From Bacteroides cellulosilyticus (GTDB lineage: Bacteria; Bacteroidota; Bacteroidia; Bacteroidales; Bacteroidaceae): a stretch of DNA of 64,000 nucleotides. A model generated the notes under the pieces. The model did no database searches. It had not been told where the DNA came from and worked only from the letters and a program-made list of their open reading frames with translations. The stretch's first letter is position 1. Each line of letters starts with the position of its first letter. The stretch covers positions 5,332,501-5,396,500 of the forward strand of contig NZ_CP081903.1 of the NCBI RefSeq assembly GCF_020091405.1, in the 5' to 3' direction. The translations under genes and the position numbers were made by a program. Positions 1-64,000 of this stretch are shown one piece after another.

Positions 1-508
1 GATCAGAAAGACGGTTGATAAAACGCAGGATATTTTCCGGTACAGAGTCCTCCCGATTCAGAGTCCAGAGCCGCCGTTCGGCACGACGTGCCACGGCACG
101 GGCAAATTGCAATTGCGCTGAAATCTGCGTACCTCCCGGCAAGAGGAAATAGCCATTATCTTCCAACCGGAGCATCATAGCGTCCATAGCCTGTTCGCAC
201 TGCACAGTCATCTCTGCCGCATGCAGTGGGTTCGGATTACCGCTCCCCGGACGTTCAGGATCTGCATCCCGCAATGCGGAAGGAGTAGCAACGTGGCTCA
301 TCACTACCATTAACTCACGTTGTATATCATGCAACAATTCCTGCCAAACATCATCTACCGGCAGCAATGACCTGACAATGCCTATTACAGTGTTCAATTC
401 ATCAATACAGCCGTTAGCTTCTATACGGATATCATCCTTCGGAACACGTTCTCCACCATGGATACTTGTCATTCCCTTATCTCCCGTTCTGGTATAAATC
501 TTTCTCAT
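1..508 (-). CDS. pduO: PduO-type ATP:cob(I)alamin adenosyltransferase (3' end beyond window)
   Basis: Reading leftward from the ATG at 508, the product begins MRKIYTRTGDKG, and the TRTGDKG motif is the nucleotide-binding signature of PduO-type adenosyltransferases, which attach the upper adenosyl ligand to cob(I)alamin in the cytoplasm. The later stretch with PGG, FARAVARRAER and a conserved Asn region (residues about 130-165) also fits the family. About 169 residues are visible and the family is usually 180-190, so only a short C-terminus is missing. It lies 12 bp downstream of cbiA on the same strand, so the two probably share a transcript and the adenosylation step is coupled to corrin synthesis. 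Confidence 0.9.
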   Translation of the reverse strand, partial: MRKIYTRTGDKGMTSIHGGERVPKDDIRIEANGCIDELNTVIGIVRSLLPVDDVWQELLHDIQRELMVVMSHVATPSALRDADPERPGSGNPNPLHAAEMTVQCEQAMDAMMLRLEDNGYFLLPGGTQISAQLQFARAVARRAERRLWTLNREDSVPENILRFINRLSD

Positions 509-520
509 GACACTAAAATT

Positions 521-1876
521 TCAGAATAAAACCGGATCTCCCGGGGCCGGTTCAAACAGTCCCATGAATCCTGTTTCGCCCCAATATAAATGCGTATAAC
601 TTGCAATCAGATTCTTATAGTGATAGACCGGTGTATTCACCGGCTGTCCCTTGGCATTATATACCTGTGCTGCCGAGATTAGTTCCTCATCCGATTCAAT
701 GACCTGTGAGTAATGGAACTCATGCCCACGTATCTTCATACCTCTCAATTCAAAGCTCCTATATCCCAGTGACAGACGCATATCACCCTTAAATGCGGAT
801 ACCTTGACGGGCAGTACATCCGCCATATTGTACTCCATACGGGTATCAGTACCTGTTATCAAAACGGATGTAAGATACATCATCCCCCCACACTCTGCCA
901 GTGTATATCCACCTCGCTCTATATAGTCTTTGATGGAGTTCATCACATTCTTTGCCGCACTCAGTTGCCTGGCACGGTTCTCCGGATAGCCTCCGGGCAG
1001 GTAGAGCACATCCACATTATCCGGTAACACCACGCTATTATCCTCCGGATCAAAATAAGTAACTTTCCCCAACCAATTCAACCACTCCAGATGTTCTGCA
1101 TAAATAAATGAAAAACTCTCCTTATTGCGGGCAATCCATATATTCATATTGGCAAGCGGTCTCTTTCTTCTCTCCGGTTTATCAGGAATATTCACACTCC
1201 GTCTTGTCATCTCCAGCAATAACTCAATGTCCAGTTGATGTTCCAATTCTTTCATCATTGTTTTGGTGATACTTCCTTTCCCTTTCCGACTAAAATCCAA
1301 TCCCAAATGACGACTTTCTTCTTTCAGCACATCATACTTCCGCAAACATCCGAAACAAAGAATATTCAGATCTTCGCAGATTTCACGCAGCATCTCTTCA
1401 TGTCGGTCACCGCCCACCTGGTTGAAAATGACACCTGCCACCTCCACCTGCGGATCAAAATCCATATACCCTTTTATCATTGCCGCCAATGAATAGGCCG
1501 CCGATTTAGCATTTACCACCAGCACCACGGGCAGATGAAGTACCTTTGCTATTTCTGCCGACGAGCCTTTACTACGGTCATATCCGTCAAATATTCCCAT
1601 CATACCTTCTATAATACAGACATCCGCATCTACTGCGTGATGATTGTATACCTTACGTACATGATGCCCGGAAGCCATAAAAAGATCCAGATTATAAGAC
1701 GGAAGTCCGCAGGCTTGTTCATGATACTTCGTGTCAATATAATCCGGCCCGCACTTATAGGGCTGCACACGTAGCTTTTTCTGCGTCAATAACGTCATCA
1801 GCAATCGGCTGACAGTGGTTTTTCCAGTGCCCGAAGTAGGCGCCGCTATCAGAAATTGGGGAATATTTCTTATCAT
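521..1876 (-). CDS. cbiA: Cobyrinic acid a,c-diamide synthase CbiA
   Basis: CbiA amidates the a and c side chains of cobyrinic acid using glutamine and ATP. The N-terminus holds a P-loop (APTSGTGKTT) and DYIDTKYHEQ, typical of the dethiobiotin-synthetase-like domain. The C-terminal half is a class I glutamine amidotransferase-like domain with the nucleophile region TLAECGGMMYL and a closing HEFHYS motif. The length, 451 residues, is normal. I chose the ATG at 1876 because the more upstream TTG (1900) overlaps the promoter box at 1897-1905. It is the first gene of a leftward operon with the adenosyltransferase. Confidence 0.93.
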   Translation of the reverse strand: MIRNIPQFLIAAPTSGTGKTTVSRLLMTLLTQKKLRVQPYKCGPDYIDTKYHEQACGLPSYNLDLFMASGHHVRKVYNHHAVDADVCIIEGMMGIFDGYDRSKGSSAEIAKVLHLPVVLVVNAKSAAYSLAAMIKGYMDFDPQVEVAGVIFNQVGGDRHEEMLREICEDLNILCFGCLRKYDVLKEESRHLGLDFSRKGKGSITKTMMKELEHQLDIELLLEMTRRSVNIPDKPERRKRPLANMNIWIARNKESFSFIYAEHLEWLNWLGKVTYFDPEDNSVVLPDNVDVLYLPGGYPENRARQLSAAKNVMNSIKDYIERGGYTLAECGGMMYLTSVLITGTDTRMEYNMADVLPVKVSAFKGDMRLSLGYRSFELRGMKIRGHEFHYSQVIESDEELISAAQVYNAKGQPVNTPVYHYKNLIASYTHLYWGETGFMGLFEPAPGDPVLF

Positions 1877-1896
1877 ACCGCACAGATTTATTTCCC

Positions 1897-1905
1897 GCAA
1901 AGGTA
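1897..1905 (-). promoter_or_regulatory. Bacteroidota -7 promoter box for cbiA
   Basis: On the minus strand this reads TACCTTTGC, a match to the Bacteroides TAnnTTTG box. It lies 21 bases before the cbiA ATG, so a TTG start further upstream could not be transcribed from it. Confidence 0.6.
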
Positions 1906-1958
1906 GTATATATTCCCTAAAACTCTTACCTTAGCTGCCCAAATAAAAGTAAATTACT

Positions 1959-3389
1959 ATGATTACTGAAGAACTCAAGAAATTATATTGTACGTATACC
2001 GGACACGAACCGGAAGCTATTGAAGAACTTCCTTCATCCGGCTCCAACCGCCGTTACTTCCGCCTTACGGGCACCCCTACCCTTATCGGTGTCAGCGGAA
2101 CCTCCCTCGAAGAGAATCAGGCTTTCCTCTATATGGCAGATCACTTCCGCAAGAAAGGACTCCCCGTGCCACAAGTTGTAGCAAAGAGTGATAACGATGC
2201 ATTTTATCTGCAGGAAGACCTGGGAGACACTCTCCTGTTCAATGCCATCGAGAAAGGGCGCAAGACCAGTGTCTTCGATGAAGAAGAAAAGCAGCTTCTG
2301 CGCAAGACCATGCGCCTGTTGCCAGCCGTACAGTTCTCCGGTGCAGACGGAATGGATTTCTCATACTGTTACCCACAATCGGAATTCAACAGCCGCAGTA
2401 TCTTATGGGACTTGAATTACTTCAAATACTGTTTTCTGAAAGCTACCGGAATGGAGTTTCAGGAAGACCGCCTGGAAGATGATTTCCAGAAAATGGCGGA
2501 CGTATTGATGCGTAGCAGTTCGGCCACATTCATGTATCGTGATTTCCAAAGCCGCAACGTTATGATTAAAGAAGGCGAGCCATGGCTCATCGACTTCCAG
2601 GGCGGACGTAAAGGTCCTGTTTATTATGATGTGGCTTCCTTCCTGTGGCAAGCCAAGGCGAATTATCCCGATAGTTTGCGTAAAGAGCTTTTAAAAGAAT
2701 ATCTGGATTCCCTGTGTAAATACCAACCTGTGGACGAGAAATATTTCTATGCACAATTACGCCATTTCGTATTGTTCCGTACTATGCAGGTGCTGGGTGC
2801 TTACGGTTTCCGTGGTTATTTTGAGAAGAAACCACATTTCATTCAGAGTGTACCCTTTGCCATTGAAAACCTGCGGCAGCTATTACAGGAACCGTATCCC
2901 GAATATCCGTACCTCTGCCATGTATTGAAAGAACTTACCGAGCTGAAACAGTTCACTGACGATTTACAGAAACGCCGTCTTGTTGTGAAAGTTACCAGCT
3001 TTGCATATAAGAAAGGCATTCCCGAAGATTCCAGCGGAAACGGAGGTGGTTTCGTATTCGACTGCCGCGCGGTGAACAATCCCGGCAAGTATGACCGTTA
3101 CAAACCTTTCACCGGACTGGATGAACCTGTCATCCGCTTCCTGGAAGACGACGGGGAAATAACCACGTTCCTCGAACATGTATACGGCTTGGTAGACGCT
3201 TCCGTGAAACGATATATGGAACGTGGATTTACGAACCTTTCCATTTGTTTCGGATGCACAGGCGGACAACACCGTTCGGTTTATTCAGCACAACACCTTG
3301 CGGAACATCTGAACCGGAAATTCGGAGTACAAGTAAATCTGATGCATAGGGAACAGAACATTGAACAGACGTTTAAGGCGAAAAGCTAA
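1959..3389 (+). CDS. amgK: Sugar kinase (AmgK/APH-like) fused to a RapZ C-terminal domain
   Basis: Residues 1-330 form an aminoglycoside-phosphotransferase-fold kinase: SGSNRRYFRL near the N-terminus, the catalytic-loop motif YRDFQSRNVM (about residues 193-202) and the metal-binding LIDFQGG. This fold includes AmgK, the anomeric kinase for N-acetylmuramic acid and GlcNAc. Residues 345-476 match the C-terminal domain of RapZ, including GCTGGQHRSVY and a late HRE motif; in RapZ this domain binds GlmZ/GlmY RNA or GlcN6P. A MurU-like uridylyltransferase lies just downstream, which supports a cell-wall sugar recycling role. The link between the RapZ domain and sugar sensing is inference. Confidence 0.82.
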   Translation: MITEELKKLYCTYTGHEPEAIEELPSSGSNRRYFRLTGTPTLIGVSGTSLEENQAFLYMADHFRKKGLPVPQVVAKSDNDAFYLQEDLGDTLLFNAIEKGRKTSVFDEEEKQLLRKTMRLLPAVQFSGADGMDFSYCYPQSEFNSRSILWDLNYFKYCFLKATGMEFQEDRLEDDFQKMADVLMRSSSATFMYRDFQSRNVMIKEGEPWLIDFQGGRKGPVYYDVASFLWQAKANYPDSLRKELLKEYLDSLCKYQPVDEKYFYAQLRHFVLFRTMQVLGAYGFRGYFEKKPHFIQSVPFAIENLRQLLQEPYPEYPYLCHVLKELTELKQFTDDLQKRRLVVKVTSFAYKKGIPEDSSGNGGGFVFDCRAVNNPGKYDRYKPFTGLDEPVIRFLEDDGEITTFLEHVYGLVDASVKRYMERGFTNLSICFGCTGGQHRSVYSAQHLAEHLNRKFGVQVNLMHREQNIEQTFKAKS

Positions 3390-3407
3390 AAGCTATCTCC
3401 TAATAAT

Positions 3408-3556
3408 CCGCTCCGTATCTGGTCCGTACCAACTCCGTACCTGCTCCGTACCTATACGAACAGACTTTATACGGAGATGGTACGGAGATGGTACGGACCA
3501 GACACGGAGATAGTACGGAGATAATACGGAGTGGGTACGGACCTGACACGGAGATA
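3408..3556. repeat. 11-bp word array with strand switch (array A)
   Basis: About four copies of an 11-bp unit of the form ctccgtacctg are followed, after a short centre near 3452-3466, by about eight copies of its reverse-complement form tacggagatgg. Variants keep the core acgg/ccgt. The whole forms a long imperfect hairpin between the kinase gene and the murU-like gene. A second array with the same core and the same period lies at 42692-42816. Confidence 0.85.
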
Positions 3557-3634
3557 GCACTCTTTTCAATCTGCTTATGAAACTTAAATTAAAAATATTA
3601 ATTCAATTGATCGACAGATCAAAATTTTGAAACA

Positions 3635-4375
3635 ATGAAAGCAATGATATTCGCCGCAGGTCTTGGCACCCGCCTGCGCCCACTGACAGACAATATGCCC
3701 AAGGCACTTGTCCGCGTAGCAGGCAAAACGATGTTGGAGCGTGTCATCCTAAAACTGAAAGATGCCGGCTTCCATGATATCACCATAAACATTCACCACT
3801 TCGGAAGCCAGATCATCGACTTTCTTCGTGCCAATGAGAATTTTGGTGTGGATATTCATATCAGTGACGAACGGGGTGAACTGCTGGATACCGGTGGTGG
3901 TATCAAAAAAGCCCGTCCTCTGCTGGAGAGCAACGAGCCTTTCCTTATACATAATGCCGATATCCTGACAGACCTGGATCTCAATGCTTTCTACCACCAC
4001 CATCTGGAAAGTGATGCAGATGCCACTCTGCTCACTAATCACCGGAAAACATCCCGTTATTTGTTAATGGATCAAGATAACCGTCTTTGTGGTTGGACGA
4101 ATCTTTCTACAGGCGAAGTACTTCCCAAAGAACTCGATTATCCCAGCGATCATTATCAGCTGCAAGCCTTTGGCTGCGTCCATGTTCTTTCTCCCTCTAT
4201 TTTCCGCTATATGGAAGGCGAACGCTGGACAGGGAAATTCTCCATTATCCCGTTTTATGTGGATATCTGCCCGAAAGCATGCATTCAGGGATTTCCTATA
4301 GACAGCGAAAACTGGTTTGATGTAGGCAAACCCGAGACACTTGCAAAGGCAGAAGCCTATTATGCGTCTTTATAA
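3635..4375 (+). CDS. murU: MurU-like sugar-1-phosphate nucleotidyltransferase
   Basis: A 246-residue nucleotidyltransferase with the family signature AAGLGTRLRPLTDNMPKAL at the N-terminus, an NADILTD metal-binding motif (about residues 107-113) and DTGGGIKKA. This matches MurU, which makes UDP-MurNAc from MurNAc-1-phosphate and feeds the peptidoglycan precursor pool without the GlcNAc-6-P route. Glucose-1-phosphate thymidylyl/uridylyltransferases share the fold, so the substrate is inferred from the upstream AmgK-like kinase. The array at 3408-3556 separates the two genes. The last 6 bp overlap the convergent lipoprotein gene. Confidence 0.82.
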   Translation: MKAMIFAAGLGTRLRPLTDNMPKALVRVAGKTMLERVILKLKDAGFHDITINIHHFGSQIIDFLRANENFGVDIHISDERGELLDTGGGIKKARPLLESNEPFLIHNADILTDLDLNAFYHHHLESDADATLLTNHRKTSRYLLMDQDNRLCGWTNLSTGEVLPKELDYPSDHYQLQAFGCVHVLSPSIFRYMEGERWTGKFSIIPFYVDICPKACIQGFPIDSENWFDVGKPETLAKAEAYYASL

Positions 4376-5359
4376 AATAGGGTTCATCTTCATCAACTGC
4401 CCTTGGGCATCAAATAAATATTCGTAATTGAAAGAACCGTAAATACGATACTTCCAACGGGCACTTTTCTCAAAACGGCGACTGTCATCCAGGATGGTCG
4501 CCTGATATTCGGTTTCCAATTCATGAATGAACTCTTTGAATTCCGGATCTTGATATCTATAAGTGGGAACAATTATGCGTATATCGGGATATTGTTCTCG
4601 CAGATTTTTGATTTCTGCACGAACGGCATCTTTTTCATCGGGCTTCAGAAAAAAGAGTAAACACACGGGATGTCCCTGCCCTGCAATGTCCGAAAAGAGC
4701 AAGCTGTCTTTCTCTGCATACTCCACTTGTTTGAAATCAACAAAACGATCTCCCGGCTTCGGGCTACGGGTAGCATCCAGCATCCGTTTCAGTCCTATCA
4801 ATACAGATGTACTGTCGCGCATTTGTAAAGGAGTTTTCTGGTACAATGTTTCCAGTTCATCCGGATAGATTGCTGCCCAACGATCAAACACCATCCATCC
4901 TATTGCATTCCGGGCATTGTCGAATACAAATTGCCGCGTAGCTTCCAGCGGAAAAAGATCTTCATGCCAAAGCTTCCAAAGACGTACGTTTTGTGAATGG
5001 GGATTGGTACTCTTGTCCGGTACAGGCATTGCCGGTGGGACTACATTGGTCAGCGTCAGTTTCCCTTCCTCGGGATAAAAGAAGTTCATATTGCCGGGAT
5101 GCTCCATTCCATAGATATGCAACGTATCTTCTTTTCCGGAAAATGAAACTTCCCCGTTTCTGATAATAGCGAAATCCAGAGGGCCTTTCCCGTAATCACG
5201 GTCACCCGTCATACGATCGGCACCATATCGCCACAGATAAACCGTATCTCCTTCGTAAGCGTCCAGTCCGGTGCATTGCACAGTAAAAGTCTGTTCTTGC
5301 GATTGGCAACTGATGAGTCCCAGAAACAAACAGTAAAATATCCATTGATTGATTTTCAT
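4370..5359 (-). CDS. Lipoprotein with C-terminal thioredoxin-like domain, no CxxC
   Basis: The product starts MKINQWIFYCLFLGLISC, a signal peptide with an LISC lipobox, so it should be a lipid-anchored envelope protein of 329 residues. I chose the ATG at 5359; the open frame extends upstream, but that stretch has no secretion signal of its own. The middle part (about 130-210) is alpha-helical. The C-terminal 110 residues look like a thioredoxin fold (VCLLFFLKPD, then IIVPTYRYQDPEF) but have no CxxC pair, so redox activity is doubtful. This is a common type in Bacteroidales. No specific function can be assigned. Confidence 0.7.
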   Translation of the reverse strand: MKINQWIFYCLFLGLISCQSQEQTFTVQCTGLDAYEGDTVYLWRYGADRMTGDRDYGKGPLDFAIIRNGEVSFSGKEDTLHIYGMEHPGNMNFFYPEEGKLTLTNVVPPAMPVPDKSTNPHSQNVRLWKLWHEDLFPLEATRQFVFDNARNAIGWMVFDRWAAIYPDELETLYQKTPLQMRDSTSVLIGLKRMLDATRSPKPGDRFVDFKQVEYAEKDSLLFSDIAGQGHPVCLLFFLKPDEKDAVRAEIKNLREQYPDIRIIVPTYRYQDPEFKEFIHELETEYQATILDDSRRFEKSARWKYRIYGSFNYEYLFDAQGQLMKMNPIL

Positions 5360-5502
5360 AAAGCCCAAATAGATTAAGTAAATAAACACATTGCACAAAA
5401 GAACAATCTTTTCAGTAAAGATGCAAGCAAAAAAGACAATATATAAAAGCAATTGTTAATGAAATATCCATATATTTGTGACATAACATTAAAAAACTGA
5501 CT

Positions 5503-7386
5503 ATGAAACGACTGAGATTAGGAGTATGGGCATACTTCTGCCTTTGTGCAGCCACCACCCTTATGGGACAAAACAAGGTGAAAACAACTGCCGAAAAAGT
5601 AATGCTGTTCATTGACGGCGCTCAAGTGACGCGTACCAAGCAAATAGATATTCCGGCAGGAAACTCAACACTCATCTTTACCGGATTATCCCCCTATATG
5701 GATGCACAAAGTATGCAGGTCAGCGCAAAGGGAAAACTCACTGTTACGGCAGTCAACCGGCAATACAACTATATAGACAGCCTCGCCGTCAGCGAAAAGC
5801 AACAAAGCCTGCAAAAGGAGCTTAAAAAAATAGAGAAGCAGCAGAAAGAACAGAACGCCGAGCTTGGACTCATCAGTGCCGAATATGAAATGCTGAAAAT
5901 AAACTGTTCCGTCAGCAATAAGAATACCGCTACTTCTCTGGCTACTATCAAAGAGGTGAATCAATATTACTCCGGACAGTTGAAAACTCTAAAAGCAAAA
6001 GAACTGGCTATCAATGAACAGATAGCCGAGCTTGCCATCAGACAGGGACAACTGAACTCTGAACTGGCACAGTTAAGCGGTAAGGCCCTAACCCCTATGA
6101 GTGAAATTATAGTCAATGTAAATGCACCAGCAGCCTGTAAAGCTACATTCACTCTGAATTATTATGTGAAAAATGCCGGTTGGTTCCCCTCCTATGATGT
6201 TCGTTCCGGTAGCCTGGCCGAACCTATCTCCATCGTTTACAAAGCCAACATCTTTCAGAATACCAAGGAAGAGTGGAAGAATGCAGAATTATCCCTTTCA
6301 TCCTCTAATCCTTCCACCGGAAGCGTAGCCCCCACTCTGTCTACTTACTGGTTGGATTACGGACTTGCAGCACCACGCTACAATTTGAATCTCAATGGAA
6401 ACACTGTTTCAGGAGTCGTTTTTGATAATGAACGCACGCCCGTAATAGGTGCCACCGTTACCATCCCGGGAACTACGATAGGAACCATAACCGACATAAA
6501 CGGCAAGTACTCCATAACTATTCCCAATGGACAAAACAAACTTCAGTTTTCATATATTGGCCTTCAGACTCAGACCAAAGATATACAAGGAAACATTATG
6601 AATGTCACCCTTCAGGAGGATACACAGACATTGGATGAAGTAGTGGTAGTAGGTTACGGCGCTGAAAGGAAACCTCTTATGGCAGGCGCTGTCTCCGGTC
6701 TTAAGGTAAATCATAAAAAAGATATTCAATACGAAGAAGAAGCCAGCATGGCCCTTGACGTTGAACAAAGCCAGGGACAGATGGGCTACGAATTTGAAAT
6801 AAAAGTCCCCTACACCATTCCTTCTGACAACAAACCTGTAGTTGCTGAAATCGGACATTACGAATTACCCGCTTCTTATGCTTATCAGAGCACTCCGAAG
6901 ATAGACAAAGATGCTTTCCTGATTGCTCAGGTAACCGATTGGGAAAAGCTGAACTTACTTGAAGGTGAAGCAAATGTTTACTTTGAGAATACCTTCATAG
7001 GCAAGTCCATCATGAACGTCACCCAACAGAACGATACACTATCCTTCTCTTTAGGTCGTGACAAACGCATCATGATACAGCGTACGAAAGAGAATGAATA
7101 TACCTCACGTAAGTTTATGGGTTCCAATCAGACGCAAGCCATTGCCTGGAAACTCTCTGTACGCAATACACGTCCAGAGCCTGTAACGCTCACTCTTTAC
7201 GACCAACTGCCCGTATCACGCAACAACAACATCACCGTGACGGCAGAAGAAATCAGTGGCGGAACACTGGACGAGGCCAAAGGCATCATCACCTGGCAAA
7301 TAACCTTACAGCCCGGCGAACAACGTGATTTACCTCTGCGATATAAAGTGAAATATCCCAAAGGACGGAATTTAATAATAGAATAA
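5503..7386 (+). CDS. DUF4139 (mucoidy inhibitor A-like) protein with embedded SusC-like regulatory domain
   Basis: The N-terminus is a signal peptide (about residues 1-22). Residues 25-130 match DUF4140, a coiled coil rich in K, E and Q covers about 95-190, and the remainder is DUF4139, as in MuiA-type proteins. Unusually, about residues 297-395 carry a carboxypeptidase-regulatory-like domain (VSGVVFDNERTPVIGATV, then ITDINGKYSI) followed by DEVVVVGYG, the signature that precedes the plug of SusC-type TonB receptors. No barrel follows; DUF4139 resumes. The role is unknown and probably in the periplasm or at the outer membrane. A terminator follows directly. Confidence 0.8.
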   Translation: MKRLRLGVWAYFCLCAATTLMGQNKVKTTAEKVMLFIDGAQVTRTKQIDIPAGNSTLIFTGLSPYMDAQSMQVSAKGKLTVTAVNRQYNYIDSLAVSEKQQSLQKELKKIEKQQKEQNAELGLISAEYEMLKINCSVSNKNTATSLATIKEVNQYYSGQLKTLKAKELAINEQIAELAIRQGQLNSELAQLSGKALTPMSEIIVNVNAPAACKATFTLNYYVKNAGWFPSYDVRSGSLAEPISIVYKANIFQNTKEEWKNAELSLSSSNPSTGSVAPTLSTYWLDYGLAAPRYNLNLNGNTVSGVVFDNERTPVIGATVTIPGTTIGTITDINGKYSITIPNGQNKLQFSYIGLQTQTKDIQGNIMNVTLQEDTQTLDEVVVVGYGAERKPLMAGAVSGLKVNHKKDIQYEEEASMALDVEQSQGQMGYEFEIKVPYTIPSDNKPVVAEIGHYELPASYAYQSTPKIDKDAFLIAQVTDWEKLNLLEGEANVYFENTFIGKSIMNVTQQNDTLSFSLGRDKRIMIQRTKENEYTSRKFMGSNQTQAIAWKLSVRNTRPEPVTLTLYDQLPVSRNNNITVTAEEISGGTLDEAKGIITWQITLQPGEQRDLPLRYKVKYPKGRNLIIE

Positions 7387-7395
7387 CTCATATTG

Positions 7396-7432
7396 AGCGT
7401 GCACCTTTCTTATAAGGTTTGCACGCTTTTTC
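7396..7432 (+). terminator. Rho-independent terminator after the DUF4139 gene
   Basis: AGCGTGCACCTT pairs with AAGGTTTGCACGCT (two bulged bases), followed by TTTTTCTTT, ten bases after the stop codon. Confidence 0.75.
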
Positions 7433-7541
7433 TTTGTTTCTTCCTCACTTTCTTTACTTTGTATTCACAAACATTACACTTGTGGTTCCTGTTCTCAGGA
7501 CTCACTTCGTAGTGTACAACTTTAAATGATAAAAGTGATGG

Positions 7542-7715
7542 TATCCTGCGGTGCATACCTATTCCAGCACCTTGCGGAATTTCAATAAGATGCTGGGAGT
7601 ACTGGCAAAACGTCTTTTGCCCGGCATCAAAATCAGTTCCTATACGGCCCGGCATGCATGAGCCACATTGGCTTATCATATGGGAATGCCTGTCGGCATC
7701 ATTTGCCAAGCGGTA
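7542..7715 (+). pseudogene. Remnant of a tyrosine recombinase C-terminal domain
   Basis: This frame translates to YSSTLRNFNKMLGVLAKRLL, then KISSYTARHA, a stop, ATLAYHMGMPVGIICQAV. This is the catalytic core of Bacteroidetes integrases around the Arg of the RHxW box and the helix before the final GH. The expected Trp after ARHA is a TGA stop, the GH after the CQA motif is lost, and neither the N-terminal part nor the catalytic Tyr can be found. It is therefore a decayed relic. Recombinases of this type often sit next to fimbrial or capsule loci in Bacteroides, which fits the fragment that follows. Confidence 0.7.
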
Positions 7716-7716
7716 A

Positions 7717-7935
7717 ATGCAGCGAATTTTCCACTGCATCCGTCGTTGCCTGCTTCTGTGGGGATTGCTGCCGTTTCTGTTTGGCTCATGTAGCTTCGGT
7801 GACGAACCTTCACCCTGTCTCTACGATATACGTCTGGAAGTGACGGTGTACGATGACAACCGGGTGGTAGTGACACAGGCTTCGGCTGCCGACTGGGAAG
7901 AAATTGAGACAAGAGATATAAACAACGTTCTTTGA
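7717..7935 (+). pseudogene. Short lipoprotein fragment, possibly a FimB/Mfa2-type fimbrial anchor N-terminus
   Basis: A 72-codon frame encodes a hydrophobic signal with lipobox-like LFGSC, then a Cys-containing segment PCLYDIRLEVTVYDD. This arrangement resembles the start of Mfa2/FimB-type fimbrial tip or anchor lipoproteins, which are normally about 300 residues. The frame stops just before the inverted repeat at 7937-7949. It could also be a free-standing small lipoprotein. The assignment is tentative and rests on the N-terminus only. Confidence 0.4.
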
Positions 7936-7936
7936 C

Positions 7937-7949
7937 ATATTGAGAGCTT
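7937..7949. repeat. 13-bp repeat, left flank of the AAA-ATPase gene
   Basis: ATATTGAGAGCTT occurs here and in exact inverted form (AAGCTCTCAATAT) at 9666-9678. A further near copy (AGATATTGGGAGCTT) lies at 9692-9706 in the same orientation as this one. Together they bracket the 8043-9614 gene and its promoter. Confidence 0.7.
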
Positions 7950-7990
7950 AAAAAGAAAAAGGAAGTTCCTGAGTTTTAAAAGTAAATCAG

Positions 7991-7999
7991 TATCTTTGC
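7991..7999 (+). promoter_or_regulatory. -7 promoter box for the AAA-ATPase gene
   Basis: TATCTTTGC matches the Bacteroides -7 consensus, 43 bases before the ATG at 8043. Confidence 0.6.
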
Positions 8000-8042
8000 A
8001 GATATTGATTCGCATGATATTAATATATAATACTTTAGATGT

Positions 8043-9614
8043 ATGGAAACAAATAATAATCATATACGGAAGTATCCCATCGGGATACAGAGCTTTGAAG
8101 ATCTGCGCCGCGAAGGTTACCTTTACGTGGACAAAACGGCGCTGATTTATCGACTGGTCACCACCGGTAAGCCCTATTTCCTTTCCCGTCCCCGTCGTTT
8201 CGGCAAGAGTCTGCTGCTTAGCACACTAAAAGCCTACTTTGAGGGTAAGAAAGAACTTTTCGAAGGTCTTGCCATCGAAAAGTTGGAAACAAAATGGACG
8301 GTGCATCCGGTGCTGCACCTTGACTTGAACGCCGAAAAATATGATTCGGTAGAACGATTAGAAATGCAGATGAACAGTCAGCTTCTGAACTGGGAATCGC
8401 AATATGGTTGTGATGCAGAGAATTGGTCTTACTCCATCCGCTTCATGAATGTGATAAAAGCAGCTTACGAACAGACCGGGCAGCAGGTAGTGGTACTTAT
8501 TGACGAGTATGACAAGCCGATGCTTGAGAGCCTACATGACAAGGAGTTACAGGATCAGTTCCGTAGCCTTCTTGTAGCTTTCTACAGTGTGCTGAAAACT
8601 GCCGACCCATTTCTGAGATTAGTTTTCATCACCGGCGTGACGAAGTTTGCCCAAATGAGCATCTTCTCCACTCTGAACCAGTTGATAGATATCAGCCTTG
8701 AGAAAAGCTACGAAGCCCTTTGCGGCATGACCCGCACTGAGATAGAGCAGAACTTCGCCCCTGAGCTGGAAGCTATGGCACTGAAAAACAGCACTTCCCG
8801 CGAAGCAATAGTGGAACGGATGAGGGCAATGTACGACGGCTACCACTTCTGTGAAGAGCAAACGGAAGGGATGTTCAATCCTTTCAGTGTACTCAACATG
8901 TTGCGGCAGTTGAAGTTCAATTACTACTGGTTCGCTACCGGCACCCCCACTTTTCTGGTAAAGATGTTGCAGCGCACTGAATTCGATGTGCGTGAACTGG
9001 TGAATGGTATTGAAGTTTCCGAAGCTTCTCTCATGAGCTACAGGGTTGATGACGACGATCCGGTTCCGATGATTTATCAGAGCGGTTATCTCACTATCAA
9101 GGGCTATGACCCGGAGTTTAACCTCTATAAGCTGAAACTTCCCAACGAGGAAGTGAAATATGGCTTGCTGAACTACATGGCTCCGTATTATACTCCGGTG
9201 ATGGAGCGTGATGTTCCTTTTTATGTGGGCAAATTTGTGAAAGAGCTTCGCGCAGGCGATGTGGATGCTTTCATGAACCGTATGCGCGCTTTCTTCGGAA
9301 ACATCTCATACGAACTGAGCGATGACACGGAACGGCATTATCAGAACGTATTTTATATTGTTTTCACCCTGTTGGGGCAATATACGGATGCAGAAGTGCG
9401 CAGTTGTCGTGGCCGGGCGGACATGGTGGTTAAAACTTCCGATTATATATACGTCTTCGAGTTCAAGCTAAACGGCACTGCCGAAGAAGCGCTGAAGCAG
9501 ATTGATGAAAAAGATTATCTTATTCCATATACCACAGACCACCGCAAGTTGGTGAAAGTAGGGGTTGACTTCAACAAGGATACCCGCAACATAGGTCGCT
9601 GGCTCGTTCAGTAG
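8043..9614 (+). CDS. AAA-ATPase-like protein with C-terminal PD-(D/E)XK nuclease domain (copy 1)
   Basis: A 523-residue protein of the AAA-ATPase-like/DUF1703 family. Residues 1-60 carry the family opening PIGIQSFEDLRREGYLYVDK and a Walker A-like RPRRFGKSLLLST; Walker B is VVVLIDEYDKP at about residues 150-160. The C-terminus has GRADMVV and, further on, FEFKL, giving the D...ExK catalytic set of PD-(D/E)XK nucleases, apparently intact. It is a paralogue of 50487-52049. The family is multicopy in gut Bacteroidales and its role is unknown; mobile-element or defence functions are speculation. It has its own promoter and is flanked by inverted repeats. Confidence 0.85.
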   Translation: METNNNHIRKYPIGIQSFEDLRREGYLYVDKTALIYRLVTTGKPYFLSRPRRFGKSLLLSTLKAYFEGKKELFEGLAIEKLETKWTVHPVLHLDLNAEKYDSVERLEMQMNSQLLNWESQYGCDAENWSYSIRFMNVIKAAYEQTGQQVVVLIDEYDKPMLESLHDKELQDQFRSLLVAFYSVLKTADPFLRLVFITGVTKFAQMSIFSTLNQLIDISLEKSYEALCGMTRTEIEQNFAPELEAMALKNSTSREAIVERMRAMYDGYHFCEEQTEGMFNPFSVLNMLRQLKFNYYWFATGTPTFLVKMLQRTEFDVRELVNGIEVSEASLMSYRVDDDDPVPMIYQSGYLTIKGYDPEFNLYKLKLPNEEVKYGLLNYMAPYYTPVMERDVPFYVGKFVKELRAGDVDAFMNRMRAFFGNISYELSDDTERHYQNVFYIVFTLLGQYTDAEVRSCRGRADMVVKTSDYIYVFEFKLNGTAEEALKQIDEKDYLIPYTTDHRKLVKVGVDFNKDTRNIGRWLVQ

Positions 9615-9665
9615 ACTTTTTCTTTTTCTTTTATTACCTGCCGGGAAGAACATCCGCAGGAAGAT

Positions 9666-9706
9666 AAGCTCTCAATATCTCAATAACCAAAAGATATTGG
9701 GAGCTT
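9666..9706 (+). terminator. Hairpin after the AAA-ATPase gene
   Basis: AAGCTCTCAATATCT and AGATATTGGGAGCTT form a 15-bp stem with one G-T pair around an 11-base loop. There is no clear T-run, so it may be an element boundary rather than a terminator. Its left arm is the inverted copy of 7937-7949. Confidence 0.5.
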
Positions 9707-9806
9707 GCTGCGTTTATATGCTTCAGGATACTGCAAGAGGATGGAAGCACGGTGCTGAAAGTCTTCTCGGTGGTGTGGAGAATGGCCGATAAGGAATATT
9801 CAAAAA

Positions 9807-9881
9807 TACATGGTCTGTTCAGGTGAAACAGACCATGTATTTGGGTGGAATAGATGATCTGTTTGGAGTAAACAGACCATC
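9807..9881. repeat. Twin hairpin built on the word ggtctgtt (array F)
   Basis: TACATGGTCTGTT (9807-9819) pairs perfectly with AACAGACCATGTA (9827-9839). A second hairpin follows, GATGATCTGTTT (9853-9864) with AAACAGACCATC (9870-9881), with one mismatch. Both reuse the same word. It lies 52 bases before the ATG of the next gene and could be a regulatory site or another word array. Confidence 0.7.
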
Positions 9882-9933
9882 TGTTTCACTTCTGTTTTTA
9901 CACATATTTATCTATAAAAATAAGATTGACCAC

Positions 9934-10335
9934 ATGAAATTAATGACTAAACGAGATTTGGAACAACGTCTTGAACTTACGAAGCTACGCTACGAACGTC
10001 AAGAAATAAGATTATATGTCTTACTGCAAAGCATGCAAAATAATCGTGACAATATAAAACAGATAGAGTATGCCCTGCTGGTGATGGAGCGTGTCAGTAC
10101 GCAACGCCGGCGCCACCGGATCATCCCTAATGCAGAGATACTGGATTTCATCACTTATGCCTCCTGCGTTTACGACCGTTTGCAGTCTCACCTGCACAAG
10201 CATCTGAATTATTCTTATTTCTGTAGCGTCATCTGCTGCCGCTATTTATTTGAAAGTCGGCGCCACATTCCCGGCCGGCGCTTCCTGAATTACAACAGTG
10301 TGTTGTCTTACTTCAAACGGGAGCGCGGGAGGTGA
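9934..10335 (+). CDS. Small basic protein of unknown function
   Basis: A 133-residue protein starting MKLMTKRDLEQRL, rich in Arg, Lys and Leu, with a predicted coiled or amphipathic helix over about residues 5-55 and several Cys in the middle (YFCSVICCRYLF). I preferred the ATG at 9934 because the longer frame from 9823 would run through the twin hairpin at 9807-9881. A hairpin with T-run follows 45 bases after the stop. I do not recognise the family. A degraded or lineage-specific gene in this relic-rich stretch is also possible. Confidence 0.45.
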   Translation: MKLMTKRDLEQRLELTKLRYERQEIRLYVLLQSMQNNRDNIKQIEYALLVMERVSTQRRRHRIIPNAEILDFITYASCVYDRLQSHLHKHLNYSYFCSVICCRYLFESRRHIPGRRFLNYNSVLSYFKRERGR

Positions 10336-10380
10336 TGGCAGAAAATAGATAAGGGAACTCCGAAAAAAGCCCGGAATGAC

Positions 10381-10410
10381 AGAAGAATATATCTATATAT
10401 TCTTCTTTTA
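10381..10410 (+). terminator. Rho-independent terminator
   Basis: AGAAGAATATA, loop TCTA, TATATTCTTCT, then TTTAATTT: a perfect 11-bp stem with a T-rich tail. Confidence 0.7.
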
Positions 10411-10550
10411 ATTTCTTGTATTTATTTATTAGTGTATCATTGATAGTACGGTTCGCTGTTCATGCGGAGAGATATATCACTTGCTATCAACGCGTTAAGT
10501 AGTACGCGGAGTTGTTCAAAAAAAGTTCGCTTCCGAAGGGCGCTTTTTAG

Positions 10551-10613
10551 GCAGCATTTACGTAGTATTGCAGTATTTACGCGGTGTTTACGCAATATTT
10601 AAGCGGCATTTAT
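10551..10613. repeat. Degenerate direct-repeat array around tttacg (array G)
   Basis: Five variants of gcagcatttacg (with gcagtatttacg, gcggtgtttacg, gcaatatttaag and gcggcatttata) follow each other at 10-18 bp spacing. The rest of the 10336-10716 intergenic stretch shows only the terminator and no supportable gene. Confidence 0.55.
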
Positions 10614-10716
10614 ATCAAATGTTAGCCGAATAGCACCAATACTAGCCGGATGAAGCATTGTGCAGAACAAATGCGGTTTTATTGTAGTACTTTTGTGGCT
10701 ATAAACAAAAGAAGTT

Positions 10717-10842
10717 ATGAATGTATCGTATTTATTATCCCAATATGAATTAGCTCCGCCAACGAATAATTATTATCAATGCTTACAATTTATTAAGTAT
10801 ATCGCTTGTATCTTTTTCCTTTCCCAATTGTTAATCTTATAA
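10717..10842 (+). CDS. Possible small peptide with a hydrophobic C-terminus
   Basis: A 41-codon frame starting MNVSYLLSQYELAPP and ending in a hydrophobic segment (YIACIFFLSQLLIL). A TACTTTTG promoter box at 10688-10695 lies 21 bases upstream of the ATG, and the DUF4251 gene begins 34 bases after the stop. It could be a leader peptide or chance. Low confidence. Confidence 0.3.
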   Translation: MNVSYLLSQYELAPPTNNYYQCLQFIKYIACIFFLSQLLIL

Positions 10843-10876
10843 ATTAGAGTAAAATAGAACAATAAAAGAAGAAATT

Positions 10877-11455
10877 ATGAAAAAGATTATCGCATTAATG
10901 ATGTTAGTTTTCATAGGTGCATCCACAGCCATGTATGCACAGGAAAGTAAAAGTGAAAACCGCCGTGCAGAGCGTAAAGCACAGCGTGACGCAGAAAAAG
11001 CCAGGGAAAAAAGAGAAGAAGCACGGGCATATGCCGATGCTGTACAAGCTATCAACAACAGAAAATTCGTACTGGAAGCTGACCGTATTACGTTTAAAAG
11101 AGGACGAAGTGCTTTCGTTACATCAAATACCAACTTTGTTCTTTTAAACGGTGAAAAAGCATCCGTTCAGGTTGCTTTCAACGGCCCCTATGCAGGTCCT
11201 AACGGCATTGGCGGTATAACCGTAGACGGAAGAGTGGGTGAAGTTAAAACAGCCACAGATAAAAAGGGAAATGTAACTTGCAGTTTCAGTGTGATGGGTG
11301 TCGGAATTTCCGCACAAGTTTCCATCAGATTAACCCACGATACCAACAATGCATCCGTTACAATCAACCCGAATTTCAACTCAAACAGATTGTCACTGGA
11401 TGGCAAAGTAATACCATTATCCGAATCGAGCGTATATAAAGGACGGTCGTTCTAA
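10877..11455 (+). CDS. DUF4251 family periplasmic protein
   Basis: A signal peptide covers residues 1-22, ending in MYAQ. A highly charged helix rich in R, E, K and A (about 24-55) precedes the DUF4251 domain (about 58-190), which contains FVLEADRITFKRG, VAFNGPYAGPNGIGGITVDG and a beta-rich end. The length, 192 residues, is usual for this Bacteroidetes family, whose function is unknown; it is expected in the periplasm or outer membrane. It stands alone and is followed by a strong hairpin. Confidence 0.85.
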   Translation: MKKIIALMMLVFIGASTAMYAQESKSENRRAERKAQRDAEKAREKREEARAYADAVQAINNRKFVLEADRITFKRGRSAFVTSNTNFVLLNGEKASVQVAFNGPYAGPNGIGGITVDGRVGEVKTATDKKGNVTCSFSVMGVGISAQVSIRLTHDTNNASVTINPNFNSNRLSLDGKVIPLSESSVYKGRSF

Positions 11456-11487
11456 TTACTGCTTCCCTAAATTGTACAATATATAGA

Positions 11488-11534
11488 GATATATCCGTGA
11501 ATAAATATCATGTTCTTTTTCACGGATATATCCT
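11488..11534. terminator. Hairpin between convergent genes
   Basis: GATATATCCGTGA and TCACGGATATATC form a perfect 13-bp stem, about 33 bases after the DUF4251 stop. The loop holds TTCTTTT. It probably serves both directions. Confidence 0.65.
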
Positions 11535-11651
11535 TTATTTATAAATTGTGGCATCTTCACACAGAGATGTACCATTGCGACAATCATAAAACTCAAAAGT
11601 TTCTCTCATGTCCAAAAGTACTGCATCTGTCCATTCTACTCTCCGCTCCAT
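11535..11651 (-). pseudogene. Truncated RelE/ParE-type toxin
   Basis: A 38-codon frame starts MERRVEWTDAVLLDMRETFEF, which resembles the first helix-turn of RelE/ParE plasmid-stabilisation toxins (EW...A..D..E.F.FY). The family is usually 90-100 residues, so the catalytic half is missing and the frame stops right at the terminator hairpin. Its start overlaps the 3' end of the upstream antitoxin by 16 bp, the usual arrangement in type II toxin-antitoxin operons. It is probably a dead toxin left by a deletion. Confidence 0.5.
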
Positions 11652-11869
11652 TGACTTAACTTATTTCTCATTTCTTCAGTAGTTATCACTTCTCCCCGTT
11701 TCATCTGCTCCAATGCATTATCAACCTTTTCCTTTAACTCTGGAGAGAAGTAAAGAATATCATCCGGACAACGTCTATCCAATAAAGTCTCAATTTCTTC
11801 TAATAGGCGCTCATCGTTTACCGCCAATAGGCGTTGAAACAATAGTTGTTTACGTTCCGCTGTTTTCAT
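11636..11869 (-). CDS. Antitoxin-like small protein of a type II TA pair
   Basis: A 77-residue, acidic, mostly helical protein (MKTAERKQLLFQRLLAVND, then EEIETLLDRR and a C-terminal EEMRNKLSQW). The size, composition and overlap with a downstream RelE/ParE-like fragment fit a type II antitoxin. No clear ribbon-helix-helix or HTH motif can be named. A promoter box on the minus strand lies 22 bases upstream. With the toxin truncated it may be an orphan. Confidence 0.6.
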   Translation of the reverse strand: MKTAERKQLLFQRLLAVNDERLLEEIETLLDRRCPDDILYFSPELKEKVDNALEQMKRGEVITTEEMRNKLSQWSGE

Positions 11870-11890
11870 GAAGCATTGTTTTTATTATAC

Positions 11891-11900
11891 TACAAAGATA
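11891..11900 (-). promoter_or_regulatory. -7 promoter box for the antitoxin gene
   Basis: On the minus strand this reads TATCTTTGTA, matching TAnnTTTG. Confidence 0.55.
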
Positions 11901-12015
11901 GTCTTTTTAATTTATTACGGATATAAACGACAAGACAGAATTCATATACTAAGCACTTTTATCTCCCCTACTCCCCCCTCTTTCTATGCCACAGGGAACA
12001 TTTTCAAGGATGCTT

Positions 12016-12047
12016 TTTGTTCAGACAGACTTTTTTCATATCTTTGC
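12016..12047 (+). promoter_or_regulatory. Promoter of the riboswitch-led operon
   Basis: TTTG (12016-12019), a 19-base spacer, then TATCTTTGC (12039-12047): both halves of the Bacteroides consensus, placed so that transcription starts at the 5' edge of the cobalamin riboswitch. Confidence 0.7.
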
Positions 12048-12232
12048 AGCGGTTTTTGGTTCCATACCTCCCTGTCGCTATGGGGAGGATGGTGAAAAGG
12101 GAATCAGGTGTAAATCCTGAACAGACCCGCTGCTGTAAAATCCGTTTCAAATCTTGAATATACCCAATTAGCCACTGTCCGTAAACCGGATGGGAAGGCA
12201 TTCAAAGATGGATAAGTCAGAAGACCTGCCAA
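12048..12232 (+). promoter_or_regulatory. Cobalamin (B12) riboswitch
   Basis: The order of conserved elements is typical: AAGGGAATCAGGTG, then AATCCTGAACAGACCCGC and TGCTGTAA, GCCACTG, GATGGGAAGGC, and finally the B12 box AGTCAGAAGACCTGCC at 12215-12230. It lies 140 bases before the ATG of a TonB receptor gene. Downstream, TTTCGGGA (about 12254-12261) can pair with TCCCGAAA just before the gene and may be part of the switch. It should repress the operon when corrinoid is plentiful. Confidence 0.93.
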
Positions 12233-12372
12233 AAATGATATAGTTTTAATGCTTTCGGGAAATAAAGCAGAAAAAACATTTAGTCTGGCAGTTCTTTATC
12301 CTCCATAAAGAATTCTCTCTCTTCATGTATATCCTCCCGAAAGTAAGTCATAAATACTTTAAAAAGACTGAA

Positions 12373-14733
12373 ATGAAAGTTTTTTCATGTGTATTATTTA
12401 TGCTGACTTGTCTTTCGCAGATAAGCATAATGGCACAAAACAAAATTACTCTATCGGGAAAGGTGACAGACCAGCATGGCGCTCCTTTATCTTTGGTGAC
12501 GATTGCCGTAGAAAACACCTCATCCGGAACCTATACGGATGACAACGGCCGGTATTCCCTACAAGTCATACCCGGAAAACATACTCTTGTCGTATCTTTA
12601 GTAGGTTATCAAACTGTAAAGACACCCCTTAATATCCAGCAAAACAAAACACTCAATTTTACATTGGAAGAAAGCTCTGTTGTCCTGAATTCCGTTGAAG
12701 TATACGGAAAGACCCAGACACAGAAAGTGAAAGAAGGGGCTTTCTCTGTCAATGCTCTTGACATAAAACCCATCGTCAATTCACTAAACAACCTCAATGA
12801 CCTGGTGAACCGGACAACGGGTATCAAGGTCAGAGAAGAAGGAGGTGTCGGTTCGGATTTCGATTTATCCATTAACGGTTTGTCAGGAAATTCCGTCCGC
12901 TACTTCCTGGATGGAATGCCACTGGACACCAAAGGAAGTGGCGTTTCGCTCGCTAACCTGCCGGTAAATATCATAGACCGGATTGAGATATATAAAGGTG
13001 TAGTTCCTGCAAGCCTGGGAACGGATGCATTGGGTGGTGCTATCAATATTATCACAAAAGAGGAAAAGAAGAACTATCTGGATGTCTCTTACAGCATCGG
13101 TTCATTTCATACACACAAGGCAGATCTGAACGCACAAATAGTGGAGCCCAAAACAGGACTGATTATCAAGCCTACCGTCGGAGTGAACTATTCGAAGAAT
13201 GACTATAGGATGAAGGACGTGCAAATGCGGGATGAAAGTGGCGACAATTTCATTTATGGTAATCCTAAACGTTTCCACGATGACTACTTCTCTTTACTGG
13301 CACAAGTAGAAGCCGGGGTTGTCAACAAATCCTGGACAGACGCATTTTTTATTTCCGCTTCTTATTCCAAGACAGACAAGGAGTTGCAAACCGGCTCCGT
13401 TCAAGGCAAAGTCTATGGTATGGCAGAAAAGAACTCGGATGCCTGGAATATCTCGGCACGTTACCGGAAACGTGACTTCGTTTTAAAGAATATGCAGTTG
13501 AACGCCTCCCTTTCTCACACCTGGGACCATTCAATAACCGTGGATACTGCCTACCGGCAATATTACTGGGATGGCGGCTATATAGTGAGCCCGCGCAATG
13601 AAATTACGGGCAAAGGACCGTCCATGCGCCACTATAAACGTCCGTTGACCATTGCCCGCGCTAATCTGGACTATCAGTTGAACGAACACCACAACTTTAA
13701 TCTGAACTACCATCTGAGCCGCACCGGCAACGACCGCTATGATGATTTGGATGACACTTTCGAGGCTTCCAAAGACATTGTGACCAAGCATATCCTGGGT
13801 TTTTCATACAACCAGTCACTTCTGAATGGAAAGATGGAAAATGTGTTTTTTATAAAAGATTACATCAACCACCCGAATATCCGACAAACTGACCAGGGCA
13901 GCGTGACGGGCTCTAATGAGGTGCGGGGAAGCACCACCAAGAACTATTTGGGTTATGGTGCCGGGCTTCGGTACACTATCGCAGAATTTCTCGCCGTAAA
14001 AGTATCCTACGAACATAGCGTGAGACTTCCCATTGCACGCGAACTGTTGGGCAACGGGGTCACCATCAATGCCAACGTGGCACTGGAACCGGAGAAAAGC
14101 AACAACTTCAATGCAGCACTGTTCGGCACGTGGCATCCTGCCGCCGGACATACACTTTACTATGAAGCAAACGGATTCTTCCGCAAGGTGGACAATTACA
14201 TTCAGGCTAAGGTTGCGGAGAAAGAAGGCAGCATGCAATATACCAATGTTCCGGCAGTCCACATAAAAGGCGTGGAAGGAGAAGTGCGCTACGACTGGCA
14301 AGGTAAACTGCAACTTGCCACCAACGTCAGTTATCAGGATGCCCGTGACCAGCAAGAATATAAGGAGGGTGGAAAACCTTCGGCTACTTACAACAACCAT
14401 GTACCCAACCGTCCCTGGCTGTTTGGCAGTGCGGAAGCATTCTATACATTCCGCAACATAGCCCTGCCCGAAAGCAAACTACGACTGGGATGCACCTACC
14501 AGTGGGTACATTGGTATTATCTTTTGTGGGATGCTTATGGTGCCGCCGAAGGCAAGGCACGCATTCCCGACCAGCAAATCCTCAACGCCGATATCAGCTA
14601 CTCGTGGAAACGCGGACGCTACAACATCGCCTTTGAATGCACCAACTTCCTCGACAAGACGACCTACGACAACTACAAGTTGCAAAAGCCCGGGCGTGCT
14701 TTCTTTGCCAAATTCCGATTATTCATTAACTAA
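12373..14733 (+). CDS. TonB-dependent outer-membrane receptor, predicted corrinoid or tetrapyrrole transporter
   Basis: The signal peptide ends at about MAQ. A carboxypeptidase-regulatory-like domain (SGKVTDQHGAPLSLVTIAV) spans about residues 25-110, then a plug (GIKVREEGGVGSDFDLSING, FLDGMPLD, SLGTDALGGAINIIT) and a 22-strand barrel ending in Phe-rich AFFAKFRLFIN. The length, 786 residues, is typical. I chose the ATG at 12373 because it opens directly into the signal peptide; the in-frame ATG at 12325 would add a charged leader. The riboswitch makes BtuB-like corrinoid uptake likely, but the downstream CobN/HmuS-like gene also allows another tetrapyrrole as ligand. Confidence 0.88.
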   Translation: MKVFSCVLFMLTCLSQISIMAQNKITLSGKVTDQHGAPLSLVTIAVENTSSGTYTDDNGRYSLQVIPGKHTLVVSLVGYQTVKTPLNIQQNKTLNFTLEESSVVLNSVEVYGKTQTQKVKEGAFSVNALDIKPIVNSLNNLNDLVNRTTGIKVREEGGVGSDFDLSINGLSGNSVRYFLDGMPLDTKGSGVSLANLPVNIIDRIEIYKGVVPASLGTDALGGAINIITKEEKKNYLDVSYSIGSFHTHKADLNAQIVEPKTGLIIKPTVGVNYSKNDYRMKDVQMRDESGDNFIYGNPKRFHDDYFSLLAQVEAGVVNKSWTDAFFISASYSKTDKELQTGSVQGKVYGMAEKNSDAWNISARYRKRDFVLKNMQLNASLSHTWDHSITVDTAYRQYYWDGGYIVSPRNEITGKGPSMRHYKRPLTIARANLDYQLNEHHNFNLNYHLSRTGNDRYDDLDDTFEASKDIVTKHILGFSYNQSLLNGKMENVFFIKDYINHPNIRQTDQGSVTGSNEVRGSTTKNYLGYGAGLRYTIAEFLAVKVSYEHSVRLPIARELLGNGVTINANVALEPEKSNNFNAALFGTWHPAAGHTLYYEANGFFRKVDNYIQAKVAEKEGSMQYTNVPAVHIKGVEGEVRYDWQGKLQLATNVSYQDARDQQEYKEGGKPSATYNNHVPNRPWLFGSAEAFYTFRNIALPESKLRLGCTYQWVHWYYLLWDAYGAAEGKARIPDQQILNADISYSWKRGRYNIAFECTNFLDKTTYDNYKLQKPGRAFFAKFRLFIN

Positions 14734-14752
14734 TCATTAATACTTATTCAAA

Positions 14753-16069
14753 ATGAAAAGATTCAAATTTACACTCCTTGCCTTTATGGCTGTCATGATG
14801 GCACTGTCGTTTACAGCTTGTTCCGACGATGACCCTACTCCTACCCCAGACCCGGGAATCAATGAAGGCGATTATCACTTCGACCTTTTTGTAACTGTGG
14901 ACAAACATGGTGGCATGAGCAGCAAAAACACCACCATTGTCAAAAGTACCGCTGCACTGACGGCAGACCAAGGTGTTATCTCCGTTAAAAGAGCAGGTTC
15001 GGAACTCGGCGAATACTCCATGGAGTCCATCACAAAAGGAAAGTATTACTATCAGATTCCTTCGACCAGTGATCGCTTCGTGAAATACCAGATTAAGAAT
15101 AATGCAATCCAGGTGATTGCAGAACGCCCTTTTAAGACCAATACTTATAAGGTACGTTCATACACACATGCCTGGATTGACGACAACACGCTTGTCATCA
15201 TGTCCACCAACGGCACCAAGGACAAGGTGCTTTATACGAAACTGAACGCAGAGGATTTGACCATCCTTGCCGAGGGCGAATTGGAGATACCCGCCCCCAC
15301 CGACTGGACAAAGCTGACTTCTTCGGGCATCCTTACCTATCGCCAGTCTGACAAGAAGCTGTACTACTTCTATTACTGGAAAGAAAAAGCCGGTCAGACT
15401 GTGGCAAGCGAACAAGAGCCCAGATTCCATGTGGCTGTCATCAACCCCTCGACGATGAAGGTGGAAGAGGATAGCACATCGCCCGTCGATGGTGAAATGG
15501 CGGGAAGTGCCTACGGAGAACTGATGCAGGATTGCGTGATGTATGACGAAGCGGGCAATCTCTACCTGGCCTGTTTCCACGAAGAAGAAAGTGGTATAGA
15601 GAGAGGCATGCTGCTGCGCATCAAAGCGGGTGCAACAACCTTTGATTCCTCTTACAATGGCTATTCCAATGCAGACGGCAAACTGATGACTGTTCAGTAT
15701 TTGAGCAATAACAAAGCGCTGATTTATGCACGCAATGACAATGCTCCTATCAGTGATAAAGCTGCTGCATCAGGAATCAAGAAACCTACGGCAATCGATG
15801 CATTCTCACACTACTATGCCATCCTCGACCTCAGCACGGGCGCAAAAACCCGCCTAAGTTACAATGGTAAAGAGGTGGCTTACAGTGGCGGTCGTTTCTC
15901 ACAGCGTTCCGTCGTCTTCAACAATAAAGCGTACATCGGTGTGGACACTGAGGAGGATGCCAATGCCGTTATCTACATCTACGACCTCAAGACCGGCACT
16001 GTAGAGAAGGGAGCGGAAATAGACGGCAGCTTCTACTACGACATGATACGTGTTGTTGAGAACGATTGA
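14753..16069 (+). CDS. DUF4374 lipoprotein, likely surface ligand-binding partner of the receptor
   Basis: A lipoprotein signal with lipobox SFTAC and an acidic SDDDPTPTPDPG linker (typical of surface-exported Bacteroides lipoproteins) precedes a beta-propeller-like DUF4374 domain of about 400 residues with repeated short strands (for example YAILDLSTGAKTRLSY and IYIYDLKTGTVEKG). DUF4374 proteins pair with TonB receptors; XusB, which binds enterobactin, belongs to this type as I recall. Here it follows a B12-riboswitch-controlled receptor by 19 bp, so I infer a corrinoid- or tetrapyrrole-capturing partner with a job like that of BtuG. Confidence 0.82.
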   Translation: MKRFKFTLLAFMAVMMALSFTACSDDDPTPTPDPGINEGDYHFDLFVTVDKHGGMSSKNTTIVKSTAALTADQGVISVKRAGSELGEYSMESITKGKYYYQIPSTSDRFVKYQIKNNAIQVIAERPFKTNTYKVRSYTHAWIDDNTLVIMSTNGTKDKVLYTKLNAEDLTILAEGELEIPAPTDWTKLTSSGILTYRQSDKKLYYFYYWKEKAGQTVASEQEPRFHVAVINPSTMKVEEDSTSPVDGEMAGSAYGELMQDCVMYDEAGNLYLACFHEEESGIERGMLLRIKAGATTFDSSYNGYSNADGKLMTVQYLSNNKALIYARNDNAPISDKAAASGIKKPTAIDAFSHYYAILDLSTGAKTRLSYNGKEVAYSGGRFSQRSVVFNNKAYIGVDTEEDANAVIYIYDLKTGTVEKGAEIDGSFYYDMIRVVEND

Positions 16070-16099
16070 TAATATATTTAAGAGCATCACTTCCGCTTT

Positions 16100-17062
16100 A
16101 TGAGAAAATTATTAATCCTATTCTTTTTTTGTAGCCTCACTATCCTCCTCCATGCACATGGAGGAGGAAACTATGAGCACAGCGATATGCTGGCAAGTAT
16201 GAAACCCGGCGATAAAGCCGCCCTGCTGATGGTGCACTTCGGTACAACCCACGACGACACCCGTACGCTTACCATTGACGCCATCAATGCAAAAGCTCGT
16301 GAGGCTTTCCCCGAACTGGAGATGCATGAAGCATTCACTTCCCGCATCATTATCCGCCGACTCAAAGCACGTGGCATCGAGAAACTGACACCATTGGACG
16401 CTATGCTCCGCCTGCGCAGTGAAGGCTATACACACGTAGTTGTGCAAAGTTCCAATATCATTGACGGTGTGGAAATGGAGTCGCTTCGCCGGGATATAGA
16501 AAGCGTGCAACCTTTGTTCAAAGAAATACGTGTAGGTACCCCCCTGCTTTACTCTGTAGAAGATGCGGAAAAAGTTGTTGAAATTCTGAACAATCGTCTC
16601 AACGCTACAGCACAAGATAAAAAGGCATCCGGCAAAAAGGGTGCGAAAGAGCACTTCGTACTTGTAGGTCACGGCACCTATACGCCCAGCACAGCTATTT
16701 ACAGCCAGATGGACTATATGCTGAAAGCAAACGGAATGACGAATTTCCATTTGGGTACCATTGAGGGATACCCTACTTTTGAAACCATGCTGGCACAACT
16801 GAAAGCCGGAAAAGCTAAACAAGTAACTCTCGTTCCTTTCATGTTTGTGGCCGGAGACCATGCCAAGAATGATATTGCCGAAGACTGGAAAGAAGCACTC
16901 GAAAAAGAAGGCTATACAGTTAATGTACGCATGGAAGGTCTGGGTCAAGTACCCGAAATACAGGAAATCTTCATTGATCATATCCGCTTCATGCTGAAAC
17001 ATCGCATGCTGGGTATTATGGAAAAGAAAGCAGGATATGCTGCCGGAAAAGATGTAGAATAA
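16100..17062 (+). CDS. cbiK: Exported sirohydrochlorin cobaltochelatase CbiK (copy 1)
   Basis: CbiK inserts cobalt into sirohydrochlorin. The chelatase core is clear: LLMVHFGTTHDDTR near the start, the metal-binding His in VLVGHGTY (about residue 195) and a second in VAGDHAKND (about residue 255). Unlike the cytoplasmic enzyme, it begins with a signal peptide (MRKLLILFFFCSLTILLHA) followed by a His/Gly patch (HGGGNYEH), so it should work in the periplasm, like the periplasmic heme-binding CbiK of Desulfovibrio. At 320 residues it is longer than usual, with a Lys-rich insertion around residue 175. It sits between the DUF4374 and CobN-like genes. Confidence 0.88.
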   Translation: MRKLLILFFFCSLTILLHAHGGGNYEHSDMLASMKPGDKAALLMVHFGTTHDDTRTLTIDAINAKAREAFPELEMHEAFTSRIIIRRLKARGIEKLTPLDAMLRLRSEGYTHVVVQSSNIIDGVEMESLRRDIESVQPLFKEIRVGTPLLYSVEDAEKVVEILNNRLNATAQDKKASGKKGAKEHFVLVGHGTYTPSTAIYSQMDYMLKANGMTNFHLGTIEGYPTFETMLAQLKAGKAKQVTLVPFMFVAGDHAKNDIAEDWKEALEKEGYTVNVRMEGLGQVPEIQEIFIDHIRFMLKHRMLGIMEKKAGYAAGKDVE

Positions 17063-17090
17063 GGAAACCGACATAAGATGCATAAGCATT

Positions 17091-20000
17091 ATGAAGAAAA
17101 AGAATCTATATTCCATTATAGCCGGAAGCTGCGTGCTTCTGGCTATTTTGCTTCTGGTAGCCTACAGCTATTGGTTAGCCCCTACCCGCATCCTCATCGT
17201 CAATCCCTTGCCGGCACAGGCGGCGGACATTGCGCTGAACAATGATTGCGGCAGGATAAAAGTGAAGTGCATCAAGATGGAAGAGGTGGAAGACCTCTCC
17301 GGTTATGACGCCATCATGATGTACGGACGGGGATTATTTTTGGACGAAACGCAGGTGGCGGAACTGGAACGGGTGGCCGCCAAAGGCGTGCCCGTATTCA
17401 CCAACGCACTGCGGCACTTCAATTTCATTGTCAACCATAACACTACGCCCGAGCAACAGGCCATCCTGCAAAAGTATTTCCAGAATGCATGCAGGCAGAA
17501 TTACCGGAACGCCTTACGCTATCTGCGCCACATCTCCACTCCTCAACGCCTGGGCGACCGCTCTTTCGAGACGCCCGTGGAATTACCCAACAATCTGTTT
17601 TATCATAAGGAATACGGACAGTATTTCAAGACGCCGCAAGAACTGACTGAGTACTTGAAGGAGAAGTGCCTTTATCACGAGGAAGGGAGAAGTCTCACCT
17701 TCATTTCAGGCATCAGCTTCCCGATGGAAGGCAACCGTGCCCATGTAGACACGCTTATCTCCCGGCTGACACAGGCAGGCTTCAACGTCTACCCCATCAC
17801 CGGCAGCGGCAAGGGGCGTGAAGACCTGATACGTACCCTTCATCCCGACGGGCTGGTCTATCTGCCTATGGGACGGCTGGGTAACGATTCACTCATCAAC
17901 TGGCTGCATGCGGAGAACATCCCCCTGTTCATGCCTTTCCCACTGGTGCAGCCCCGTGAAGAATGGCTGAACCCGAGCGTACCCGTCGGTGGCGGTACGC
18001 TGACGGCACGGGTCGTTGTGCCGGAAATAGATGGCGGCATGGCGCCTCTGTGCATCGCCACGCAGAATGAAAACGAAGAAGGATATTTTCTGCACACTCC
18101 GGAACCGGAACGGGTGGATGCACTTATCAGCCACATCACTAAATATATGTCCCTTCGCGATAAATCCAACAAGGACAAGCGTGTCGCCATCTGCTACTTC
18201 AAGACACCCGGTAAAGATGCCTTGCTGGCAAGCGGTATGGAGGTGATTCCTTCTCTTTATAATTTCCTGAAACGCTTGCGCAATGAAGGATATGACGTAA
18301 GCAACCTGCCTGCCACCGTAGAAGAATTCGGAAACAGGATATACCGTGACGGTTCTGTTATGGGTTCGTATGCCAAAGGGGCACAGGAACAATTCCTGAA
18401 AACAGCACACCCTGTATGGTTGTCTACCGGACAATATGAAACCTGGGCAAAAGAAGTGATTCTGCCTGAAAAGTACAAGGAAGTGACTGACCGTTATGGA
18501 GATGCTCCCGGCAATTTATTAGCCACGGAAGACAGTATCGCCATTGCCTGCCTGCGATTCGGCAATGTGTTATTGTTTCCACAACCTCGTCCGGCATTAG
18601 GAGACGACGATTTCAAACTGGTACATGGTATGCCCGTAGCACCGCCTCACAGTTATCTGGCACCTTATCTGTATATGCAGAAAGGTTTTAAAGCGGATGC
18701 ACTGATACACTTCGGTACACATGGAAACCTGGAATATACCCCGGGAAAGAATGTGGGTTTATCACAGGCAGACTGGTCGGAAGCACTGGTAGGTAATCTG
18801 CCGCATTTCTATTTCTATACTACGGGAAACGTAGGAGAAGGTATTATTGCCAAACGGCGTACACATGCTGTACTCGTCACTCATCTGACTCCGCCTTATG
18901 CGGAAAGTGGCATGAGACAGCGATATAACCAATTACTGGAAGATATTCATAAACTTCTGGATGAAGGTACGGAAGGACATCGTATGCTGGGAATGCGCGT
19001 CAAGAAAGAGACTGTTCGCCTGGGACTTCACCGGGACTTGGAACTGGATTCCATACCGGACAAGCCCTATACTGCCGAAGAACTGGAACGTCTGGATGCC
19101 TTTACCGAAGAAATAGCTAATGAGAAGATGCTGGGTGCATACTACACGATGGGTGAACCTTACTCGGAACGTGACTTACTGCAAACCACCCTTGCCGTCA
19201 GTACAGATGCCCTGGCTTACGAAACGGCAAAAGCTGACCGGGATAAAGGCAAGATTACTACGGAACAATTGCAAGACTTTACATATATAGCCCACCATTA
19301 TCTGCCAACGGCAAAGAAACGCCTGACGGCTATGTTACAGAATCCGCCTCGTGATACGGCTGCCATTGCCCCGGACCTTCGCCCCGCATTGCGCTATCGC
19401 GAACAACTAATAGCTTCTACCGCCAATGAATTCAACGCAATGGTGCGCGGCCTGAATGGAGGAACAGTTCTGCCTGCCCCGGGTGGAGATCCGGTATTGA
19501 ACCCTAATGTATTGCCCACAGGAAGGAACATGTATAGCGTAAATGCTGAAACAACCCCTAATCCACGTGCATGGGAAGACGGAAAACGACTGGCGGAAGC
19601 AACCCTGAAACAATACACCGGCAAACATGGGGAATATCCGCGGAAAGTGAGCTATACTTTCTGGGCGGGTGAATTTATCACAACCGAAGGAGCTACGCTG
19701 GCACAAGTCTTCTGGATGCTGGGTGTGGAGCCTGTACGCGACGGACAAGGACGTGTAGTAGATTTGAAACTTGTGCCCAGCGAAGAACTGGGGCGCCCAC
19801 GTATCAATGTAGTGGTACAAGTCTCAGGACAGCTTCGTGACATAGCCGGATCACGTCTGAAGTTACTGACGGATGCGGTTCGTCTGGCATCAGAAGCAAA
19901 GGACGAAGCATATCCCAACTATGTGGCATCGGGAACAGTGCTACAGGAAAAGTTACTGGTGGAGAAAGGGACTTCCCCAAAACGTGCACGGGAAATGTCT

Positions 20001-21002
20001 GTGATGCGTGTATTCGGTCCTGTTAATAGTGGATACAGTACAGGAATCATGGGATATACCGAGCATAGTGGATCATGGGAGGATGAAAAGGAAATCGCCC
20101 AAGGGTATCTCAATAATATGGGTGCCGCTTATGGTGATGAGGATAACTGGGGAGAGGTTCAGAAAGATTTGTTTGCCTCCGCCCTCTCCGAAACGGATGT
20201 AGTCATTCAACCGCGGCAGAGCAATACGTGGGGACCTATTTCATTGGACCACGTATATGAATTCACCGGCGGATTATCTCTTACTGTAAAAACACTGACG
20301 GGTAAAGAACCGGATGCTTATATGGCCGATTATCGTAACCGTACCAACCGCCGTATGCAGGAAACAAAAGAGGCGATTGCTGTGGAGACACGGGCTACGA
20401 TACTGAATCCGACATTCATACAGGAACGGATGAAAGGCGGTGCAGGTTCGGCACAAATGTTCGGAGAGATTTTCCGCAATATCTTTGGCTGGCATGTAAT
20501 GCGTCCGTCGGCAATGGACAAGGAGATTTTTAATGACCTGTACCGGATGTACATTCAGGATGAAAATAAACTCGGAATACAAGATTATTTTCTCCGGGTG
20601 AATCCGGCATCCTATCAGGCTATGACTGCGGTGATGCTGGAAAGTGCACGGAAAGGCTATTGGAAAGCAAGCCCTGAACAGTTGAAAGAAACAGCTGCAC
20701 TGCATGCACAGATAACCCGTGAGAAGGGTGCCGCCTGCACGGAGTTTGTATGTGACAATGCCAAATTACAGTCGTTCGTTGCGGATAATCTGGATGCGAA
20801 AGAGAAACAGGAATTCAATCAGGATATGAAAGCAATATATGAAGCCGCTTCGGCCAATGGAAAAGATGTAGTATTGAAAGAAAAGAAACTGACGCCGGAA
20901 CAGGTAGCGCAGAAACGTACTACAAACGGATTAGTGATTGGAGGCGTGATACTGGTGGTGTTCATTGGACTGGTTGCATTAATTAAAAGAAGAAAAAGAT
21001 AA
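17091..21002 (+). CDS. Membrane-tethered CobN/HmuS-like chelatase-family protein
   Basis: A 1303-residue member of the CobN/magnesium-chelatase H family. The N-terminus has one hydrophobic anchor (about 9-30, GSCVLLAILLLVAYSYWLAP) and the C-terminus another (about 1278-1297) followed by KRRKR, so the large middle should face the periplasm. Family motifs include HFGTHGNLEYTPGK (about 548-561), GNVGEGIIAKRR, LPTGRNMYS and PRVNV-like GRPRINVVV. CobN proper is cytoplasmic and works with CobST, not found here. The gene order receptor/CobN-like/membrane protein/ExbB-like/DUF2149 matches hmuRSTUV, where HmuS acts on heme. A tetrapyrrole metal-inserting or metal-removing role is inferred. Confidence 0.85.
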   Translation: MKKKNLYSIIAGSCVLLAILLLVAYSYWLAPTRILIVNPLPAQAADIALNNDCGRIKVKCIKMEEVEDLSGYDAIMMYGRGLFLDETQVAELERVAAKGVPVFTNALRHFNFIVNHNTTPEQQAILQKYFQNACRQNYRNALRYLRHISTPQRLGDRSFETPVELPNNLFYHKEYGQYFKTPQELTEYLKEKCLYHEEGRSLTFISGISFPMEGNRAHVDTLISRLTQAGFNVYPITGSGKGREDLIRTLHPDGLVYLPMGRLGNDSLINWLHAENIPLFMPFPLVQPREEWLNPSVPVGGGTLTARVVVPEIDGGMAPLCIATQNENEEGYFLHTPEPERVDALISHITKYMSLRDKSNKDKRVAICYFKTPGKDALLASGMEVIPSLYNFLKRLRNEGYDVSNLPATVEEFGNRIYRDGSVMGSYAKGAQEQFLKTAHPVWLSTGQYETWAKEVILPEKYKEVTDRYGDAPGNLLATEDSIAIACLRFGNVLLFPQPRPALGDDDFKLVHGMPVAPPHSYLAPYLYMQKGFKADALIHFGTHGNLEYTPGKNVGLSQADWSEALVGNLPHFYFYTTGNVGEGIIAKRRTHAVLVTHLTPPYAESGMRQRYNQLLEDIHKLLDEGTEGHRMLGMRVKKETVRLGLHRDLELDSIPDKPYTAEELERLDAFTEEIANEKMLGAYYTMGEPYSERDLLQTTLAVSTDALAYETAKADRDKGKITTEQLQDFTYIAHHYLPTAKKRLTAMLQNPPRDTAAIAPDLRPALRYREQLIASTANEFNAMVRGLNGGTVLPAPGGDPVLNPNVLPTGRNMYSVNAETTPNPRAWEDGKRLAEATLKQYTGKHGEYPRKVSYTFWAGEFITTEGATLAQVFWMLGVEPVRDGQGRVVDLKLVPSEELGRPRINVVVQVSGQLRDIAGSRLKLLTDAVRLASEAKDEAYPNYVASGTVLQEKLLVEKGTSPKRAREMSVMRVFGPVNSGYSTGIMGYTEHSGSWEDEKEIAQGYLNNMGAAYGDEDNWGEVQKDLFASALSETDVVIQPRQSNTWGPISLDHVYEFTGGLSLTVKTLTGKEPDAYMADYRNRTNRRMQETKEAIAVETRATILNPTFIQERMKGGAGSAQMFGEIFRNIFGWHVMRPSAMDKEIFNDLYRMYIQDENKLGIQDYFLRVNPASYQAMTAVMLESARKGYWKASPEQLKETAALHAQITREKGAACTEFVCDNAKLQSFVADNLDAKEKQEFNQDMKAIYEAASANGKDVVLKEKKLTPEQVAQKRTTNGLVIGGVILVVFIGLVALIKRRKR

Positions 21003-21037
21003 TCTAGAAAGATGGGTACGCGGACAAAAATATAACT

Positions 21038-21595
21038 ATGGATTACGTCATCCCTATATTAGCAATCTTCATCACCCTCAGCTTCCTGCTGAAGGTCGGC
21101 TTCTATCCCCGTTGGGGAACGTGGCTGACAGCACTATGTTGCGCCCTATTTGTTTTACTCATTACCCCTTGGGTAACCGAGCAATCTAAGACAGCAATAG
21201 CAGCCTTTTTTGCTTCCCGGGAGAAAATGCTGGATGTATCTGTTTGCATCACACTGGAAGCCGCCATCCTGATAACCTTTTGCTTCGACTGCTTCTCCGG
21301 AATGCGTACAAGAGACACTGCATTCAAACGAAGCGTCACCTTCCTGCTCCACCTTTACCCCGGTTTATTGATAGGTGGCGTACTATGCTATATACTGGCT
21401 GAATTATTATTCTCTTTTCCGGGCATTGATTTCAATATGCTCTCGTGGATAGTAGCCACCACCACATTCTTACTTATCGGTGTCGGTGCCCGATTGCTGC
21501 AAATCCCATTGGGAGACAAAGCCCTGCGCCTCGAAATCCTTTTTATTGTAAACTTATTCATAGTCGTACTGAGCATCATAGCTACCGGCTACTAA
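21038..21595 (+). CDS. Multi-pass membrane protein of the hmuT type
   Basis: A 185-residue protein with about five hydrophobic helices (residues 5-20, 28-45, 70-88, 103-125, 137-155, 165-183). It sits 36 bp after the CobN/HmuS-like gene and 35 bp before the TolQ/ExbB-like gene, the same place as hmuT in the Porphyromonas and Bacteroides hmu operons. No catalytic motif is visible. It probably forms part of an inner-membrane complex with its neighbours; this is inferred from gene order. Confidence 0.7.
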   Translation: MDYVIPILAIFITLSFLLKVGFYPRWGTWLTALCCALFVLLITPWVTEQSKTAIAAFFASREKMLDVSVCITLEAAILITFCFDCFSGMRTRDTAFKRSVTFLLHLYPGLLIGGVLCYILAELLFSFPGIDFNMLSWIVATTTFLLIGVGARLLQIPLGDKALRLEILFIVNLFIVVLSIIATGY

Positions 21596-21629
21596 ATAAA
21601 CAGTAACTACTAAAATTATAAATATCATT

Positions 21630-22229
21630 ATGGAAACCATTTCAAACTCACTCTTCTGGATATCCAACGGACTACTTGTTCCGGTCATCGTATTATTACT
21701 CCTGTTCTTCCTCCGCGCCATTATCCTTGCCGGAGGTTTCTTCGGAGAATTCTACCAACGGATGAAACTACAAAAGCAACTCTCCGAGATGTTGGAAACC
21801 ATCACTCCTGAAAACATTAACGAACAGTTGCAGAGCTTGCCCCAAGCTGGGAAACAACCTATGCTCCGTTGTCTGAAAAAGCTTGCCGAACACCGCGATA
21901 ACGCCGCCTACTGCGAACGCCTGCTTGCCAACTTCGAAGTAGACGCCGAAAAAGAGCTGGGACGCTCGCGCACTTTCATCAAACTCGGCCCGATGCTGGG
22001 ACTGATGGGAACACTGATCCCGATGGGTCCCGCCCTTGTCGGACTGGCTACAGGAGATATTTCCTCAATGGCTTACAATATGCAGGTAGCCTTTGCCACC
22101 ACCGTGGTCGGTATGGTGATTGCCGCAGTCGGCGTCATCACTCTGCAAGTGAAACAACGCTGGTATGCCCGTGAAATAAATGATCTGGAATATCTGGACA
22201 GGACTCTGCGAAACAAAACCAATGAATAA
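21630..22229 (+). CDS. MotA/TolQ/ExbB-type proton channel protein (hmuU type)
   Basis: A 199-residue protein with one helix near residues 14-36, a cytoplasmic helical stretch, and two further helices at about 120-140 and 152-175. The pattern LGRSRTFIKLGPMLGLMGTL followed by IPMGPALVGLA and MQVAFATTVVGMVIA is diagnostic of the MotA/TolQ/ExbB family, which uses the proton gradient to energise an envelope partner. The DUF2149 protein that follows is its likely ExbD/TolR-like companion. A private energiser next to the CobN/HmuS-like protein suggests that reaction or transport needs proton-motive force. Confidence 0.88.
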   Translation: METISNSLFWISNGLLVPVIVLLLLFFLRAIILAGGFFGEFYQRMKLQKQLSEMLETITPENINEQLQSLPQAGKQPMLRCLKKLAEHRDNAAYCERLLANFEVDAEKELGRSRTFIKLGPMLGLMGTLIPMGPALVGLATGDISSMAYNMQVAFATTVVGMVIAAVGVITLQVKQRWYAREINDLEYLDRTLRNKTNE

Positions 22230-22249
22230 CCCTCAGCGCATAAAAAAAT

Positions 22250-22576
22250 ATGAAACGAAACAGACTGCTTCACAACCAAACGGACTCCGACCCGATGGGT
22301 ACGGTAGCGAACCTTTTTGATGTAGCCATGGTCTTTGCTGTCGCACTGATGGTTGCCCTCGTCACCCGCTTCAACATGACGGAAATGTTTTCCAAAGAAG
22401 ACTTCACTATGGTGAAGAATCCCGGAAAAGAGAATATGGAAATCATTACGAAAGAAGGACAGGAAATCAAGCGATACACTCCCAGCGAGGAACAGGAAAC
22501 TTCCGGCAAGCGAGGGAAAAAAGTCGGTGTAGCCTACCAACTGGAAAGTGGAGAAATTATCTATGTTCCAGAATAA
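22250..22576 (+). CDS. DUF2149 membrane protein (hmuV type)
   Basis: A 108-residue protein with one helix (about 22-40, NLFDVAMVFAVALMVALV) after a short cytoplasmic N-terminus with DPMG, and a hydrophilic tail ending in YQLESGEIIYVPE. The layout matches ExbD/TolR (single helix near the N-terminus, periplasmic tail) and DUF2149, found in CobN-linked operons. The gene starts 20 bp after the ExbB-like gene. A terminator lies about 75 bp downstream, so it is the last gene of the riboswitch operon. Confidence 0.82.
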   Translation: MKRNRLLHNQTDSDPMGTVANLFDVAMVFAVALMVALVTRFNMTEMFSKEDFTMVKNPGKENMEIITKEGQEIKRYTPSEEQETSGKRGKKVGVAYQLESGEIIYVPE

Positions 22577-22649
22577 TGATAGACATCCGTCACCCTTTGA
22601 ATAAAAGTTAAAGAGTCCATACCTATAAACAAGGATTTTTAACAATAGA

Positions 22650-22673
22650 AATACCCATCAGTGGGTATTTTCT
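22650..22673 (+). terminator. Terminator of the riboswitch-led operon
   Basis: AATACCCA, loop TCAG, TGGGTATT, then TTCTT: a perfect 8-bp stem with a short T-rich tail. Confidence 0.6.
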
Positions 22674-22690
22674 TGCCCTCATCTTCCCCA

Positions 22691-22699
22691 TATCTTTGC
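22691..22699 (+). promoter_or_regulatory. -7 promoter box of the second receptor operon
   Basis: TATCTTTGC, 24 bases before the ATG at 22723. It excludes the TTG start at 22696, which lies within the box. Confidence 0.6.
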
Positions 22700-22722
22700 A
22701 TTTCCAAACAAACGATAATTTT

Positions 22723-24783
22723 ATGATAAAGCAAAGATTCTTAACGACTCTCTTAATGGGAAGTATCGCTGCCGGTGCGTGGGCACAGGCTGATAAAGGT
22801 GAAACTTCCGTAGATAAAACTGTGGATTTGAATCCTGTAGTAGTAACCGGTACGGGTACGCACCAGCGACTGAAAAATACTCCGGCACCGGTATCCGTCA
22901 TCACCGCTAACGAAATAAAACGTGCCGGAATCACGGATTTCCAACAAGCTATGACCATGATGGTTCCCTCTCTCTCCTTCTCCCCGAATGCCATGGGTTC
23001 GTATCTGATGATGAACGGACTTTCCAATAAATACGTACTGATACTGATTAACGGACGTAAAGTGACGGGGGATATCAGCGGTAATATTGACATCAGCCAG
23101 ATAGACATGAGCCGTGTGAAGCGTATCGAAGTTTTAAACGGCGCAGCTTCTTCGCTCTATGGCTCGGATGCGATTGCCGGTGTTATCAACATCATCACCA
23201 ACCAGCCGAAAGATGAAATCTCCTTCACCACCAACAGCCGTTATACAAGAAAGAATCAGTTTTCACAAGGCCTCAACCTGGACATTGCCAAAGGAAAGCT
23301 CGCCTCTTATACTGCTTATAAATACGATCACTCGGATGGCTGGCAGAACAGTGGTCTGACCGTAGACAAGAATGATGATCTGGTTGAAACCCTTGATCAG
23401 CTTTCCATCGGCTACAGCATGAATAACTTTTCTCAGCAATTCACCTACGATGCTACGGAAAAACTCTCGTTCTATGCCAACGGCGGATATTACTGGCGCA
23501 TGACCGACCGCCCCATAAAACGTGAGGGCATGACGGGCGGAAATGATTATAACACGCATTACGAAGGCTACAACTGGGGTACAGGAGCCAAGTACAGACT
23601 GAACAAACGTTCCTCCATCCAGTTGGATTATGTAGGCAACAATTATACTTCGCGCTACAAATACATGCTGGCAGCCGGTGATTACCAACCGGGTGACTAC
23701 GCATTCACCAAAAGACAGAAGTTTCATGATGCCGAACTAAAAGGTATCTTCGGTTTCACCACCAACAGTACCACTGTCTTCGGAGTGGACTACCGCAAGG
23801 ACATTCTTGTTCGTCCCGATGCCGATGTAGACAAGGGAGTATATACTTTGTCGGGCTACGGACAGCATGAAGTAAAACTATGGGATCATTTCACGGGCAT
23901 CGTCGGTGCACGCTATGACTATCATGAACAGGCAGGTGGACGTTTCACCCCGAAAGTGGCAGCCATGTACAATATTGGAAACTTCAACGTGCGTGCTACG
24001 TATGCAGCTGGTTTCCGTGCTCCCGGCGTAGACGAATTGTATTACAGCATGTTCAAGAAAATGGGTAGCAAATACACCATCTCCATCGGTGACGCTGACC
24101 TGAAGCCTGAACACAGCAACTACTACTCCATCAATATGGAATACCGCACCAACCGTTTCAGTGCCTCCGTTACGGGATATCTGAATTATCTGACAGATAT
24201 GGTGTCTTCCAAAGTAACCGCATTCAATGATTTGTCCGCTGAGGCTCAACAGCAACTGAAAGAAGAATTCCCCGAACTGGCAGACTTATCATCTACCAAG
24301 AATGTGAACCTGAAAGAATACATCAACTTTGAAAAGGCTACCGTCCGTGGTTTTGAGGTAAGTTTGTCAGGCAATCCGTTCGCCGGATTTACGCTGAACG
24401 GTAACTATACCTACGCTTATGCCCGTGGTAAAGGTGAAGAAGGCTGGCAAAACATTCAACGCAGCATCCGCCACACGGCAACCATCAGCGGAAACTATGC
24501 ACATTCATGGGGTGACTACACCATGAACCTCAACCTGAACGGCCGTCTGCAAAGCAAATGCTACTATCCGGGAGATGCCGACGGAGATGCTCCGGGTTAC
24601 GGTATCTGGAACCTGAACACCCGCCACTCTTTCGACTGTTTCAGCAGTTTCTTCCTGGAACCCGGTATCGGTATCGACAATATCTTCAACAAGAGGGATA
24701 TGAGACCTCTGACGAAGAACTTCACCCTGTACTCGCCGGGACGTATGTTGGTGGTGAGTCTGACTTTAAAACTAAAGAATTAA
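22723..24783 (+). CDS. TonB-dependent receptor, HmuR/BtuB-like
   Basis: A 686-residue receptor. The signal peptide ends in AWAQA, followed by a TonB box-like LNPVVVTGTGT and a plug with NTPAPVSVITANEIKRAG, ILINGRKV and SLYGSDAIAGVINIIT. The barrel has FRAPGVDELYY and a C-terminus GRMLVVSLTLKLKN. It lacks the N-terminal carboxypeptidase-regulatory domain of the 12373 receptor. The plug motifs resemble the HmuR/BtuB class. It forms an operon with the second exported CbiK (22 bp apart), which points to a tetrapyrrole or cobalt-containing ligand. No riboswitch was found upstream. Confidence 0.87.
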   Translation: MIKQRFLTTLLMGSIAAGAWAQADKGETSVDKTVDLNPVVVTGTGTHQRLKNTPAPVSVITANEIKRAGITDFQQAMTMMVPSLSFSPNAMGSYLMMNGLSNKYVLILINGRKVTGDISGNIDISQIDMSRVKRIEVLNGAASSLYGSDAIAGVINIITNQPKDEISFTTNSRYTRKNQFSQGLNLDIAKGKLASYTAYKYDHSDGWQNSGLTVDKNDDLVETLDQLSIGYSMNNFSQQFTYDATEKLSFYANGGYYWRMTDRPIKREGMTGGNDYNTHYEGYNWGTGAKYRLNKRSSIQLDYVGNNYTSRYKYMLAAGDYQPGDYAFTKRQKFHDAELKGIFGFTTNSTTVFGVDYRKDILVRPDADVDKGVYTLSGYGQHEVKLWDHFTGIVGARYDYHEQAGGRFTPKVAAMYNIGNFNVRATYAAGFRAPGVDELYYSMFKKMGSKYTISIGDADLKPEHSNYYSINMEYRTNRFSASVTGYLNYLTDMVSSKVTAFNDLSAEAQQQLKEEFPELADLSSTKNVNLKEYINFEKATVRGFEVSLSGNPFAGFTLNGNYTYAYARGKGEEGWQNIQRSIRHTATISGNYAHSWGDYTMNLNLNGRLQSKCYYPGDADGDAPGYGIWNLNTRHSFDCFSSFFLEPGIGIDNIFNKRDMRPLTKNFTLYSPGRMLVVSLTLKLKN

Positions 24784-24805
24784 CGCATAACAACTTATTA
24801 TTGAT

Positions 24806-25624
24806 ATGAAGCATCTTTTCATCACTCTTTGTTTACTGAGTGTGGCTCTCTTCTCCTCTGCACAGGGGGAGAAGACCGCCCTTCTCATTACCCATTACGG
24901 AAGTTCGGACCCTGATACACGTGCACTGACGCTCGACGTAATCACCCGTGAGGCAAAAGAAACTTTTCCGCAGTTTGAAGTGCGCGAAGCGTATATCTCT
25001 CCCATTGTTCGGCGCAGGCTGGAGAAGCAGGGCGTTCATAAAGACAGTCCGGTAGACGCACTGCTGAAACTCAGAAGCGAAGGATATTCGCGTGTACTGA
25101 TACAGAGTACAACACTGATTGAAGGAAGTGAAATGACTTCCGTCCGCCGCGATGCGGAGAGCGTGAAACCCTTCTTTAAAGAAATAAAGGTAGGTAATCC
25201 ATTGCTTTATACAGTGGAAGATTGCGAAAAGGTTATAGAAATTCTGACACAGGAACAGCCTGGAAAGAAAGAGGACGTCATCTATGTGGGACACGGCAAT
25301 CAATTGCCAAGTACCGCCACTTACGCCATGCTGGACTATATGATGAAAGCCCACGGACTGAAAAACTTCCACGTCAGCACCATCGAGGGTTATCCTACAC
25401 TGGACGCTACACTGGCACAGTTGAAGGAGACACGCCCGAAACAAGTAACACTGATACCGTTGTTGCTGGTATGCGGTAATCATACGAAAGAAGACATCGT
25501 CGGAGTATGGAAACCGGAAATGGAAAAGGCAAGCTACCAGGTGAATGTGCGTATGCAAGGACTGGGCGAGCTGCCCGCTATCCGAAAGCTCTATATGGAG
25601 CACGTAGAAGCGTTGTTGAAATAG
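24806..25624 (+). CDS. cbiK: Exported sirohydrochlorin cobaltochelatase CbiK (copy 2)
   Basis: A 272-residue paralogue of the 16100 gene. The chelatase motifs are LLITHYGSSDPDTR, VIYVGHGNQLPST (about residue 170) and LLVCGNHTKEDI (about residue 228), so both metal-binding His are present. It again has a clear signal peptide (MKHLFITLCLLSVALFSSAQ) and should be periplasmic. It lies between a TonB receptor and the corrin-ring operon. No cytoplasmic CbiK or CbiX was found in the window, so either this enzyme supplies cobalt-sirohydrochlorin from outside or a cytoplasmic chelatase lies elsewhere. Confidence 0.88.
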   Translation: MKHLFITLCLLSVALFSSAQGEKTALLITHYGSSDPDTRALTLDVITREAKETFPQFEVREAYISPIVRRRLEKQGVHKDSPVDALLKLRSEGYSRVLIQSTTLIEGSEMTSVRRDAESVKPFFKEIKVGNPLLYTVEDCEKVIEILTQEQPGKKEDVIYVGHGNQLPSTATYAMLDYMMKAHGLKNFHVSTIEGYPTLDATLAQLKETRPKQVTLIPLLLVCGNHTKEDIVGVWKPEMEKASYQVNVRMQGLGELPAIRKLYMEHVEALLK

Positions 25625-25704
25625 CTACACCCTTTCCCCCTTAAGGCTACACCCTTTGCCTCGGATGGCTACACCATCCCGGGTAAAGGGTGTAGCCCTT
25701 TTTT
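25623..25704. repeat. 22-bp word array ending in a terminator (array D)
   Basis: Three direct units beginning (a/g)gctacacc at about 22-bp spacing (25623, 25645 and 25667) are followed by the inverted form GGGTAAAGGGTGTAGCC (25681-25697) and TTTTTT. The last arm can pair with either of the first two units, so the array also works as a rho-independent terminator for cbiK. Confidence 0.8.
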
Positions 25705-25752
25705 GTCCCCCTTTTTAGCCCCTTTTATGCCTGAAGTTTAAAGAATAGAGCG

Positions 25753-25761
25753 TATCTTTGC
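25753..25761 (+). promoter_or_regulatory. -7 promoter box of the corrin-ring operon
   Basis: TATCTTTGC, 21 bases before the ATG at 25782. The alternative TTG start at 25758 lies inside it. Confidence 0.6.
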
Positions 25762-25781
25762 ACGATAGAAATAAAAGCGAT

Positions 25782-27200
25782 ATGAAACAGCCTAAGATAA
25801 TAGTTGCCGGCATCGGTCCGGGCAGCGAACAAGACATCACGCCCGCAGTTCTCAGTGCGGTTCAAGAAGCGGATGTAGTAGTGGGATATAAATATTATTT
25901 CCAGTTTATCCAGCCTTATCTCCACCCTGAAACAGAATGTATAGATACGGGTATGAAGCGGGAACGCACTCGTGCGGAACAGGCATTTGAATTGGCGGAA
26001 CAGGGAAAAACGGTTTGCGTCATCAGTTCCGGCGATGCGGGGATTTATGGAATGACTCCGCTGATTTACGAGATGAAGCGGGAACGGAACAGCAACGTCA
26101 AAATAATTGCCTTGCCGGGCATCAGTGCTTTTCAGAAAGCGGCTTCACTGCTGGGTGCTCCTGTGGGACATGATTTCTGTGTGATTTCCCTTTCCGATCT
26201 GATGACACCGTGGGAACGGATCGAGCGTCGCATCCGTGCGGCAGCCATGGCTGATTTCGTAACGGCTGTATACAATCCGAAAAGCGAAGGGCGGTATTGG
26301 CAACTCTATCGACTGAAAGAGCTGTTTCTCGCAGAAGGACGCGCTCCGGAGACTCCGGTAGGTTATGTACGCCAGGCCGGACGGGAAGAACAGGAAGTGC
26401 ATCTGACGACACTCGCTGATTTCAATCCCGAAGAAGTGGATATGTTTACAGTCATCCTGATCGGTAACTCGCAGTCTTATGCGTGGAACGGCAAGTTCAT
26501 TACTCCCCGGGGATATTATAACCGTCCGGATAAAGATGAACAACCGACTAAGGGGATAGGTCAGGACATTATGATACAAAGTTTCCGGACCATTGAGTCG
26601 GAACTAAAGAATAAGAATATTCCTCTGGATCATAAATGGGCTTTGCTGCACGCCATCCATACCACGGCCGATTTTGAAATGGAAAAGCTGCTGTATACGG
26701 ACAAAGGTGCTGTGGAAAAGCTTTATCAGAAAATAGCGGACGGTCGGTTGAAAACGATTGTTACGGATGTGACGATGGCTGCCAGTGGTATCCGCAAAGG
26801 AGCTTTACAACGGCTGGGAGTAGAAGTGAAATGCTATCTTTCCGATGAACGTGTAGCGGCAATGGCAGCGGAAAAAGGGATCACCCGTACACAAGCCGGT
26901 ATACGTCTGGCGGTGGAGGAACATCCGGATGCCTTGTTCGTATTCGGTAATGCGCCGACGGCTTTGATGGAACTTTGTGATCTGGTACGTAAAGGAAAGG
27001 CTGCACCAAGCGGTATTATTGCCGCGCCTGTGGGTTTTGTACATGTACAGGAATCCAAGCACATGGTGAAGCCGTTCATGGAAATACCCAAACTGATAGT
27101 GGAGGGACGAAAAGGAGGAAGTAATTTGGCTGCAACGCTGGTGAATGCAATCTTGTGCTACAATGATGCGGAACAGTTAAGGCCGGGACGGGATGTATAA
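25782..27200 (+). CDS. CobJ/CbiH precorrin-3B C17-methyltransferase fused to CbiC precorrin-8X methylmutase
   Basis: Residues 1-245 are a tetrapyrrole methylase: IIVAGIGPGSEQDITP at the start, VCVISSGDAGIYGM and a central VYNPKS typical of CobJ/CbiH, which contracts the ring and methylates C17 using SAM. Residues 265-472 match CbiC/CobH, the methyl-shifting mutase: HAIHTTADFEM, TDVTMAASGI and a C-terminal GFVHVQESK. The fusion joins two non-adjacent steps of the pathway. It is the first gene of a five-gene rightward operon; the next gene is 11 bp downstream. Confidence 0.93.
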   Translation: MKQPKIIVAGIGPGSEQDITPAVLSAVQEADVVVGYKYYFQFIQPYLHPETECIDTGMKRERTRAEQAFELAEQGKTVCVISSGDAGIYGMTPLIYEMKRERNSNVKIIALPGISAFQKAASLLGAPVGHDFCVISLSDLMTPWERIERRIRAAAMADFVTAVYNPKSEGRYWQLYRLKELFLAEGRAPETPVGYVRQAGREEQEVHLTTLADFNPEEVDMFTVILIGNSQSYAWNGKFITPRGYYNRPDKDEQPTKGIGQDIMIQSFRTIESELKNKNIPLDHKWALLHAIHTTADFEMEKLLYTDKGAVEKLYQKIADGRLKTIVTDVTMAASGIRKGALQRLGVEVKCYLSDERVAAMAAEKGITRTQAGIRLAVEEHPDALFVFGNAPTALMELCDLVRKGKAAPSGIIAAPVGFVHVQESKHMVKPFMEIPKLIVEGRKGGSNLAATLVNAILCYNDAEQLRPGRDV

Positions 27201-27211
27201 ATTCAACAACT

Positions 27212-28558
27212 ATGAAACGAAACTTTATCATCATAGGCATGGACGACAACCGGGAACCTTTCTTCCCGCCCGAAGTGCTGCGGCACATCCGGGAAGGAAA
27301 AGTTTTCTCCGGCGGCTTGCGGCATCGGGAGATTGTAGAGAAGTTACTTCCGGAAGGTGCGGAATGGATTTCTATAACAGTTCCACTGGATAACGTCTTT
27401 GCCCAATACGAAAACATTTTTGCAGACTTTGAGAAGAAGGCTTCCGATGCATCTATTGTCGTATTTGCATCCGGAGATCCCCTGTTTTTCGGCTTCGCCA
27501 ATACGGTAAAACGAAAACTGCCCGATGCAAAGATACGCCTCTACCCGGCTTTCAATTCCCTGCAAACATTAGCGCACAGACTGGTGATGCCTTACGACGA
27601 TATGCGTACCGTCTCCCTGACAGGACGCCCGTGGCAGGAACTGGACAAAGCACTCATAGAACATGCCCACAAAATAGGTGTACTGACAGATCGGGAGCAT
27701 ACCCCTGCCACTATCGCCGCGCGGATGTTGGAATATGGATACACCGATTACACGATGTACATCGGTGAGCACCTCGGCAATCCCGAACGCGAGCGCATTC
27801 GTCGGATGAATCTTGAAGAGGCCTCAGAAGAGGCCTTCGAGCACCCCAACAACCTGCTGCTCTATGCAGACACCCTGCATAGGTCTATGCAGACACCCTA
27901 CACAGGCCTATGCAGACACCCTGCACAGGTCTATGCAGACACCCCGCACAGGTCTATGCAGACACCCTGCATAGATCGACGCAAACGCCCAGAGTTCAGG
28001 GATCACCTCGTCCGCCCCTTCGGTCTTCCCGACGAAGAATTCGCCCACTTGGACGGACGTGCCCGCATGATTACCAAAGCTCCGATCCGCCTCCTTACCT
28101 TGCAGGCATTGGAACTGAATCGCCGCCGTGTCTTTTGGGACATAGGTTTCTGCACAGGCTCTGTATCCATCGAAGCCCGCCTGCAATTCCCGCATCTTAC
28201 GGTTGTTTCGTTCGAGAAACGTCCCGAAGGAGAAGAACTGATGCGCATCAACTCCCGCCGTTTCGGTGCGCCGGGAATCACAGCCTTAATCGGAGACTTC
28301 CTGCAAACCGAACTGGAAGATCTCCCCCCTCCCGACGCTGTCTTCATCGGCGGGCACGGCGGAAAATTAGAAGATATACTGGTACGCCTGAAAGAAGTAT
28401 TGCAACCCGGCGGTTGCATCGTCTTCAACTCCGTATCCCCAAATAGCAGGGAATTGTTCCGCAAAGGGGCAGAAAACGCAGGAATGTCTCTGCAACCCTC
28501 CCTGCACATCGCACTCAATGATTATAACCCGATAGAAATAATGAAAGTAACCTTATGA
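27212..28558 (+). CDS. cbiET: CbiE-CbiT bifunctional precorrin methyltransferase (CobL type) with repeat-made linker
   Basis: Residues 1-215 are the CbiE C5-methylase (FIIIGMDDN, IVVFASGDPLFFG, YIGEHLGNPERE). Residues 260-448 are the CbiT C15-methylase/decarboxylase with a Rossmann SAM site (VFWDIGFCTGSVSIEA, and FIGGHGGKLEDIL). Between them, about residues 217-255, the linker is encoded by five tandem 23-bp repeats, read in all three frames because 23 is not a multiple of 3. The frame stays open and both domains look intact. The stop overlaps the next start (ATGA at 28555-28558), indicating translational coupling. Confidence 0.92.
   Translation: MKRNFIIIGMDDNREPFFPPEVLRHIREGKVFSGGLRHREIVEKLLPEGAEWISITVPLDNVFAQYENIFADFEKKASDASIVVFASGDPLFFGFANTVKRKLPDAKIRLYPAFNSLQTLAHRLVMPYDDMRTVSLTGRPWQELDKALIEHAHKIGVLTDREHTPATIAARMLEYGYTDYTMYIGEHLGNPERERIRRMNLEEASEEAFEHPNNLLLYADTLHRSMQTPYTGLCRHPAQVYADTPHRSMQTPCIDRRKRPEFRDHLVRPFGLPDEEFAHLDGRARMITKAPIRLLTLQALELNRRRVFWDIGFCTGSVSIEARLQFPHLTVVSFEKRPEGEELMRINSRRFGAPGITALIGDFLQTELEDLPPPDAVFIGGHGGKLEDILVRLKEVLQPGGCIVFNSVSPNSRELFRKGAENAGMSLQPSLHIALNDYNPIEIMKVTL
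27862..27976 (+). repeat. Five tandem 23-bp repeats inside cbiE-cbiT (array E)
   Basis: The unit is ctatgcagacaccctgcacagg plus one base, with one to three differences between copies. Each unit contains TGCA boxes that can fold back (TATGCA...TGCATA in the first). It encodes the inter-domain linker, giving LYADTLHRSMQTP-like words in shifting frames. Confidence 0.9.
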
Positions 28559-30393
28559 ATAAAAATAACGAGAGCCACCCTATGAAGGTAGCTATTATAC
28601 TGATTTCCGAAAGCAGTCTGCCCATTGCGCGAACGCTGAGTAACGAGTTTCCCGACTCCGAAATAATCACCACGACTCCTGCACCCGACTGCACATACGT
28701 TTCTTTTTACGAAGAATTTATGGCTCTGTCTTTCCATCGCTACGATGCCTTTATTTTCATAGGTGCCATGGGCATCTGCGTCCGCACCATCGCCCCGCAT
28801 GTGAAAGATAAACATACAGATCCCGCCGTGATCTGTGTAGACAGCACTGGCCGCTATGCCGTTTCCGTCCTCTCGGGACACATCGGAAAGGCCAACGAAA
28901 TGACGGAAAACATCGCCCACATTCTCGGCGCCGAACCTGTCATCACCACCCAAAGCGACCGCACCGGACTCTGGGCACTGGACACCCTGGGTGATAAATT
29001 TGACTGGGCCGCCATTCCCGGTGAGACGGAATACGGTATGATGAATAACATCATCAGCCTTTTCGTGAAGAAAGTTCCCACCGCCCTCTTCCTCGAAGTG
29101 CGCGATCAGGGAACGGAATATCTGGAAAAGACCTGCCCGCCACACGTGGATATACATTACGGCTTATTCCGGGATATAGACCTCAGCCGTTACCAGCTGG
29201 TCATACTCGTCACTCCTTTCCTGCACAATACGCATGACACCCCTGCGCTCTTTTATGTGCCCAAGGTATTGCATGTCGGCGTAGGTCTGGCACATCAGGC
29301 AGGTCCCGTGCATGACATCGTTGAAAACATCCTTGGTACGATGATTAACAATACCTTCATGCCCCGTGCCGTAAAGTACATCGCCACCATTAACGAGAAA
29401 CGCGACGAACCGGTCATTAAAGAACTGGAACGTGCCTATCAGATACGCTATTACAGTGCGGAGGAACTGAAAGAAATCTCCGTCCCCAACCCCAGTCCGG
29501 TAGTAGAGAAGCACATGGGTACACCCAGCGTTTCCGAAGCCGCCGCTTTTCTTTCCGCCAACGGTGGTGAGCTGCTGCTGGACAAACAAAAAGGCGGAAA
29601 CTACACCATGGCCATAGCCATCGAAAAGGGGGTGCTCCGCTACCACGGACATATCGAAATCGTCGGCGCAGGTCCGGGTGATCCCGACCTCATCTCCGTG
29701 CGTGGAAGGCAAATGCTGGAGAAGGCAGATCTTATCCTCTACGCCGGCAGTCTCGTCCCTCGCGAACTAACATTCTGTGCCAAACCGGGTGCTACGATAC
29801 GCAGTTCGGCTTCTATGGACTTGGAAGAACAGTTTGCACTAATGAAGAAATTCTATGATGAAGGCAAATTCATAGTTCGCCTGCATACGGGCGATCCCTG
29901 TATCTACGGCGCCATTCAGGAACAGATGAACTATTTCGACCAGCATCACATGAGTTATCACATCACCCCGGGCATTTCTTCCTTCCAGGCTGCTGCCGCT
30001 GCGCTGAAGTCTCAGTTTACCATTCCTGAGAAAGTGCAGAGCATCATCCTTACTCGGGGCGAAGGACGCACCCCCATGCCGGAACGCGAACAACTCCACC
30101 TGCTGGCACGCTCGCAAAGCACCATGTGTATCTTCCTCAGTGCCGGCATTGCCGAACAGGTGCAGGAAGAGCTCTTACAGGAATATCCCGAAACCACTCC
30201 CGTTGCCGTTTGCTACCACCTCACCTGGAAGGACGAGCGCATCTATCGCGGAGAGTTGAAGGACCTTGCAAAGATTGTGAAAGAGAACAACCTGACGCTC
30301 ACCACCATGATTGTCGTAGGTGAAGCCATCGACAACCGCGAAGGCCTTTCCCGCCTCTACGCCCATGAATTCAAACATCTCTTCCGCAGATAA
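28555..30393 (+). CDS. CbiG hydrolase fused to CbiF precorrin-4 C11-methyltransferase
   Basis: Residues 10-350 are CbiG, which opens the delta-lactone of cobalt-precorrin-5A: FIGAMGICVRTIAPH, VLSGHIGKANE and VGVGLAHQAG. Residues 360-612 are CbiF/CobM: EIVGAGPGDPDLISVRG, YAGSLVP, RLHTGDPCIYGA and ITPGISSFQAAAA. Both belong to the anaerobic, early-cobalt pathway. The ATG at 28555 overlaps the previous stop; a second ATG lies at 28582, just before the conserved core. A word array follows the stop. Confidence 0.93.
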   Translation: MNKNNESHPMKVAIILISESSLPIARTLSNEFPDSEIITTTPAPDCTYVSFYEEFMALSFHRYDAFIFIGAMGICVRTIAPHVKDKHTDPAVICVDSTGRYAVSVLSGHIGKANEMTENIAHILGAEPVITTQSDRTGLWALDTLGDKFDWAAIPGETEYGMMNNIISLFVKKVPTALFLEVRDQGTEYLEKTCPPHVDIHYGLFRDIDLSRYQLVILVTPFLHNTHDTPALFYVPKVLHVGVGLAHQAGPVHDIVENILGTMINNTFMPRAVKYIATINEKRDEPVIKELERAYQIRYYSAEELKEISVPNPSPVVEKHMGTPSVSEAAAFLSANGGELLLDKQKGGNYTMAIAIEKGVLRYHGHIEIVGAGPGDPDLISVRGRQMLEKADLILYAGSLVPRELTFCAKPGATIRSSASMDLEEQFALMKKFYDEGKFIVRLHTGDPCIYGAIQEQMNYFDQHHMSYHITPGISSFQAAAAALKSQFTIPEKVQSIILTRGEGRTPMPEREQLHLLARSQSTMCIFLSAGIAEQVQEELLQEYPETTPVAVCYHLTWKDERIYRGELKDLAKIVKENNLTLTTMIVVGEAIDNREGLSRLYAHEFKHLFRR

Positions 30394-30402
30394 GAAGGGA
30401 AT

Positions 30403-30501
30403 GATAATGTGATAAAGTGATAGGGTGATAAAGTGGCTGTATTATATATCACGGAGTGTTATCCCACTATCACTTTATCCCCCTATCACATTATCACATT
30501 T
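30403..30501. repeat. 8-bp word array with strand switch (array C)
   Basis: Four 8-bp units (gataatgt, gataaagt, gatagggt, gataaagt) are followed by a centre of about 33 bases and then four inverted units (tatcactt, tatccccc, tatcacat, tatcacat). The two halves can pair into a long stem between cbiG-cbiF and the next gene of the operon. Confidence 0.8.
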
Positions 30502-30524
30502 TGTTCAACTAAAACCTAAAAGTA

Positions 30525-32417
30525 ATGATATTAATATTAGGTGGAACCACCGAAGGGCGCATCGCTGCCCGTACCCTTGAAGAAGCCGGAAAACCATTCT
30601 ACTACTCTACCAAAGGAGACGAGCAGGAAGTAACTATGCACCACGGTATCCGCCTGCAAGGTGCCATGGACGAACTGGACTTGGAGCGCTGTTGCCGGGA
30701 ACATAACATTCAATTACTGGTAGACGCCGCCCACCCCTTTGCCATACAACTGCACCAGACCGTAGAGAAAGTAGCCCATACCCTGAACCTGCTTGTCATC
30801 CGATTCGAACGTATTTATCCGCCACGTGATGAAGAACACATCATCTGGTGCGAAGATTTTGAAGATGCCATCCGGCAAATCAGAAAAGAAGATATCTTCA
30901 CCCTCCTCGCTCTGACAGGCGTACAAAGCATCGCCAAGCTAAAGCCTCTCTGGCAGGAAAGTGCCTGTTGCTACTTCCGTATCCTTAACCGTGAGAGCTC
31001 CCGCCGCCTGGCCGAACGTGAAGGTTTTCCCGAAAAATATCTGCATTACTACCATGCAGGCGAAGACGAACGCATCCTGTTACAGCGACTTCACCCCGAA
31101 GCCATATTGATAAAGGAAAGCGGACTTTCCGGAGGATTCAATGAAAAAGTGGAAGCTGCCCTTCAGGAAGGTATCCGCATTTTTGCAATCCGTCGTCCGC
31201 CAATGCCCGGAAGTTTTATGATAGTGAACGGTGAGCATGGCCTACGCCGGATGATTGAAAAGCATCTGCCCGACTTTTATCCTTTGCGTAGTGGTCTGAC
31301 TACGGGTACTTGTGCAGCCGCAGCCGCTGTAGCTGCAACCTGGGATATTTTCAACGTTCAACGCCAGTCCCGTCCTGAAGAATTCCCCGTTATTCTCCCT
31401 AACGGAGAAACCATTTATGTTCCCGTCGAAGAGCAAGAACGCTACCCGCATCCCAGCTGTGTGAACGATGACTGGATGCTGGAAGCAGATGCCACTGTCA
31501 TCAAAGATGCAGGTGATGACCCCGATGTAACCAATGGCATGCAAATCAAGGCCAATGTTGCCCTACCTTTCCGTTTTGACGATCCAACACCCGCAGAACT
31601 TGGAGCTGATGATTATACCGTTATTGTCTGTGGAGGCGAAGGCATAGGCATTGTCACCTTATCCGGTTTAGGGCTGGAAGTAGGAGGACCTGCCATCAAC
31701 GTTACTCCCCGCAAAATGATTGAAAACAATGTAAAGGCATGCCTTCAACGACTTGGAATTTCCAAACACCCCAATCCTTTTGCCGTCACTATTTCCGTAC
31801 CGGGTGGCGAAGAGATAGCCCGACGGACTTTTAATCCCCGTTTGGGTATAGAGGGCGGTATTTCTATCATCGGAACTTCGGGCATTGTGAAGCCTTTCTC
31901 TTCCGAAGCATTTGTAGATTCCATCCGCAAATCTATGGAAGTAGGTCGGGCAACAGGAAGTCCGCGCATCGTCCTTAATTCGGGTGCAAAGAGTGAAAAG
32001 TATGTCCGGGGATACTATCCCGAACTGCCTGCACAGGCATTTATTCATTACGGAAACTTCATTGGAGATACGATAAAGATTGCCGCAGATTTGGAAATCA
32101 AAGCGGTGACTTTGGGTATCATGATAGGAAAAGCCGTGAAGCTGGCAGAAGGCAATCTGGATACGCACAGCAAACAGGTGACGATGAATAAAGACTTCCT
32201 TCTGGATCTGGCCTTCAATGCGGGTTGTGGAGATGAAGTACCTGCCATTATTAAAAAGATAACACTGGCGCGAGAGTTGTGGACATTGCTCCCGGCAGAT
32301 GATTTGCAGGCCTTTTGCACCCATTTGCTTGAGTTGTGCCACCAGCATTGCGACCCGCTTCTGCCCGATGGAGAGCTGACCATTCTGCTCATTAGTGAAG
32401 AAGGGAAAATAATATGA
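30525..32417 (+). CDS. CbiJ precorrin-6A reductase fused to CbiD C1-methyltransferase
   Basis: Residues 1-245 are CbiJ/CobK: ILILGGTTEGRIAA at the start, LVDAAHPFA, and LIKESGLSGGFNEK near its end. It reduces (cobalt-)precorrin-6A with NADPH-type cofactor. Residues 260-630 are CbiD: the signature LRSGLTTGTCAAAAA, GGEGIGIVTLSGL, INVTPRKMI and IIGTSGIVKPFS. CbiD is found only in the anaerobic route, which confirms the early-cobalt pathway here. It sits 131 bp after cbiG-cbiF with array C in between, and overlaps the next gene by ATGA. Confidence 0.93.
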   Translation: MILILGGTTEGRIAARTLEEAGKPFYYSTKGDEQEVTMHHGIRLQGAMDELDLERCCREHNIQLLVDAAHPFAIQLHQTVEKVAHTLNLLVIRFERIYPPRDEEHIIWCEDFEDAIRQIRKEDIFTLLALTGVQSIAKLKPLWQESACCYFRILNRESSRRLAEREGFPEKYLHYYHAGEDERILLQRLHPEAILIKESGLSGGFNEKVEAALQEGIRIFAIRRPPMPGSFMIVNGEHGLRRMIEKHLPDFYPLRSGLTTGTCAAAAAVAATWDIFNVQRQSRPEEFPVILPNGETIYVPVEEQERYPHPSCVNDDWMLEADATVIKDAGDDPDVTNGMQIKANVALPFRFDDPTPAELGADDYTVIVCGGEGIGIVTLSGLGLEVGGPAINVTPRKMIENNVKACLQRLGISKHPNPFAVTISVPGGEEIARRTFNPRLGIEGGISIIGTSGIVKPFSSEAFVDSIRKSMEVGRATGSPRIVLNSGAKSEKYVRGYYPELPAQAFIHYGNFIGDTIKIAADLEIKAVTLGIMIGKAVKLAEGNLDTHSKQVTMNKDFLLDLAFNAGCGDEVPAIIKKITLARELWTLLPADDLQAFCTHLLELCHQHCDPLLPDGELTILLISEEGKII

Positions 32418-33217
32418 AACACCCTCAAATAATCCTCGTCACCGGTGCTTCTTCCGGTTTTGGAAGAGTCATTGCTACGCGGTTGGCTGCACAAGGACAT
32501 ATCGTTTATGGTTCCAGTCGGAAAGCATTATCCGATAATCCCGGCTTCAAAATGTTGCAATTGGATATTACTGATCCTGCATCGGTATTCAACGCCATAT
32601 CTACAATTCTGGAAGAGCAAGGCAGCATCGATGTACTTGTCAACAATGCTGGGATGGGCATCAGCGGAGCTATCGAACTCACTACCGAGGAAGAGATACA
32701 GCGCCAGATGAATACGAATTTCACGGGTGCCGTCCGTATGTGTGCAGCAGTACTGCCTTTCATGCGCAAAGCCGGACACGGACGAATCATAAATATCAGT
32801 TCCATCGCAGGCGTCTTTGCCGTTCCCTTTCAGGCTTTCTACAGTGCATCAAAGTTTGCGATTGAAGGGTATAGTGAAGCGCTTTATCAAGAAGTTAAGC
32901 CACTGGGTATACAAGTTTGCGTAGTCGAACCGGGAGATTTCCAGACTGGTTTCACAGCGCAACGGCAAGTGAGCCAGACTTCCCTCTCCCATGCGCAATA
33001 TGGGGAGAGTTTTGCAAAAGCCATGCGAAATGTAGAGCAGTCTGAAAACAATGGTTGCCGACCGGAAAAGTTAGGTCAAGCGATTTGCAAACTGGTAAAT
33101 AGCCGCCACCCTGCTTTCCGCACAAAGGTCGGTCCATGGGAGCAAGTATTCTTTGCACGCATCAAGCCTATGCTGCCGTTTAGTCTGGTAGATTGGCTGA
33201 TCAGGAAATTCTATTAG
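32414..33217 (+). CDS. Short-chain dehydrogenase/reductase
   Basis: A 267-residue classical SDR with the cofactor motif TGASSGFGRV near residues 9-18, NNAGMG, the catalytic Ser in INISSIAG and the YxxxK pair in YSASKFA (about residues 147-153). It overlaps the cbiJ-cbiD stop by 4 bp, so it is translated with the corrin operon, although no SDR step is known in ring synthesis. The C-terminal part (ARIKPMLPFSLVDWLI) is hydrophobic and may sit at the membrane. The substrate is unknown. Confidence 0.88.
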   Translation: MKHPQIILVTGASSGFGRVIATRLAAQGHIVYGSSRKALSDNPGFKMLQLDITDPASVFNAISTILEEQGSIDVLVNNAGMGISGAIELTTEEEIQRQMNTNFTGAVRMCAAVLPFMRKAGHGRIINISSIAGVFAVPFQAFYSASKFAIEGYSEALYQEVKPLGIQVCVVEPGDFQTGFTAQRQVSQTSLSHAQYGESFAKAMRNVEQSENNGCRPEKLGQAICKLVNSRHPAFRTKVGPWEQVFFARIKPMLPFSLVDWLIRKFY

Positions 33218-33246
33218 TTAGCAATTGTATGTAATCATATAATTTA

Positions 33247-33255
33247 TATCTTTGC
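33247..33255 (+). promoter_or_regulatory. -7 promoter box for the beta-barrel gene
   Basis: TATCTTTGC, 38 bases before the ATG at 33293. Confidence 0.55.
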
Positions 33256-33292
33256 GATCAAATAAACATCACCCCCTTACAAGGTTCAAGTA

Positions 33293-33970
33293 ATGAAACA
33301 GACTATTCTCACTATTTTCTTTGCAATCATAGCATTGGGAGCAAATGCCCAGTCCCCTATCTCCTTCCAAGTAAAAGCCGGAGTCGGTACCTCCAACTTC
33401 TATGGAGAAAATGTAGAAAGTGATACACGCATCGCCTACAAAGTAGGTGTCGGCATGAACTATGAACTCAACCGCACATGGGTGTTTCAACCATCACTGA
33501 ACTTCGTATCGATAGGTGCCCGTGAGGAAGTGGAATATGTAGGCAAAGTGAACATGAACGAGTTGTATATCCAGCTCCCCATCATGATGGCCGCCCGCCT
33601 CAACCTTGGAAAGAATTACAGTGCTTCCTTGAGTGTCGGTCCGTATATTGCCTATGGTGTAGGCGGAAAGACATCCGGTGAGATGGAGGAATATGATTAC
33701 AGTAGTGAATACAATCCTAACAGAAGCTACAGATTCCGCATAGATACTTTCGGTAACCGGATAGATGACAAAATGGGAAACAAACGCTTTGACGCCGGCC
33801 TTATGTTCGGCCTCAACATCGAATATCACAAATTCATATTCGGAGCAGAGCTTCAATTGGGAATGATCAAAGTAAACGACCAGCTGGATAATCTATTGCA
33901 ATCATCCGGCATTGAGAAATTCTCTCCCAAGAATCTCGCTTCGTTCTTCACCGTAGGATACCGGTTCTGA
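33293..33970 (+). CDS. Small outer-membrane beta-barrel protein (PorT-like)
   Basis: A signal peptide (residues 1-20, ending ANAQ) precedes an 8-10 strand beta-barrel with alternating aromatic residues, YGVGGKTSGE-type loops and a C-terminal aromatic residue (SFFTVGYRF), as expected for outer-membrane insertion. The length, 225 residues, fits the Bacteroidetes porT-like family of OmpA-sized barrels. The role is unknown. It has its own promoter and converges with the MATE gene, one base apart. Confidence 0.8.
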   Translation: MKQTILTIFFAIIALGANAQSPISFQVKAGVGTSNFYGENVESDTRIAYKVGVGMNYELNRTWVFQPSLNFVSIGAREEVEYVGKVNMNELYIQLPIMMAARLNLGKNYSASLSVGPYIAYGVGGKTSGEMEEYDYSSEYNPNRSYRFRIDTFGNRIDDKMGNKRFDAGLMFGLNIEYHKFIFGAELQLGMIKVNDQLDNLLQSSGIEKFSPKNLASFFTVGYRF

Positions 33971-33971
33971 T

Positions 33972-35333
33972 TTACAACTGCTCCGCCTGCTTTCGTTTCA
34001 TTTCATTCAGTACACTGCATGTCAACGGTATGGCAAGAATGAAAGTCAGAAGATCAGCAGTAGCCTGACACATTTCCACACCCTGCAAACCCAGATAATG
34101 AGGCAGGATAAAAATCAGCGGAATAAAGAACAATCCTTGGCGGGCAGAAGAAATAATGGTAGCCTTTACCGGTTTACGAATCGTCTGCAACATCATATTA
34201 CTCATCACAATCCATGAACCCAACGGAAAAGTAATGAACTGCCAACGCAAGGCGGCAGCCCCTACTGCAATTACATCCGGGTCTCCCTTACGGAACAAAG
34301 AAACAATCTCTTCTGCAAATCCCATGCCTGCCAGCGCACACACCAGTAAGAAGATGAATCCCACCTTTACACAAAACCAGAATCCCTGACGAACACGCAC
34401 ATACAATCCCGCACCGTAATTGAAACCGCATACCGGCTGGAAACCTTGTCCAAAACCTATCAGGAAAGCATTAATGAACATTGCGATACGGGTAACAATA
34501 GACATGCCTGCAATAGCCGCGTCTCCATAAGCCCCGGCAGCCACATTCAGCAAAATAGTAGCTACACTCGCCAGTCCCTGACGGGCAAGCGAAGGGGTAC
34601 CACCACCAATAATCTCCTTTATGAAAGCCAGTGAAGGTGTGAAGTTCTTGAAACGGATACGGATATTGCCACCCTTTCTGCACATATATAGCAACAGGGA
34701 GAAACTACATATCTGACTGATGACCGTAGCCAACGCAGCACCCGATATCCCCATATCAAAAACAAAAATCAGAATAGGGTCCAGTATCACATTAATCACC
34801 GCACCCGATACGATTCCTACCATCGCATACGCTGCATTTCCCTGGAAACGGATCTGATTGTTCAGTACTAACGAAGCAGTCATGAAAGGGGCACCCAGCA
34901 ATATGATGCCCAGGTATTTCTCCGTATAAGGCAGGATAGTAGGTGTAGAACCTAATGCCAGCGACAACGGGCTAAGGAAGATAAGTCCCACTACTGCCAG
35001 AAATATACCCATAAACAACGCCCAGAAGAAACCGGTAGCCGCCATCTTCTCTGCATTCCCAGTCTCCTGCGCACCGAGTTTCCGCGAAATATAGTTCCCC
35101 GAACCATGTCCGAAGAAAAAGCCCACCGCCTGAATTATGGACATGACCGAGAACACAATACCTACAGCCGCCGTCGACTGGGTATTGATCTTCCCCACAA
35201 AGTACGTATCCGCCATATTATAGAATGACGTAACCAACATACTAATAATCGTAGGTACAGCCAATGATACTATCAGACGGGGCACCGGGGTGGTAGTCAG
35301 ATAGAGATAATTATCTTTTGTCGAATATCTCAT
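33972..35333 (-). CDS. MATE family efflux transporter
   Basis: A 453-residue protein with twelve hydrophobic helices. The start, LIVSLAVPTIISMLVTSFYNMADTYFVG, is characteristic of MATE transporters, which export drugs or organic cations using Na+ or H+ gradients across the inner membrane. Its start overlaps the stop of the ABC ATPase gene by 4 bp, so it is the last gene of the leftward importer operon. Why an exporter is coupled to a corrinoid-type importer is unclear. Confidence 0.9.
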   Translation of the reverse strand: MRYSTKDNYLYLTTTPVPRLIVSLAVPTIISMLVTSFYNMADTYFVGKINTQSTAAVGIVFSVMSIIQAVGFFFGHGSGNYISRKLGAQETGNAEKMAATGFFWALFMGIFLAVVGLIFLSPLSLALGSTPTILPYTEKYLGIILLGAPFMTASLVLNNQIRFQGNAAYAMVGIVSGAVINVILDPILIFVFDMGISGAALATVISQICSFSLLLYMCRKGGNIRIRFKNFTPSLAFIKEIIGGGTPSLARQGLASVATILLNVAAGAYGDAAIAGMSIVTRIAMFINAFLIGFGQGFQPVCGFNYGAGLYVRVRQGFWFCVKVGFIFLLVCALAGMGFAEEIVSLFRKGDPDVIAVGAAALRWQFITFPLGSWIVMSNMMLQTIRKPVKATIISSARQGLFFIPLIFILPHYLGLQGVEMCQATADLLTFILAIPLTCSVLNEMKRKQAEQL

Positions 35334-36367
35334 AGAATCTTTACAATCTCTGCAAGCAGTTCATCAATGGTTTGCACAGTCACCGCTTCGCCGTTTACGG
35401 GGTGCAGTACAAAAGTACCGTCCCCTTTCAAATCTCCCGTTTCAATATAAACGTCCGACTCCACGTTTCGGTTTGCCAGAATACCATTTCTTTGCAAAGC
35501 TTTCCGCACCATAGCGTATTTTTGTCCATGCCCGACAATACGGATCTGGGAAGTATACTCATTGTTCACCCGGAATAATCCTGTCTCCAGATCAAACACA
35601 ATTCCTTTACGGGCAAAGAAACTACTGAGGGTTCCATCCAGTGAAAGATCTTCGGGAGTTCCGATAGTCACCCCGTTCACCTTATCCATCAACCAGATTT
35701 TATCCGCAATCTGCAAGGCAAGTTCCAGGTCATGGGTAGACAGGAAAATAGTCTTATCCGTCTGCCGGCTCAACTGATGGAGCAATTGCATCATTTCCAC
35801 TTTACTCGGGAAATCAAGAAAGGCAGTAGGTTCGTCCAGGAAAATCACCGGAGTTTCCTGAGCCAGTGCCTTGGCAATCATCACTTTTTGTCGTTCGCCA
35901 TCACTCAGTGTATGTACCATGCGATGTGCCAGGTGAGATATTCCGACCAGATTAATAGCATGATCCACTACCTCTTTATCTTCTTTGGAGAGTGTTCCCC
36001 AGAAACCGGTATATGGGCTGCGTCCCAGACCGATAAGTTCCACAGAAGTCATATTACGGATGTCGCACTTTTCAGTCAGGACTACACTGATCACTTTTGA
36101 AAGCTGTTTGTCCGTATAAGAGCCAATCTCTTTTCCCTGTATACGTATTTCACCGGATAACTTCGGTTGAAATGCGGAAAGTGTACGCAACAATGTAGAC
36201 TTCCCCACCCCGTTGGCACCCAACAGACAAGTCAACTCCCCGCTATTGATTCCGGCACAAATATCGCTTGCCACGACTTTCACATCTCCTTTACCGGGAT
36301 AGCCAATGGATAGTTTCTCAATATGTATAGTTTCCTGTTTCAAAATCTCTTTATTTTCAATTCTCAA
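35330..36367 (-). CDS. btuD: ABC transporter ATP-binding protein, BtuD/FecE type
   Basis: Residues 13-250 are an ABC ATPase: Walker A LLGANGVGKSTLL, signature LSDGERQKVMIAKAL, Walker B VIFLDEPTAFLD and switch STHDLELA. About 95 extra C-terminal residues (IRIVGHGQKYAMVRKALQRN onward) form an added domain seen in some Bacteroidetes homologues. The frame has no early ATG: the start is a TTG directly after the permease stop codon (TAA at 36368-36370). It energises the adjacent BtuC-like permease; cobalamin or iron-chelate import is inferred from the region. Confidence 0.85.
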   Translation of the reverse strand: MRIENKEILKQETIHIEKLSIGYPGKGDVKVVASDICAGINSGELTCLLGANGVGKSTLLRTLSAFQPKLSGEIRIQGKEIGSYTDKQLSKVISVVLTEKCDIRNMTSVELIGLGRSPYTGFWGTLSKEDKEVVDHAINLVGISHLAHRMVHTLSDGERQKVMIAKALAQETPVIFLDEPTAFLDFPSKVEMMQLLHQLSRQTDKTIFLSTHDLELALQIADKIWLMDKVNGVTIGTPEDLSLDGTLSSFFARKGIVFDLETGLFRVNNEYTSQIRIVGHGQKYAMVRKALQRNGILANRNVESDVYIETGDLKGDGTFVLHPVNGEAVTVQTIDELLAEIVKIL

Positions 36368-37405
36368 TTATTCTTCCAGTTCCCCTTTGCGCTTCCTGAA
36401 GAGCACGGATGCCACTACCGGAGCACCTACCAAAGCAGTCACCGAATTCACCGGTAAAGCTCCTTCAAATCCCGGCATGCGGGCGATAAGGTTGCACACC
36501 AACGCCAACGAAGCCCCTACCAACAATGTGGCAGGCATCAGTATCCGATGGTCGGATGTATGGAATATAGCCCGGCAAAGATGGGGAACAGCCAAACCGA
36601 TAAACATAATCGGACCGCAATACGCTGTCACAATCGCCACCAGCACACCTGAACAGGAGATCACCAACAGGCGTGCCCGCTTGATGTTCAACCCCAGATT
36701 CCGAGCATAGCCATCGCCCAGCAGCAACAGATTCATTGTCTTTATCAGCAAAAACGAGAGTGGCAACAAGACCGCCATGATACAGACAAACAGTATCATC
36801 TGATCCCCCGACACACGGGCAAAACTACCCAGTCCCCAAATGACGTATGCACGAATATCTTCCTCCACACTGAAATATTTCAATACACCGATAATAGCAC
36901 TTGCCACATAACCGATCATCACACCGATAATCAACAACGTCACATTTCCCTTTACTTTCTGTGAAACGTATACGATAAGCGCCATCACGGACAGTGCTCC
37001 GATAATAGCTGCAATGGACAACGCCACTTCTCCCATATATCCGAGCTTGCTCAATGCCACACCGCCCATCGCTCCCGATAGCAATACCACACAGGCTACT
37101 CCCAGGCTGGCACCCGAACTGATACCCAATACCGACGGTCCTGCCAGCGGATTCCGGAAAACCGTCTGCATCTGCAAACCACTCACCGATAGCCCCGCTC
37201 CCGCCACCAATGCCGTCAATGCCTGCGGCACACGGGATTTCCAAATGATATTCTGCCAGATAATGGATTCATCCGTATTCCCCCATAAAATGTTCCAAAC
37301 GGCACGAAAAGGAATATGGACAGAGCCTAACAGCAGGTTCAGCAAGAAAAACAGGAATATAGATGCCAGTATCACCAACATCAGAAGCAGTGTCGGTCTT
37401 TTCAT
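36368..37405 (-). CDS. btuC: FecCD/BtuC-family ABC permease
   Basis: A 345-residue permease with about ten helices and the family signatures RVPQALTALVAGAGLSVSG (about residues 51-69), NPLAGPSVLGISSGASLG and, near the end, GPIMFIGLAVPHLCR. This family imports cobalamin, heme or ferric siderophores. It overlaps the 3' end of the binding-protein gene by 4 bp and directly abuts the ATPase gene. Vitamin B12 is the best guess for the substrate because of the surrounding genes. Confidence 0.88.
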   Translation of the reverse strand: MKRPTLLLMLVILASIFLFFLLNLLLGSVHIPFRAVWNILWGNTDESIIWQNIIWKSRVPQALTALVAGAGLSVSGLQMQTVFRNPLAGPSVLGISSGASLGVACVVLLSGAMGGVALSKLGYMGEVALSIAAIIGALSVMALIVYVSQKVKGNVTLLIIGVMIGYVASAIIGVLKYFSVEEDIRAYVIWGLGSFARVSGDQMILFVCIMAVLLPLSFLLIKTMNLLLLGDGYARNLGLNIKRARLLVISCSGVLVAIVTAYCGPIMFIGLAVPHLCRAIFHTSDHRILMPATLLVGASLALVCNLIARMPGFEGALPVNSVTALVGAPVVASVLFRKRKGELEE

Positions 37406-38556
37406 TGCAAACGTGCGTAGTATTTCGGTTGGTAATCAGGTAATAAATCGGGGTGGAACGCATGGATCAGATCTTCCAGTACTATTTCCGGTTCCATCGG
37501 CATACTTTCGTAGAAAGGTTGCTCGCGCATATTGCAATAAACAACACCTTTGTCACGGAATGCACGGAAGTCGGCATAACGGGGATCAAGAGACTTCAAA
37601 GCATCATAAGAGAATGTACCGTCGTAACTATTCACAATACGCCAGTAATCGGCACTCTCCGCCTGGCTGTATACTGTTTCAAAATCCAGTGTAACACCAC
37701 CGGAACGGGGATCGTCCTTCAAGAAGTAATCGGCTCCCGCATCACGGAACAGTTCGGCCAGGAAGCTCTTGCCGCCTACTGCATACCAGTTTCCTCCACG
37801 TATCTCACCGCTGAATACTACCGGACGCTTCTTCACATCGGCAGCCAGTTGTTTCAGGTCATTATAGTGCTTTTCTATAGCAGCAAACTTTTCATTCGCC
37901 TCCTCTTCCTGTCCAATAAACAAGCCGATGAACTTAATCCATTCCGCCTGTCCCAGCGGAGTCATTTCCTTATATCCCAGGTGCGGAACCAAAGGTATTC
38001 CTATTTCACGCATCGTATCATATCCGCCACGCTTGAAAGGAGAGATAAAGATAACATCCGGATTCACACTCATGATCACTTCATTATCAAAGTTACCTTC
38101 AATTCCTATTTTGGCAGTCTTACCCGACTTCAGGCGCTCATTCATTTCTTTGTTGAACAAGTGGCGTGTACTGGTTATACCCACCACCTTATCACAGGCT
38201 TCCAGTTTGATGAAATTGGATAATTGTAAAGAAGTCATGCAAATGACACTGCGCACAGGTATTTCGATCACCGTATAATCAGAAGGAATTCCTTCAGGTT
38301 TCGTTCCCCGGGGCACCAATGCATAATGGAAAGTATTACTACTTTCATTTTGAGGATCACGCAAGTCTACCAATCGGACATGATTGGGAAGATATTTCAC
38401 TTCAAACCCTTGGGCATAGACCGGATAAATAGAGTCTGCAGCTGATACGGAGGCTGTGGTAGCCTGTAAATCAGTAGAGTTTTGTTTGTTTTTCGGGCCA
38501 CAAGCCACACATAAAATACTTAAAAGGAAGACAATTATTGCAGTAGTTCGTTTCAT
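37402..38556 (-). CDS. btuF: Periplasmic substrate-binding lipoprotein, BtuF-like
   Basis: The product starts MKRTTAIIVFLLSILCVAC, a signal peptide with a lipobox, followed by a two-lobed helical-backbone binding protein (VICMTSLQLSNFIKLEACDKVVGITS; VNPDVIFISPFKRGG; VVFSGEIRGGNWYAVGG). The length, 384 residues, is long for BtuF (about 270) but usual for Bacteroides homologues. I chose the ATG at 38556, since the longer frame puts 23 residues before the signal peptide. It is the first gene of the leftward operon with the permease, ATPase and MATE genes. No riboswitch was seen upstream. Confidence 0.85.
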   Translation of the reverse strand: MKRTTAIIVFLLSILCVACGPKNKQNSTDLQATTASVSAADSIYPVYAQGFEVKYLPNHVRLVDLRDPQNESSNTFHYALVPRGTKPEGIPSDYTVIEIPVRSVICMTSLQLSNFIKLEACDKVVGITSTRHLFNKEMNERLKSGKTAKIGIEGNFDNEVIMSVNPDVIFISPFKRGGYDTMREIGIPLVPHLGYKEMTPLGQAEWIKFIGLFIGQEEEANEKFAAIEKHYNDLKQLAADVKKRPVVFSGEIRGGNWYAVGGKSFLAELFRDAGADYFLKDDPRSGGVTLDFETVYSQAESADYWRIVNSYDGTFSYDALKSLDPRYADFRAFRDKGVVYCNMREQPFYESMPMEPEIVLEDLIHAFHPDLLPDYQPKYYARLQ

Positions 38557-38630
38557 GACAATAAAAAGGTATAGAATTCGAGCACAATATTCGTCATTTT
38601 TGGGGAGATACGCAAATACAGGCACAATTT

Positions 38631-38679
38631 AATGAAGAATGAGGAATGAAGAATTCTTCATTAAAAAAACTTCCTCATT
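38631..38679. repeat. 7-bp word array/hairpin after rclA (array H)
   Basis: Three units of aatgaag/aatgagg run into the perfect palindrome AATGAAGAATTCTTCATT, followed by A7 and an inverted CTTCCTCATT. It lies at the 3' end of the leftward rclA gene; on that strand a T-run precedes the palindrome. It may act as a terminator. Confidence 0.65.
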
Positions 38680-40033
38680 AAAAACTCATCAGATCATTCA
38701 ATGCTTCGCTCATGCTGGGATGTGTAAATATATAATCACGTAAGAAAGTATATTCCTGTCCCATTTTCATTACAATAGATACGATATTAATGATCTCACT
38801 TGTTTCCGGTCCGAACAGGGAACAGCCCAGAATCTTATTTGTATCGGCATCCACTACTACCTTAAACAATCCGTCAGTCTCACCTAAAGTACGTGCCCGC
38901 GGAATGGCTGCTACGGGAAGTGTATTCACCTTTACGTTCAGTCCTTTCTTACGGGCCTCCATCTCACTCAGTCCTACACGTGCCAAAGGAGGATCCATAA
39001 ATACCGAATAACTCACAGGCTCACGGTCGTCTGTACGCCGCTCTCCTGCACCAAACAAATCCTCACGGATAATGCGGTAATCGTCCAATGAGATATAGGT
39101 GAATTGTAACCCGCCTTTTACGTCGCCAATGGCACGGATGGCCGGATTGGTAGTACGCAGCCACTCATCTACAATAATGGCTCCCCGTTCATTCACTTTC
39201 ACGCCGGCAACTTCCAGGTTCAACCCCGAAGTATTCGGACGACGCCCAGTTGCCAATAAGATAGCATCTCCTTCCAGGTGATGGATTTCATGAGTTACAG
39301 CATCCTCATAAATCACTGTTGTACCGTCCACGGATTGTACTTTCGCGTTGAGATGGAAAACAATGCCTTTCTTTTCCAATACGGTCTGTACGCTGGCGGC
39401 AATATCCCTGTCTTCGCGACCAATCAGTTCGGGATACCCTTCGAGTACCGTCACCTTCGAACCGAAAGAGGCATACATGGAAGCAAATTCCAGGCCGATA
39501 TAACCTCCACCCACAATCACCAGCCGTTCGGGAAGTTCTTCCAGTTCCATGATGGAAGTGCTGGTGTATACGCGAGGATTCTCTTTTATTCCATCAATAG
39601 GTGGTACGATGGTTTCCGCACCGGTATTTATAAAGATCTGAGAAGAGTGCAATTCAATTACTTCTGTCTCCGTCCGCACTTCTACCACATCAGGACCGGC
39701 AAACGATCCGACACCTGTATACACCGTCACATTAGGATTATCAGCCAGATTATGATAGTTCTTATTCCGCAGGAAGGAAGTCACCTCTTCTTTACGACCA
39801 ATGGCCTGACGATAATAGTCCTTCTTCTCTTCCCACGTAGCCTTTACCGGAGTTTCCTTAGCCAGATGCACCAACGTCTTTGTAGGAATACAGCCGATAT
39901 TGATACACGTGCCTCCATACATACGATCTGAACGTTCTACTATGGCAACCGTCTTCTGACGTTTTGCAAATTCGGCAGCCAGGGTCTTCCCACCTTTGCC
40001 GAAACCAATGATAATGGCATCATACTTTTTCAT
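38678..40033 (-). CDS. rclA: RclA-like flavin disulfide oxidoreductase
   Basis: A 451-residue pyridine-nucleotide disulfide oxidoreductase: FAD site IIIGFGKGGKTLA, redox pair GGTCINIGCIPTKT (Cys at about 43 and 48), NAD site LVIVGGGYIGLEFASMY and a C-terminal FTHPSMSEALNDL with the interface His. The phrases YGGTCINIGCIPTKTLVH, FLRNKNYHNLAD and GGLQFTYISLDDYRI closely resemble E. coli RclA, a copper(II) reductase that protects against hypochlorous acid. It lies 4 bp after an rclC-like gene in a leftward operon. MerA and Lpd are less likely given this gene order. Confidence 0.88.
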   Translation of the reverse strand: MKKYDAIIIGFGKGGKTLAAEFAKRQKTVAIVERSDRMYGGTCINIGCIPTKTLVHLAKETPVKATWEEKKDYYRQAIGRKEEVTSFLRNKNYHNLADNPNVTVYTGVGSFAGPDVVEVRTETEVIELHSSQIFINTGAETIVPPIDGIKENPRVYTSTSIMELEELPERLVIVGGGYIGLEFASMYASFGSKVTVLEGYPELIGREDRDIAASVQTVLEKKGIVFHLNAKVQSVDGTTVIYEDAVTHEIHHLEGDAILLATGRRPNTSGLNLEVAGVKVNERGAIIVDEWLRTTNPAIRAIGDVKGGLQFTYISLDDYRIIREDLFGAGERRTDDREPVSYSVFMDPPLARVGLSEMEARKKGLNVKVNTLPVAAIPRARTLGETDGLFKVVVDADTNKILGCSLFGPETSEIINIVSIVMKMGQEYTFLRDYIFTHPSMSEALNDLMSF

Positions 40034-40037
40034 ATCT

Positions 40038-40628
40038 TTATTTTTTTAATTGTTCCAGTACGCTCTTCGCACTGTCTGCTAATATAACAATTGCGCCGGC
40101 CAAAATGGCTGTATCTTTTATAACTAATCTTCCTGCACCGGTCAATAAAGGGAAACCGAACTCTCCACTGCCCAGATTAGGCACCCATACTTCGGGTGTG
40201 GTGACAAGGAAAGAAAGCGTTCCGAGAGTCATGATAATGGCAAGTCCCGCCCCTACCAAGCCTACTTTCGGCCAAAAGATGCCGAGAAAAGTAAGAACAC
40301 CAATGGTCATGATGAGAATGCCCAGCCCATGAGAAAAGCCATACGTATTGTTTTCCTTATGCCACTCATGCTTCACGGCATCAAATTCACCTTCTTTCAG
40401 CTTGTATTCCTTATATTCAGGAGCACTATGCGTATAGAAGAAGCTCATAAAAGGACTGTTTGCCACAAAAGGCACGATACCTTCGGCTTCATAATTCCAG
40501 AACTTCAATCCGCCTATCCAAACGAAAATAACCAGAATTGCCACACGGATAAGATTGATACCCAATTTCTGAGTAGATGCAGCCAGTGTCAGGGCCGCCA
40601 CGAACATTGATTGTAATTTTGTTTTCAT
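40038..40628 (-). CDS. rclC: RclC-like DUF417 inner-membrane protein
   Basis: A 196-residue membrane protein with four helices (about 22-42, 97-117, 122-142 and 165-185) and the DUF417 pattern VIFVWIGGLKFWNYEAEGIVP, VANSPFMSF and GELGFPLLTG-like GEFGFPLLTGAGRL. In E. coli, RclC (YkgB) is encoded with RclA and RclB and supports hypochlorite resistance in the envelope. Here the order is araC-type regulator, rclC, rclA on one strand, with no rclB. A Bacteroides-specific hydrophilic insertion of about 30 residues (KLKEGEFDAVKHEWHKEN) is present. Confidence 0.87.
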   Translation of the reverse strand: MKTKLQSMFVAALTLAASTQKLGINLIRVAILVIFVWIGGLKFWNYEAEGIVPFVANSPFMSFFYTHSAPEYKEYKLKEGEFDAVKHEWHKENNTYGFSHGLGILIMTIGVLTFLGIFWPKVGLVGAGLAIIMTLGTLSFLVTTPEVWVPNLGSGEFGFPLLTGAGRLVIKDTAILAGAIVILADSAKSVLEQLKK

Positions 40629-40714
40629 ACGATTATTGCATTAATGAATTGTTTTGTTTTTCTGATGCAAAAATCGGGATTTATGTCGGGGGGTGAAATG
40701 GCAATTCTGCCGTA

Positions 40715-41566
40715 TCAGTTGGCAATATTTCCCGTTGTGTTCGATTTACGGAAATCCGACACACTTTCGCCTGTCATTTTCTTGAAAAAGCGGCTGAATG
40801 TGGACAAATCTTCGAAGCCAAGGAGTTCACTGATTTCCTTGGCACTTTTGGGAGTGTAGAGCAGTAGACGTTTGGCTTCCGCTTCCACTCGTTCGTGAAT
40901 GATGCGCAAAGGAGAAGGGACTCCGCAGGAAGAAAACAGATTGGAAAGTGTCTTGGGAGAACGGAATAAAAGGTTGGCATAATCCTGTACTTGTTTCTTT
41001 TCACGGAAATTCTGGTCAACCAATATATAGAAGCGGCGGACAATATCGAAAGCTTTCTCCTGTTCCGGAGTAACACCGCACTTCTCACGGGCAATGCGGG
41101 TACAGGTGATGATGAAACGTTTGAGAATGATGCGCAGCATTTCTTCCTGCAGGTTATCACGAACGGCAGATTCCTGACGGAAGATACGGACAATATCATT
41201 CAGATTGGCAGCCTGCCCCTGAGAAAGCTTCAATCGCATCACCTGGGAAGAACCATGAAAAAGGAAACCATTGCACGATACTTCGTCATCATGGCCGAAG
41301 ATGCAGTAGAAATTACTATTGAACAGAAAAGTGAGGTATTCGCCCTCCACAGCTTTAATTTCGATATGATGCAAAGGCGTAAGACAGGCAATTTCGTCTT
41401 GTTCCAGCCGCATCGGGATATGGTCTATTTCAACAGTCAGGATGCCGTTGCGTACCCATATAAATTTGTATAAGGTAGTATCTTGTTGCAGTGCTTTATT
41501 TTCATGAAAACAAGAAGTCATTGCCAAATTCCCGTTCAAGGGGGTATTTAATTGATAATCCATCAT
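40715..41566 (-). CDS. AraC-family transcriptional regulator, probable rclCA regulator
   Basis: A 283-residue protein with an N-terminal cupin-like sensing domain and a C-terminal AraC double helix-turn-helix (about 185-275: VQDYANLLFRSPKTLSNLF, then SAKEISELLGFEDLSTFSRFFKKMTG). I chose the ATG at 41566, because a TATTTTTG promoter box lies between it and the more upstream ATG at 41635. It is transcribed toward rclC and rclA, 86 bp upstream, so control of those genes is likely. E. coli RclR senses HOCl through Cys residues; this protein has several Cys, but equivalence cannot be shown here. Confidence 0.8.
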   Translation of the reverse strand: MMDYQLNTPLNGNLAMTSCFHENKALQQDTTLYKFIWVRNGILTVEIDHIPMRLEQDEIACLTPLHHIEIKAVEGEYLTFLFNSNFYCIFGHDDEVSCNGFLFHGSSQVMRLKLSQGQAANLNDIVRIFRQESAVRDNLQEEMLRIILKRFIITCTRIAREKCGVTPEQEKAFDIVRRFYILVDQNFREKKQVQDYANLLFRSPKTLSNLFSSCGVPSPLRIIHERVEAEAKRLLLYTPKSAKEISELLGFEDLSTFSRFFKKMTGESVSDFRKSNTTGNIAN

Positions 41567-41681
41567 ATAATTAAGAGTTAGTGTTCTTTGTCGCACATTG
41601 AAGTACAAAAATACATTATTTATCGGGCGATGCAAGGGAAAGCAATGATTTAGTTAGAATTCTTTTCTTAATAAGTTGTGT

Positions 41682-41840
41682 ATGCTCATCATGATTAACC
41701 AGACCACGGAAGAAATAGCCCGGATATTAGGTATAGCTTCCGCCAGCGTCACCAGGATACGCTATCGGCTAAGACCCAAACTCCATATTCCGGAGAAAGC
41801 TTCACTGGATGCGGAAATAAGGAGGATTATGAAGGGATAA
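41682..41840 (+). CDS. Orphan LuxR/GerE-like HTH fragment
   Basis: A 52-residue frame, MLIMINQTTEEIARILGIAS, continuing with ASVTRIRYRLRPKLHIPE. This is the end of a LuxR/GerE-type helix-turn-helix (TTEEIA.ILGIS..SV...RYRLR.KL), as found at the C-terminus of large Bacteroides regulators with TPR or sensor domains. No upstream part of such a regulator is present, so it is probably a remnant; a free-standing HTH peptide is possible. Confidence 0.5.
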   Translation: MLIMINQTTEEIARILGIASASVTRIRYRLRPKLHIPEKASLDAEIRRIMKG

Positions 41841-41854
41841 GATTAGTTTTTGGT

Positions 41855-41863
41855 TATCTTTGC
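41855..41863 (+). promoter_or_regulatory. -7 promoter box for cbiL
   Basis: TATCTTTGC, 63 bases before the cbiL ATG. Confidence 0.55.
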
Positions 41864-41925
41864 ACAGCTTTTCAGTAAGCATTATTCATGTATCACCAAA
41901 CACTAACCGTTAATCACTAACAAAC

Positions 41926-42648
41926 ATGTCCAACCCCGTCATATTCGTATCCCTCGGCCCCGGAGAACCGGAACTTATCACCCTGAAAGGCTTGAAAGCC
42001 CTGCAAAATGCCGATTGCATCTTCTGTCCCGAAACTCACACAACAAACGGACGTACCTTATCACGTGCTGCCGATATACTGCACGCACTGGATATTCCGG
42101 ATACACTTCTCTCCCGTTTCGCATTGCCCATGAGCAAGAACCGGGAACAGGCACTTGCCGCTTATGACAAAGTGTATACCGCATCTGCACAGCTTTATAA
42201 AGAGAATAAGAAAATCTGCATCGTTGCCGAAGGAGACGCCGGCCTCTACTCTTCCGTTCATTATATCTTTGATAAGCTACAAGCTGACGGTATCCCCGTG
42301 CGGCATATTGCCGGTATTCCTGCTTTCATCGCAGCGGGTGCTTGCGCAGGACTTCACATCGCCAGTCAGGAAGAACGGCTGACCGTCATTCCCGGCATCA
42401 TAACCGCTAAAGAAATAGAAAAGTATATGCAGGAAAAGACTACCATCGTCATCATGAAACTCTCTCAATGCACCGACGAAGTTCACCGTTGCATCCATCT
42501 GCATCCTGAGTATGCTTACCATTATTTTGAAAACGTAGGGACTGAAAATGAAATATATTTAAATGACATCCCGCTGATTGATGAGCGTACCTTCCCCTAT
42601 TTTTCAATACTTATCATTCGCCGACAAGAAAACATACATAAAGAATAA
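41926..42648 (+). CDS. cbiL: CbiL precorrin-2 C20-methyltransferase
   Basis: A 240-residue tetrapyrrole methylase with FVSLGPGEPELITLKGLKAL at the N-terminus, CIVAEGDAGLYSSVHYI in the middle and IPGIPAF-like IAGIPAFIAAGACAG for SAM binding. CbiL/CobI adds the C20 methyl to (cobalt-)factor II, the first committed methylation after chelation. It stands apart from the corrin operon with its own promoter, but completes the ring-methylation set (CbiL, CbiH, CbiF, CbiD, CbiE, CbiT). No B12 riboswitch precedes it. An 11-bp word array follows. Confidence 0.92.
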   Translation: MSNPVIFVSLGPGEPELITLKGLKALQNADCIFCPETHTTNGRTLSRAADILHALDIPDTLLSRFALPMSKNREQALAAYDKVYTASAQLYKENKKICIVAEGDAGLYSSVHYIFDKLQADGIPVRHIAGIPAFIAAGACAGLHIASQEERLTVIPGIITAKEIEKYMQEKTTIVIMKLSQCTDEVHRCIHLHPEYAYHYFENVGTENEIYLNDIPLIDERTFPYFSILIIRRQENIHKE

Positions 42649-42691
42649 GAAAAGTTTTTGTTCTGTTTCTCTCCCTCTTTATTACCCGAAC

Positions 42692-42816
42692 CGTACCAAA
42701 GCCGTATCAGCTCCGTATTGGCTCCGTATTAGCTCCGTATCCATACGTTTGGACCAGATACGGCCTTGACACGGACCAGACACGGAGCGGGTACGGTGCA
42801 GACCCGGATATTGGTC
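42692..42816. repeat. 11-bp word array with strand switch (array B)
   Basis: Four to five units of the form tccgtattggc at 11-bp spacing are followed, after a short centre near 42742-42756, by about five inverted units such as tacggccttga and cacggaccaga. The core and period match array A at 3408-3556, 39 kb away, although the variable bases differ. Confidence 0.85.
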
Positions 42817-42875
42817 TAAATTTCTGATTTAATACTATTTCGCACATAATAAACACAATTTTTCCGAAAATGCAC

Positions 42876-42883
42876 TACCTTTG
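42876..42883 (+). promoter_or_regulatory. -7 promoter box for the DUF1573 gene
   Basis: TACCTTTG, 32 bases before the ATG at 42916. Confidence 0.55.
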
Positions 42884-42915
42884 TCCCGATTGTAAACTTA
42901 AAAAGAGAAATAGAC

Positions 42916-43311
42916 ATGAAAAAACTTGCATTGTATATGTTTATGCTCGTTCTGAGCATTGGTTACGTTTCAGCACAGGGGAAAGCTGATATTAAGTTTG
43001 ATAAGACCTCACATAACTTCGGTACGTTTTCTGAAAATGATCCGGTAGTAAGTTGTGTATTCACATTCACCAATGTGGGCGATGCTCCGCTGGTTATACA
43101 TCAAGCCGTAGCTTCCTGTGGATGTACAGTTCCCGAATATACTCAGGAACCCGTATTGCCGGGCAAAACCGGAACCGTTAAGATTACTTACAACGGAACA
43201 GGCAAGTATCCGGGACACTTCAAAAAGTCCATCACTTTGCGCACGAATGCCAAAACAGAAATGATGCGACTCTTTGTAGAAGGAGATATGACACCGAAAG
43301 ATGCAAAATAA
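42916..43311 (+). CDS. DUF1573 domain protein
   Basis: A 131-residue protein with a signal peptide (residues 1-20, ending VSAQ) and one DUF1573 domain, an Ig-like beta-sandwich, marked by FDKTSHNFGTFSENDPV, NVGDAPLVI, the conserved ASCGCTVPEY and PGKTGTVKITYN. It should be periplasmic. The function of this very common Bacteroidetes family is not established. It is transcribed alone: a promoter box lies upstream and a strong terminator downstream. Confidence 0.88.
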   Translation: MKKLALYMFMLVLSIGYVSAQGKADIKFDKTSHNFGTFSENDPVVSCVFTFTNVGDAPLVIHQAVASCGCTVPEYTQEPVLPGKTGTVKITYNGTGKYPGHFKKSITLRTNAKTEMMRLFVEGDMTPKDAK

Positions 43312-43331
43312 GCATCTTTATATATAAGAAT

Positions 43332-43363
43332 AAAGGAGAATTTTTCAATTCTCCTTTTTTTTT
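43332..43363 (+). terminator. Rho-independent terminator after the DUF1573 gene
   Basis: AAAGGAGAATT pairs with AATTCTCCTTT (11 bp) and is followed by a run of T, 20 bases after the stop. Confidence 0.85.
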
Positions 43364-43446
43364 GCTTTCTTTGAAGCTGATTTGGATAAAATAAACAATT
43401 AATTGACGACATAATAACTATAAAACATAAAAGCAATTAAGAAACT

Positions 43447-45438
43447 ATGAAACAAGAAGAAGAGAAATTGACCGGTCTGCCGGAAAATGCGTTCCGTGAA
43501 CTGAAACCGGGCGAGGTCTACAACCCGTTGATGAGCCCTGACAAGAAGTACCCGGAAGTTAACCTCTGGTCTGTATTATGGGGTATCGCTATGGCTATCC
43601 TCTTTTCGGCTGCGGCAGCCTATCTGGGATTGAAAGTAGGACAAGTGTTCGAAGCAGCCATTCCTATTGCAATTATTGCCGTGGGCGTATCAGGCGCAGC
43701 AAAACGTAAGAATGCGTTAGGAGAAAATGTCATTATCCAATCCATCGGCGCCAGTTCCGGCGTTATTGTGGCAGGTGCCATCTTTACCCTGCCCGCCTTA
43801 TACATTCTACAAGAAACTTATCCGGAAGAAATCACAGTAACTTTCACCCAGGTATTCATCAGTTCTCTATTGGGAGGTGTGTTGGGCATTCTCTTCCTCA
43901 TTCCGTTCCGTAAATATTTTGTAAGTGATATGCATGGCAAGTATCCTTTCCCCGAAGCAACAGCTACCACACAGGTACTGGTATCGGGCGAGAAAGGCGG
44001 AAGCCAAGCCAAACCGTTGTTGCTGGCAGGTATCATCGGAGGTTTGTATGACTTCATCGTTGCCACATTCGGCTGGTGGAACGAAAATTTCACCACACGC
44101 GTATGCGGCTTTGGTGAGATGCTGGCTGATAAAGCAAAACTGGTATTCAAAGTGAATACAGGTGCGGCCGTACTCGGTTTGGGATATATTGTAGGTCTGA
44201 AATATGCCTCTATCATCTGTGCCGGCTCACTGGCTGTATGGTGGATTATCATTCCGGGAATGTCCATGATCTGGGGTGACAGTGTGCTGAACCAGTGGAA
44301 TCCGTCAATTGTGGCTACCGTAGGCAGCATGGCTCCCGAAGAAATTTTCAATTATTATGCCAAGAGCATCGGTATCGGTGGTATCGCTATGGCAGGTATC
44401 ATCGGTATCATCAAGTCGTGGGGCATTATCAAGAGTGCTGTAGGACTGGCAGCAAAGGAGATGGGTGGAAAGTCCAATGTAGAAGCCAGCATGAAGCGTA
44501 CTCAGCGCGATATTTCTATGAAGATTATTGCTATCGGTTCTATTATAACGCTGTTACTGGTATTCTTATTCTTCTACTTCGATGTGATGCAAGGCAGTTT
44601 GCTGCATACTGTGGTAGCTATTCTGCTGGTGGCAGGTATCGCTTTCCTGTTTACGACTGTGGCTGCCAATGCCATTGCAATCGTAGGTACGAACCCGGTT
44701 TCCGGCATGACGCTGATGACATTGATTCTGGCATCGGTAGTGATGGTATCTGTTGGCTTGAAAGGTCCTGAAGGAATGGTAGCCGCATTGGTAATGGGTG
44801 GCGTTGTGTGTACGGCACTGTCTATGGCAGGTGGTTTCATTACCGACTTGAAAATCGGTTATTGGCTGGGTAGTACACCCGCCAAACAGGAAGCCTGGAA
44901 GTTCCTCGGAACGATTGTTTCAGCTGCAACCGTAGGTGGTGTAATGATTATCCTGAATAAGACATACGGATTTACCAGCGGACAACTGGCTGCTCCGCAA
45001 GCTAATGCGATGGCGGCAGTTATCGAGCCGTTAATGAATGGCGTAGGCGCTCCCTGGTTGCTTTACGGCATTGGTGCAGTACTTGCTATCGTACTGAATG
45101 CATTCAAGATTCCCGCATTGGCATTTGCATTGGGTATGTTTATTCCGTTACAACTGAACATTCCTCTCGTTGTGGGTGGTGCTGTGAACTGGTACGTAAC
45201 CAGCCGTAGCAAAGATGCCGCTCTCAATGCAGAACGTGGCGAAAAGGGTACGTTGCTGGCATCCGGTTTCATTGCCGGTGGTGCGCTTATGGGCGTAGTC
45301 AGTGCAGCAATGCGTTTCGGAGGCATCAATCTGGTGAACGATGCCTGGGTAAACAATACGTGGTCCGAAGTACTGGCATTGGGCGCTTATGCATTGCTGA
45401 TAATTTACTTCATCAAGGCTTCGATGAAAACCAAATAA
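43447..45438 (+). CDS. OPT family oligopeptide/metal-chelate transporter
   Basis: A 663-residue protein with about 15 membrane helices. The N-terminal motifs NLWSVLWGIAMAILFSAAAAYLGLKVG and FPEATATTQVLVSGE are those of the bacterial OPT family, which imports oligopeptides or metal chelates with protons. Repeated Gly/Ala helices continue to the end (ALGAYALLIIYFIKASMKTK). It starts a four-gene rightward run and is followed 11 bp later by an esterase gene; the functional link between them is unclear. Confidence 0.92.
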   Translation: MKQEEEKLTGLPENAFRELKPGEVYNPLMSPDKKYPEVNLWSVLWGIAMAILFSAAAAYLGLKVGQVFEAAIPIAIIAVGVSGAAKRKNALGENVIIQSIGASSGVIVAGAIFTLPALYILQETYPEEITVTFTQVFISSLLGGVLGILFLIPFRKYFVSDMHGKYPFPEATATTQVLVSGEKGGSQAKPLLLAGIIGGLYDFIVATFGWWNENFTTRVCGFGEMLADKAKLVFKVNTGAAVLGLGYIVGLKYASIICAGSLAVWWIIIPGMSMIWGDSVLNQWNPSIVATVGSMAPEEIFNYYAKSIGIGGIAMAGIIGIIKSWGIIKSAVGLAAKEMGGKSNVEASMKRTQRDISMKIIAIGSIITLLLVFLFFYFDVMQGSLLHTVVAILLVAGIAFLFTTVAANAIAIVGTNPVSGMTLMTLILASVVMVSVGLKGPEGMVAALVMGGVVCTALSMAGGFITDLKIGYWLGSTPAKQEAWKFLGTIVSAATVGGVMIILNKTYGFTSGQLAAPQANAMAAVIEPLMNGVGAPWLLYGIGAVLAIVLNAFKIPALAFALGMFIPLQLNIPLVVGGAVNWYVTSRSKDAALNAERGEKGTLLASGFIAGGALMGVVSAAMRFGGINLVNDAWVNNTWSEVLALGAYALLIIYFIKASMKTK

Positions 45439-45448
45439 TAGAAATACA

Positions 45449-46318
45449 ATGAGAACAATTTTATTCATTACAGCACTGTTTATGTCAACTCTGCTATCTG
45501 CTCAGAAGCCCGTTGAGATACCCTTGTGGCCCAACGGTGCTCCTAATACGAATGGCCTGACAGGAGATCAGGAAGATTTGAACGGCGGCCGTGTGGCCAA
45601 TGTCGTTAATCCTACCATCACGGTTTATCGCCCGGCAAAGCCAAATGGCATGACTATCTTGATGTGTCCGGGCGGCGGATATGCCCGCCTGGCCATGAAT
45701 CACGAAGGCCATGACATGGCATCCTGGTTCAACACACAGGGAATCACGTATGCCGTTTTGAAATATCGCATGCCGAACGGGAATCGCGAAGTGCCCCTCT
45801 CAGATGCAGAACAGGCTATCCGCATTATTCGCCAGCATGCCAAAGAATGGGGTATCAATCCGAATCAGGTAGGCGTTATGGGTGCATCGGCAGGAGGACA
45901 CCTGGCCGCTTCTCTCTCTACACTTTACAGTAGTGATGAAACGCGTCCGGACTTTCAGATATTGCTTTATCCGGTCATCTCGATGGTACCGGGTATTACT
46001 CATGGAGGTTCGCGCAATAATCTTCTTGGTGATAACCCGACCAAAGAACTGGAAGATGCGTATTCTCTGGAACGTCGTGTATCTCCCCGCTCTCCGCAAG
46101 CTTTCATCGTACTTTCTGCTGATGATGGCGCTGTGCCGCCCATGAATAGTATCGGCTACTTCCTTGCTCTCAACCAACAGAAAGTTCCCGTATCCATGCA
46201 CATCTACCCCATTGGCGGACATGGCTGGGGCTTCCGCGATAACTTCACTTACAAACGCCAGTGGACAGAAGAACTGGAGAAGTGGTTGCGTGACGGGGTG
46301 AAATTCGAGAAAAAATAA
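45449..46318 (+). CDS. Secreted alpha/beta-hydrolase, acetyl-xylan-esterase-like
   Basis: A signal peptide (about residues 1-19) precedes an alpha/beta-hydrolase with the oxyanion motif CPGGGYARLA, the nucleophile elbow GASAGGHLA (Ser at about residue 147), Asp in LSADDGAVPP and His in GGHGWGF. These residues form a complete Ser-Asp-His triad. The family deacetylates or de-esterifies carbohydrates in the periplasm. It lies 17 bp before a beta-galactosidase gene, so the two probably act on a decorated galactoside. Confidence 0.85.
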   Translation: MRTILFITALFMSTLLSAQKPVEIPLWPNGAPNTNGLTGDQEDLNGGRVANVVNPTITVYRPAKPNGMTILMCPGGGYARLAMNHEGHDMASWFNTQGITYAVLKYRMPNGNREVPLSDAEQAIRIIRQHAKEWGINPNQVGVMGASAGGHLAASLSTLYSSDETRPDFQILLYPVISMVPGITHGGSRNNLLGDNPTKELEDAYSLERRVSPRSPQAFIVLSADDGAVPPMNSIGYFLALNQQKVPVSMHIYPIGGHGWGFRDNFTYKRQWTEELEKWLRDGVKFEKK

Positions 46319-46322
46319 TTAA

Positions 46323-49550
<3,228 letters not shown>

Positions 49551-49584
49551 ATTTAATCTGTCCAAATTAAGGATTTATGAAAAG

Positions 49585-49613
49585 GATGTCGTACTTTTGC
49601 GACATCTTTTTTT
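49585..49613 (+). terminator. Terminator whose loop carries a promoter-like box
   Basis: GATGTCG and CGACATC form a 7-bp stem followed by seven T, 35 bases after the beta-galactosidase stop. The loop reads TACTTTTG (49592-49599), a match to the Bacteroides -7 box, and the next gene starts 26 bases further on. The same bases may therefore end one transcript and start the next. Confidence 0.65.
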
Positions 49614-49638
49614 ATTTATATTAAAAAACGAAAGAACA

Positions 49639-50424
49639 ATGAAAACAATGATTACACTCCTGTTCAGTGCGCTTTGTGTAGCTACTGTCAGCGCTCAGAC
49701 AGACGAAAAAGACAACGCCATGCTGAACAATGGAATAAATTTTCTGGATATTCCTTACGTAGCACATACGTTGGAAGTTACTGATGGTGAAGAAGAACTT
49801 ATCATCAATTGTGATGAAGTAGACTGCACCACTTTTGTAGAATATACTCTTGCTATGGCTCTCTCTCCTACCGAAGACGGACAGGTAGCTGAAGGAGATT
49901 TCGCTACCAATCTGCAGAAGATCCGCTACCGTGATGGAAAAATCAACGGTTATCCTTCACGCCTGCACTACATTGCAGACTGGGTAAACAATGGTGTTCG
50001 CAACGGTTTCCTGGAAGACGTAACAACAGCTTACAGCCCATACACCCAGAAAGTTTCTCTTTCCTACATGTCTTCTCATCCGGAACAGTATAAGCAGTTG
50101 AATAATTCTCCGGAGAATGTAGCAAAAATGAAAGAGATCGAGAAGTCATTGAATGGTCAGGAATTTCATTATGTTCCCCAGGATCAGTTGCCGTTCAACG
50201 GTCTGCCTTGGATTAAGAATGGAGATATTATTGCCATTACGACTAATACTCCGGGATTGGATGTAGCTCACATGGGCATTGCTTTCTATATTGATGGTAA
50301 ACTTTGTTTGTTGCATGCCTCTTCTAAAGAGAAGAAAGTGGTGGTTTCTAAGGTTGCTCTGGGACAGATGTTGCAAAGCAATGATAATTGGACGGGAATT
50401 AGAGTGCTGAGAATGAAGAAGTAA
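49639..50424 (+). CDS. DUF1460 N-acetylmuramoyl-L-alanine amidase-like protein
   Basis: A signal peptide (about residues 1-20, MKTMITLLFSALCVATVSAQ) precedes a DUF1460 domain of the NlpC/P60-like fold. The catalytic Cys lies in INCDEVDCTTFVEYTLAMAL (about residue 72) and the His in LDVAHMGIAFY (about residue 213). DUF1460 proteins from Bacteroides cleave peptidoglycan stem peptides in the periplasm, which could feed the recycling genes at 1959-4375. I chose the ATG at 49639; the earlier ATG at 49597 lies inside the terminator/promoter hairpin. Confidence 0.87.
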   Translation: MKTMITLLFSALCVATVSAQTDEKDNAMLNNGINFLDIPYVAHTLEVTDGEEELIINCDEVDCTTFVEYTLAMALSPTEDGQVAEGDFATNLQKIRYRDGKINGYPSRLHYIADWVNNGVRNGFLEDVTTAYSPYTQKVSLSYMSSHPEQYKQLNNSPENVAKMKEIEKSLNGQEFHYVPQDQLPFNGLPWIKNGDIIAITTNTPGLDVAHMGIAFYIDGKLCLLHASSKEKKVVVSKVALGQMLQSNDNWTGIRVLRMKK

Positions 50425-50443
50425 AAATTCCAATATGATATAT

Positions 50444-50482
50444 AAGAAAGGCGATGAAGATTAAATCTTCATCGCCTTTCTT
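50444..50482. terminator. Bidirectional terminator between convergent genes
   Basis: AAGAAAGGCGATGAAGATT and AATCTTCATCGCCTTTCTT make a perfect 19-bp inverted repeat, 20 bases after the DUF1460 stop and 5 bases before the end of the convergent gene. Confidence 0.85.
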
Positions 50483-50486
50483 AATT

Positions 50487-52049
50487 CTATTCCTCTACGA
50501 TAATATATTCATCAATATTCCGTGTTTCTTTGCTGAAATTCACCCCAACTTTCACCAGCCTCTTGCCATCCAACGTGTAAGGTATCAAATATCCCTTTTC
50601 TTCAATTTGTTTCAATGCAGCTTCAGCTGTACCGTCCAATTTGAACTCAAAAACATAGATGACGTGAGGGGTATGAACCACAGCATCGGCACGGCCGCGG
50701 CTACTACGCACTTCTGATTGGATGAATTGCCCCAGCAAAGTAAACACTACATGAAAAATAGCCTGATAATGACGTTCTGTATCATCACTCAACTCATACG
50801 GAATCCCTGCAAAGAATATCTTCAGACGTTCTACGAATGCCTCCACATCGCCACTCTTCAATTCACGCATAAACTTAGCAATATGAAAACCGGATTCATC
50901 ATTAGATACATTTGTATAGTAGGGCACCAGAAAATTCAGAAAACCATAACGGACTTCATCGTTTGGAAAACCTAAAGTATATAGCTTCACGTCATCATCA
51001 TACCCCTTAATAGTCAAATAACCACTTTGGTAAATCATTGGAAGGGGATTTCGCGATTCCGCACGATATTCAGAGAAAGCAGAAACTAACACTTCTACCC
51101 CATCTATCAATAAACGTATATCGTAATCGCTCTGCTTCAGCAAATCAACCAAATAAGTAGGAGTTCCGGTCTGAAACCAATAGTAACCCAATTCTTCCGC
51201 ATCGAATGCATTCAACACACTGAACGGATTGAACATCCCTGCACCTTCCGGATGAAAATGATAACCATCGTATTGGCATTCCATTAAATCAATCACTTCT
51301 TGCAACGATCTCCCTCTCCGTTTGGCAAGACGCTCCAGTTCCGGAAGAAAGGTCTGCTGCAACTCTTCTCGGGTAATGCCACACAGTGCTGCATAGGGAG
51401 ATTTCATACTGATATCATTCAGTTGATTCAAGTCACTGAACACGCTTACTTGGGCAAACTTTGTTACTCCGGTGAGGAAAACAAAACGAAGATAACGGTC
51501 TGCACTTTTCAAAACGCCATAGAATGCTTTCAATATTTTCCGATACTCATCCAGCAAACCCTCATCCAAGATGGCTTGAAGCAATGGTTTGTCATATTCA
51601 TCAATCAAGACAACCACTTGTTTTCCTGTCTGTATACATGCCTGCTCTATTATATAAGCAAAACGTTCTTCCGGACTACGATCTTTTTTCTCTGAACCAT
51701 AGAGTAATTCCCACTTTTCTAAATACTGATTAAGCATAGCTACCAAATCAGCAGCGGTCTCATATTTCCGGGCATTCAAGTCAAGATGTAGCACAGGATA
51801 TTGTTCCCATTTGGTTTCTAACTTTTCAATGGCTAAACCTTGGAACAAGTCTTTACGCCCTTGGAAATAAGCTTCAAAGGTAGAAAGAAGCAGGCTTTTG
51901 CCAAATCGACGCGGACGACTTAGGAAATAAGGAATAGAAGTAGATACTATTTGGTAAATCATAACCGTTTTATCTACATAAAGAAAATTCTCCTCACGCA
52001 GTTTATCAAAAGTTTGTATGCCTATCGGCAGTTTACGTATCTGTTCCAT
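50487..52049 (-). CDS. AAA-ATPase-like protein with C-terminal PD-(D/E)XK nuclease domain (copy 2)
   Basis: A 520-residue paralogue of 8043-9614, similar along its length (LPIGIQTFDKLREENFLYVDK; Walker A-like RPRRFGKSLLLST; Walker B VVVLIDEYDKPLL; C-terminal GRADAVV...FEFKLDGTAE with the D and ExK nuclease residues). It lies at the left edge of an accessory island, next to an HNH/ATPase pair. It is not flanked by the 13-bp repeats seen around copy 1. Its role is unknown; defence or phage-related functions are only suggested by the neighbours. Confidence 0.85.
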   Translation of the reverse strand: MEQIRKLPIGIQTFDKLREENFLYVDKTVMIYQIVSTSIPYFLSRPRRFGKSLLLSTFEAYFQGRKDLFQGLAIEKLETKWEQYPVLHLDLNARKYETAADLVAMLNQYLEKWELLYGSEKKDRSPEERFAYIIEQACIQTGKQVVVLIDEYDKPLLQAILDEGLLDEYRKILKAFYGVLKSADRYLRFVFLTGVTKFAQVSVFSDLNQLNDISMKSPYAALCGITREELQQTFLPELERLAKRRGRSLQEVIDLMECQYDGYHFHPEGAGMFNPFSVLNAFDAEELGYYWFQTGTPTYLVDLLKQSDYDIRLLIDGVEVLVSAFSEYRAESRNPLPMIYQSGYLTIKGYDDDVKLYTLGFPNDEVRYGFLNFLVPYYTNVSNDESGFHIAKFMRELKSGDVEAFVERLKIFFAGIPYELSDDTERHYQAIFHVVFTLLGQFIQSEVRSSRGRADAVVHTPHVIYVFEFKLDGTAEAALKQIEEKGYLIPYTLDGKRLVKVGVNFSKETRNIDEYIIVEE

Positions 52050-52137
52050 TCACTAAAGCTTAATTGGTGTATGACAAAGGTACAATTTATATTTCAAAAA
52101 TAAGATGAATGACGATGAAGATTTCGCCATATACAAT

Positions 52138-52183
52138 GTAAGCAGTCATTTTAGACCTGTAAAAGCCTAAAATGACTGCTTAC
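52138..52183. repeat. Perfect 17-bp hairpin between accessory genes
   Basis: GTAAGCAGTCATTTTAG and CTAAAATGACTGCTTAC flank a 12-base loop. There is no T-run on either strand, so a terminator is doubtful. A partial further copy (TGCTTAC) follows at about 52191. It could be an element boundary or a binding site. Confidence 0.7.
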
Positions 52184-52339
52184 AATTGAGTGCTTACGAA
52201 ATAAACTTTAGACGTTTCTATGATACTTCAAGCCCACGTTCCCTTGCCCAGGTATTTATATTACAATATAAATTGGTGGAGAAAAAATCTCCCTGTGAAT
52301 AGACATTGAGCATACATTGAAAGATTGCGGCATGTTTAC

Positions 52340-53263
52340 TTAGAGATTAGCCTGAGATTGTTCATACAAATCGACACTCAAGTCCCAATTCATATTAAAA
52401 ATCTGTGGAGAATGAGTACTTACAATACATTGCAAATTTCTCAATGCCATGATTGATTGCAGATTGGCTAAATAATCCACTTGCCACATCTGATGAAATG
52501 AAATTTCCGGTTCATCTATCAACACCAATGAGTCATCAGGAGCCATAAACAGCAATTCAAAAGCCATGATAAGCATTTGTTGCTCTCCGGAAGAGAGCTT
52601 GTCTACAGCAAGAATAGTACGTTCTTCATTATCGGCTATAAAACGATAACCATAACGCAGATCAATTTGCATTGTTTTATGGGCAAAAGCAGACTTTTCA
52701 ATAATATCACTGAATACTTTCAAGCGTTCGCGAAACGACTGATTCTCCGAATTTGCATTTTCCCTCAACAACTCTTTTAGTATATCTACATGTTTCCTCA
52801 CAGTAGGTACACCATCTGGAGTTTGCACACGGCCATCCCGAATATAATAAAGGGGATGGGAAGTAAAATATAAAGATAGTCCTAAATTCCCTAAATCTTC
52901 TTCACCGCCAGTATCCCACCTTATAGAATAGAGAGACCGCTCATTTCCGCTCTTTCTGAATTCTATATCCAAATGTACATTGGTTAACGATGATTCATCA
53001 GCATCCTCGTCAATAGTATAATCACGCAGCTGTGCTACAGTAACTTCATAACCATCATCAAACGTAAGCTGTAAATGCTTAAAAGGAATAACTGCCAGTT
53101 CACGTATTTTACCCGTGTATAACGCATTCAGAATGTTCAGGATCGTTGTTTTTCCATATCCGTTAGGTCCTGTTATAAAACGAAGAGGTACCTCGTCCGG
53201 CTTTATATCCAATGTATAGGAATAAATATCAAACAATGATTCTATAGAGATGGTTTTCAGCAT
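52340..53263 (-). CDS. Compact ABC/AAA-type ATPase of an HNH-ATPase pair
   Basis: A 307-residue ATPase of the AAA_15/AAA_21 type: Walker A in ITGPNGYGKTTILN (residues about 32-45), signature LSSGEQQMLIMAF (about 228-240), Walker B DSLVLIDEPEISFH and switch His in STHSPQIF. The coiled-coil arms of SMC or OLD proteins are missing, and no Toprim domain follows. I chose the ATG at 53263; it lies 2 bp after the HNH stop, so the two are one operon. ATPase + HNH is the composition of Septu (PtuA/PtuB), but gene order is reversed and both proteins are short. Confidence 0.85.
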   Translation of the reverse strand: MLKTISIESLFDIYSYTLDIKPDEVPLRFITGPNGYGKTTILNILNALYTGKIRELAVIPFKHLQLTFDDGYEVTVAQLRDYTIDEDADESSLTNVHLDIEFRKSGNERSLYSIRWDTGGEEDLGNLGLSLYFTSHPLYYIRDGRVQTPDGVPTVRKHVDILKELLRENANSENQSFRERLKVFSDIIEKSAFAHKTMQIDLRYGYRFIADNEERTILAVDKLSSGEQQMLIMAFELLFMAPDDSLVLIDEPEISFHQMWQVDYLANLQSIMALRNLQCIVSTHSPQIFNMNWDLSVDLYEQSQANL

Positions 53264-53265
53264 AT

Positions 53266-53622
53266 TCAAGCATTTTTATAAAGCTGCTTTAGTTTTTCAC
53301 GCAGTTTCTTATTAACAGTAAGATTTCGTTCATCCATAACGTTTTCCCGTCCATCATATTTCACAGACGCAGTATACGAAGGGTAATCACTGGCTTTACT
53401 TAGATTATTTTTATAGTGCAATGCCCTTAGATTCAGTAAATTATCATCACCGCCTAATGATATTGGTAGTATATGATCAATAACCCATCCGAAAGGATTA
53501 TTTTTCCCAAATTTATCCCACATAATCAATGCTCCGCAAGCATCTTTGCGAAACATGGAATCATCCAAACCATCCACAGAACGGGCCTTCTTCCACACCA
53601 ATAACTTTATATCTTCATCCAT
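53266..53622 (-). CDS. HNH endonuclease partner of the ATPase
   Basis: A 118-residue protein whose centre has the HNH fold: CGALIMWDKFG, VIDHILPISLGGDDNLLNL (catalytic His in IDH) and RALHYKNNLSKAS (final Asn/His positions). A basic C-terminus (VNKKLREKLKQLYKNA) may bind DNA. I chose the ATG at 53622, since the earlier one at 53646 overlaps the promoter box. Its single promoter also drives the ATPase gene. Such nucleases cut DNA or RNA in defence systems; the target here is unknown. Confidence 0.85.
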   Translation of the reverse strand: MDEDIKLLVWKKARSVDGLDDSMFRKDACGALIMWDKFGKNNPFGWVIDHILPISLGGDDNLLNLRALHYKNNLSKASDYPSYTASVKYDGRENVMDERNLTVNKKLREKLKQLYKNA

Positions 53623-53640
53623 TGCAGAACCTTCATGTTT

Positions 53641-53651
53641 GTGCAAAGATA
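53641..53651 (-). promoter_or_regulatory. -7 promoter box of the HNH-ATPase operon
   Basis: On the minus strand this reads TATCTTTGCAC. It lies 19 bases upstream of the ATG at 53622 and decides that start. Confidence 0.65.
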
Positions 53652-53699
53652 GAATAATTTGTATACAAGAACAAGTTTCTCAATCAGAAATCCGCAAGC

Positions 53700-53969
53700 A
53701 TATAACAATCAAACAACATCCATTTATTGATTTTTCATGCTGATTGATGTAATCCAAAATATTTATTCATAAAGCAGACATTACAATAATATTTTTCATC
53801 AAACATTTTGTCAGTTAAAAAACACATTTATCTTTGTACACATTAAACAAATGTTTTTCGCACTCAAAAAACGTATACAAAACAGCTACACATCAACAAC
53901 TTACCATCAAAAAAGCAACTTCTTTTTCACTTATTGCATAATTTATTTTCACCCTTCATCTTTATCTTA
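53700..53969. other. AT-rich intergenic stretch
   Basis: No supportable gene or strong hairpin was seen here. The sequence is markedly richer in A and T than the flanking genes and separates two divergent transcripts. Confidence 0.5.
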
Positions 53970-53977
53970 TACTTTTG
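53970..53977 (+). promoter_or_regulatory. -7 promoter box upstream of the 54032 frame
   Basis: TACTTTTG. A transcript from here would begin about 53985-53990, leaving the ATG at 54032 as the first start codon. Confidence 0.55.
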
Positions 53978-54031
53978 CGTTTTTTTAAACATTGCAAATA
54001 TCAGTTAATAAACAATCAATATATAAACCAA

Positions 54032-54441
54032 ATGGAAAGTATAAAAAAAATGAATGGCTAAAACGGTCTAGTCAAACAAATAAGACCTATAGTACTGTAA
54101 AGCAAAGAAATACAAGTAGAAAAGCAGTAAGTGATGTCAGCTTTATTGAGGAAGAATGGCTGGCGGAACGGAAATATTTCGGAATTAACACCTACGTATA
54201 CGTAGGCATCCTCAGAGCCTTCAAATTAGGAGCTTATAGAGGACTCGGAATCGAGACAATCAATGATTTAGCAGCACATTTATTTGCAAGTGGAGATATA
54301 TTAAAACAGGATAAAGGGAAAGATACCCCACTGAAATTAAGCAGTTTAAGGACAGAACTAAGTAAAGTGTGGGCAGTGATAAAAATGGAAGATACGGAAA
54401 ACATAGATCCTTATGGATATGACGTGACATTAAATCCATAA
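54032..54441 (+). CDS. Unknown protein, possibly expressed by -1 frameshift at an A8 run
   Basis: The only ATG after the promoter (54032) starts a frame that ends after nine codons (TAA at 54059-54061). A -1 shift on the run of eight A (54043-54050) joins it to a long frame ending at 54441. The joint product, about 136 residues, starts MESIKKNEWLKRSS and contains FIEEEWLAERKYFGINTYVY and ELSKVWAVIK. The long frame has no ATG of its own before its conserved-looking part, only a TTG at 53992. Either programmed slippage, an alternative start or a mutation explains this. I do not recognise the family. It precedes the VirE module. Confidence 0.5.
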
Positions 54442-54494
54442 TAGTTCATTCCAAAGAAAGAGGCGACCTTTGCACGAAATTTAAAAACAACGCA

Positions 54495-55124
54495 ATGGAA
54501 AACTCTTTTAGAATGTCGCTATTCATGCCCCCTATCTCTCCGATAAAGGACAAAGCAACCGGAAGGATCGTGAAAAATGCCACGCTGACCCCACTACGCA
54601 CAGTGGAACTCAGCGAAGTATACAAGTTGGTCACTTCAAACGCGAAACTTGCCGCACTCACTCTCGATGTACGAAACGCCGTACAGCAGGGTGACGACAG
54701 TGTCTGCCGCCTATTGAAGCAGCAGACACTGCCTTACGTGACCCCGTGCGGAGTCTTCACCCGACGCAGGAGCGACTGTATAGAAGAAACGTCCGGACTC
54801 GTAGTAGTGGACGTAGACCATCTCGAATCCAACGAGGAAGCCAAAAAGCTGCGCCAACTATTATTCGAAGATCCCTATCTACACCCGGTGTTAGTGTTCA
54901 TCAGTCCCACCGGAAAGGGCGTGAAAGCCTTCGTGCCCTGCGCACCCGGACAAAGCGCCACAGATGGAATCCGCTGGGCAATGAGCTATGTACACTGCAT
55001 GTACGACACCGACCACCGGAATTCGGGTAAAGGAGTGGATACCTCAGGAAAAGACCTCGTACGCTCCTGTTTCCTGTGCCATGACCCGGAAGCGTTGATA
55101 AGAACTGAAAATGACAACAAATAA
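54495..55124 (+). CDS. VirE N-terminal domain protein (BT4734/BF3469 type)
   Basis: A 209-residue protein with the VirE-N/prim-pol-like pattern: CGVFTRRRSDCIEETSGLVVVDVDHL with the acidic pair DVDH (about residue 110), HPVLVFISPTGKGVKAFVPC and GVDTSGKDLVRSCFLCHDPEA. These residues resemble primase-polymerase domains found at the start of replication proteins of mobile elements. It begins an operon with the DUF3987 gene. In Bacteroides such genes are found with HU and amidase genes, often near capsule loci; their role is not known. Confidence 0.85.
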   Translation: MENSFRMSLFMPPISPIKDKATGRIVKNATLTPLRTVELSEVYKLVTSNAKLAALTLDVRNAVQQGDDSVCRLLKQQTLPYVTPCGVFTRRRSDCIEETSGLVVVDVDHLESNEEAKKLRQLLFEDPYLHPVLVFISPTGKGVKAFVPCAPGQSATDGIRWAMSYVHCMYDTDHRNSGKGVDTSGKDLVRSCFLCHDPEALIRTENDNK

Positions 55125-55158
55125 ATTACAAATTACGAATTACAAATTACAAAAACCA

Positions 55159-56967
55159 ATGGAACCACTATCTTCATTGCACCTCCTGACCGAAGCCGTC
55201 AGAAATGCGGGAGCAGACATCGCTCCCAGTTATCAAGAGTATATACAACTGGCCTTTGCCATCGCCACCGACTGCGGCGAGGCGGGGCGTCAGGATTTTC
55301 TCGCCCTGTGCAGCCTCTCATCAAAGTATGACCATCAGGCAGCAGAAAAACTATTCAGCAACGCCCTGAAAAACGGACACAACGACGTACACATAGGCAC
55401 CGCCTTCCATCTGGCAGAGCTGTGCGGCGTGAAAATCGAATATGAAAATCCAGGCACCGTTGGTACAGTTGGTACAGAAGTCCGCCCCCCTTCTGGCACA
55501 CACACACGCGCACGCGTGAAAGAGGTGTACTCACAAGAGAAAAATGACTTCTCTTGTGAAGAAGAGACTTCGCCGGGCAGCGCTCCGCTGTCTCCTCTGC
55601 CCACTTTCGACAAGAACATCCGGTGGCCTTATCCTCTGGAACGCATCATGAGTTGCGCCACCTCCGATGCCCAGAGCGACGTCCTGTTGCTGGGAACACT
55701 CAACGTACTGGGAGCCACCATGGGACCGCACGTCCGGTGCGCATACGGAGGAAAGATGATATCGCCCTGCATGCAGACTTTCACTTCGGCCAACTCCGCA
55801 TCCGGAAAAGGAGTCCTGTCGCTGGTACGCCTGCTGGTAGAACCTTTTCACGATGAGATACGCAAGCAGGTGGCAGAAAGAATGGCATGCTACCAACGCG
55901 ACAAGGCAAAGTACGACGCACTGGGAAAAGAACGGGCGAAAGCTGAGGTTCCGACACTGCCGCCCAACAAAATGTTCCTCATCCCAGGAAACAACACGGG
56001 AACGGGCATCCTGCAAAATCTGATGGACTCTGATGGCATCGGACTGATATGCGAAAACGAAGCCGACACCATATCCTCCGCCATCGGCTCGGACTACGGA
56101 CACTGGAGCGATACCCTGCGAAAGGCTTTCGACCATGAACGGGTGGACTACAACCGACGCACCGACAGGGAATACCGGGAAGTAAAAAAAACGTATCTCT
56201 CAGTACTCATATCCGGCACTCCCTCACAAGTGAAGTCACTGATACCTACTGCCGAAAACGGGCTTTTCTCACGACAGATTTTCTACTACATGCCCTCCAT
56301 ACGACAATGGCAAAACCAGTTCGACCGAAACGACCGGAATTTGGAAGAACCCTTCACCAAGATGGGGGTGGAATGGAAAGAAAAGCTGAAAAACATCTAT
56401 ATGGGAGGAATTTTCACCCTACACCTCTCCGACGGCCAGAAAGAGGAATTCAACCGGCTGTTCTCCCAACTCTTCACCCGCTCCGAACTGACAAACGGCA
56501 GCGAAATGTCGGGCAGCGTGGCACGTCTGGCTATCAACATCTGCCGCATCATGGAAGTGGTGGCCATGCTGCGTATGCTTGAAAGTGGAGATATAGCCAC
56601 GTCACCACACCTTTCGCCCGATCCCGGCACTTCTGCCGATAATCTGAAAGACCACATCGTAAGCTTATGGGACCTCGACATCACTGAAGATGATTTCCAC
56701 GCCGTGCTGTCGATGGCCGAATGTCTATATCGCCACGCCACCCATATCCTTTCCTTCCTGCCCGCCACCGAAGTAACCCGTCGGGGCAATGCCGACCGGG
56801 ACGCACTGGTGCAGTGCATGAAAAAGAGATTTACACGGATTGAATTCCTGCAAAAGGCTGAAGAGATGGGCATAAAAAACGCCACCGCTTCAACTTGGCT
56901 GAAACGAATGCTGAAAAACGGGCTGGTGGAGAATATGGATGGAAAAGGAACTTATCAAAAGCCCTGA
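55159..56967 (+). CDS. DUF3987 (VirE-associated, primase/helicase-like) protein
   Basis: A protein of about 600 residues. Residues 1-110 are the primase-C-terminal-like helical domain (YIQLAFAIATDCGEAGRQDF). A low-complexity linker (GTVGTVGTEVRPPSGTHTR) follows, then DUF3987 with Walker A-like SANSASGKGVLS (about residues 215-226 of the long frame), LICENEADT and DHERVDYNRRTDREY. An upstream ATG (55111) would overlap the VirE-N gene, but its first 16 codons come from an ATTAC-rich repeat tract, so I prefer 55159. The linker DNA is one arm of a long inverted repeat whose other arm is at 57034-57081. Confidence 0.82.
   Translation: MEPLSSLHLLTEAVRNAGADIAPSYQEYIQLAFAIATDCGEAGRQDFLALCSLSSKYDHQAAEKLFSNALKNGHNDVHIGTAFHLAELCGVKIEYENPGTVGTVGTEVRPPSGTHTRARVKEVYSQEKNDFSCEEETSPGSAPLSPLPTFDKNIRWPYPLERIMSCATSDAQSDVLLLGTLNVLGATMGPHVRCAYGGKMISPCMQTFTSANSASGKGVLSLVRLLVEPFHDEIRKQVAERMACYQRDKAKYDALGKERAKAEVPTLPPNKMFLIPGNNTGTGILQNLMDSDGIGLICENEADTISSAIGSDYGHWSDTLRKAFDHERVDYNRRTDREYREVKKTYLSVLISGTPSQVKSLIPTAENGLFSRQIFYYMPSIRQWQNQFDRNDRNLEEPFTKMGVEWKEKLKNIYMGGIFTLHLSDGQKEEFNRLFSQLFTRSELTNGSEMSGSVARLAINICRIMEVVAMLRMLESGDIATSPHLSPDPGTSADNLKDHIVSLWDLDITEDDFHAVLSMAECLYRHATHILSFLPATEVTRRGNADRDALVQCMKKRFTRIEFLQKAEEMGIKNATASTWLKRMLKNGLVENMDGKGTYQKP
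55460..55507 (+). repeat. Left arm of a two-block inverted repeat, inside the DUF3987 gene
   Basis: Block 1 (55460-55481, 22 bp) and block 2 (55491-55507, 17 bp) are separated by 9 bases. Both occur as exact reverse complements at 57060-57081 and 57034-57050, again separated by 9 bases. An 8-bp block GCGCACGC follows on the outer side in both arms. Confidence 0.9.
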
Positions 56968-56992
56968 TATAACTTATCAAAAACCTTGATAT
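56949..56992 (+). repeat. 22-bp tandem duplication at the DUF3987 stop
   Basis: AACTTATCAAAAGCCCTGATAT is followed directly by AACTTATCAAAAACCTTGATAT, with two differences. The first copy encodes the last codons and stop. Confidence 0.8.
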
Positions 56993-57033
56993 AACAACGT
57001 GCGCTATAATATAAAACGCATGCGTGCGCACGT

Positions 57034-57081
57034 GTGTGTGTGTGCCAGAAGACCGATGAACTTCTGTACCAACTGTACCAA
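57034..57081 (-). repeat. Right arm of the two-block inverted repeat
   Basis: Reverse complement of the two blocks in the DUF3987 gene, placed about 70 bases after its stop. Its GT-rich part (57031-57044) is a short dinucleotide run. Confidence 0.9.
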
Positions 57082-57179
57082 TCCCCCGTTCTCCTTTGCG
57101 CTGCCCAACCTCACCTTTACACCGCTCAAGTCAACCTCTACTACACTCAAGCTCACCTTTACGATGTCCAAGCGTAGCC

Positions 57180-57398
57180 TCAGGGTTCCCCCAGTGCGCC
57201 TACTATCAGGCTCACCTGGGCGGGCGTGTAAGAGCGTGAACGGGGAGAAAGCCCCAGGGCGGACAGACCGTCACGCAAACCGGGATAAAGATCAATCCAA
57301 TGTTTCAACTTACGGTAAGCAGCCTCCGGACAGAGATCGGGACAATAGAGTTGGGCTAATTCTGTACGCCCATAGGTACGGATTTCAAAAGAGTTCAT
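57180..57398 (-). CDS. DUF4248 family protein
   Basis: A 72-residue protein starting MNSFEIRTYGRTELAQLY and ending SYTPAQVSLIVGALGEP, the typical size and ends of DUF4248. Inside are LCPEAAYRKLKHWIDLYP and ALGLSPRSR. I chose the ATG at 57398, which matches the family's usual start, over that at 57428. DUF4248 genes are nearly always found opposite or next to VirE-N/DUF3987 and HU genes in Bacteroides, as here. It may be a small DNA-binding regulator; no function is established. Confidence 0.85.
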   Translation of the reverse strand: MNSFEIRTYGRTELAQLYCPDLCPEAAYRKLKHWIDLYPGLRDGLSALGLSPRSRSYTPAQVSLIVGALGEP

Positions 57399-57540
57399 AT
57401 CTGATATTCCTGTGTTATATTTCATCAAAGATAGACATAAATCATGACATTATCAAAGATATATATGTAAATAACAGACTAAAACAGACCTAAATCGACT
57501 CTAAGAGTCCGAAAGTGACAAACGCCTATACCCTCAGTAT

Positions 57541-57548
57541 TACCTTTG
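57541..57548 (+). promoter_or_regulatory. -7 promoter box for the HU gene
   Basis: TACCTTTG followed by CAC, 70 bases before the ATG at 57619. Confidence 0.55.
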
Positions 57549-57618
57549 CACAGTTGAGTTCAACATCGTGAATCTTTTAAATTATAATTGTTTAATCATT
57601 TAAATTATCTATCAAACT

Positions 57619-58098
57619 ATGATTCGTTACAAAAAGTATCAAGTGACGGGCGAAAACAGCCCGCTGAAAGGTCTCTGGTATGCGCGTCCCGTAATTGAAG
57701 AGACTTTCGACATTGAGAGACTTGCCAAACACATGTCCAACCACAATACTCCCTACTCGAGTGGTGTCATCAAGGGAGTGTTGACAGACATGGTTTCCTG
57801 CACCAAGGAACTGATTCTGGATGGCAAGAATGTAAAAATGGATGATCTGGCAATTTTCTCCGTAGGGATTGTCAGCCAAAAAGGCGCAAAATCTGCCGCC
57901 GACTTCTCATTGGCTAATAACGTAAAGGGGTTGAAACTCCGCGCCCGTGCCACGGGTGAGCTGAGCAATGCTCAGATTAATCTGGAAGGGCAAATGAAGG
58001 AGGCTTCCATGTACACCGTGGAAGGCAGCTCATCCGGCAACACTCCCGGCGGTGGTTCCGGAGGAGGCGGTGGGCTCGATGAAAATCCATTGGGATAA
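57619..58098 (+). CDS. HU-family DNA-binding protein with Gly-rich tail
   Basis: A 159-residue HU-like protein of the Bacteroides type (MIRYKKYQVTGENSPLKGLWYARP; GVIKGVLTDMVSCTKELILDGKNVKMDDLAIFSVGI). The HU fold covers about residues 1-125, with the DNA-binding arm region near GAKSAADFS. A flexible tail of SSSGNTPGGGSGGGGG ends in DENPLG. It is distinct from housekeeping HU (about 90 residues). It belongs to the VirE/DUF4248/small peptide/amidase module, with the peptide gene 44 bp downstream. Confidence 0.88.
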   Translation: MIRYKKYQVTGENSPLKGLWYARPVIEETFDIERLAKHMSNHNTPYSSGVIKGVLTDMVSCTKELILDGKNVKMDDLAIFSVGIVSQKGAKSAADFSLANNVKGLKLRARATGELSNAQINLEGQMKEASMYTVEGSSSGNTPGGGSGGGGGLDENPLG

Positions 58099-58142
58099 CC
58101 CCCGCATTCGCATAAATCATAAACTATAAATCTTTATCTCTC

Positions 58143-58250
58143 ATGAACGAAGAAAGAAGGTCAAAAAACGTATGGGGCATTGTCCTCAAAGTAATCATCA
58201 CCGTAGCCACCGCCATTGCGGGAGCTTTAGGGTTAGGCGCCTGCCAGTAG
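58143..58250 (+). CDS. Small membrane peptide of the 'smalltalk' type
   Basis: A 35-residue peptide: a charged start MNEERRSKNVWG, one hydrophobic helix (IVLKVIITVATAIAGALG) and a short LGACQ end. Peptides of this size and pattern are annotated as smalltalk protein in Bacteroides and lie between HU and amidase genes, as here. The amidase ATG follows after 2 bases. The hydrophobic helix suggests a membrane role, perhaps holin-like; this is speculation. Confidence 0.8.
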   Translation: MNEERRSKNVWGIVLKVIITVATAIAGALGLGACQ

Positions 58251-58252
58251 AC

Positions 58253-58666
58253 ATGCGCACGATTACCCTACTCATTATTCATTGCTCGGCCACGCCTCAG
58301 GGCGTGGACCTGAGCTTCGAGGATTGCCGCCGCGACCACATTCGCCACCGCAGCTTCAGTGACATCGGCTACCATTTCTACGTGACTCGTGACGGTGAGA
58401 TTCACCGTGGCCGCCCACCGGAAAAAGTTGGTGCGCATTGCCTCAATCATAATCGGCACTCCATCGGTATCTGTTATGAAGGAGGTTTGGATGCCGACAG
58501 TCAGCCATCCGACACTCGCACCTTAGAGCAAAAAGCTTCGCTGCTTGCACTGCTGCGCGAACTGAAGCGCATCTTTCCACACGCTCTGATTGTGGGTCAT
58601 CATGATCTGAATCCCATGAAACCTTGTCCTTGCTTCAATGCGGAAAGGGAATATAGGGGGCTGTAA
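58253..58666 (+). CDS. N-acetylmuramoyl-L-alanine amidase (amidase_2, T7 lysozyme-like)
   Basis: A 137-residue zinc amidase. Motifs: LLIIHCSATPQG (zinc His at about residue 10), SDIGYHFYVTRDGEIHRGRP, GAHCLNHNRHSIGICYEGG and VGHHDLNPMKPCPCFNA (second zinc His and catalytic Cys region). It cleaves the bond between MurNAc and L-Ala in peptidoglycan, as phage endolysins do. There is no signal peptide, so export would need a holin-like helper; the peptide encoded just upstream is a candidate. I chose the ATG at 58253 over the frame opening at 58172, which overlaps the peptide gene. Confidence 0.9.
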   Translation: MRTITLLIIHCSATPQGVDLSFEDCRRDHIRHRSFSDIGYHFYVTRDGEIHRGRPPEKVGAHCLNHNRHSIGICYEGGLDADSQPSDTRTLEQKASLLALLRELKRIFPHALIVGHHDLNPMKPCPCFNAEREYRGL

Positions 58667-58721
58667 AGTCCCCTATATGCTTATTTCAGAGAAATGAGTT
58701 CTACAGAAAACAACCCATTTC

Positions 58722-58753
58722 TTTGGCTTTGAACTTGATAGTTGTTACCTTTG
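58722..58753 (+). promoter_or_regulatory. Promoter of the DUF262 operon
   Basis: TTTG (58722-58725), a 20-base spacer and TACCTTTG (58746-58753). The TTG at 58742 lies inside it, so translation starts at the ATG at 58778. Confidence 0.65.
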
Positions 58754-58777
58754 TTCACAAGAATCCATAGTGATAAA

Positions 58778-59893
58778 ATGAAAGAGCAAGAAGAACTGTT
58801 AGAAAGTGAGTCCGGGTTGGACATGGAAGAAAACAACTCGTCGACTATTTATCCCAACGCGGAAGTACGGGTGGAAAAAGCACAATTTAGCATTTTGCAC
58901 CTGCGACGCCTATGTGTGGAACGAAAAGAAATCATCATTTCCCCCGATTTTCAAAGAAATGACGTCTGGAAAGGAAGACAAACATCCGAATTAATAGAAT
59001 CGATATTAATGGGAATACCCATTCCCATTATGTACCTATTTGAAACCAGAGAAGGAAAGAAACAAGTGGTAGACGGGCGGCAACGCATTGACACAATATT
59101 AAGGTTCTTGGACAATGGATTCAGACTGAAAGATTTAAAAATATTGCATAGCCTAAACGGCTCCCTTTTCAAAGAACTGGATCCCAAACTACAAGGCATA
59201 TTTGAAGACTACCAGTTATTTTTTTATATCATACAGCCCCCAACCCCGGAACGCGTAAAATATGATATCTTTGATAGAGTGAACCGAGGTGGGACACGAT
59301 TGAACAATCAAGAAATGCGCAACGCCCTATACAGGGGTAACGCCACATTCCTCATTGATGATATCTGCATATCAGACGAATTCAAAAAAGCAACGGGAGA
59401 AGGCGTAAGTTCCATCCGAATGCGGGACAGATATATTGTGCTGCGGGCTATAGCTTTTTATTTACTCATGACCAACCAATTACAAACAGCAGATTTAGGT
59501 AAACCAATCGAGTATAGAAGTGATATTGATGATTTTCTCGCCAAAGTGATGATATTTATGAATCAACGCATGTCGCAGGAAGAAATAGAGAAACTAAAAG
59601 AGAAATTCCTGACTGCATTAAAGAAAATCTATTCATTACTGGGTGAGGACGCATTCCGGTTTGCCGGCATAAACAAACGCCGACCGATAAATATGCCGCT
59701 GTTTGAATGCCTTACCTATCTATTTTTGCTTGAATGGGATTGGAATGATGATAAGGAAATCTATTGGAGCATAGAAGATCTGAAAGATTCACTGGATAAA
59801 AGCGGCTCTTTTCAGGGAAATGTGGATTCCATTGCCAGTTTAGGGTATAGATACTCACGTATAAATCAATTCTTTAAAGGTCTACAACAATGA
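58778..59893 (+). CDS. DUF262 (GmrSD-N/ParB-like) protein of a three-gene operon
   Basis: A 371-residue protein. Residues 45-230 form a DUF262 domain: PDFQRNDVWKGRQTSELIES, then the ParB-like core VVDGRQRIDTI (about residues 106-116) and FDRVNRGGTRLNNQEMRNAL. In GmrSD and related systems this domain hydrolyses NTP and directs a nuclease against modified phage DNA. The C-terminal DUF1524 HNH nuclease of full GmrSD is absent here; the rest is helical. It overlaps the ATPase gene by 4 bp (ATGA), so effector activity may come from the partners. Confidence 0.88.
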   Translation: MKEQEELLESESGLDMEENNSSTIYPNAEVRVEKAQFSILHLRRLCVERKEIIISPDFQRNDVWKGRQTSELIESILMGIPIPIMYLFETREGKKQVVDGRQRIDTILRFLDNGFRLKDLKILHSLNGSLFKELDPKLQGIFEDYQLFFYIIQPPTPERVKYDIFDRVNRGGTRLNNQEMRNALYRGNATFLIDDICISDEFKKATGEGVSSIRMRDRYIVLRAIAFYLLMTNQLQTADLGKPIEYRSDIDDFLAKVMIFMNQRMSQEEIEKLKEKFLTALKKIYSLLGEDAFRFAGINKRRPINMPLFECLTYLFLLEWDWNDDKEIYWSIEDLKDSLDKSGSFQGNVDSIASLGYRYSRINQFFKGLQQ

Positions 59894-60903
59894 TACAGAA
59901 AGTAATAATTAGTGGGTTAAAAAATATCAAGCGTGAAGAAATGACGTTGAAACCATTAACGTTATTGACCGGTTTAAACTCAACAGGGAAATCAAGTGTG
60001 TTGCAAGCTATCTTATTAGTTAACAAGGCTACCACGAAGAATGGCCAAATCTATTTGAACCATGTACTTTCTTCTTTCTCCACCCTTAGAAACATATATG
60101 AAAATGCAAAAGAAGTTTTCATCAGTTTGGAAATAAACGAAAACTGCATAGATTATAAATTATCAGAAGAAATAGAAGAAGTAGAAGAGAAAGGTGAGGG
60201 ATATACCGGATTGGAAATAGAAAAAAATCTCTATTATCTGTCAGCTAATCGTGTTGGTGCAGAGAACTTAGCCCAAATCTCTTCTGCAATTTTCTGCGGT
60301 ATTAACGGAGACTATTTATTAGGCACTTTTGAAAAGGAAAAGTCGAAACCTTTGCCTGAACCTTTGATAAAAGATGAAAGCTCCTTTACGTTAGCAGCCC
60401 AACTCAACTACTGGCAAAGTTATATATTAGGTTTGAAACTTGAGTTGAAAACAGAAAAGCGTAACGATCAGATAGTTGAAGTAAAATATAATAGCGACAA
60501 TATTCCGGGAATTCTTCCCACGCAATTAGGAGCCGGTGTAAGTTATCTGACTAAAGTGCTTATTCTTTGTTTAAGAGCTGCCCCAGGAGATGTAGTAATG
60601 ATTGAGAACCCAGAAATACATCTTCATCCTGCCGCCCAATCACGTTTAGGAGAATTTTTCGCTTTTATAGCTAATGCCGATATTCAGCTGATTATAGAAA
60701 CTCATTGTGATCATTTAATAAATAAATTGCAGTATCTGGTGTTCAAGAAGAAATTTGAATCTGACAAGGCAATTATATATTATAAAAAAGGAATTGTAGA
60801 CCCGTTTGAGAAAATTCAGTTGAACAAATATGGACGTTTTGAACCAGAATTTCCTGATGGTTTCTTTGATGCCACATTAGCCGAACTTATAGAGATGGAA
60901 TAA
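59890..60903 (+). CDS. AAA ATPase of the DUF3696 type
   Basis: A 337-residue ABC-like ATPase: Walker A GLNSTGKSSVLQ (about residues 28-39), ABC-signature-like GAGVSYLTKVLILCL, Walker B VVMIENPEIHLHP (about 237-249) and switch His in IIETHCDHLINKLQ. The C-terminus with IVDPFEKIQLNKYGRFEPEFPDGFFD matches DUF3696, a cap common in defence-associated OLD-like ATPases. It has no Toprim or nuclease domain. Two-way coupling (4-bp overlap upstream, 1 bp gap downstream) places it in the centre of the three-gene unit. Confidence 0.88.
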   Translation: MIQKVIISGLKNIKREEMTLKPLTLLTGLNSTGKSSVLQAILLVNKATTKNGQIYLNHVLSSFSTLRNIYENAKEVFISLEINENCIDYKLSEEIEEVEEKGEGYTGLEIEKNLYYLSANRVGAENLAQISSAIFCGINGDYLLGTFEKEKSKPLPEPLIKDESSFTLAAQLNYWQSYILGLKLELKTEKRNDQIVEVKYNSDNIPGILPTQLGAGVSYLTKVLILCLRAAPGDVVMIENPEIHLHPAAQSRLGEFFAFIANADIQLIIETHCDHLINKLQYLVFKKKFESDKAIIYYKKGIVDPFEKIQLNKYGRFEPEFPDGFFDATLAELIEME

Positions 60904-60904
60904 A

Positions 60905-61609
60905 ATGGGAAACTACAGTTTTGTATTGAGTGATGAATTGCAAAAAGAATATTGCAATTTCAAAGAAGGAAAAGTGTGTGACAGAAATCTAATTGAGAAT
61001 CTTCTGCATTACTACAAACCTTCCATACTGACAAATACCAGTCAGTTAAAAAGAATTGGTAAGGATACCAGCAAACAATTGGAAACGACATTAAGGAAAA
61101 GTGGTTTTACAACACAGTCACTCGAAGATTTAGCTCAAAATACAACCTATAAAATAATATTGTGCACTGACAAAGACCATTATCCTTACGTAAACATCAA
61201 TGGAGATAAAATAGAAAATAACCTAACAGCTTGTTTTTTCAAAAGAGAAAATAGGCAAAAAGCAATAGAACATATTACCGCTTTATGCAGAAAAGCGAAG
61301 AATATTTCTATTTATGATAAATATTCTTTTCTGAATGGAGCAAACATCGAACTACTAAAAAGCATTCTTCCTTTAAAAGAATTGTCCATAACCTACGATT
61401 CACAATATATAAATGTAGTGGCATTACAGGAATATTGTGCAAAATGGACATTTATAGACCGTACATTGCCCGAATATCACGATCGCTATCTGGTAGTAGA
61501 CGATAAAATAGAAATCATATTAACCAGTGGATTTGACTATCTGATTAGAAATGAAAAAGAATTCACTTATATCGTTCGCCCTGTTTCAAGACAACGTTTT
61601 CTGATGTAA
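60905..61609 (+). CDS. Unknown protein with C-terminal phospholipase-D-like half site
   Basis: A 234-residue protein with no secretion signal. The N-terminal half is helical and unrecognised. From about residue 115 it resembles the PLD-like domain seen in MITD1-type and defence proteins: CFFKRENRQKAIEHI, ISIYDKYSF, then HDRYLVVDDKIEIILTSGFD, where H-x-R-x4-D (about residues 192-199) stands for the HKD motif with Arg for Lys. One half site would need a dimer for nuclease or lipase activity. It starts 1 bp after the ATPase stop and ends the operon. Confidence 0.75.
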   Translation: MGNYSFVLSDELQKEYCNFKEGKVCDRNLIENLLHYYKPSILTNTSQLKRIGKDTSKQLETTLRKSGFTTQSLEDLAQNTTYKIILCTDKDHYPYVNINGDKIENNLTACFFKRENRQKAIEHITALCRKAKNISIYDKYSFLNGANIELLKSILPLKELSITYDSQYINVVALQEYCAKWTFIDRTLPEYHDRYLVVDDKIEIILTSGFDYLIRNEKEFTYIVRPVSRQRFLM

Positions 61610-61684
61610 GGAGGAAAGATAGTTAGCTTGGAGATATTTTAAAGAATACCTCCAAGCCCCCAGAAAAACTAAAATAACAATCTG

Positions 61685-62779
61685 TTACCCTCGCATCAGC
61701 AATTCCGGGAATGTAAATCCTTGCATGGTATAGCAGATAAAGAAGATGGTAGCACTAACAATCCACAGAATAAGCAATGTCCATTTCAACCCGGAAACCA
61801 TGGGCTGCCAATTGAATACCGGACGGAAGATTGCGAAAACAAGGCTAACCAGAGGAATACCCACTACGAGGATACCTGCAATATATAGTACGATGGCTGA
61901 CAAAGGAGATGTAGGTAATACAAAATCAATAGCCGGGAACCAAGACATCAACGCTGCACCACCACCAATAGCAACTGCAATAGCGGCAAAGAGCAAAGCC
62001 ACAAATACAATACCGAAAACAAACAGTACCGGACTGCAAATGATAGCCACAATAACCAGACAAATCTTCAGGAACCAGCCGACAATCATTAACAACGTAT
62101 CACCGGTCCTTTGCATAGAAGTACGAGGTTTATCAGACTTCATATAATCGTTTACATTATTTGAAACTCTCTCAAAACCATCAGTTACAGTCTTTCCAAT
62201 GTTCTCTACCGTAACAGCTTCGCCGCGCATATTCAACTTTTCAGTCGCCGTACGAGCTTCGGGAATCACTATCCAGCAAATGATATAGATAGGGATCAAG
62301 AACTTGAAACCAAAGATTGCGCAAAAAACAAGAATCAAACGGAACCAGGTAGAATCCCAGCCTAAATAAACACTAAGTCCCCCTATCACGCCACCCAGCA
62401 TTTTATCGTCCGGATTGCGATACAAACGGCGACGGGTTGAAGTATAAGAAGAATTAGTATCACTATTCCAAGAGCCGGAACCATAACCTTCACCGGAAGC
62501 AGCATTCTCCTCCGTACCAGTTTCCATCTCTTCAGGTTTACCCATCCGATTGATTACTTCTTCTGCATCGGTTATAGTGATCACCTGAGAGCCAGCAGTC
62601 AGCTTCTCTGAAAAAAGTTCAGAGATGCGGAGTTCGATGTCATTTACAATCTCGTCAGCACCGGCTTGTCGTCTAAAGTGCAGTTTCAGATTGCATAGAT
62701 AGTTATCCAAAAGGCGATAGGCGTCTTCATCAATGTGGAAAACAGTTCCGCCCAGATTTACTGTTAATGTCTTTTTCAT
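61685..62779 (-). CDS. PspC-domain envelope stress membrane protein
   Basis: A 364-residue protein. Residues 1-80 are a cytoplasmic region (MKKTLTVNLGGTVFHIDEDAY; EVINRMGKPEEME), about 115-175 a PspC domain (RRRLYRNPDDKMLGGVIGGLSVYLGWD; LIPIYIICWIVIPEA), and the rest has five to six helices ending near WTLLILWIVSATIFFICY. PspC-type proteins respond to membrane stress. The gene follows a PadR repressor gene by 52 bp; this pair is common in Bacteroidetes and the repressor probably controls both. Confidence 0.88.
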   Translation of the reverse strand: MKKTLTVNLGGTVFHIDEDAYRLLDNYLCNLKLHFRRQAGADEIVNDIELRISELFSEKLTAGSQVITITDAEEVINRMGKPEEMETGTEENAASGEGYGSGSWNSDTNSSYTSTRRRLYRNPDDKMLGGVIGGLSVYLGWDSTWFRLILVFCAIFGFKFLIPIYIICWIVIPEARTATEKLNMRGEAVTVENIGKTVTDGFERVSNNVNDYMKSDKPRTSMQRTGDTLLMIVGWFLKICLVIVAIICSPVLFVFGIVFVALLFAAIAVAIGGGAALMSWFPAIDFVLPTSPLSAIVLYIAGILVVGIPLVSLVFAIFRPVFNWQPMVSGLKWTLLILWIVSATIFFICYTMQGFTFPELLMRG

Positions 62780-62831
62780 TGCTATTCGTTTTTTAAATTT
62801 ATACTGATACGAGGTTTTTAATATCCTGAAT

Positions 62832-63158
62832 CTAATAGTTGGCTATATGATTCACTGTTTCATTCAACTCACGCCAGGAGATTTCCAACTCTCCAAGAAA
62901 AACTTCCCCTTTTGGGGTGAGCTTGTAATATTTACGTGGCGGTCCTTGTGTGGACTCTATCCATTCGTAACTTAACAGATCGTCATTCTTCAGACGAGTG
63001 AGCAAGGGGTAAAGCGTTCCTTCCACTACGATTAGCTTGGCTTCTTTAAGTTTCTGGATAATATCCGAAGCGTAGGCCGGTTCTTTGTGAAGCAGTAGCA
63101 TGATGCAATACTCTAACATGCCCTTACGCATTTGCGACTTTACATTATTTACGTCCAT
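62832..63158 (-). CDS. PadR-family transcriptional regulator
   Basis: A 108-residue winged-helix regulator with the PadR pattern: MRKGMLEYCIMLLLHKEPAYASDIIQKL, LIVVEGTLYPLLTRLKNDDLLSYEW and GPPRKYYKLTPKGEVFL. The short length is that of subfamily 2 without the long C-terminal dimerisation helix bundle. It is the first gene of the leftward operon with the PspC gene, with its own promoter at 63198-63206, and is probably autoregulated. Confidence 0.9.
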   Translation of the reverse strand: MDVNNVKSQMRKGMLEYCIMLLLHKEPAYASDIIQKLKEAKLIVVEGTLYPLLTRLKNDDLLSYEWIESTQGPPRKYYKLTPKGEVFLGELEISWRELNETVNHIANY

Positions 63159-63197
63159 CTCTTATTGGTTTACGATTCGACAATTTTCTATTTTACA

Positions 63198-63206
63198 GCA
63201 AAGATA
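63198..63206 (-). promoter_or_regulatory. -7 promoter box of the padR-pspC operon
   Basis: On the minus strand this reads TATCTTTGC, 39 bases before the ATG at 63158. Confidence 0.6.
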
Positions 63207-63370
63207 GCAACTGATTGAAATAGAGCTTTTCTTTGTATGACACAAATATATGCATTATCTTAGTACTATGCAATACAAAGTACCTTGCATTTTATTTAAT
63301 TAACACTATTATCTATTCACACCTTATTAATAAAGCGTCAGGGGAGAGAATAACATATAAGAGAAAAATG

Positions 63371-63379
63371 TATCTTTGC
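63371..63379 (+). promoter_or_regulatory. -7 promoter box for the GNAT gene
   Basis: TATCTTTGC, 25 bases before the ATG at 63405. Confidence 0.6.
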
Positions 63380-63404
63380 GGAAAAGATATAAATACAACG
63401 AACT

Positions 63405-63905
63405 ATGTTAACTATCAGAAAAGCAACTACAGCCGATTGTGAGTTGATCCATAAACTTGCATGGCAGATATTTCCGGAGACTTACAAGGATATACTTTCA
63501 CCGGAGCAAAACGATTATATGATGGAATGGATGTACTCCATAGAGAACATCCGCAAGCAAATGGAAGAAGAAGGGCATGTATATTTCATTGGATACAAGG
63601 ACAACGAAGTGTGTGGTTATGTATCTGTGCAACAACAAGGTGAAGACCTATTCCATTTACAGAAAATATATGTACTCCCCTCCTTTCAAGGATCACATTG
63701 CGGTAGCTTCTTATTCCATGAAGCCGTCAAATATATCAAGGAAGTACATCCCGGCCCATGCTTGATGGAATTAAATGTGAACCGCAACAACAAAGCGCTG
63801 AATTTCTATGAACGCATGGGGATGAGAAAATTGAGGGAAGGGGATTTTCCGATAGGGAACGGATATTATATGAATGACTTTATAATGGGGCTGGAAATCA
63901 ATTAG
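63405..63905 (+). CDS. GNAT-family N-acetyltransferase
   Basis: A 166-residue acetyltransferase: TIRKATTADCELIHKLAW at the start, VCGYVSVQQQGEDLFHLQKIYVLPSFQGSHCGSFLF with the acetyl-CoA loop Q/R-x-x-G (QGSHCG, about residues 100-105), and LNVNRNNKALNFYERMGM near the end. The acceptor is unknown. It is transcribed alone, with a promoter box upstream and a large palindromic terminator downstream. Confidence 0.9.
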   Translation: MLTIRKATTADCELIHKLAWQIFPETYKDILSPEQNDYMMEWMYSIENIRKQMEEEGHVYFIGYKDNEVCGYVSVQQQGEDLFHLQKIYVLPSFQGSHCGSFLFHEAVKYIKEVHPGPCLMELNVNRNNKALNFYERMGMRKLREGDFPIGNGYYMNDFIMGLEIN

Positions 63906-63984
63906 AAATTAAAAAAATTAAAGGCTGCGCAGTTCAAAAGAGAACCTTGCGCAGCCTTTATCTTTTTAATTTTCAATTTCTAAT
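63901..63984 (+). terminator. Terminator within a long palindrome after the GNAT gene
   Basis: The inner stem AAAGGCTGCGCA/TGCGCAGCCTTT (63920-63931 with 63948-63959) is followed by a T-rich tail. Outer arms ATTAGAAATT (63901-63910) and AATTTCTAAT (63975-63984) extend the palindrome and start at the stop codon. Confidence 0.8.
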
Positions 63985-64000
63985 TATTCCGTTACTCGTT

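Follow-up and report, generated by a model that had tools for sequence, protein, structure and literature searches.

A very probable Menshen anti-phage operon with a PLD-like third protein in a variable chromosomal slot of Bacteroides cellulosilyticus

The window analyzed here is a stretch of 64,000 nucleotides of the Bacteroides cellulosilyticus chromosome (contig NZ_CP081903.1, positions 5,332,501 to 5,396,500), in whose ORF listing three open reading frames, all on the plus strand, lie tightly coupled at 58778-61609 (Table 1). The first two genes, nsnA and nsnB, overlap by 4 bp and a gap of 1 bp separates nsnB from nsnC, which reproduces the coordinates and junctions given in an initial annotation of this DNA. 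The length of NsnA is counted from the ATG at 58778, the ORF listing beginning the same frame at an upstream TTG. A promoter-like site ends 24 bp before the nsnA start and follows the pattern TTTG-N20-TACCTTTG, which we take to be the Bacteroides-type promoter consensus. The annotation had given the operon one promoter; a site is indeed present, and a single promoter is plausible, the loose form of the pattern occurring eight times in the 64 kb (six on the plus and two on the minus strand). No Rfam family reached its gathering score in 57000-64000.

Table 1. Genes and promoter-like site of the three-gene operon, in window coordinates.
Feature	Position	Strand	Description
nsnA (gene 1)	58778..59893	+	371 aa; DUF262/GmrSD_N (ParB/Srx-like) protein
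nsnB (gene 2)	59890..60903	+	337 aa; ABC/OLD-type ATPase
nsnC (gene 3)	60905..61609	+	234 aa; probable effector, predicted PLD-like C-terminal half
Promoter-like site, Bacteroides-type TTTG-N20-TACCTTTG	58722..58753	+	pattern match only

NsnA matches the PADLOC NsnA model at 2.3e-102 (residues 9-368 of the protein, positions 25-381 of 385 in the profile) and carries the Pfam domain GmrSD_N (DUF262) at 88.7 bits, with a DGRQR motif at residues 99-103 that is kept in 38 of 38 aligned sequences. Neither a Pfam match to HNH/DUF1524 nor a DHx[YF][PA] pattern was found in the protein, in keeping with the earlier reading of gene 1 as a DUF262 protein that appears to lack an HNH end. A GmrSD type IV restriction enzyme, which requires DUF262 together with DUF1524/HNH, was rejected as an identity on this sequence evidence, GmrSD_N alone having been found. 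NsnB matches the PADLOC NsnB model at 9.3e-80 (profile 1-343 of 345) and the Pfam ATPase families AAA_15/AAA_21; its motifs GLNSTGKS, VMIENPE and ETH include a Walker A and a Walker-B-like element. Gene 2 had been called a DUF3696-type ATPase, of which the ATPase stands and the DUF3696 label is marginal (16.0 bits against a Pfam cut-off of 22), though a Campylobacter homologue carries that annotation. Toprim has no Pfam match in any of the three proteins, which agrees with the description of gene 2 as an ATPase without Toprim, and an OLD-family nuclease (Gabija GajA, OLD) was rejected, the 337-aa NsnB having ATPase-type matches only and no match to the C-terminal Toprim domain of that family. 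In its passage on Menshen, one review places a Toprim/OLD domain in one component of the system (PMC10952713); since the NsnB model has only 345 positions and is covered end to end, we do not take Toprim as defining.

NsnC matches the PADLOC NsnC model PDLC03880 at 3e-74 (profile 3-241 of 242), and no Pfam family scores above cut-off in it. The protein contains one HDRYLVVD (HxRx4D) site, at residues 192-199, and this is the single half site that had been noticed from the sequence; it has Arg where the canonical PLD motif HxKx4D has Lys, and 60 of 62 aligned homologues retain all three triad residues. Arg117 and Asp138 (each 62/62) and His123 (61/62) are conserved as highly as the triad. Of 120 listed homologues, 17 contain a second H-x-[KR]-x4-D pattern, which starts at residues 120-124 in 14 of them; because these residues form a predicted helix in the NsnC of the window, we do not read the pattern as a second PLD site. 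The AlphaFold2 model of NsnC has a pLDDT of 91.9, and the structure search that the annotation had proposed returned PLD-like matches for the predicted C-terminal half (approximately residues 106-234), whose modeled fold matches NucT, Zucchini and SauUSI and also MITD1. By predicted structure, then, NsnC has a PLD fold. SauUSI is a PLD-type ATP-dependent restriction endonuclease, and MITD1-like domains are non-catalytic.

The PADLOC models thus cover all three proteins nearly full length and in the same order, and we are highly confident in identifying these genes as a complete Menshen anti-phage system, one of those in which NsnC ends in a PLD-like tail. The annotation had proposed an undescribed defence system and had stated that a model already available for the whole gene set would speak against this; as the Menshen models do match all three, the kind of system is already known. 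Menshen (NsnA/NsnB/NsnC) was named by Millman et al. 2022, and the passage of the review that describes it reports anti-phage activity and a loss of protection when the DUF262 gene is mutated or deleted (PMC10952713). A 2026 review, in its listing of the system, still gives the mechanism as unknown (PMC12926258). It is very improbable that the operon is a new three-gene system merely resembling Menshen. Such a reading would draw on the unmatched Toprim that the review passage attributes to Menshen and on the comparison of the window NsnC with two large sets of third genes from other operons (see below), where the hhalign probability was 0.3 and 0.2 per cent; against it, NsnA and NsnB match Menshen models at 1e-102 and 1e-79, PDLC03880 fits the window type of NsnC end to end, and other PADLOC NsnC models exist for other third-gene types. 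A false candidate is thereby struck off the list of undescribed systems, and what is gained is a Menshen operon of Bacteroides, well supported, whose NsnC is of the PLD type.

The same three-gene order, which the annotation had suggested seeking in other genomes, was found in Bacteroides acidifaciens (locus L002; 5880-6992, 6992-7999 and 8001-8705), in G140, a genome of another family in the same order, with an identical 4-bp overlap and 1-bp gap, and on two Campylobacter plasmids and one Klebsiella plasmid. The plasmid copies come from 27 plasmid records matching NsnC, three of which were opened, all three with the genes in order. NsnA, NsnB and NsnC are the best PADLOC matches at the B. acidifaciens, Klebsiella and one of the Campylobacter loci, and the Klebsiella copy adjoins ABC-three-component (ABC-3C) genes and a retron. 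That distant relatives share the order and similar tight junctions argues against a chance arrangement. A second Menshen operon was seen in the same genome about 90 kb beyond the window (L109; G000:C1:5484000-5496000), in which NsnA has 456 aa, NsnB 381 aa and NsnC, there of a different type (PDLC03912, 1.8e-50), 262 aa.

The window type of NsnC is rare in the order. Besides the genome itself, one of 60 relatives searched, G009 (the contig of B. acidifaciens), carries a true member of the type, and across 393 genomes of the order two, the genome itself included, match over the full profile. The matches in 22 of the 24 matching genomes cover part of the profile only (E 1e-3 to 1e-6), in a search in which one of 14 control genomes also matched (Sulfolobus acidocaldarius). 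Thirteen loci from this search were opened, none of which we count as Menshen. Of the eight with a readable protein, seven (L016, L017, L019, L024, L028, L029 and L032) are RhuM/ORF6N-like by eye, with Pfam run on L016 and L019, and share with NsnC only the HDRxxxxD tail, and L027 is by eye another PLD-like protein. Weak matches suspected to be fusions were seen in G045 within the order and in G029, G008 and G004 within the genus (E 1.7e-4 to 8.5e-4); those in G045, G029 and G004 are by eye sugar-nucleotide dehydratase/epimerase-like, have no NsnA or NsnB neighbour in the stretches fetched, and were judged to be chance. Phage records gave no match, and of 47 stretches of viral contigs that matched a pattern none was confirmed. 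Another of the thirteen opened loci (L040, 1215-3498, in G052) holds an NsnB-like ATPase of 457 aa adjoining an MIT_C/PLD-like protein of 223 aa; no DUF262 gene was found in the fetched 4 kb.

The operon is accessory and occupies a variable chromosomal slot. It is absent at the same site in all three close relatives compared (G437, G447 and G432), chosen as those with the most similar PspC (98-99 % identity), and the flank from 61624 on, with the PspC and PadR genes, is conserved in all three. The interval from 58713, after the amidase gene, to 61624 is spanned by 373 bp in G437 against 2910 bp here; in G432 the core from window position 50425 joins an acyltransferase-like gene and then 61624; and the slot of G447 holds an acyltransferase-like gene (by eye) and, between it and the amidase gene, a relic of the nsnB tail. 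This relic (L072, 16675-16785) is 111 bp long and 97.3 % identical to window 60803-60912 and, judged by its sequence, is the trace of a lost Menshen operon. Searches of the three genomes found neither NsnA at E 1e-20 nor NsnC at E 0.001 anywhere, and the B. acidifaciens operon lies at a different place, beside an Rnf-type cluster (by eye). Gain and loss at a single slot of the chromosome are clearly illustrated by this locus.

A BT4734-like/DUF3987/HU-HIG/amidase module (53992-58666) adjoins the operon, and a similar DUF3987-HU-amidase module adjoins the B. acidifaciens Menshen copy at its other site. At 52340-53646, on the minus strand, a 309-aa PtuA/AriA-like ATPase lies beside a 126-aa HNH-like protein, whose HNH matches fall just below the Pfam cut-offs, forming a Septu-like pair; no DNA similar to this segment was found in the compared stretches of the three close relatives. 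The minus-strand gene at 50487-52049 encodes an AAA-ATPase_like + PDDEXK_9 protein, a relative of which lies in the G437 stretch; since an alignment links that stretch to window 8076-9530 as well, a second gene of this kind appears to be present in the window.

The relatives of the first and third genes differ greatly in number at E 0.001: 3624 proteins for NsnA, which must include other DUF262 proteins, and 146 for the window type of NsnC. At 1e-40, NsnA matches 61 places in 46 of the 393 genomes of the order, one of 14 control genomes also matching (Bacteroides ihuae); 40 of these places, mostly better-scoring, were fetched, in addition to the window and G140, which also belong to the 61. 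An NsnB neighbor follows NsnA in 32 of the 40, one being a fragment at a contig end, and is absent in eight, seven of these (L142-L148) having no NsnB that was found and one lying at a contig end. Of the 40 places, 29 have a third gene on that strand, beginning at most 60 bp further on, and one of these genes is cut by a contig end. None of these 29 matches the NsnC of the window (phmmer, E 0.001), and profile comparison of that NsnC with two groups of the other third genes (hhalign) found no similarity, leaving a shared N-terminal adaptor unsupported by sequence. Pfam finds YoeB_toxin in four of the 28 complete third genes. In a PADLOC scan of 29 third proteins, here with the window's own NsnC included, 16 match the NsnC model PDLC03879 and the window's own does not, and the best 25 of the 33 families matched comprise 23 NsnC models and two CARF_DUF2103 models. 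At most five of the 29 also match PADLOC CARF7--CARF_DUF2103 (best 1.5e-11), perhaps through a shared toxin tail. The third slot therefore holds several types of protein, and PLD-type ones are in the minority among those sampled.

This swapping of third genes, with toxin-tailed proteins among the replacements, is computationally the strongest pointer to the role of the gene and supports it as the effector. The annotation is supported in its reading of a probable defence operon at a variable site whose third protein is likely a PLD-like effector. The exchange also touches on a system described under another name. According to the part of PMC11980606 that describes it, ptuXYZ begins with a DUF262 gene lacking HNH, followed by a P-loop ATPase and a toxin of two domains; the word Menshen occurs 0 times in that paper. 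One of the sampled operons (L110, 3699-6786, in G408) has the DUF262-ATPase-YoeB make-up and order of ptuXYZ, and it matches PADLOC NsnA at 1.8e-136 and NsnB at 4.1e-110; the N-terminal 188 residues of its third protein fit an NsnC model. By way of this operon, used in place of the ptuXYZ accessions themselves, the matches suggest that ptuXYZ may be the YoeB-tailed branch of Menshen under a second name, and hence that the two are one family. Domain polymorphism of Menshen is reportedly the subject of a 2025 paper by Li et al.

How might an operon of this kind work? We lean towards NsnC being a PLD-type nuclease effector. NsnA, a ParB/Srx-like NTPase, and NsnB, an ABC-type ATPase, would form a sensor-regulator that keeps NsnC inactive; phage infection would trigger a nucleotide-dependent rearrangement of NsnA-NsnB that licenses NsnC; two NsnC half-sites would then join in a dimer to form one PLD active site; and this site would cut nucleic acid, so that phage DNA is destroyed or the infected cell killed. 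As MITD1-like non-catalytic domains fit the predicted fold equally well, we leave the target three-way: NsnC may cut phage DNA, cut host nucleic acid or act on membranes. Within Menshen, the PLD-like half could instead be a non-catalytic, MITD1-like module binding membranes or nucleic acid, with the damage done otherwise, for example by membrane disruption or by NsnA. We regard this as unlikely, given that 60 of 62 homologues keep His, Arg and Asp, of which a domain with a purely structural role would have no need, that NucT, Zucchini and SauUSI match the modeled NsnC about as well as MITD1 does, and that an HRD variant of the HKD site has been reported in BrxL fusions, where the authors judge it probably active (in the passage on these fusions; PMC12839542). 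The same passage, which deals with BrxL proteins that end in an HKD nuclease, cites the 2025 Menshen domain-polymorphism paper.

The GmrSD_N domain with its DGRQR motif and unmatched HNH in NsnA, and the predicted PLD fold of NsnC with SauUSI among its matches, would also suit a Menshen that works as type IV (GmrSD-like) restriction, NsnA reading modified DNA and the NsnC nuclease replacing HNH. The YoeB tail in four of 28 sister third genes misfits DNA restriction as a common mechanism of the family, and we think this version improbable too. Broader, and rather unlikely as a whole, is the idea that NsnA-NsnB serves as a general platform for sensing infection, with a third gene swapped wholesale among effectors without detectable homology, that the Arg-for-Lys NsnC has unusual chemistry or is even a MITD1-like membrane non-nuclease, and that ptuXYZ is the same platform. 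Characterization of the PLD-type effector would open a direct route to understanding how NsnA-NsnB comes to license one effector or another.

Compared with known systems, the operon is like Menshen in being an adjacent, co-directional A-B-C operon found also in other genomes. Its NsnC, of the PLD type (PDLC03880), sets it apart from the 28 operons whose complete third genes were analyzed, and it differs from the Menshen of the review passage in that Toprim is unmatched in all three proteins. With ptuXYZ it has in common a DUF262 gene without HNH, an ATPase and a third gene in the same order, whereas the third protein of ptuXYZ ends in a YoeB/BECR RNase fold and NsnC in a predicted PLD domain. 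The A model of PD-T4-2 (PADLOC PD-T4-2_A) also matches NsnA, at 1.5e-33, but the NsnA model fits far better (2.3e-102) and genes 2 and 3 match NsnB and NsnC. The likeness to GmrSD, BrxU and SspE (type IV restriction and related systems) lies in the DUF262 (GmrSD_N) domain with its DG(Q/R)QR nucleotide motif, which is on record in the literature; unlike them, the operon has no DUF1524/HNH match and has an extra ABC-type ATPase and a separate PLD-like protein. The modeled residues 106-234 of NsnC, finally, appear to have the PLD-like fold of NucT, Zucchini and SauUSI in common, and the Arg-for-Lys change recurs in the BrxL-HKD fusions of the passage cited above (PMC12839542), while NsnC differs from PLD-superfamily nucleases and BrxL-HRD fusions alike in having an N-terminal part of its own (residues 1-105) and in being encoded with NsnA and NsnB.
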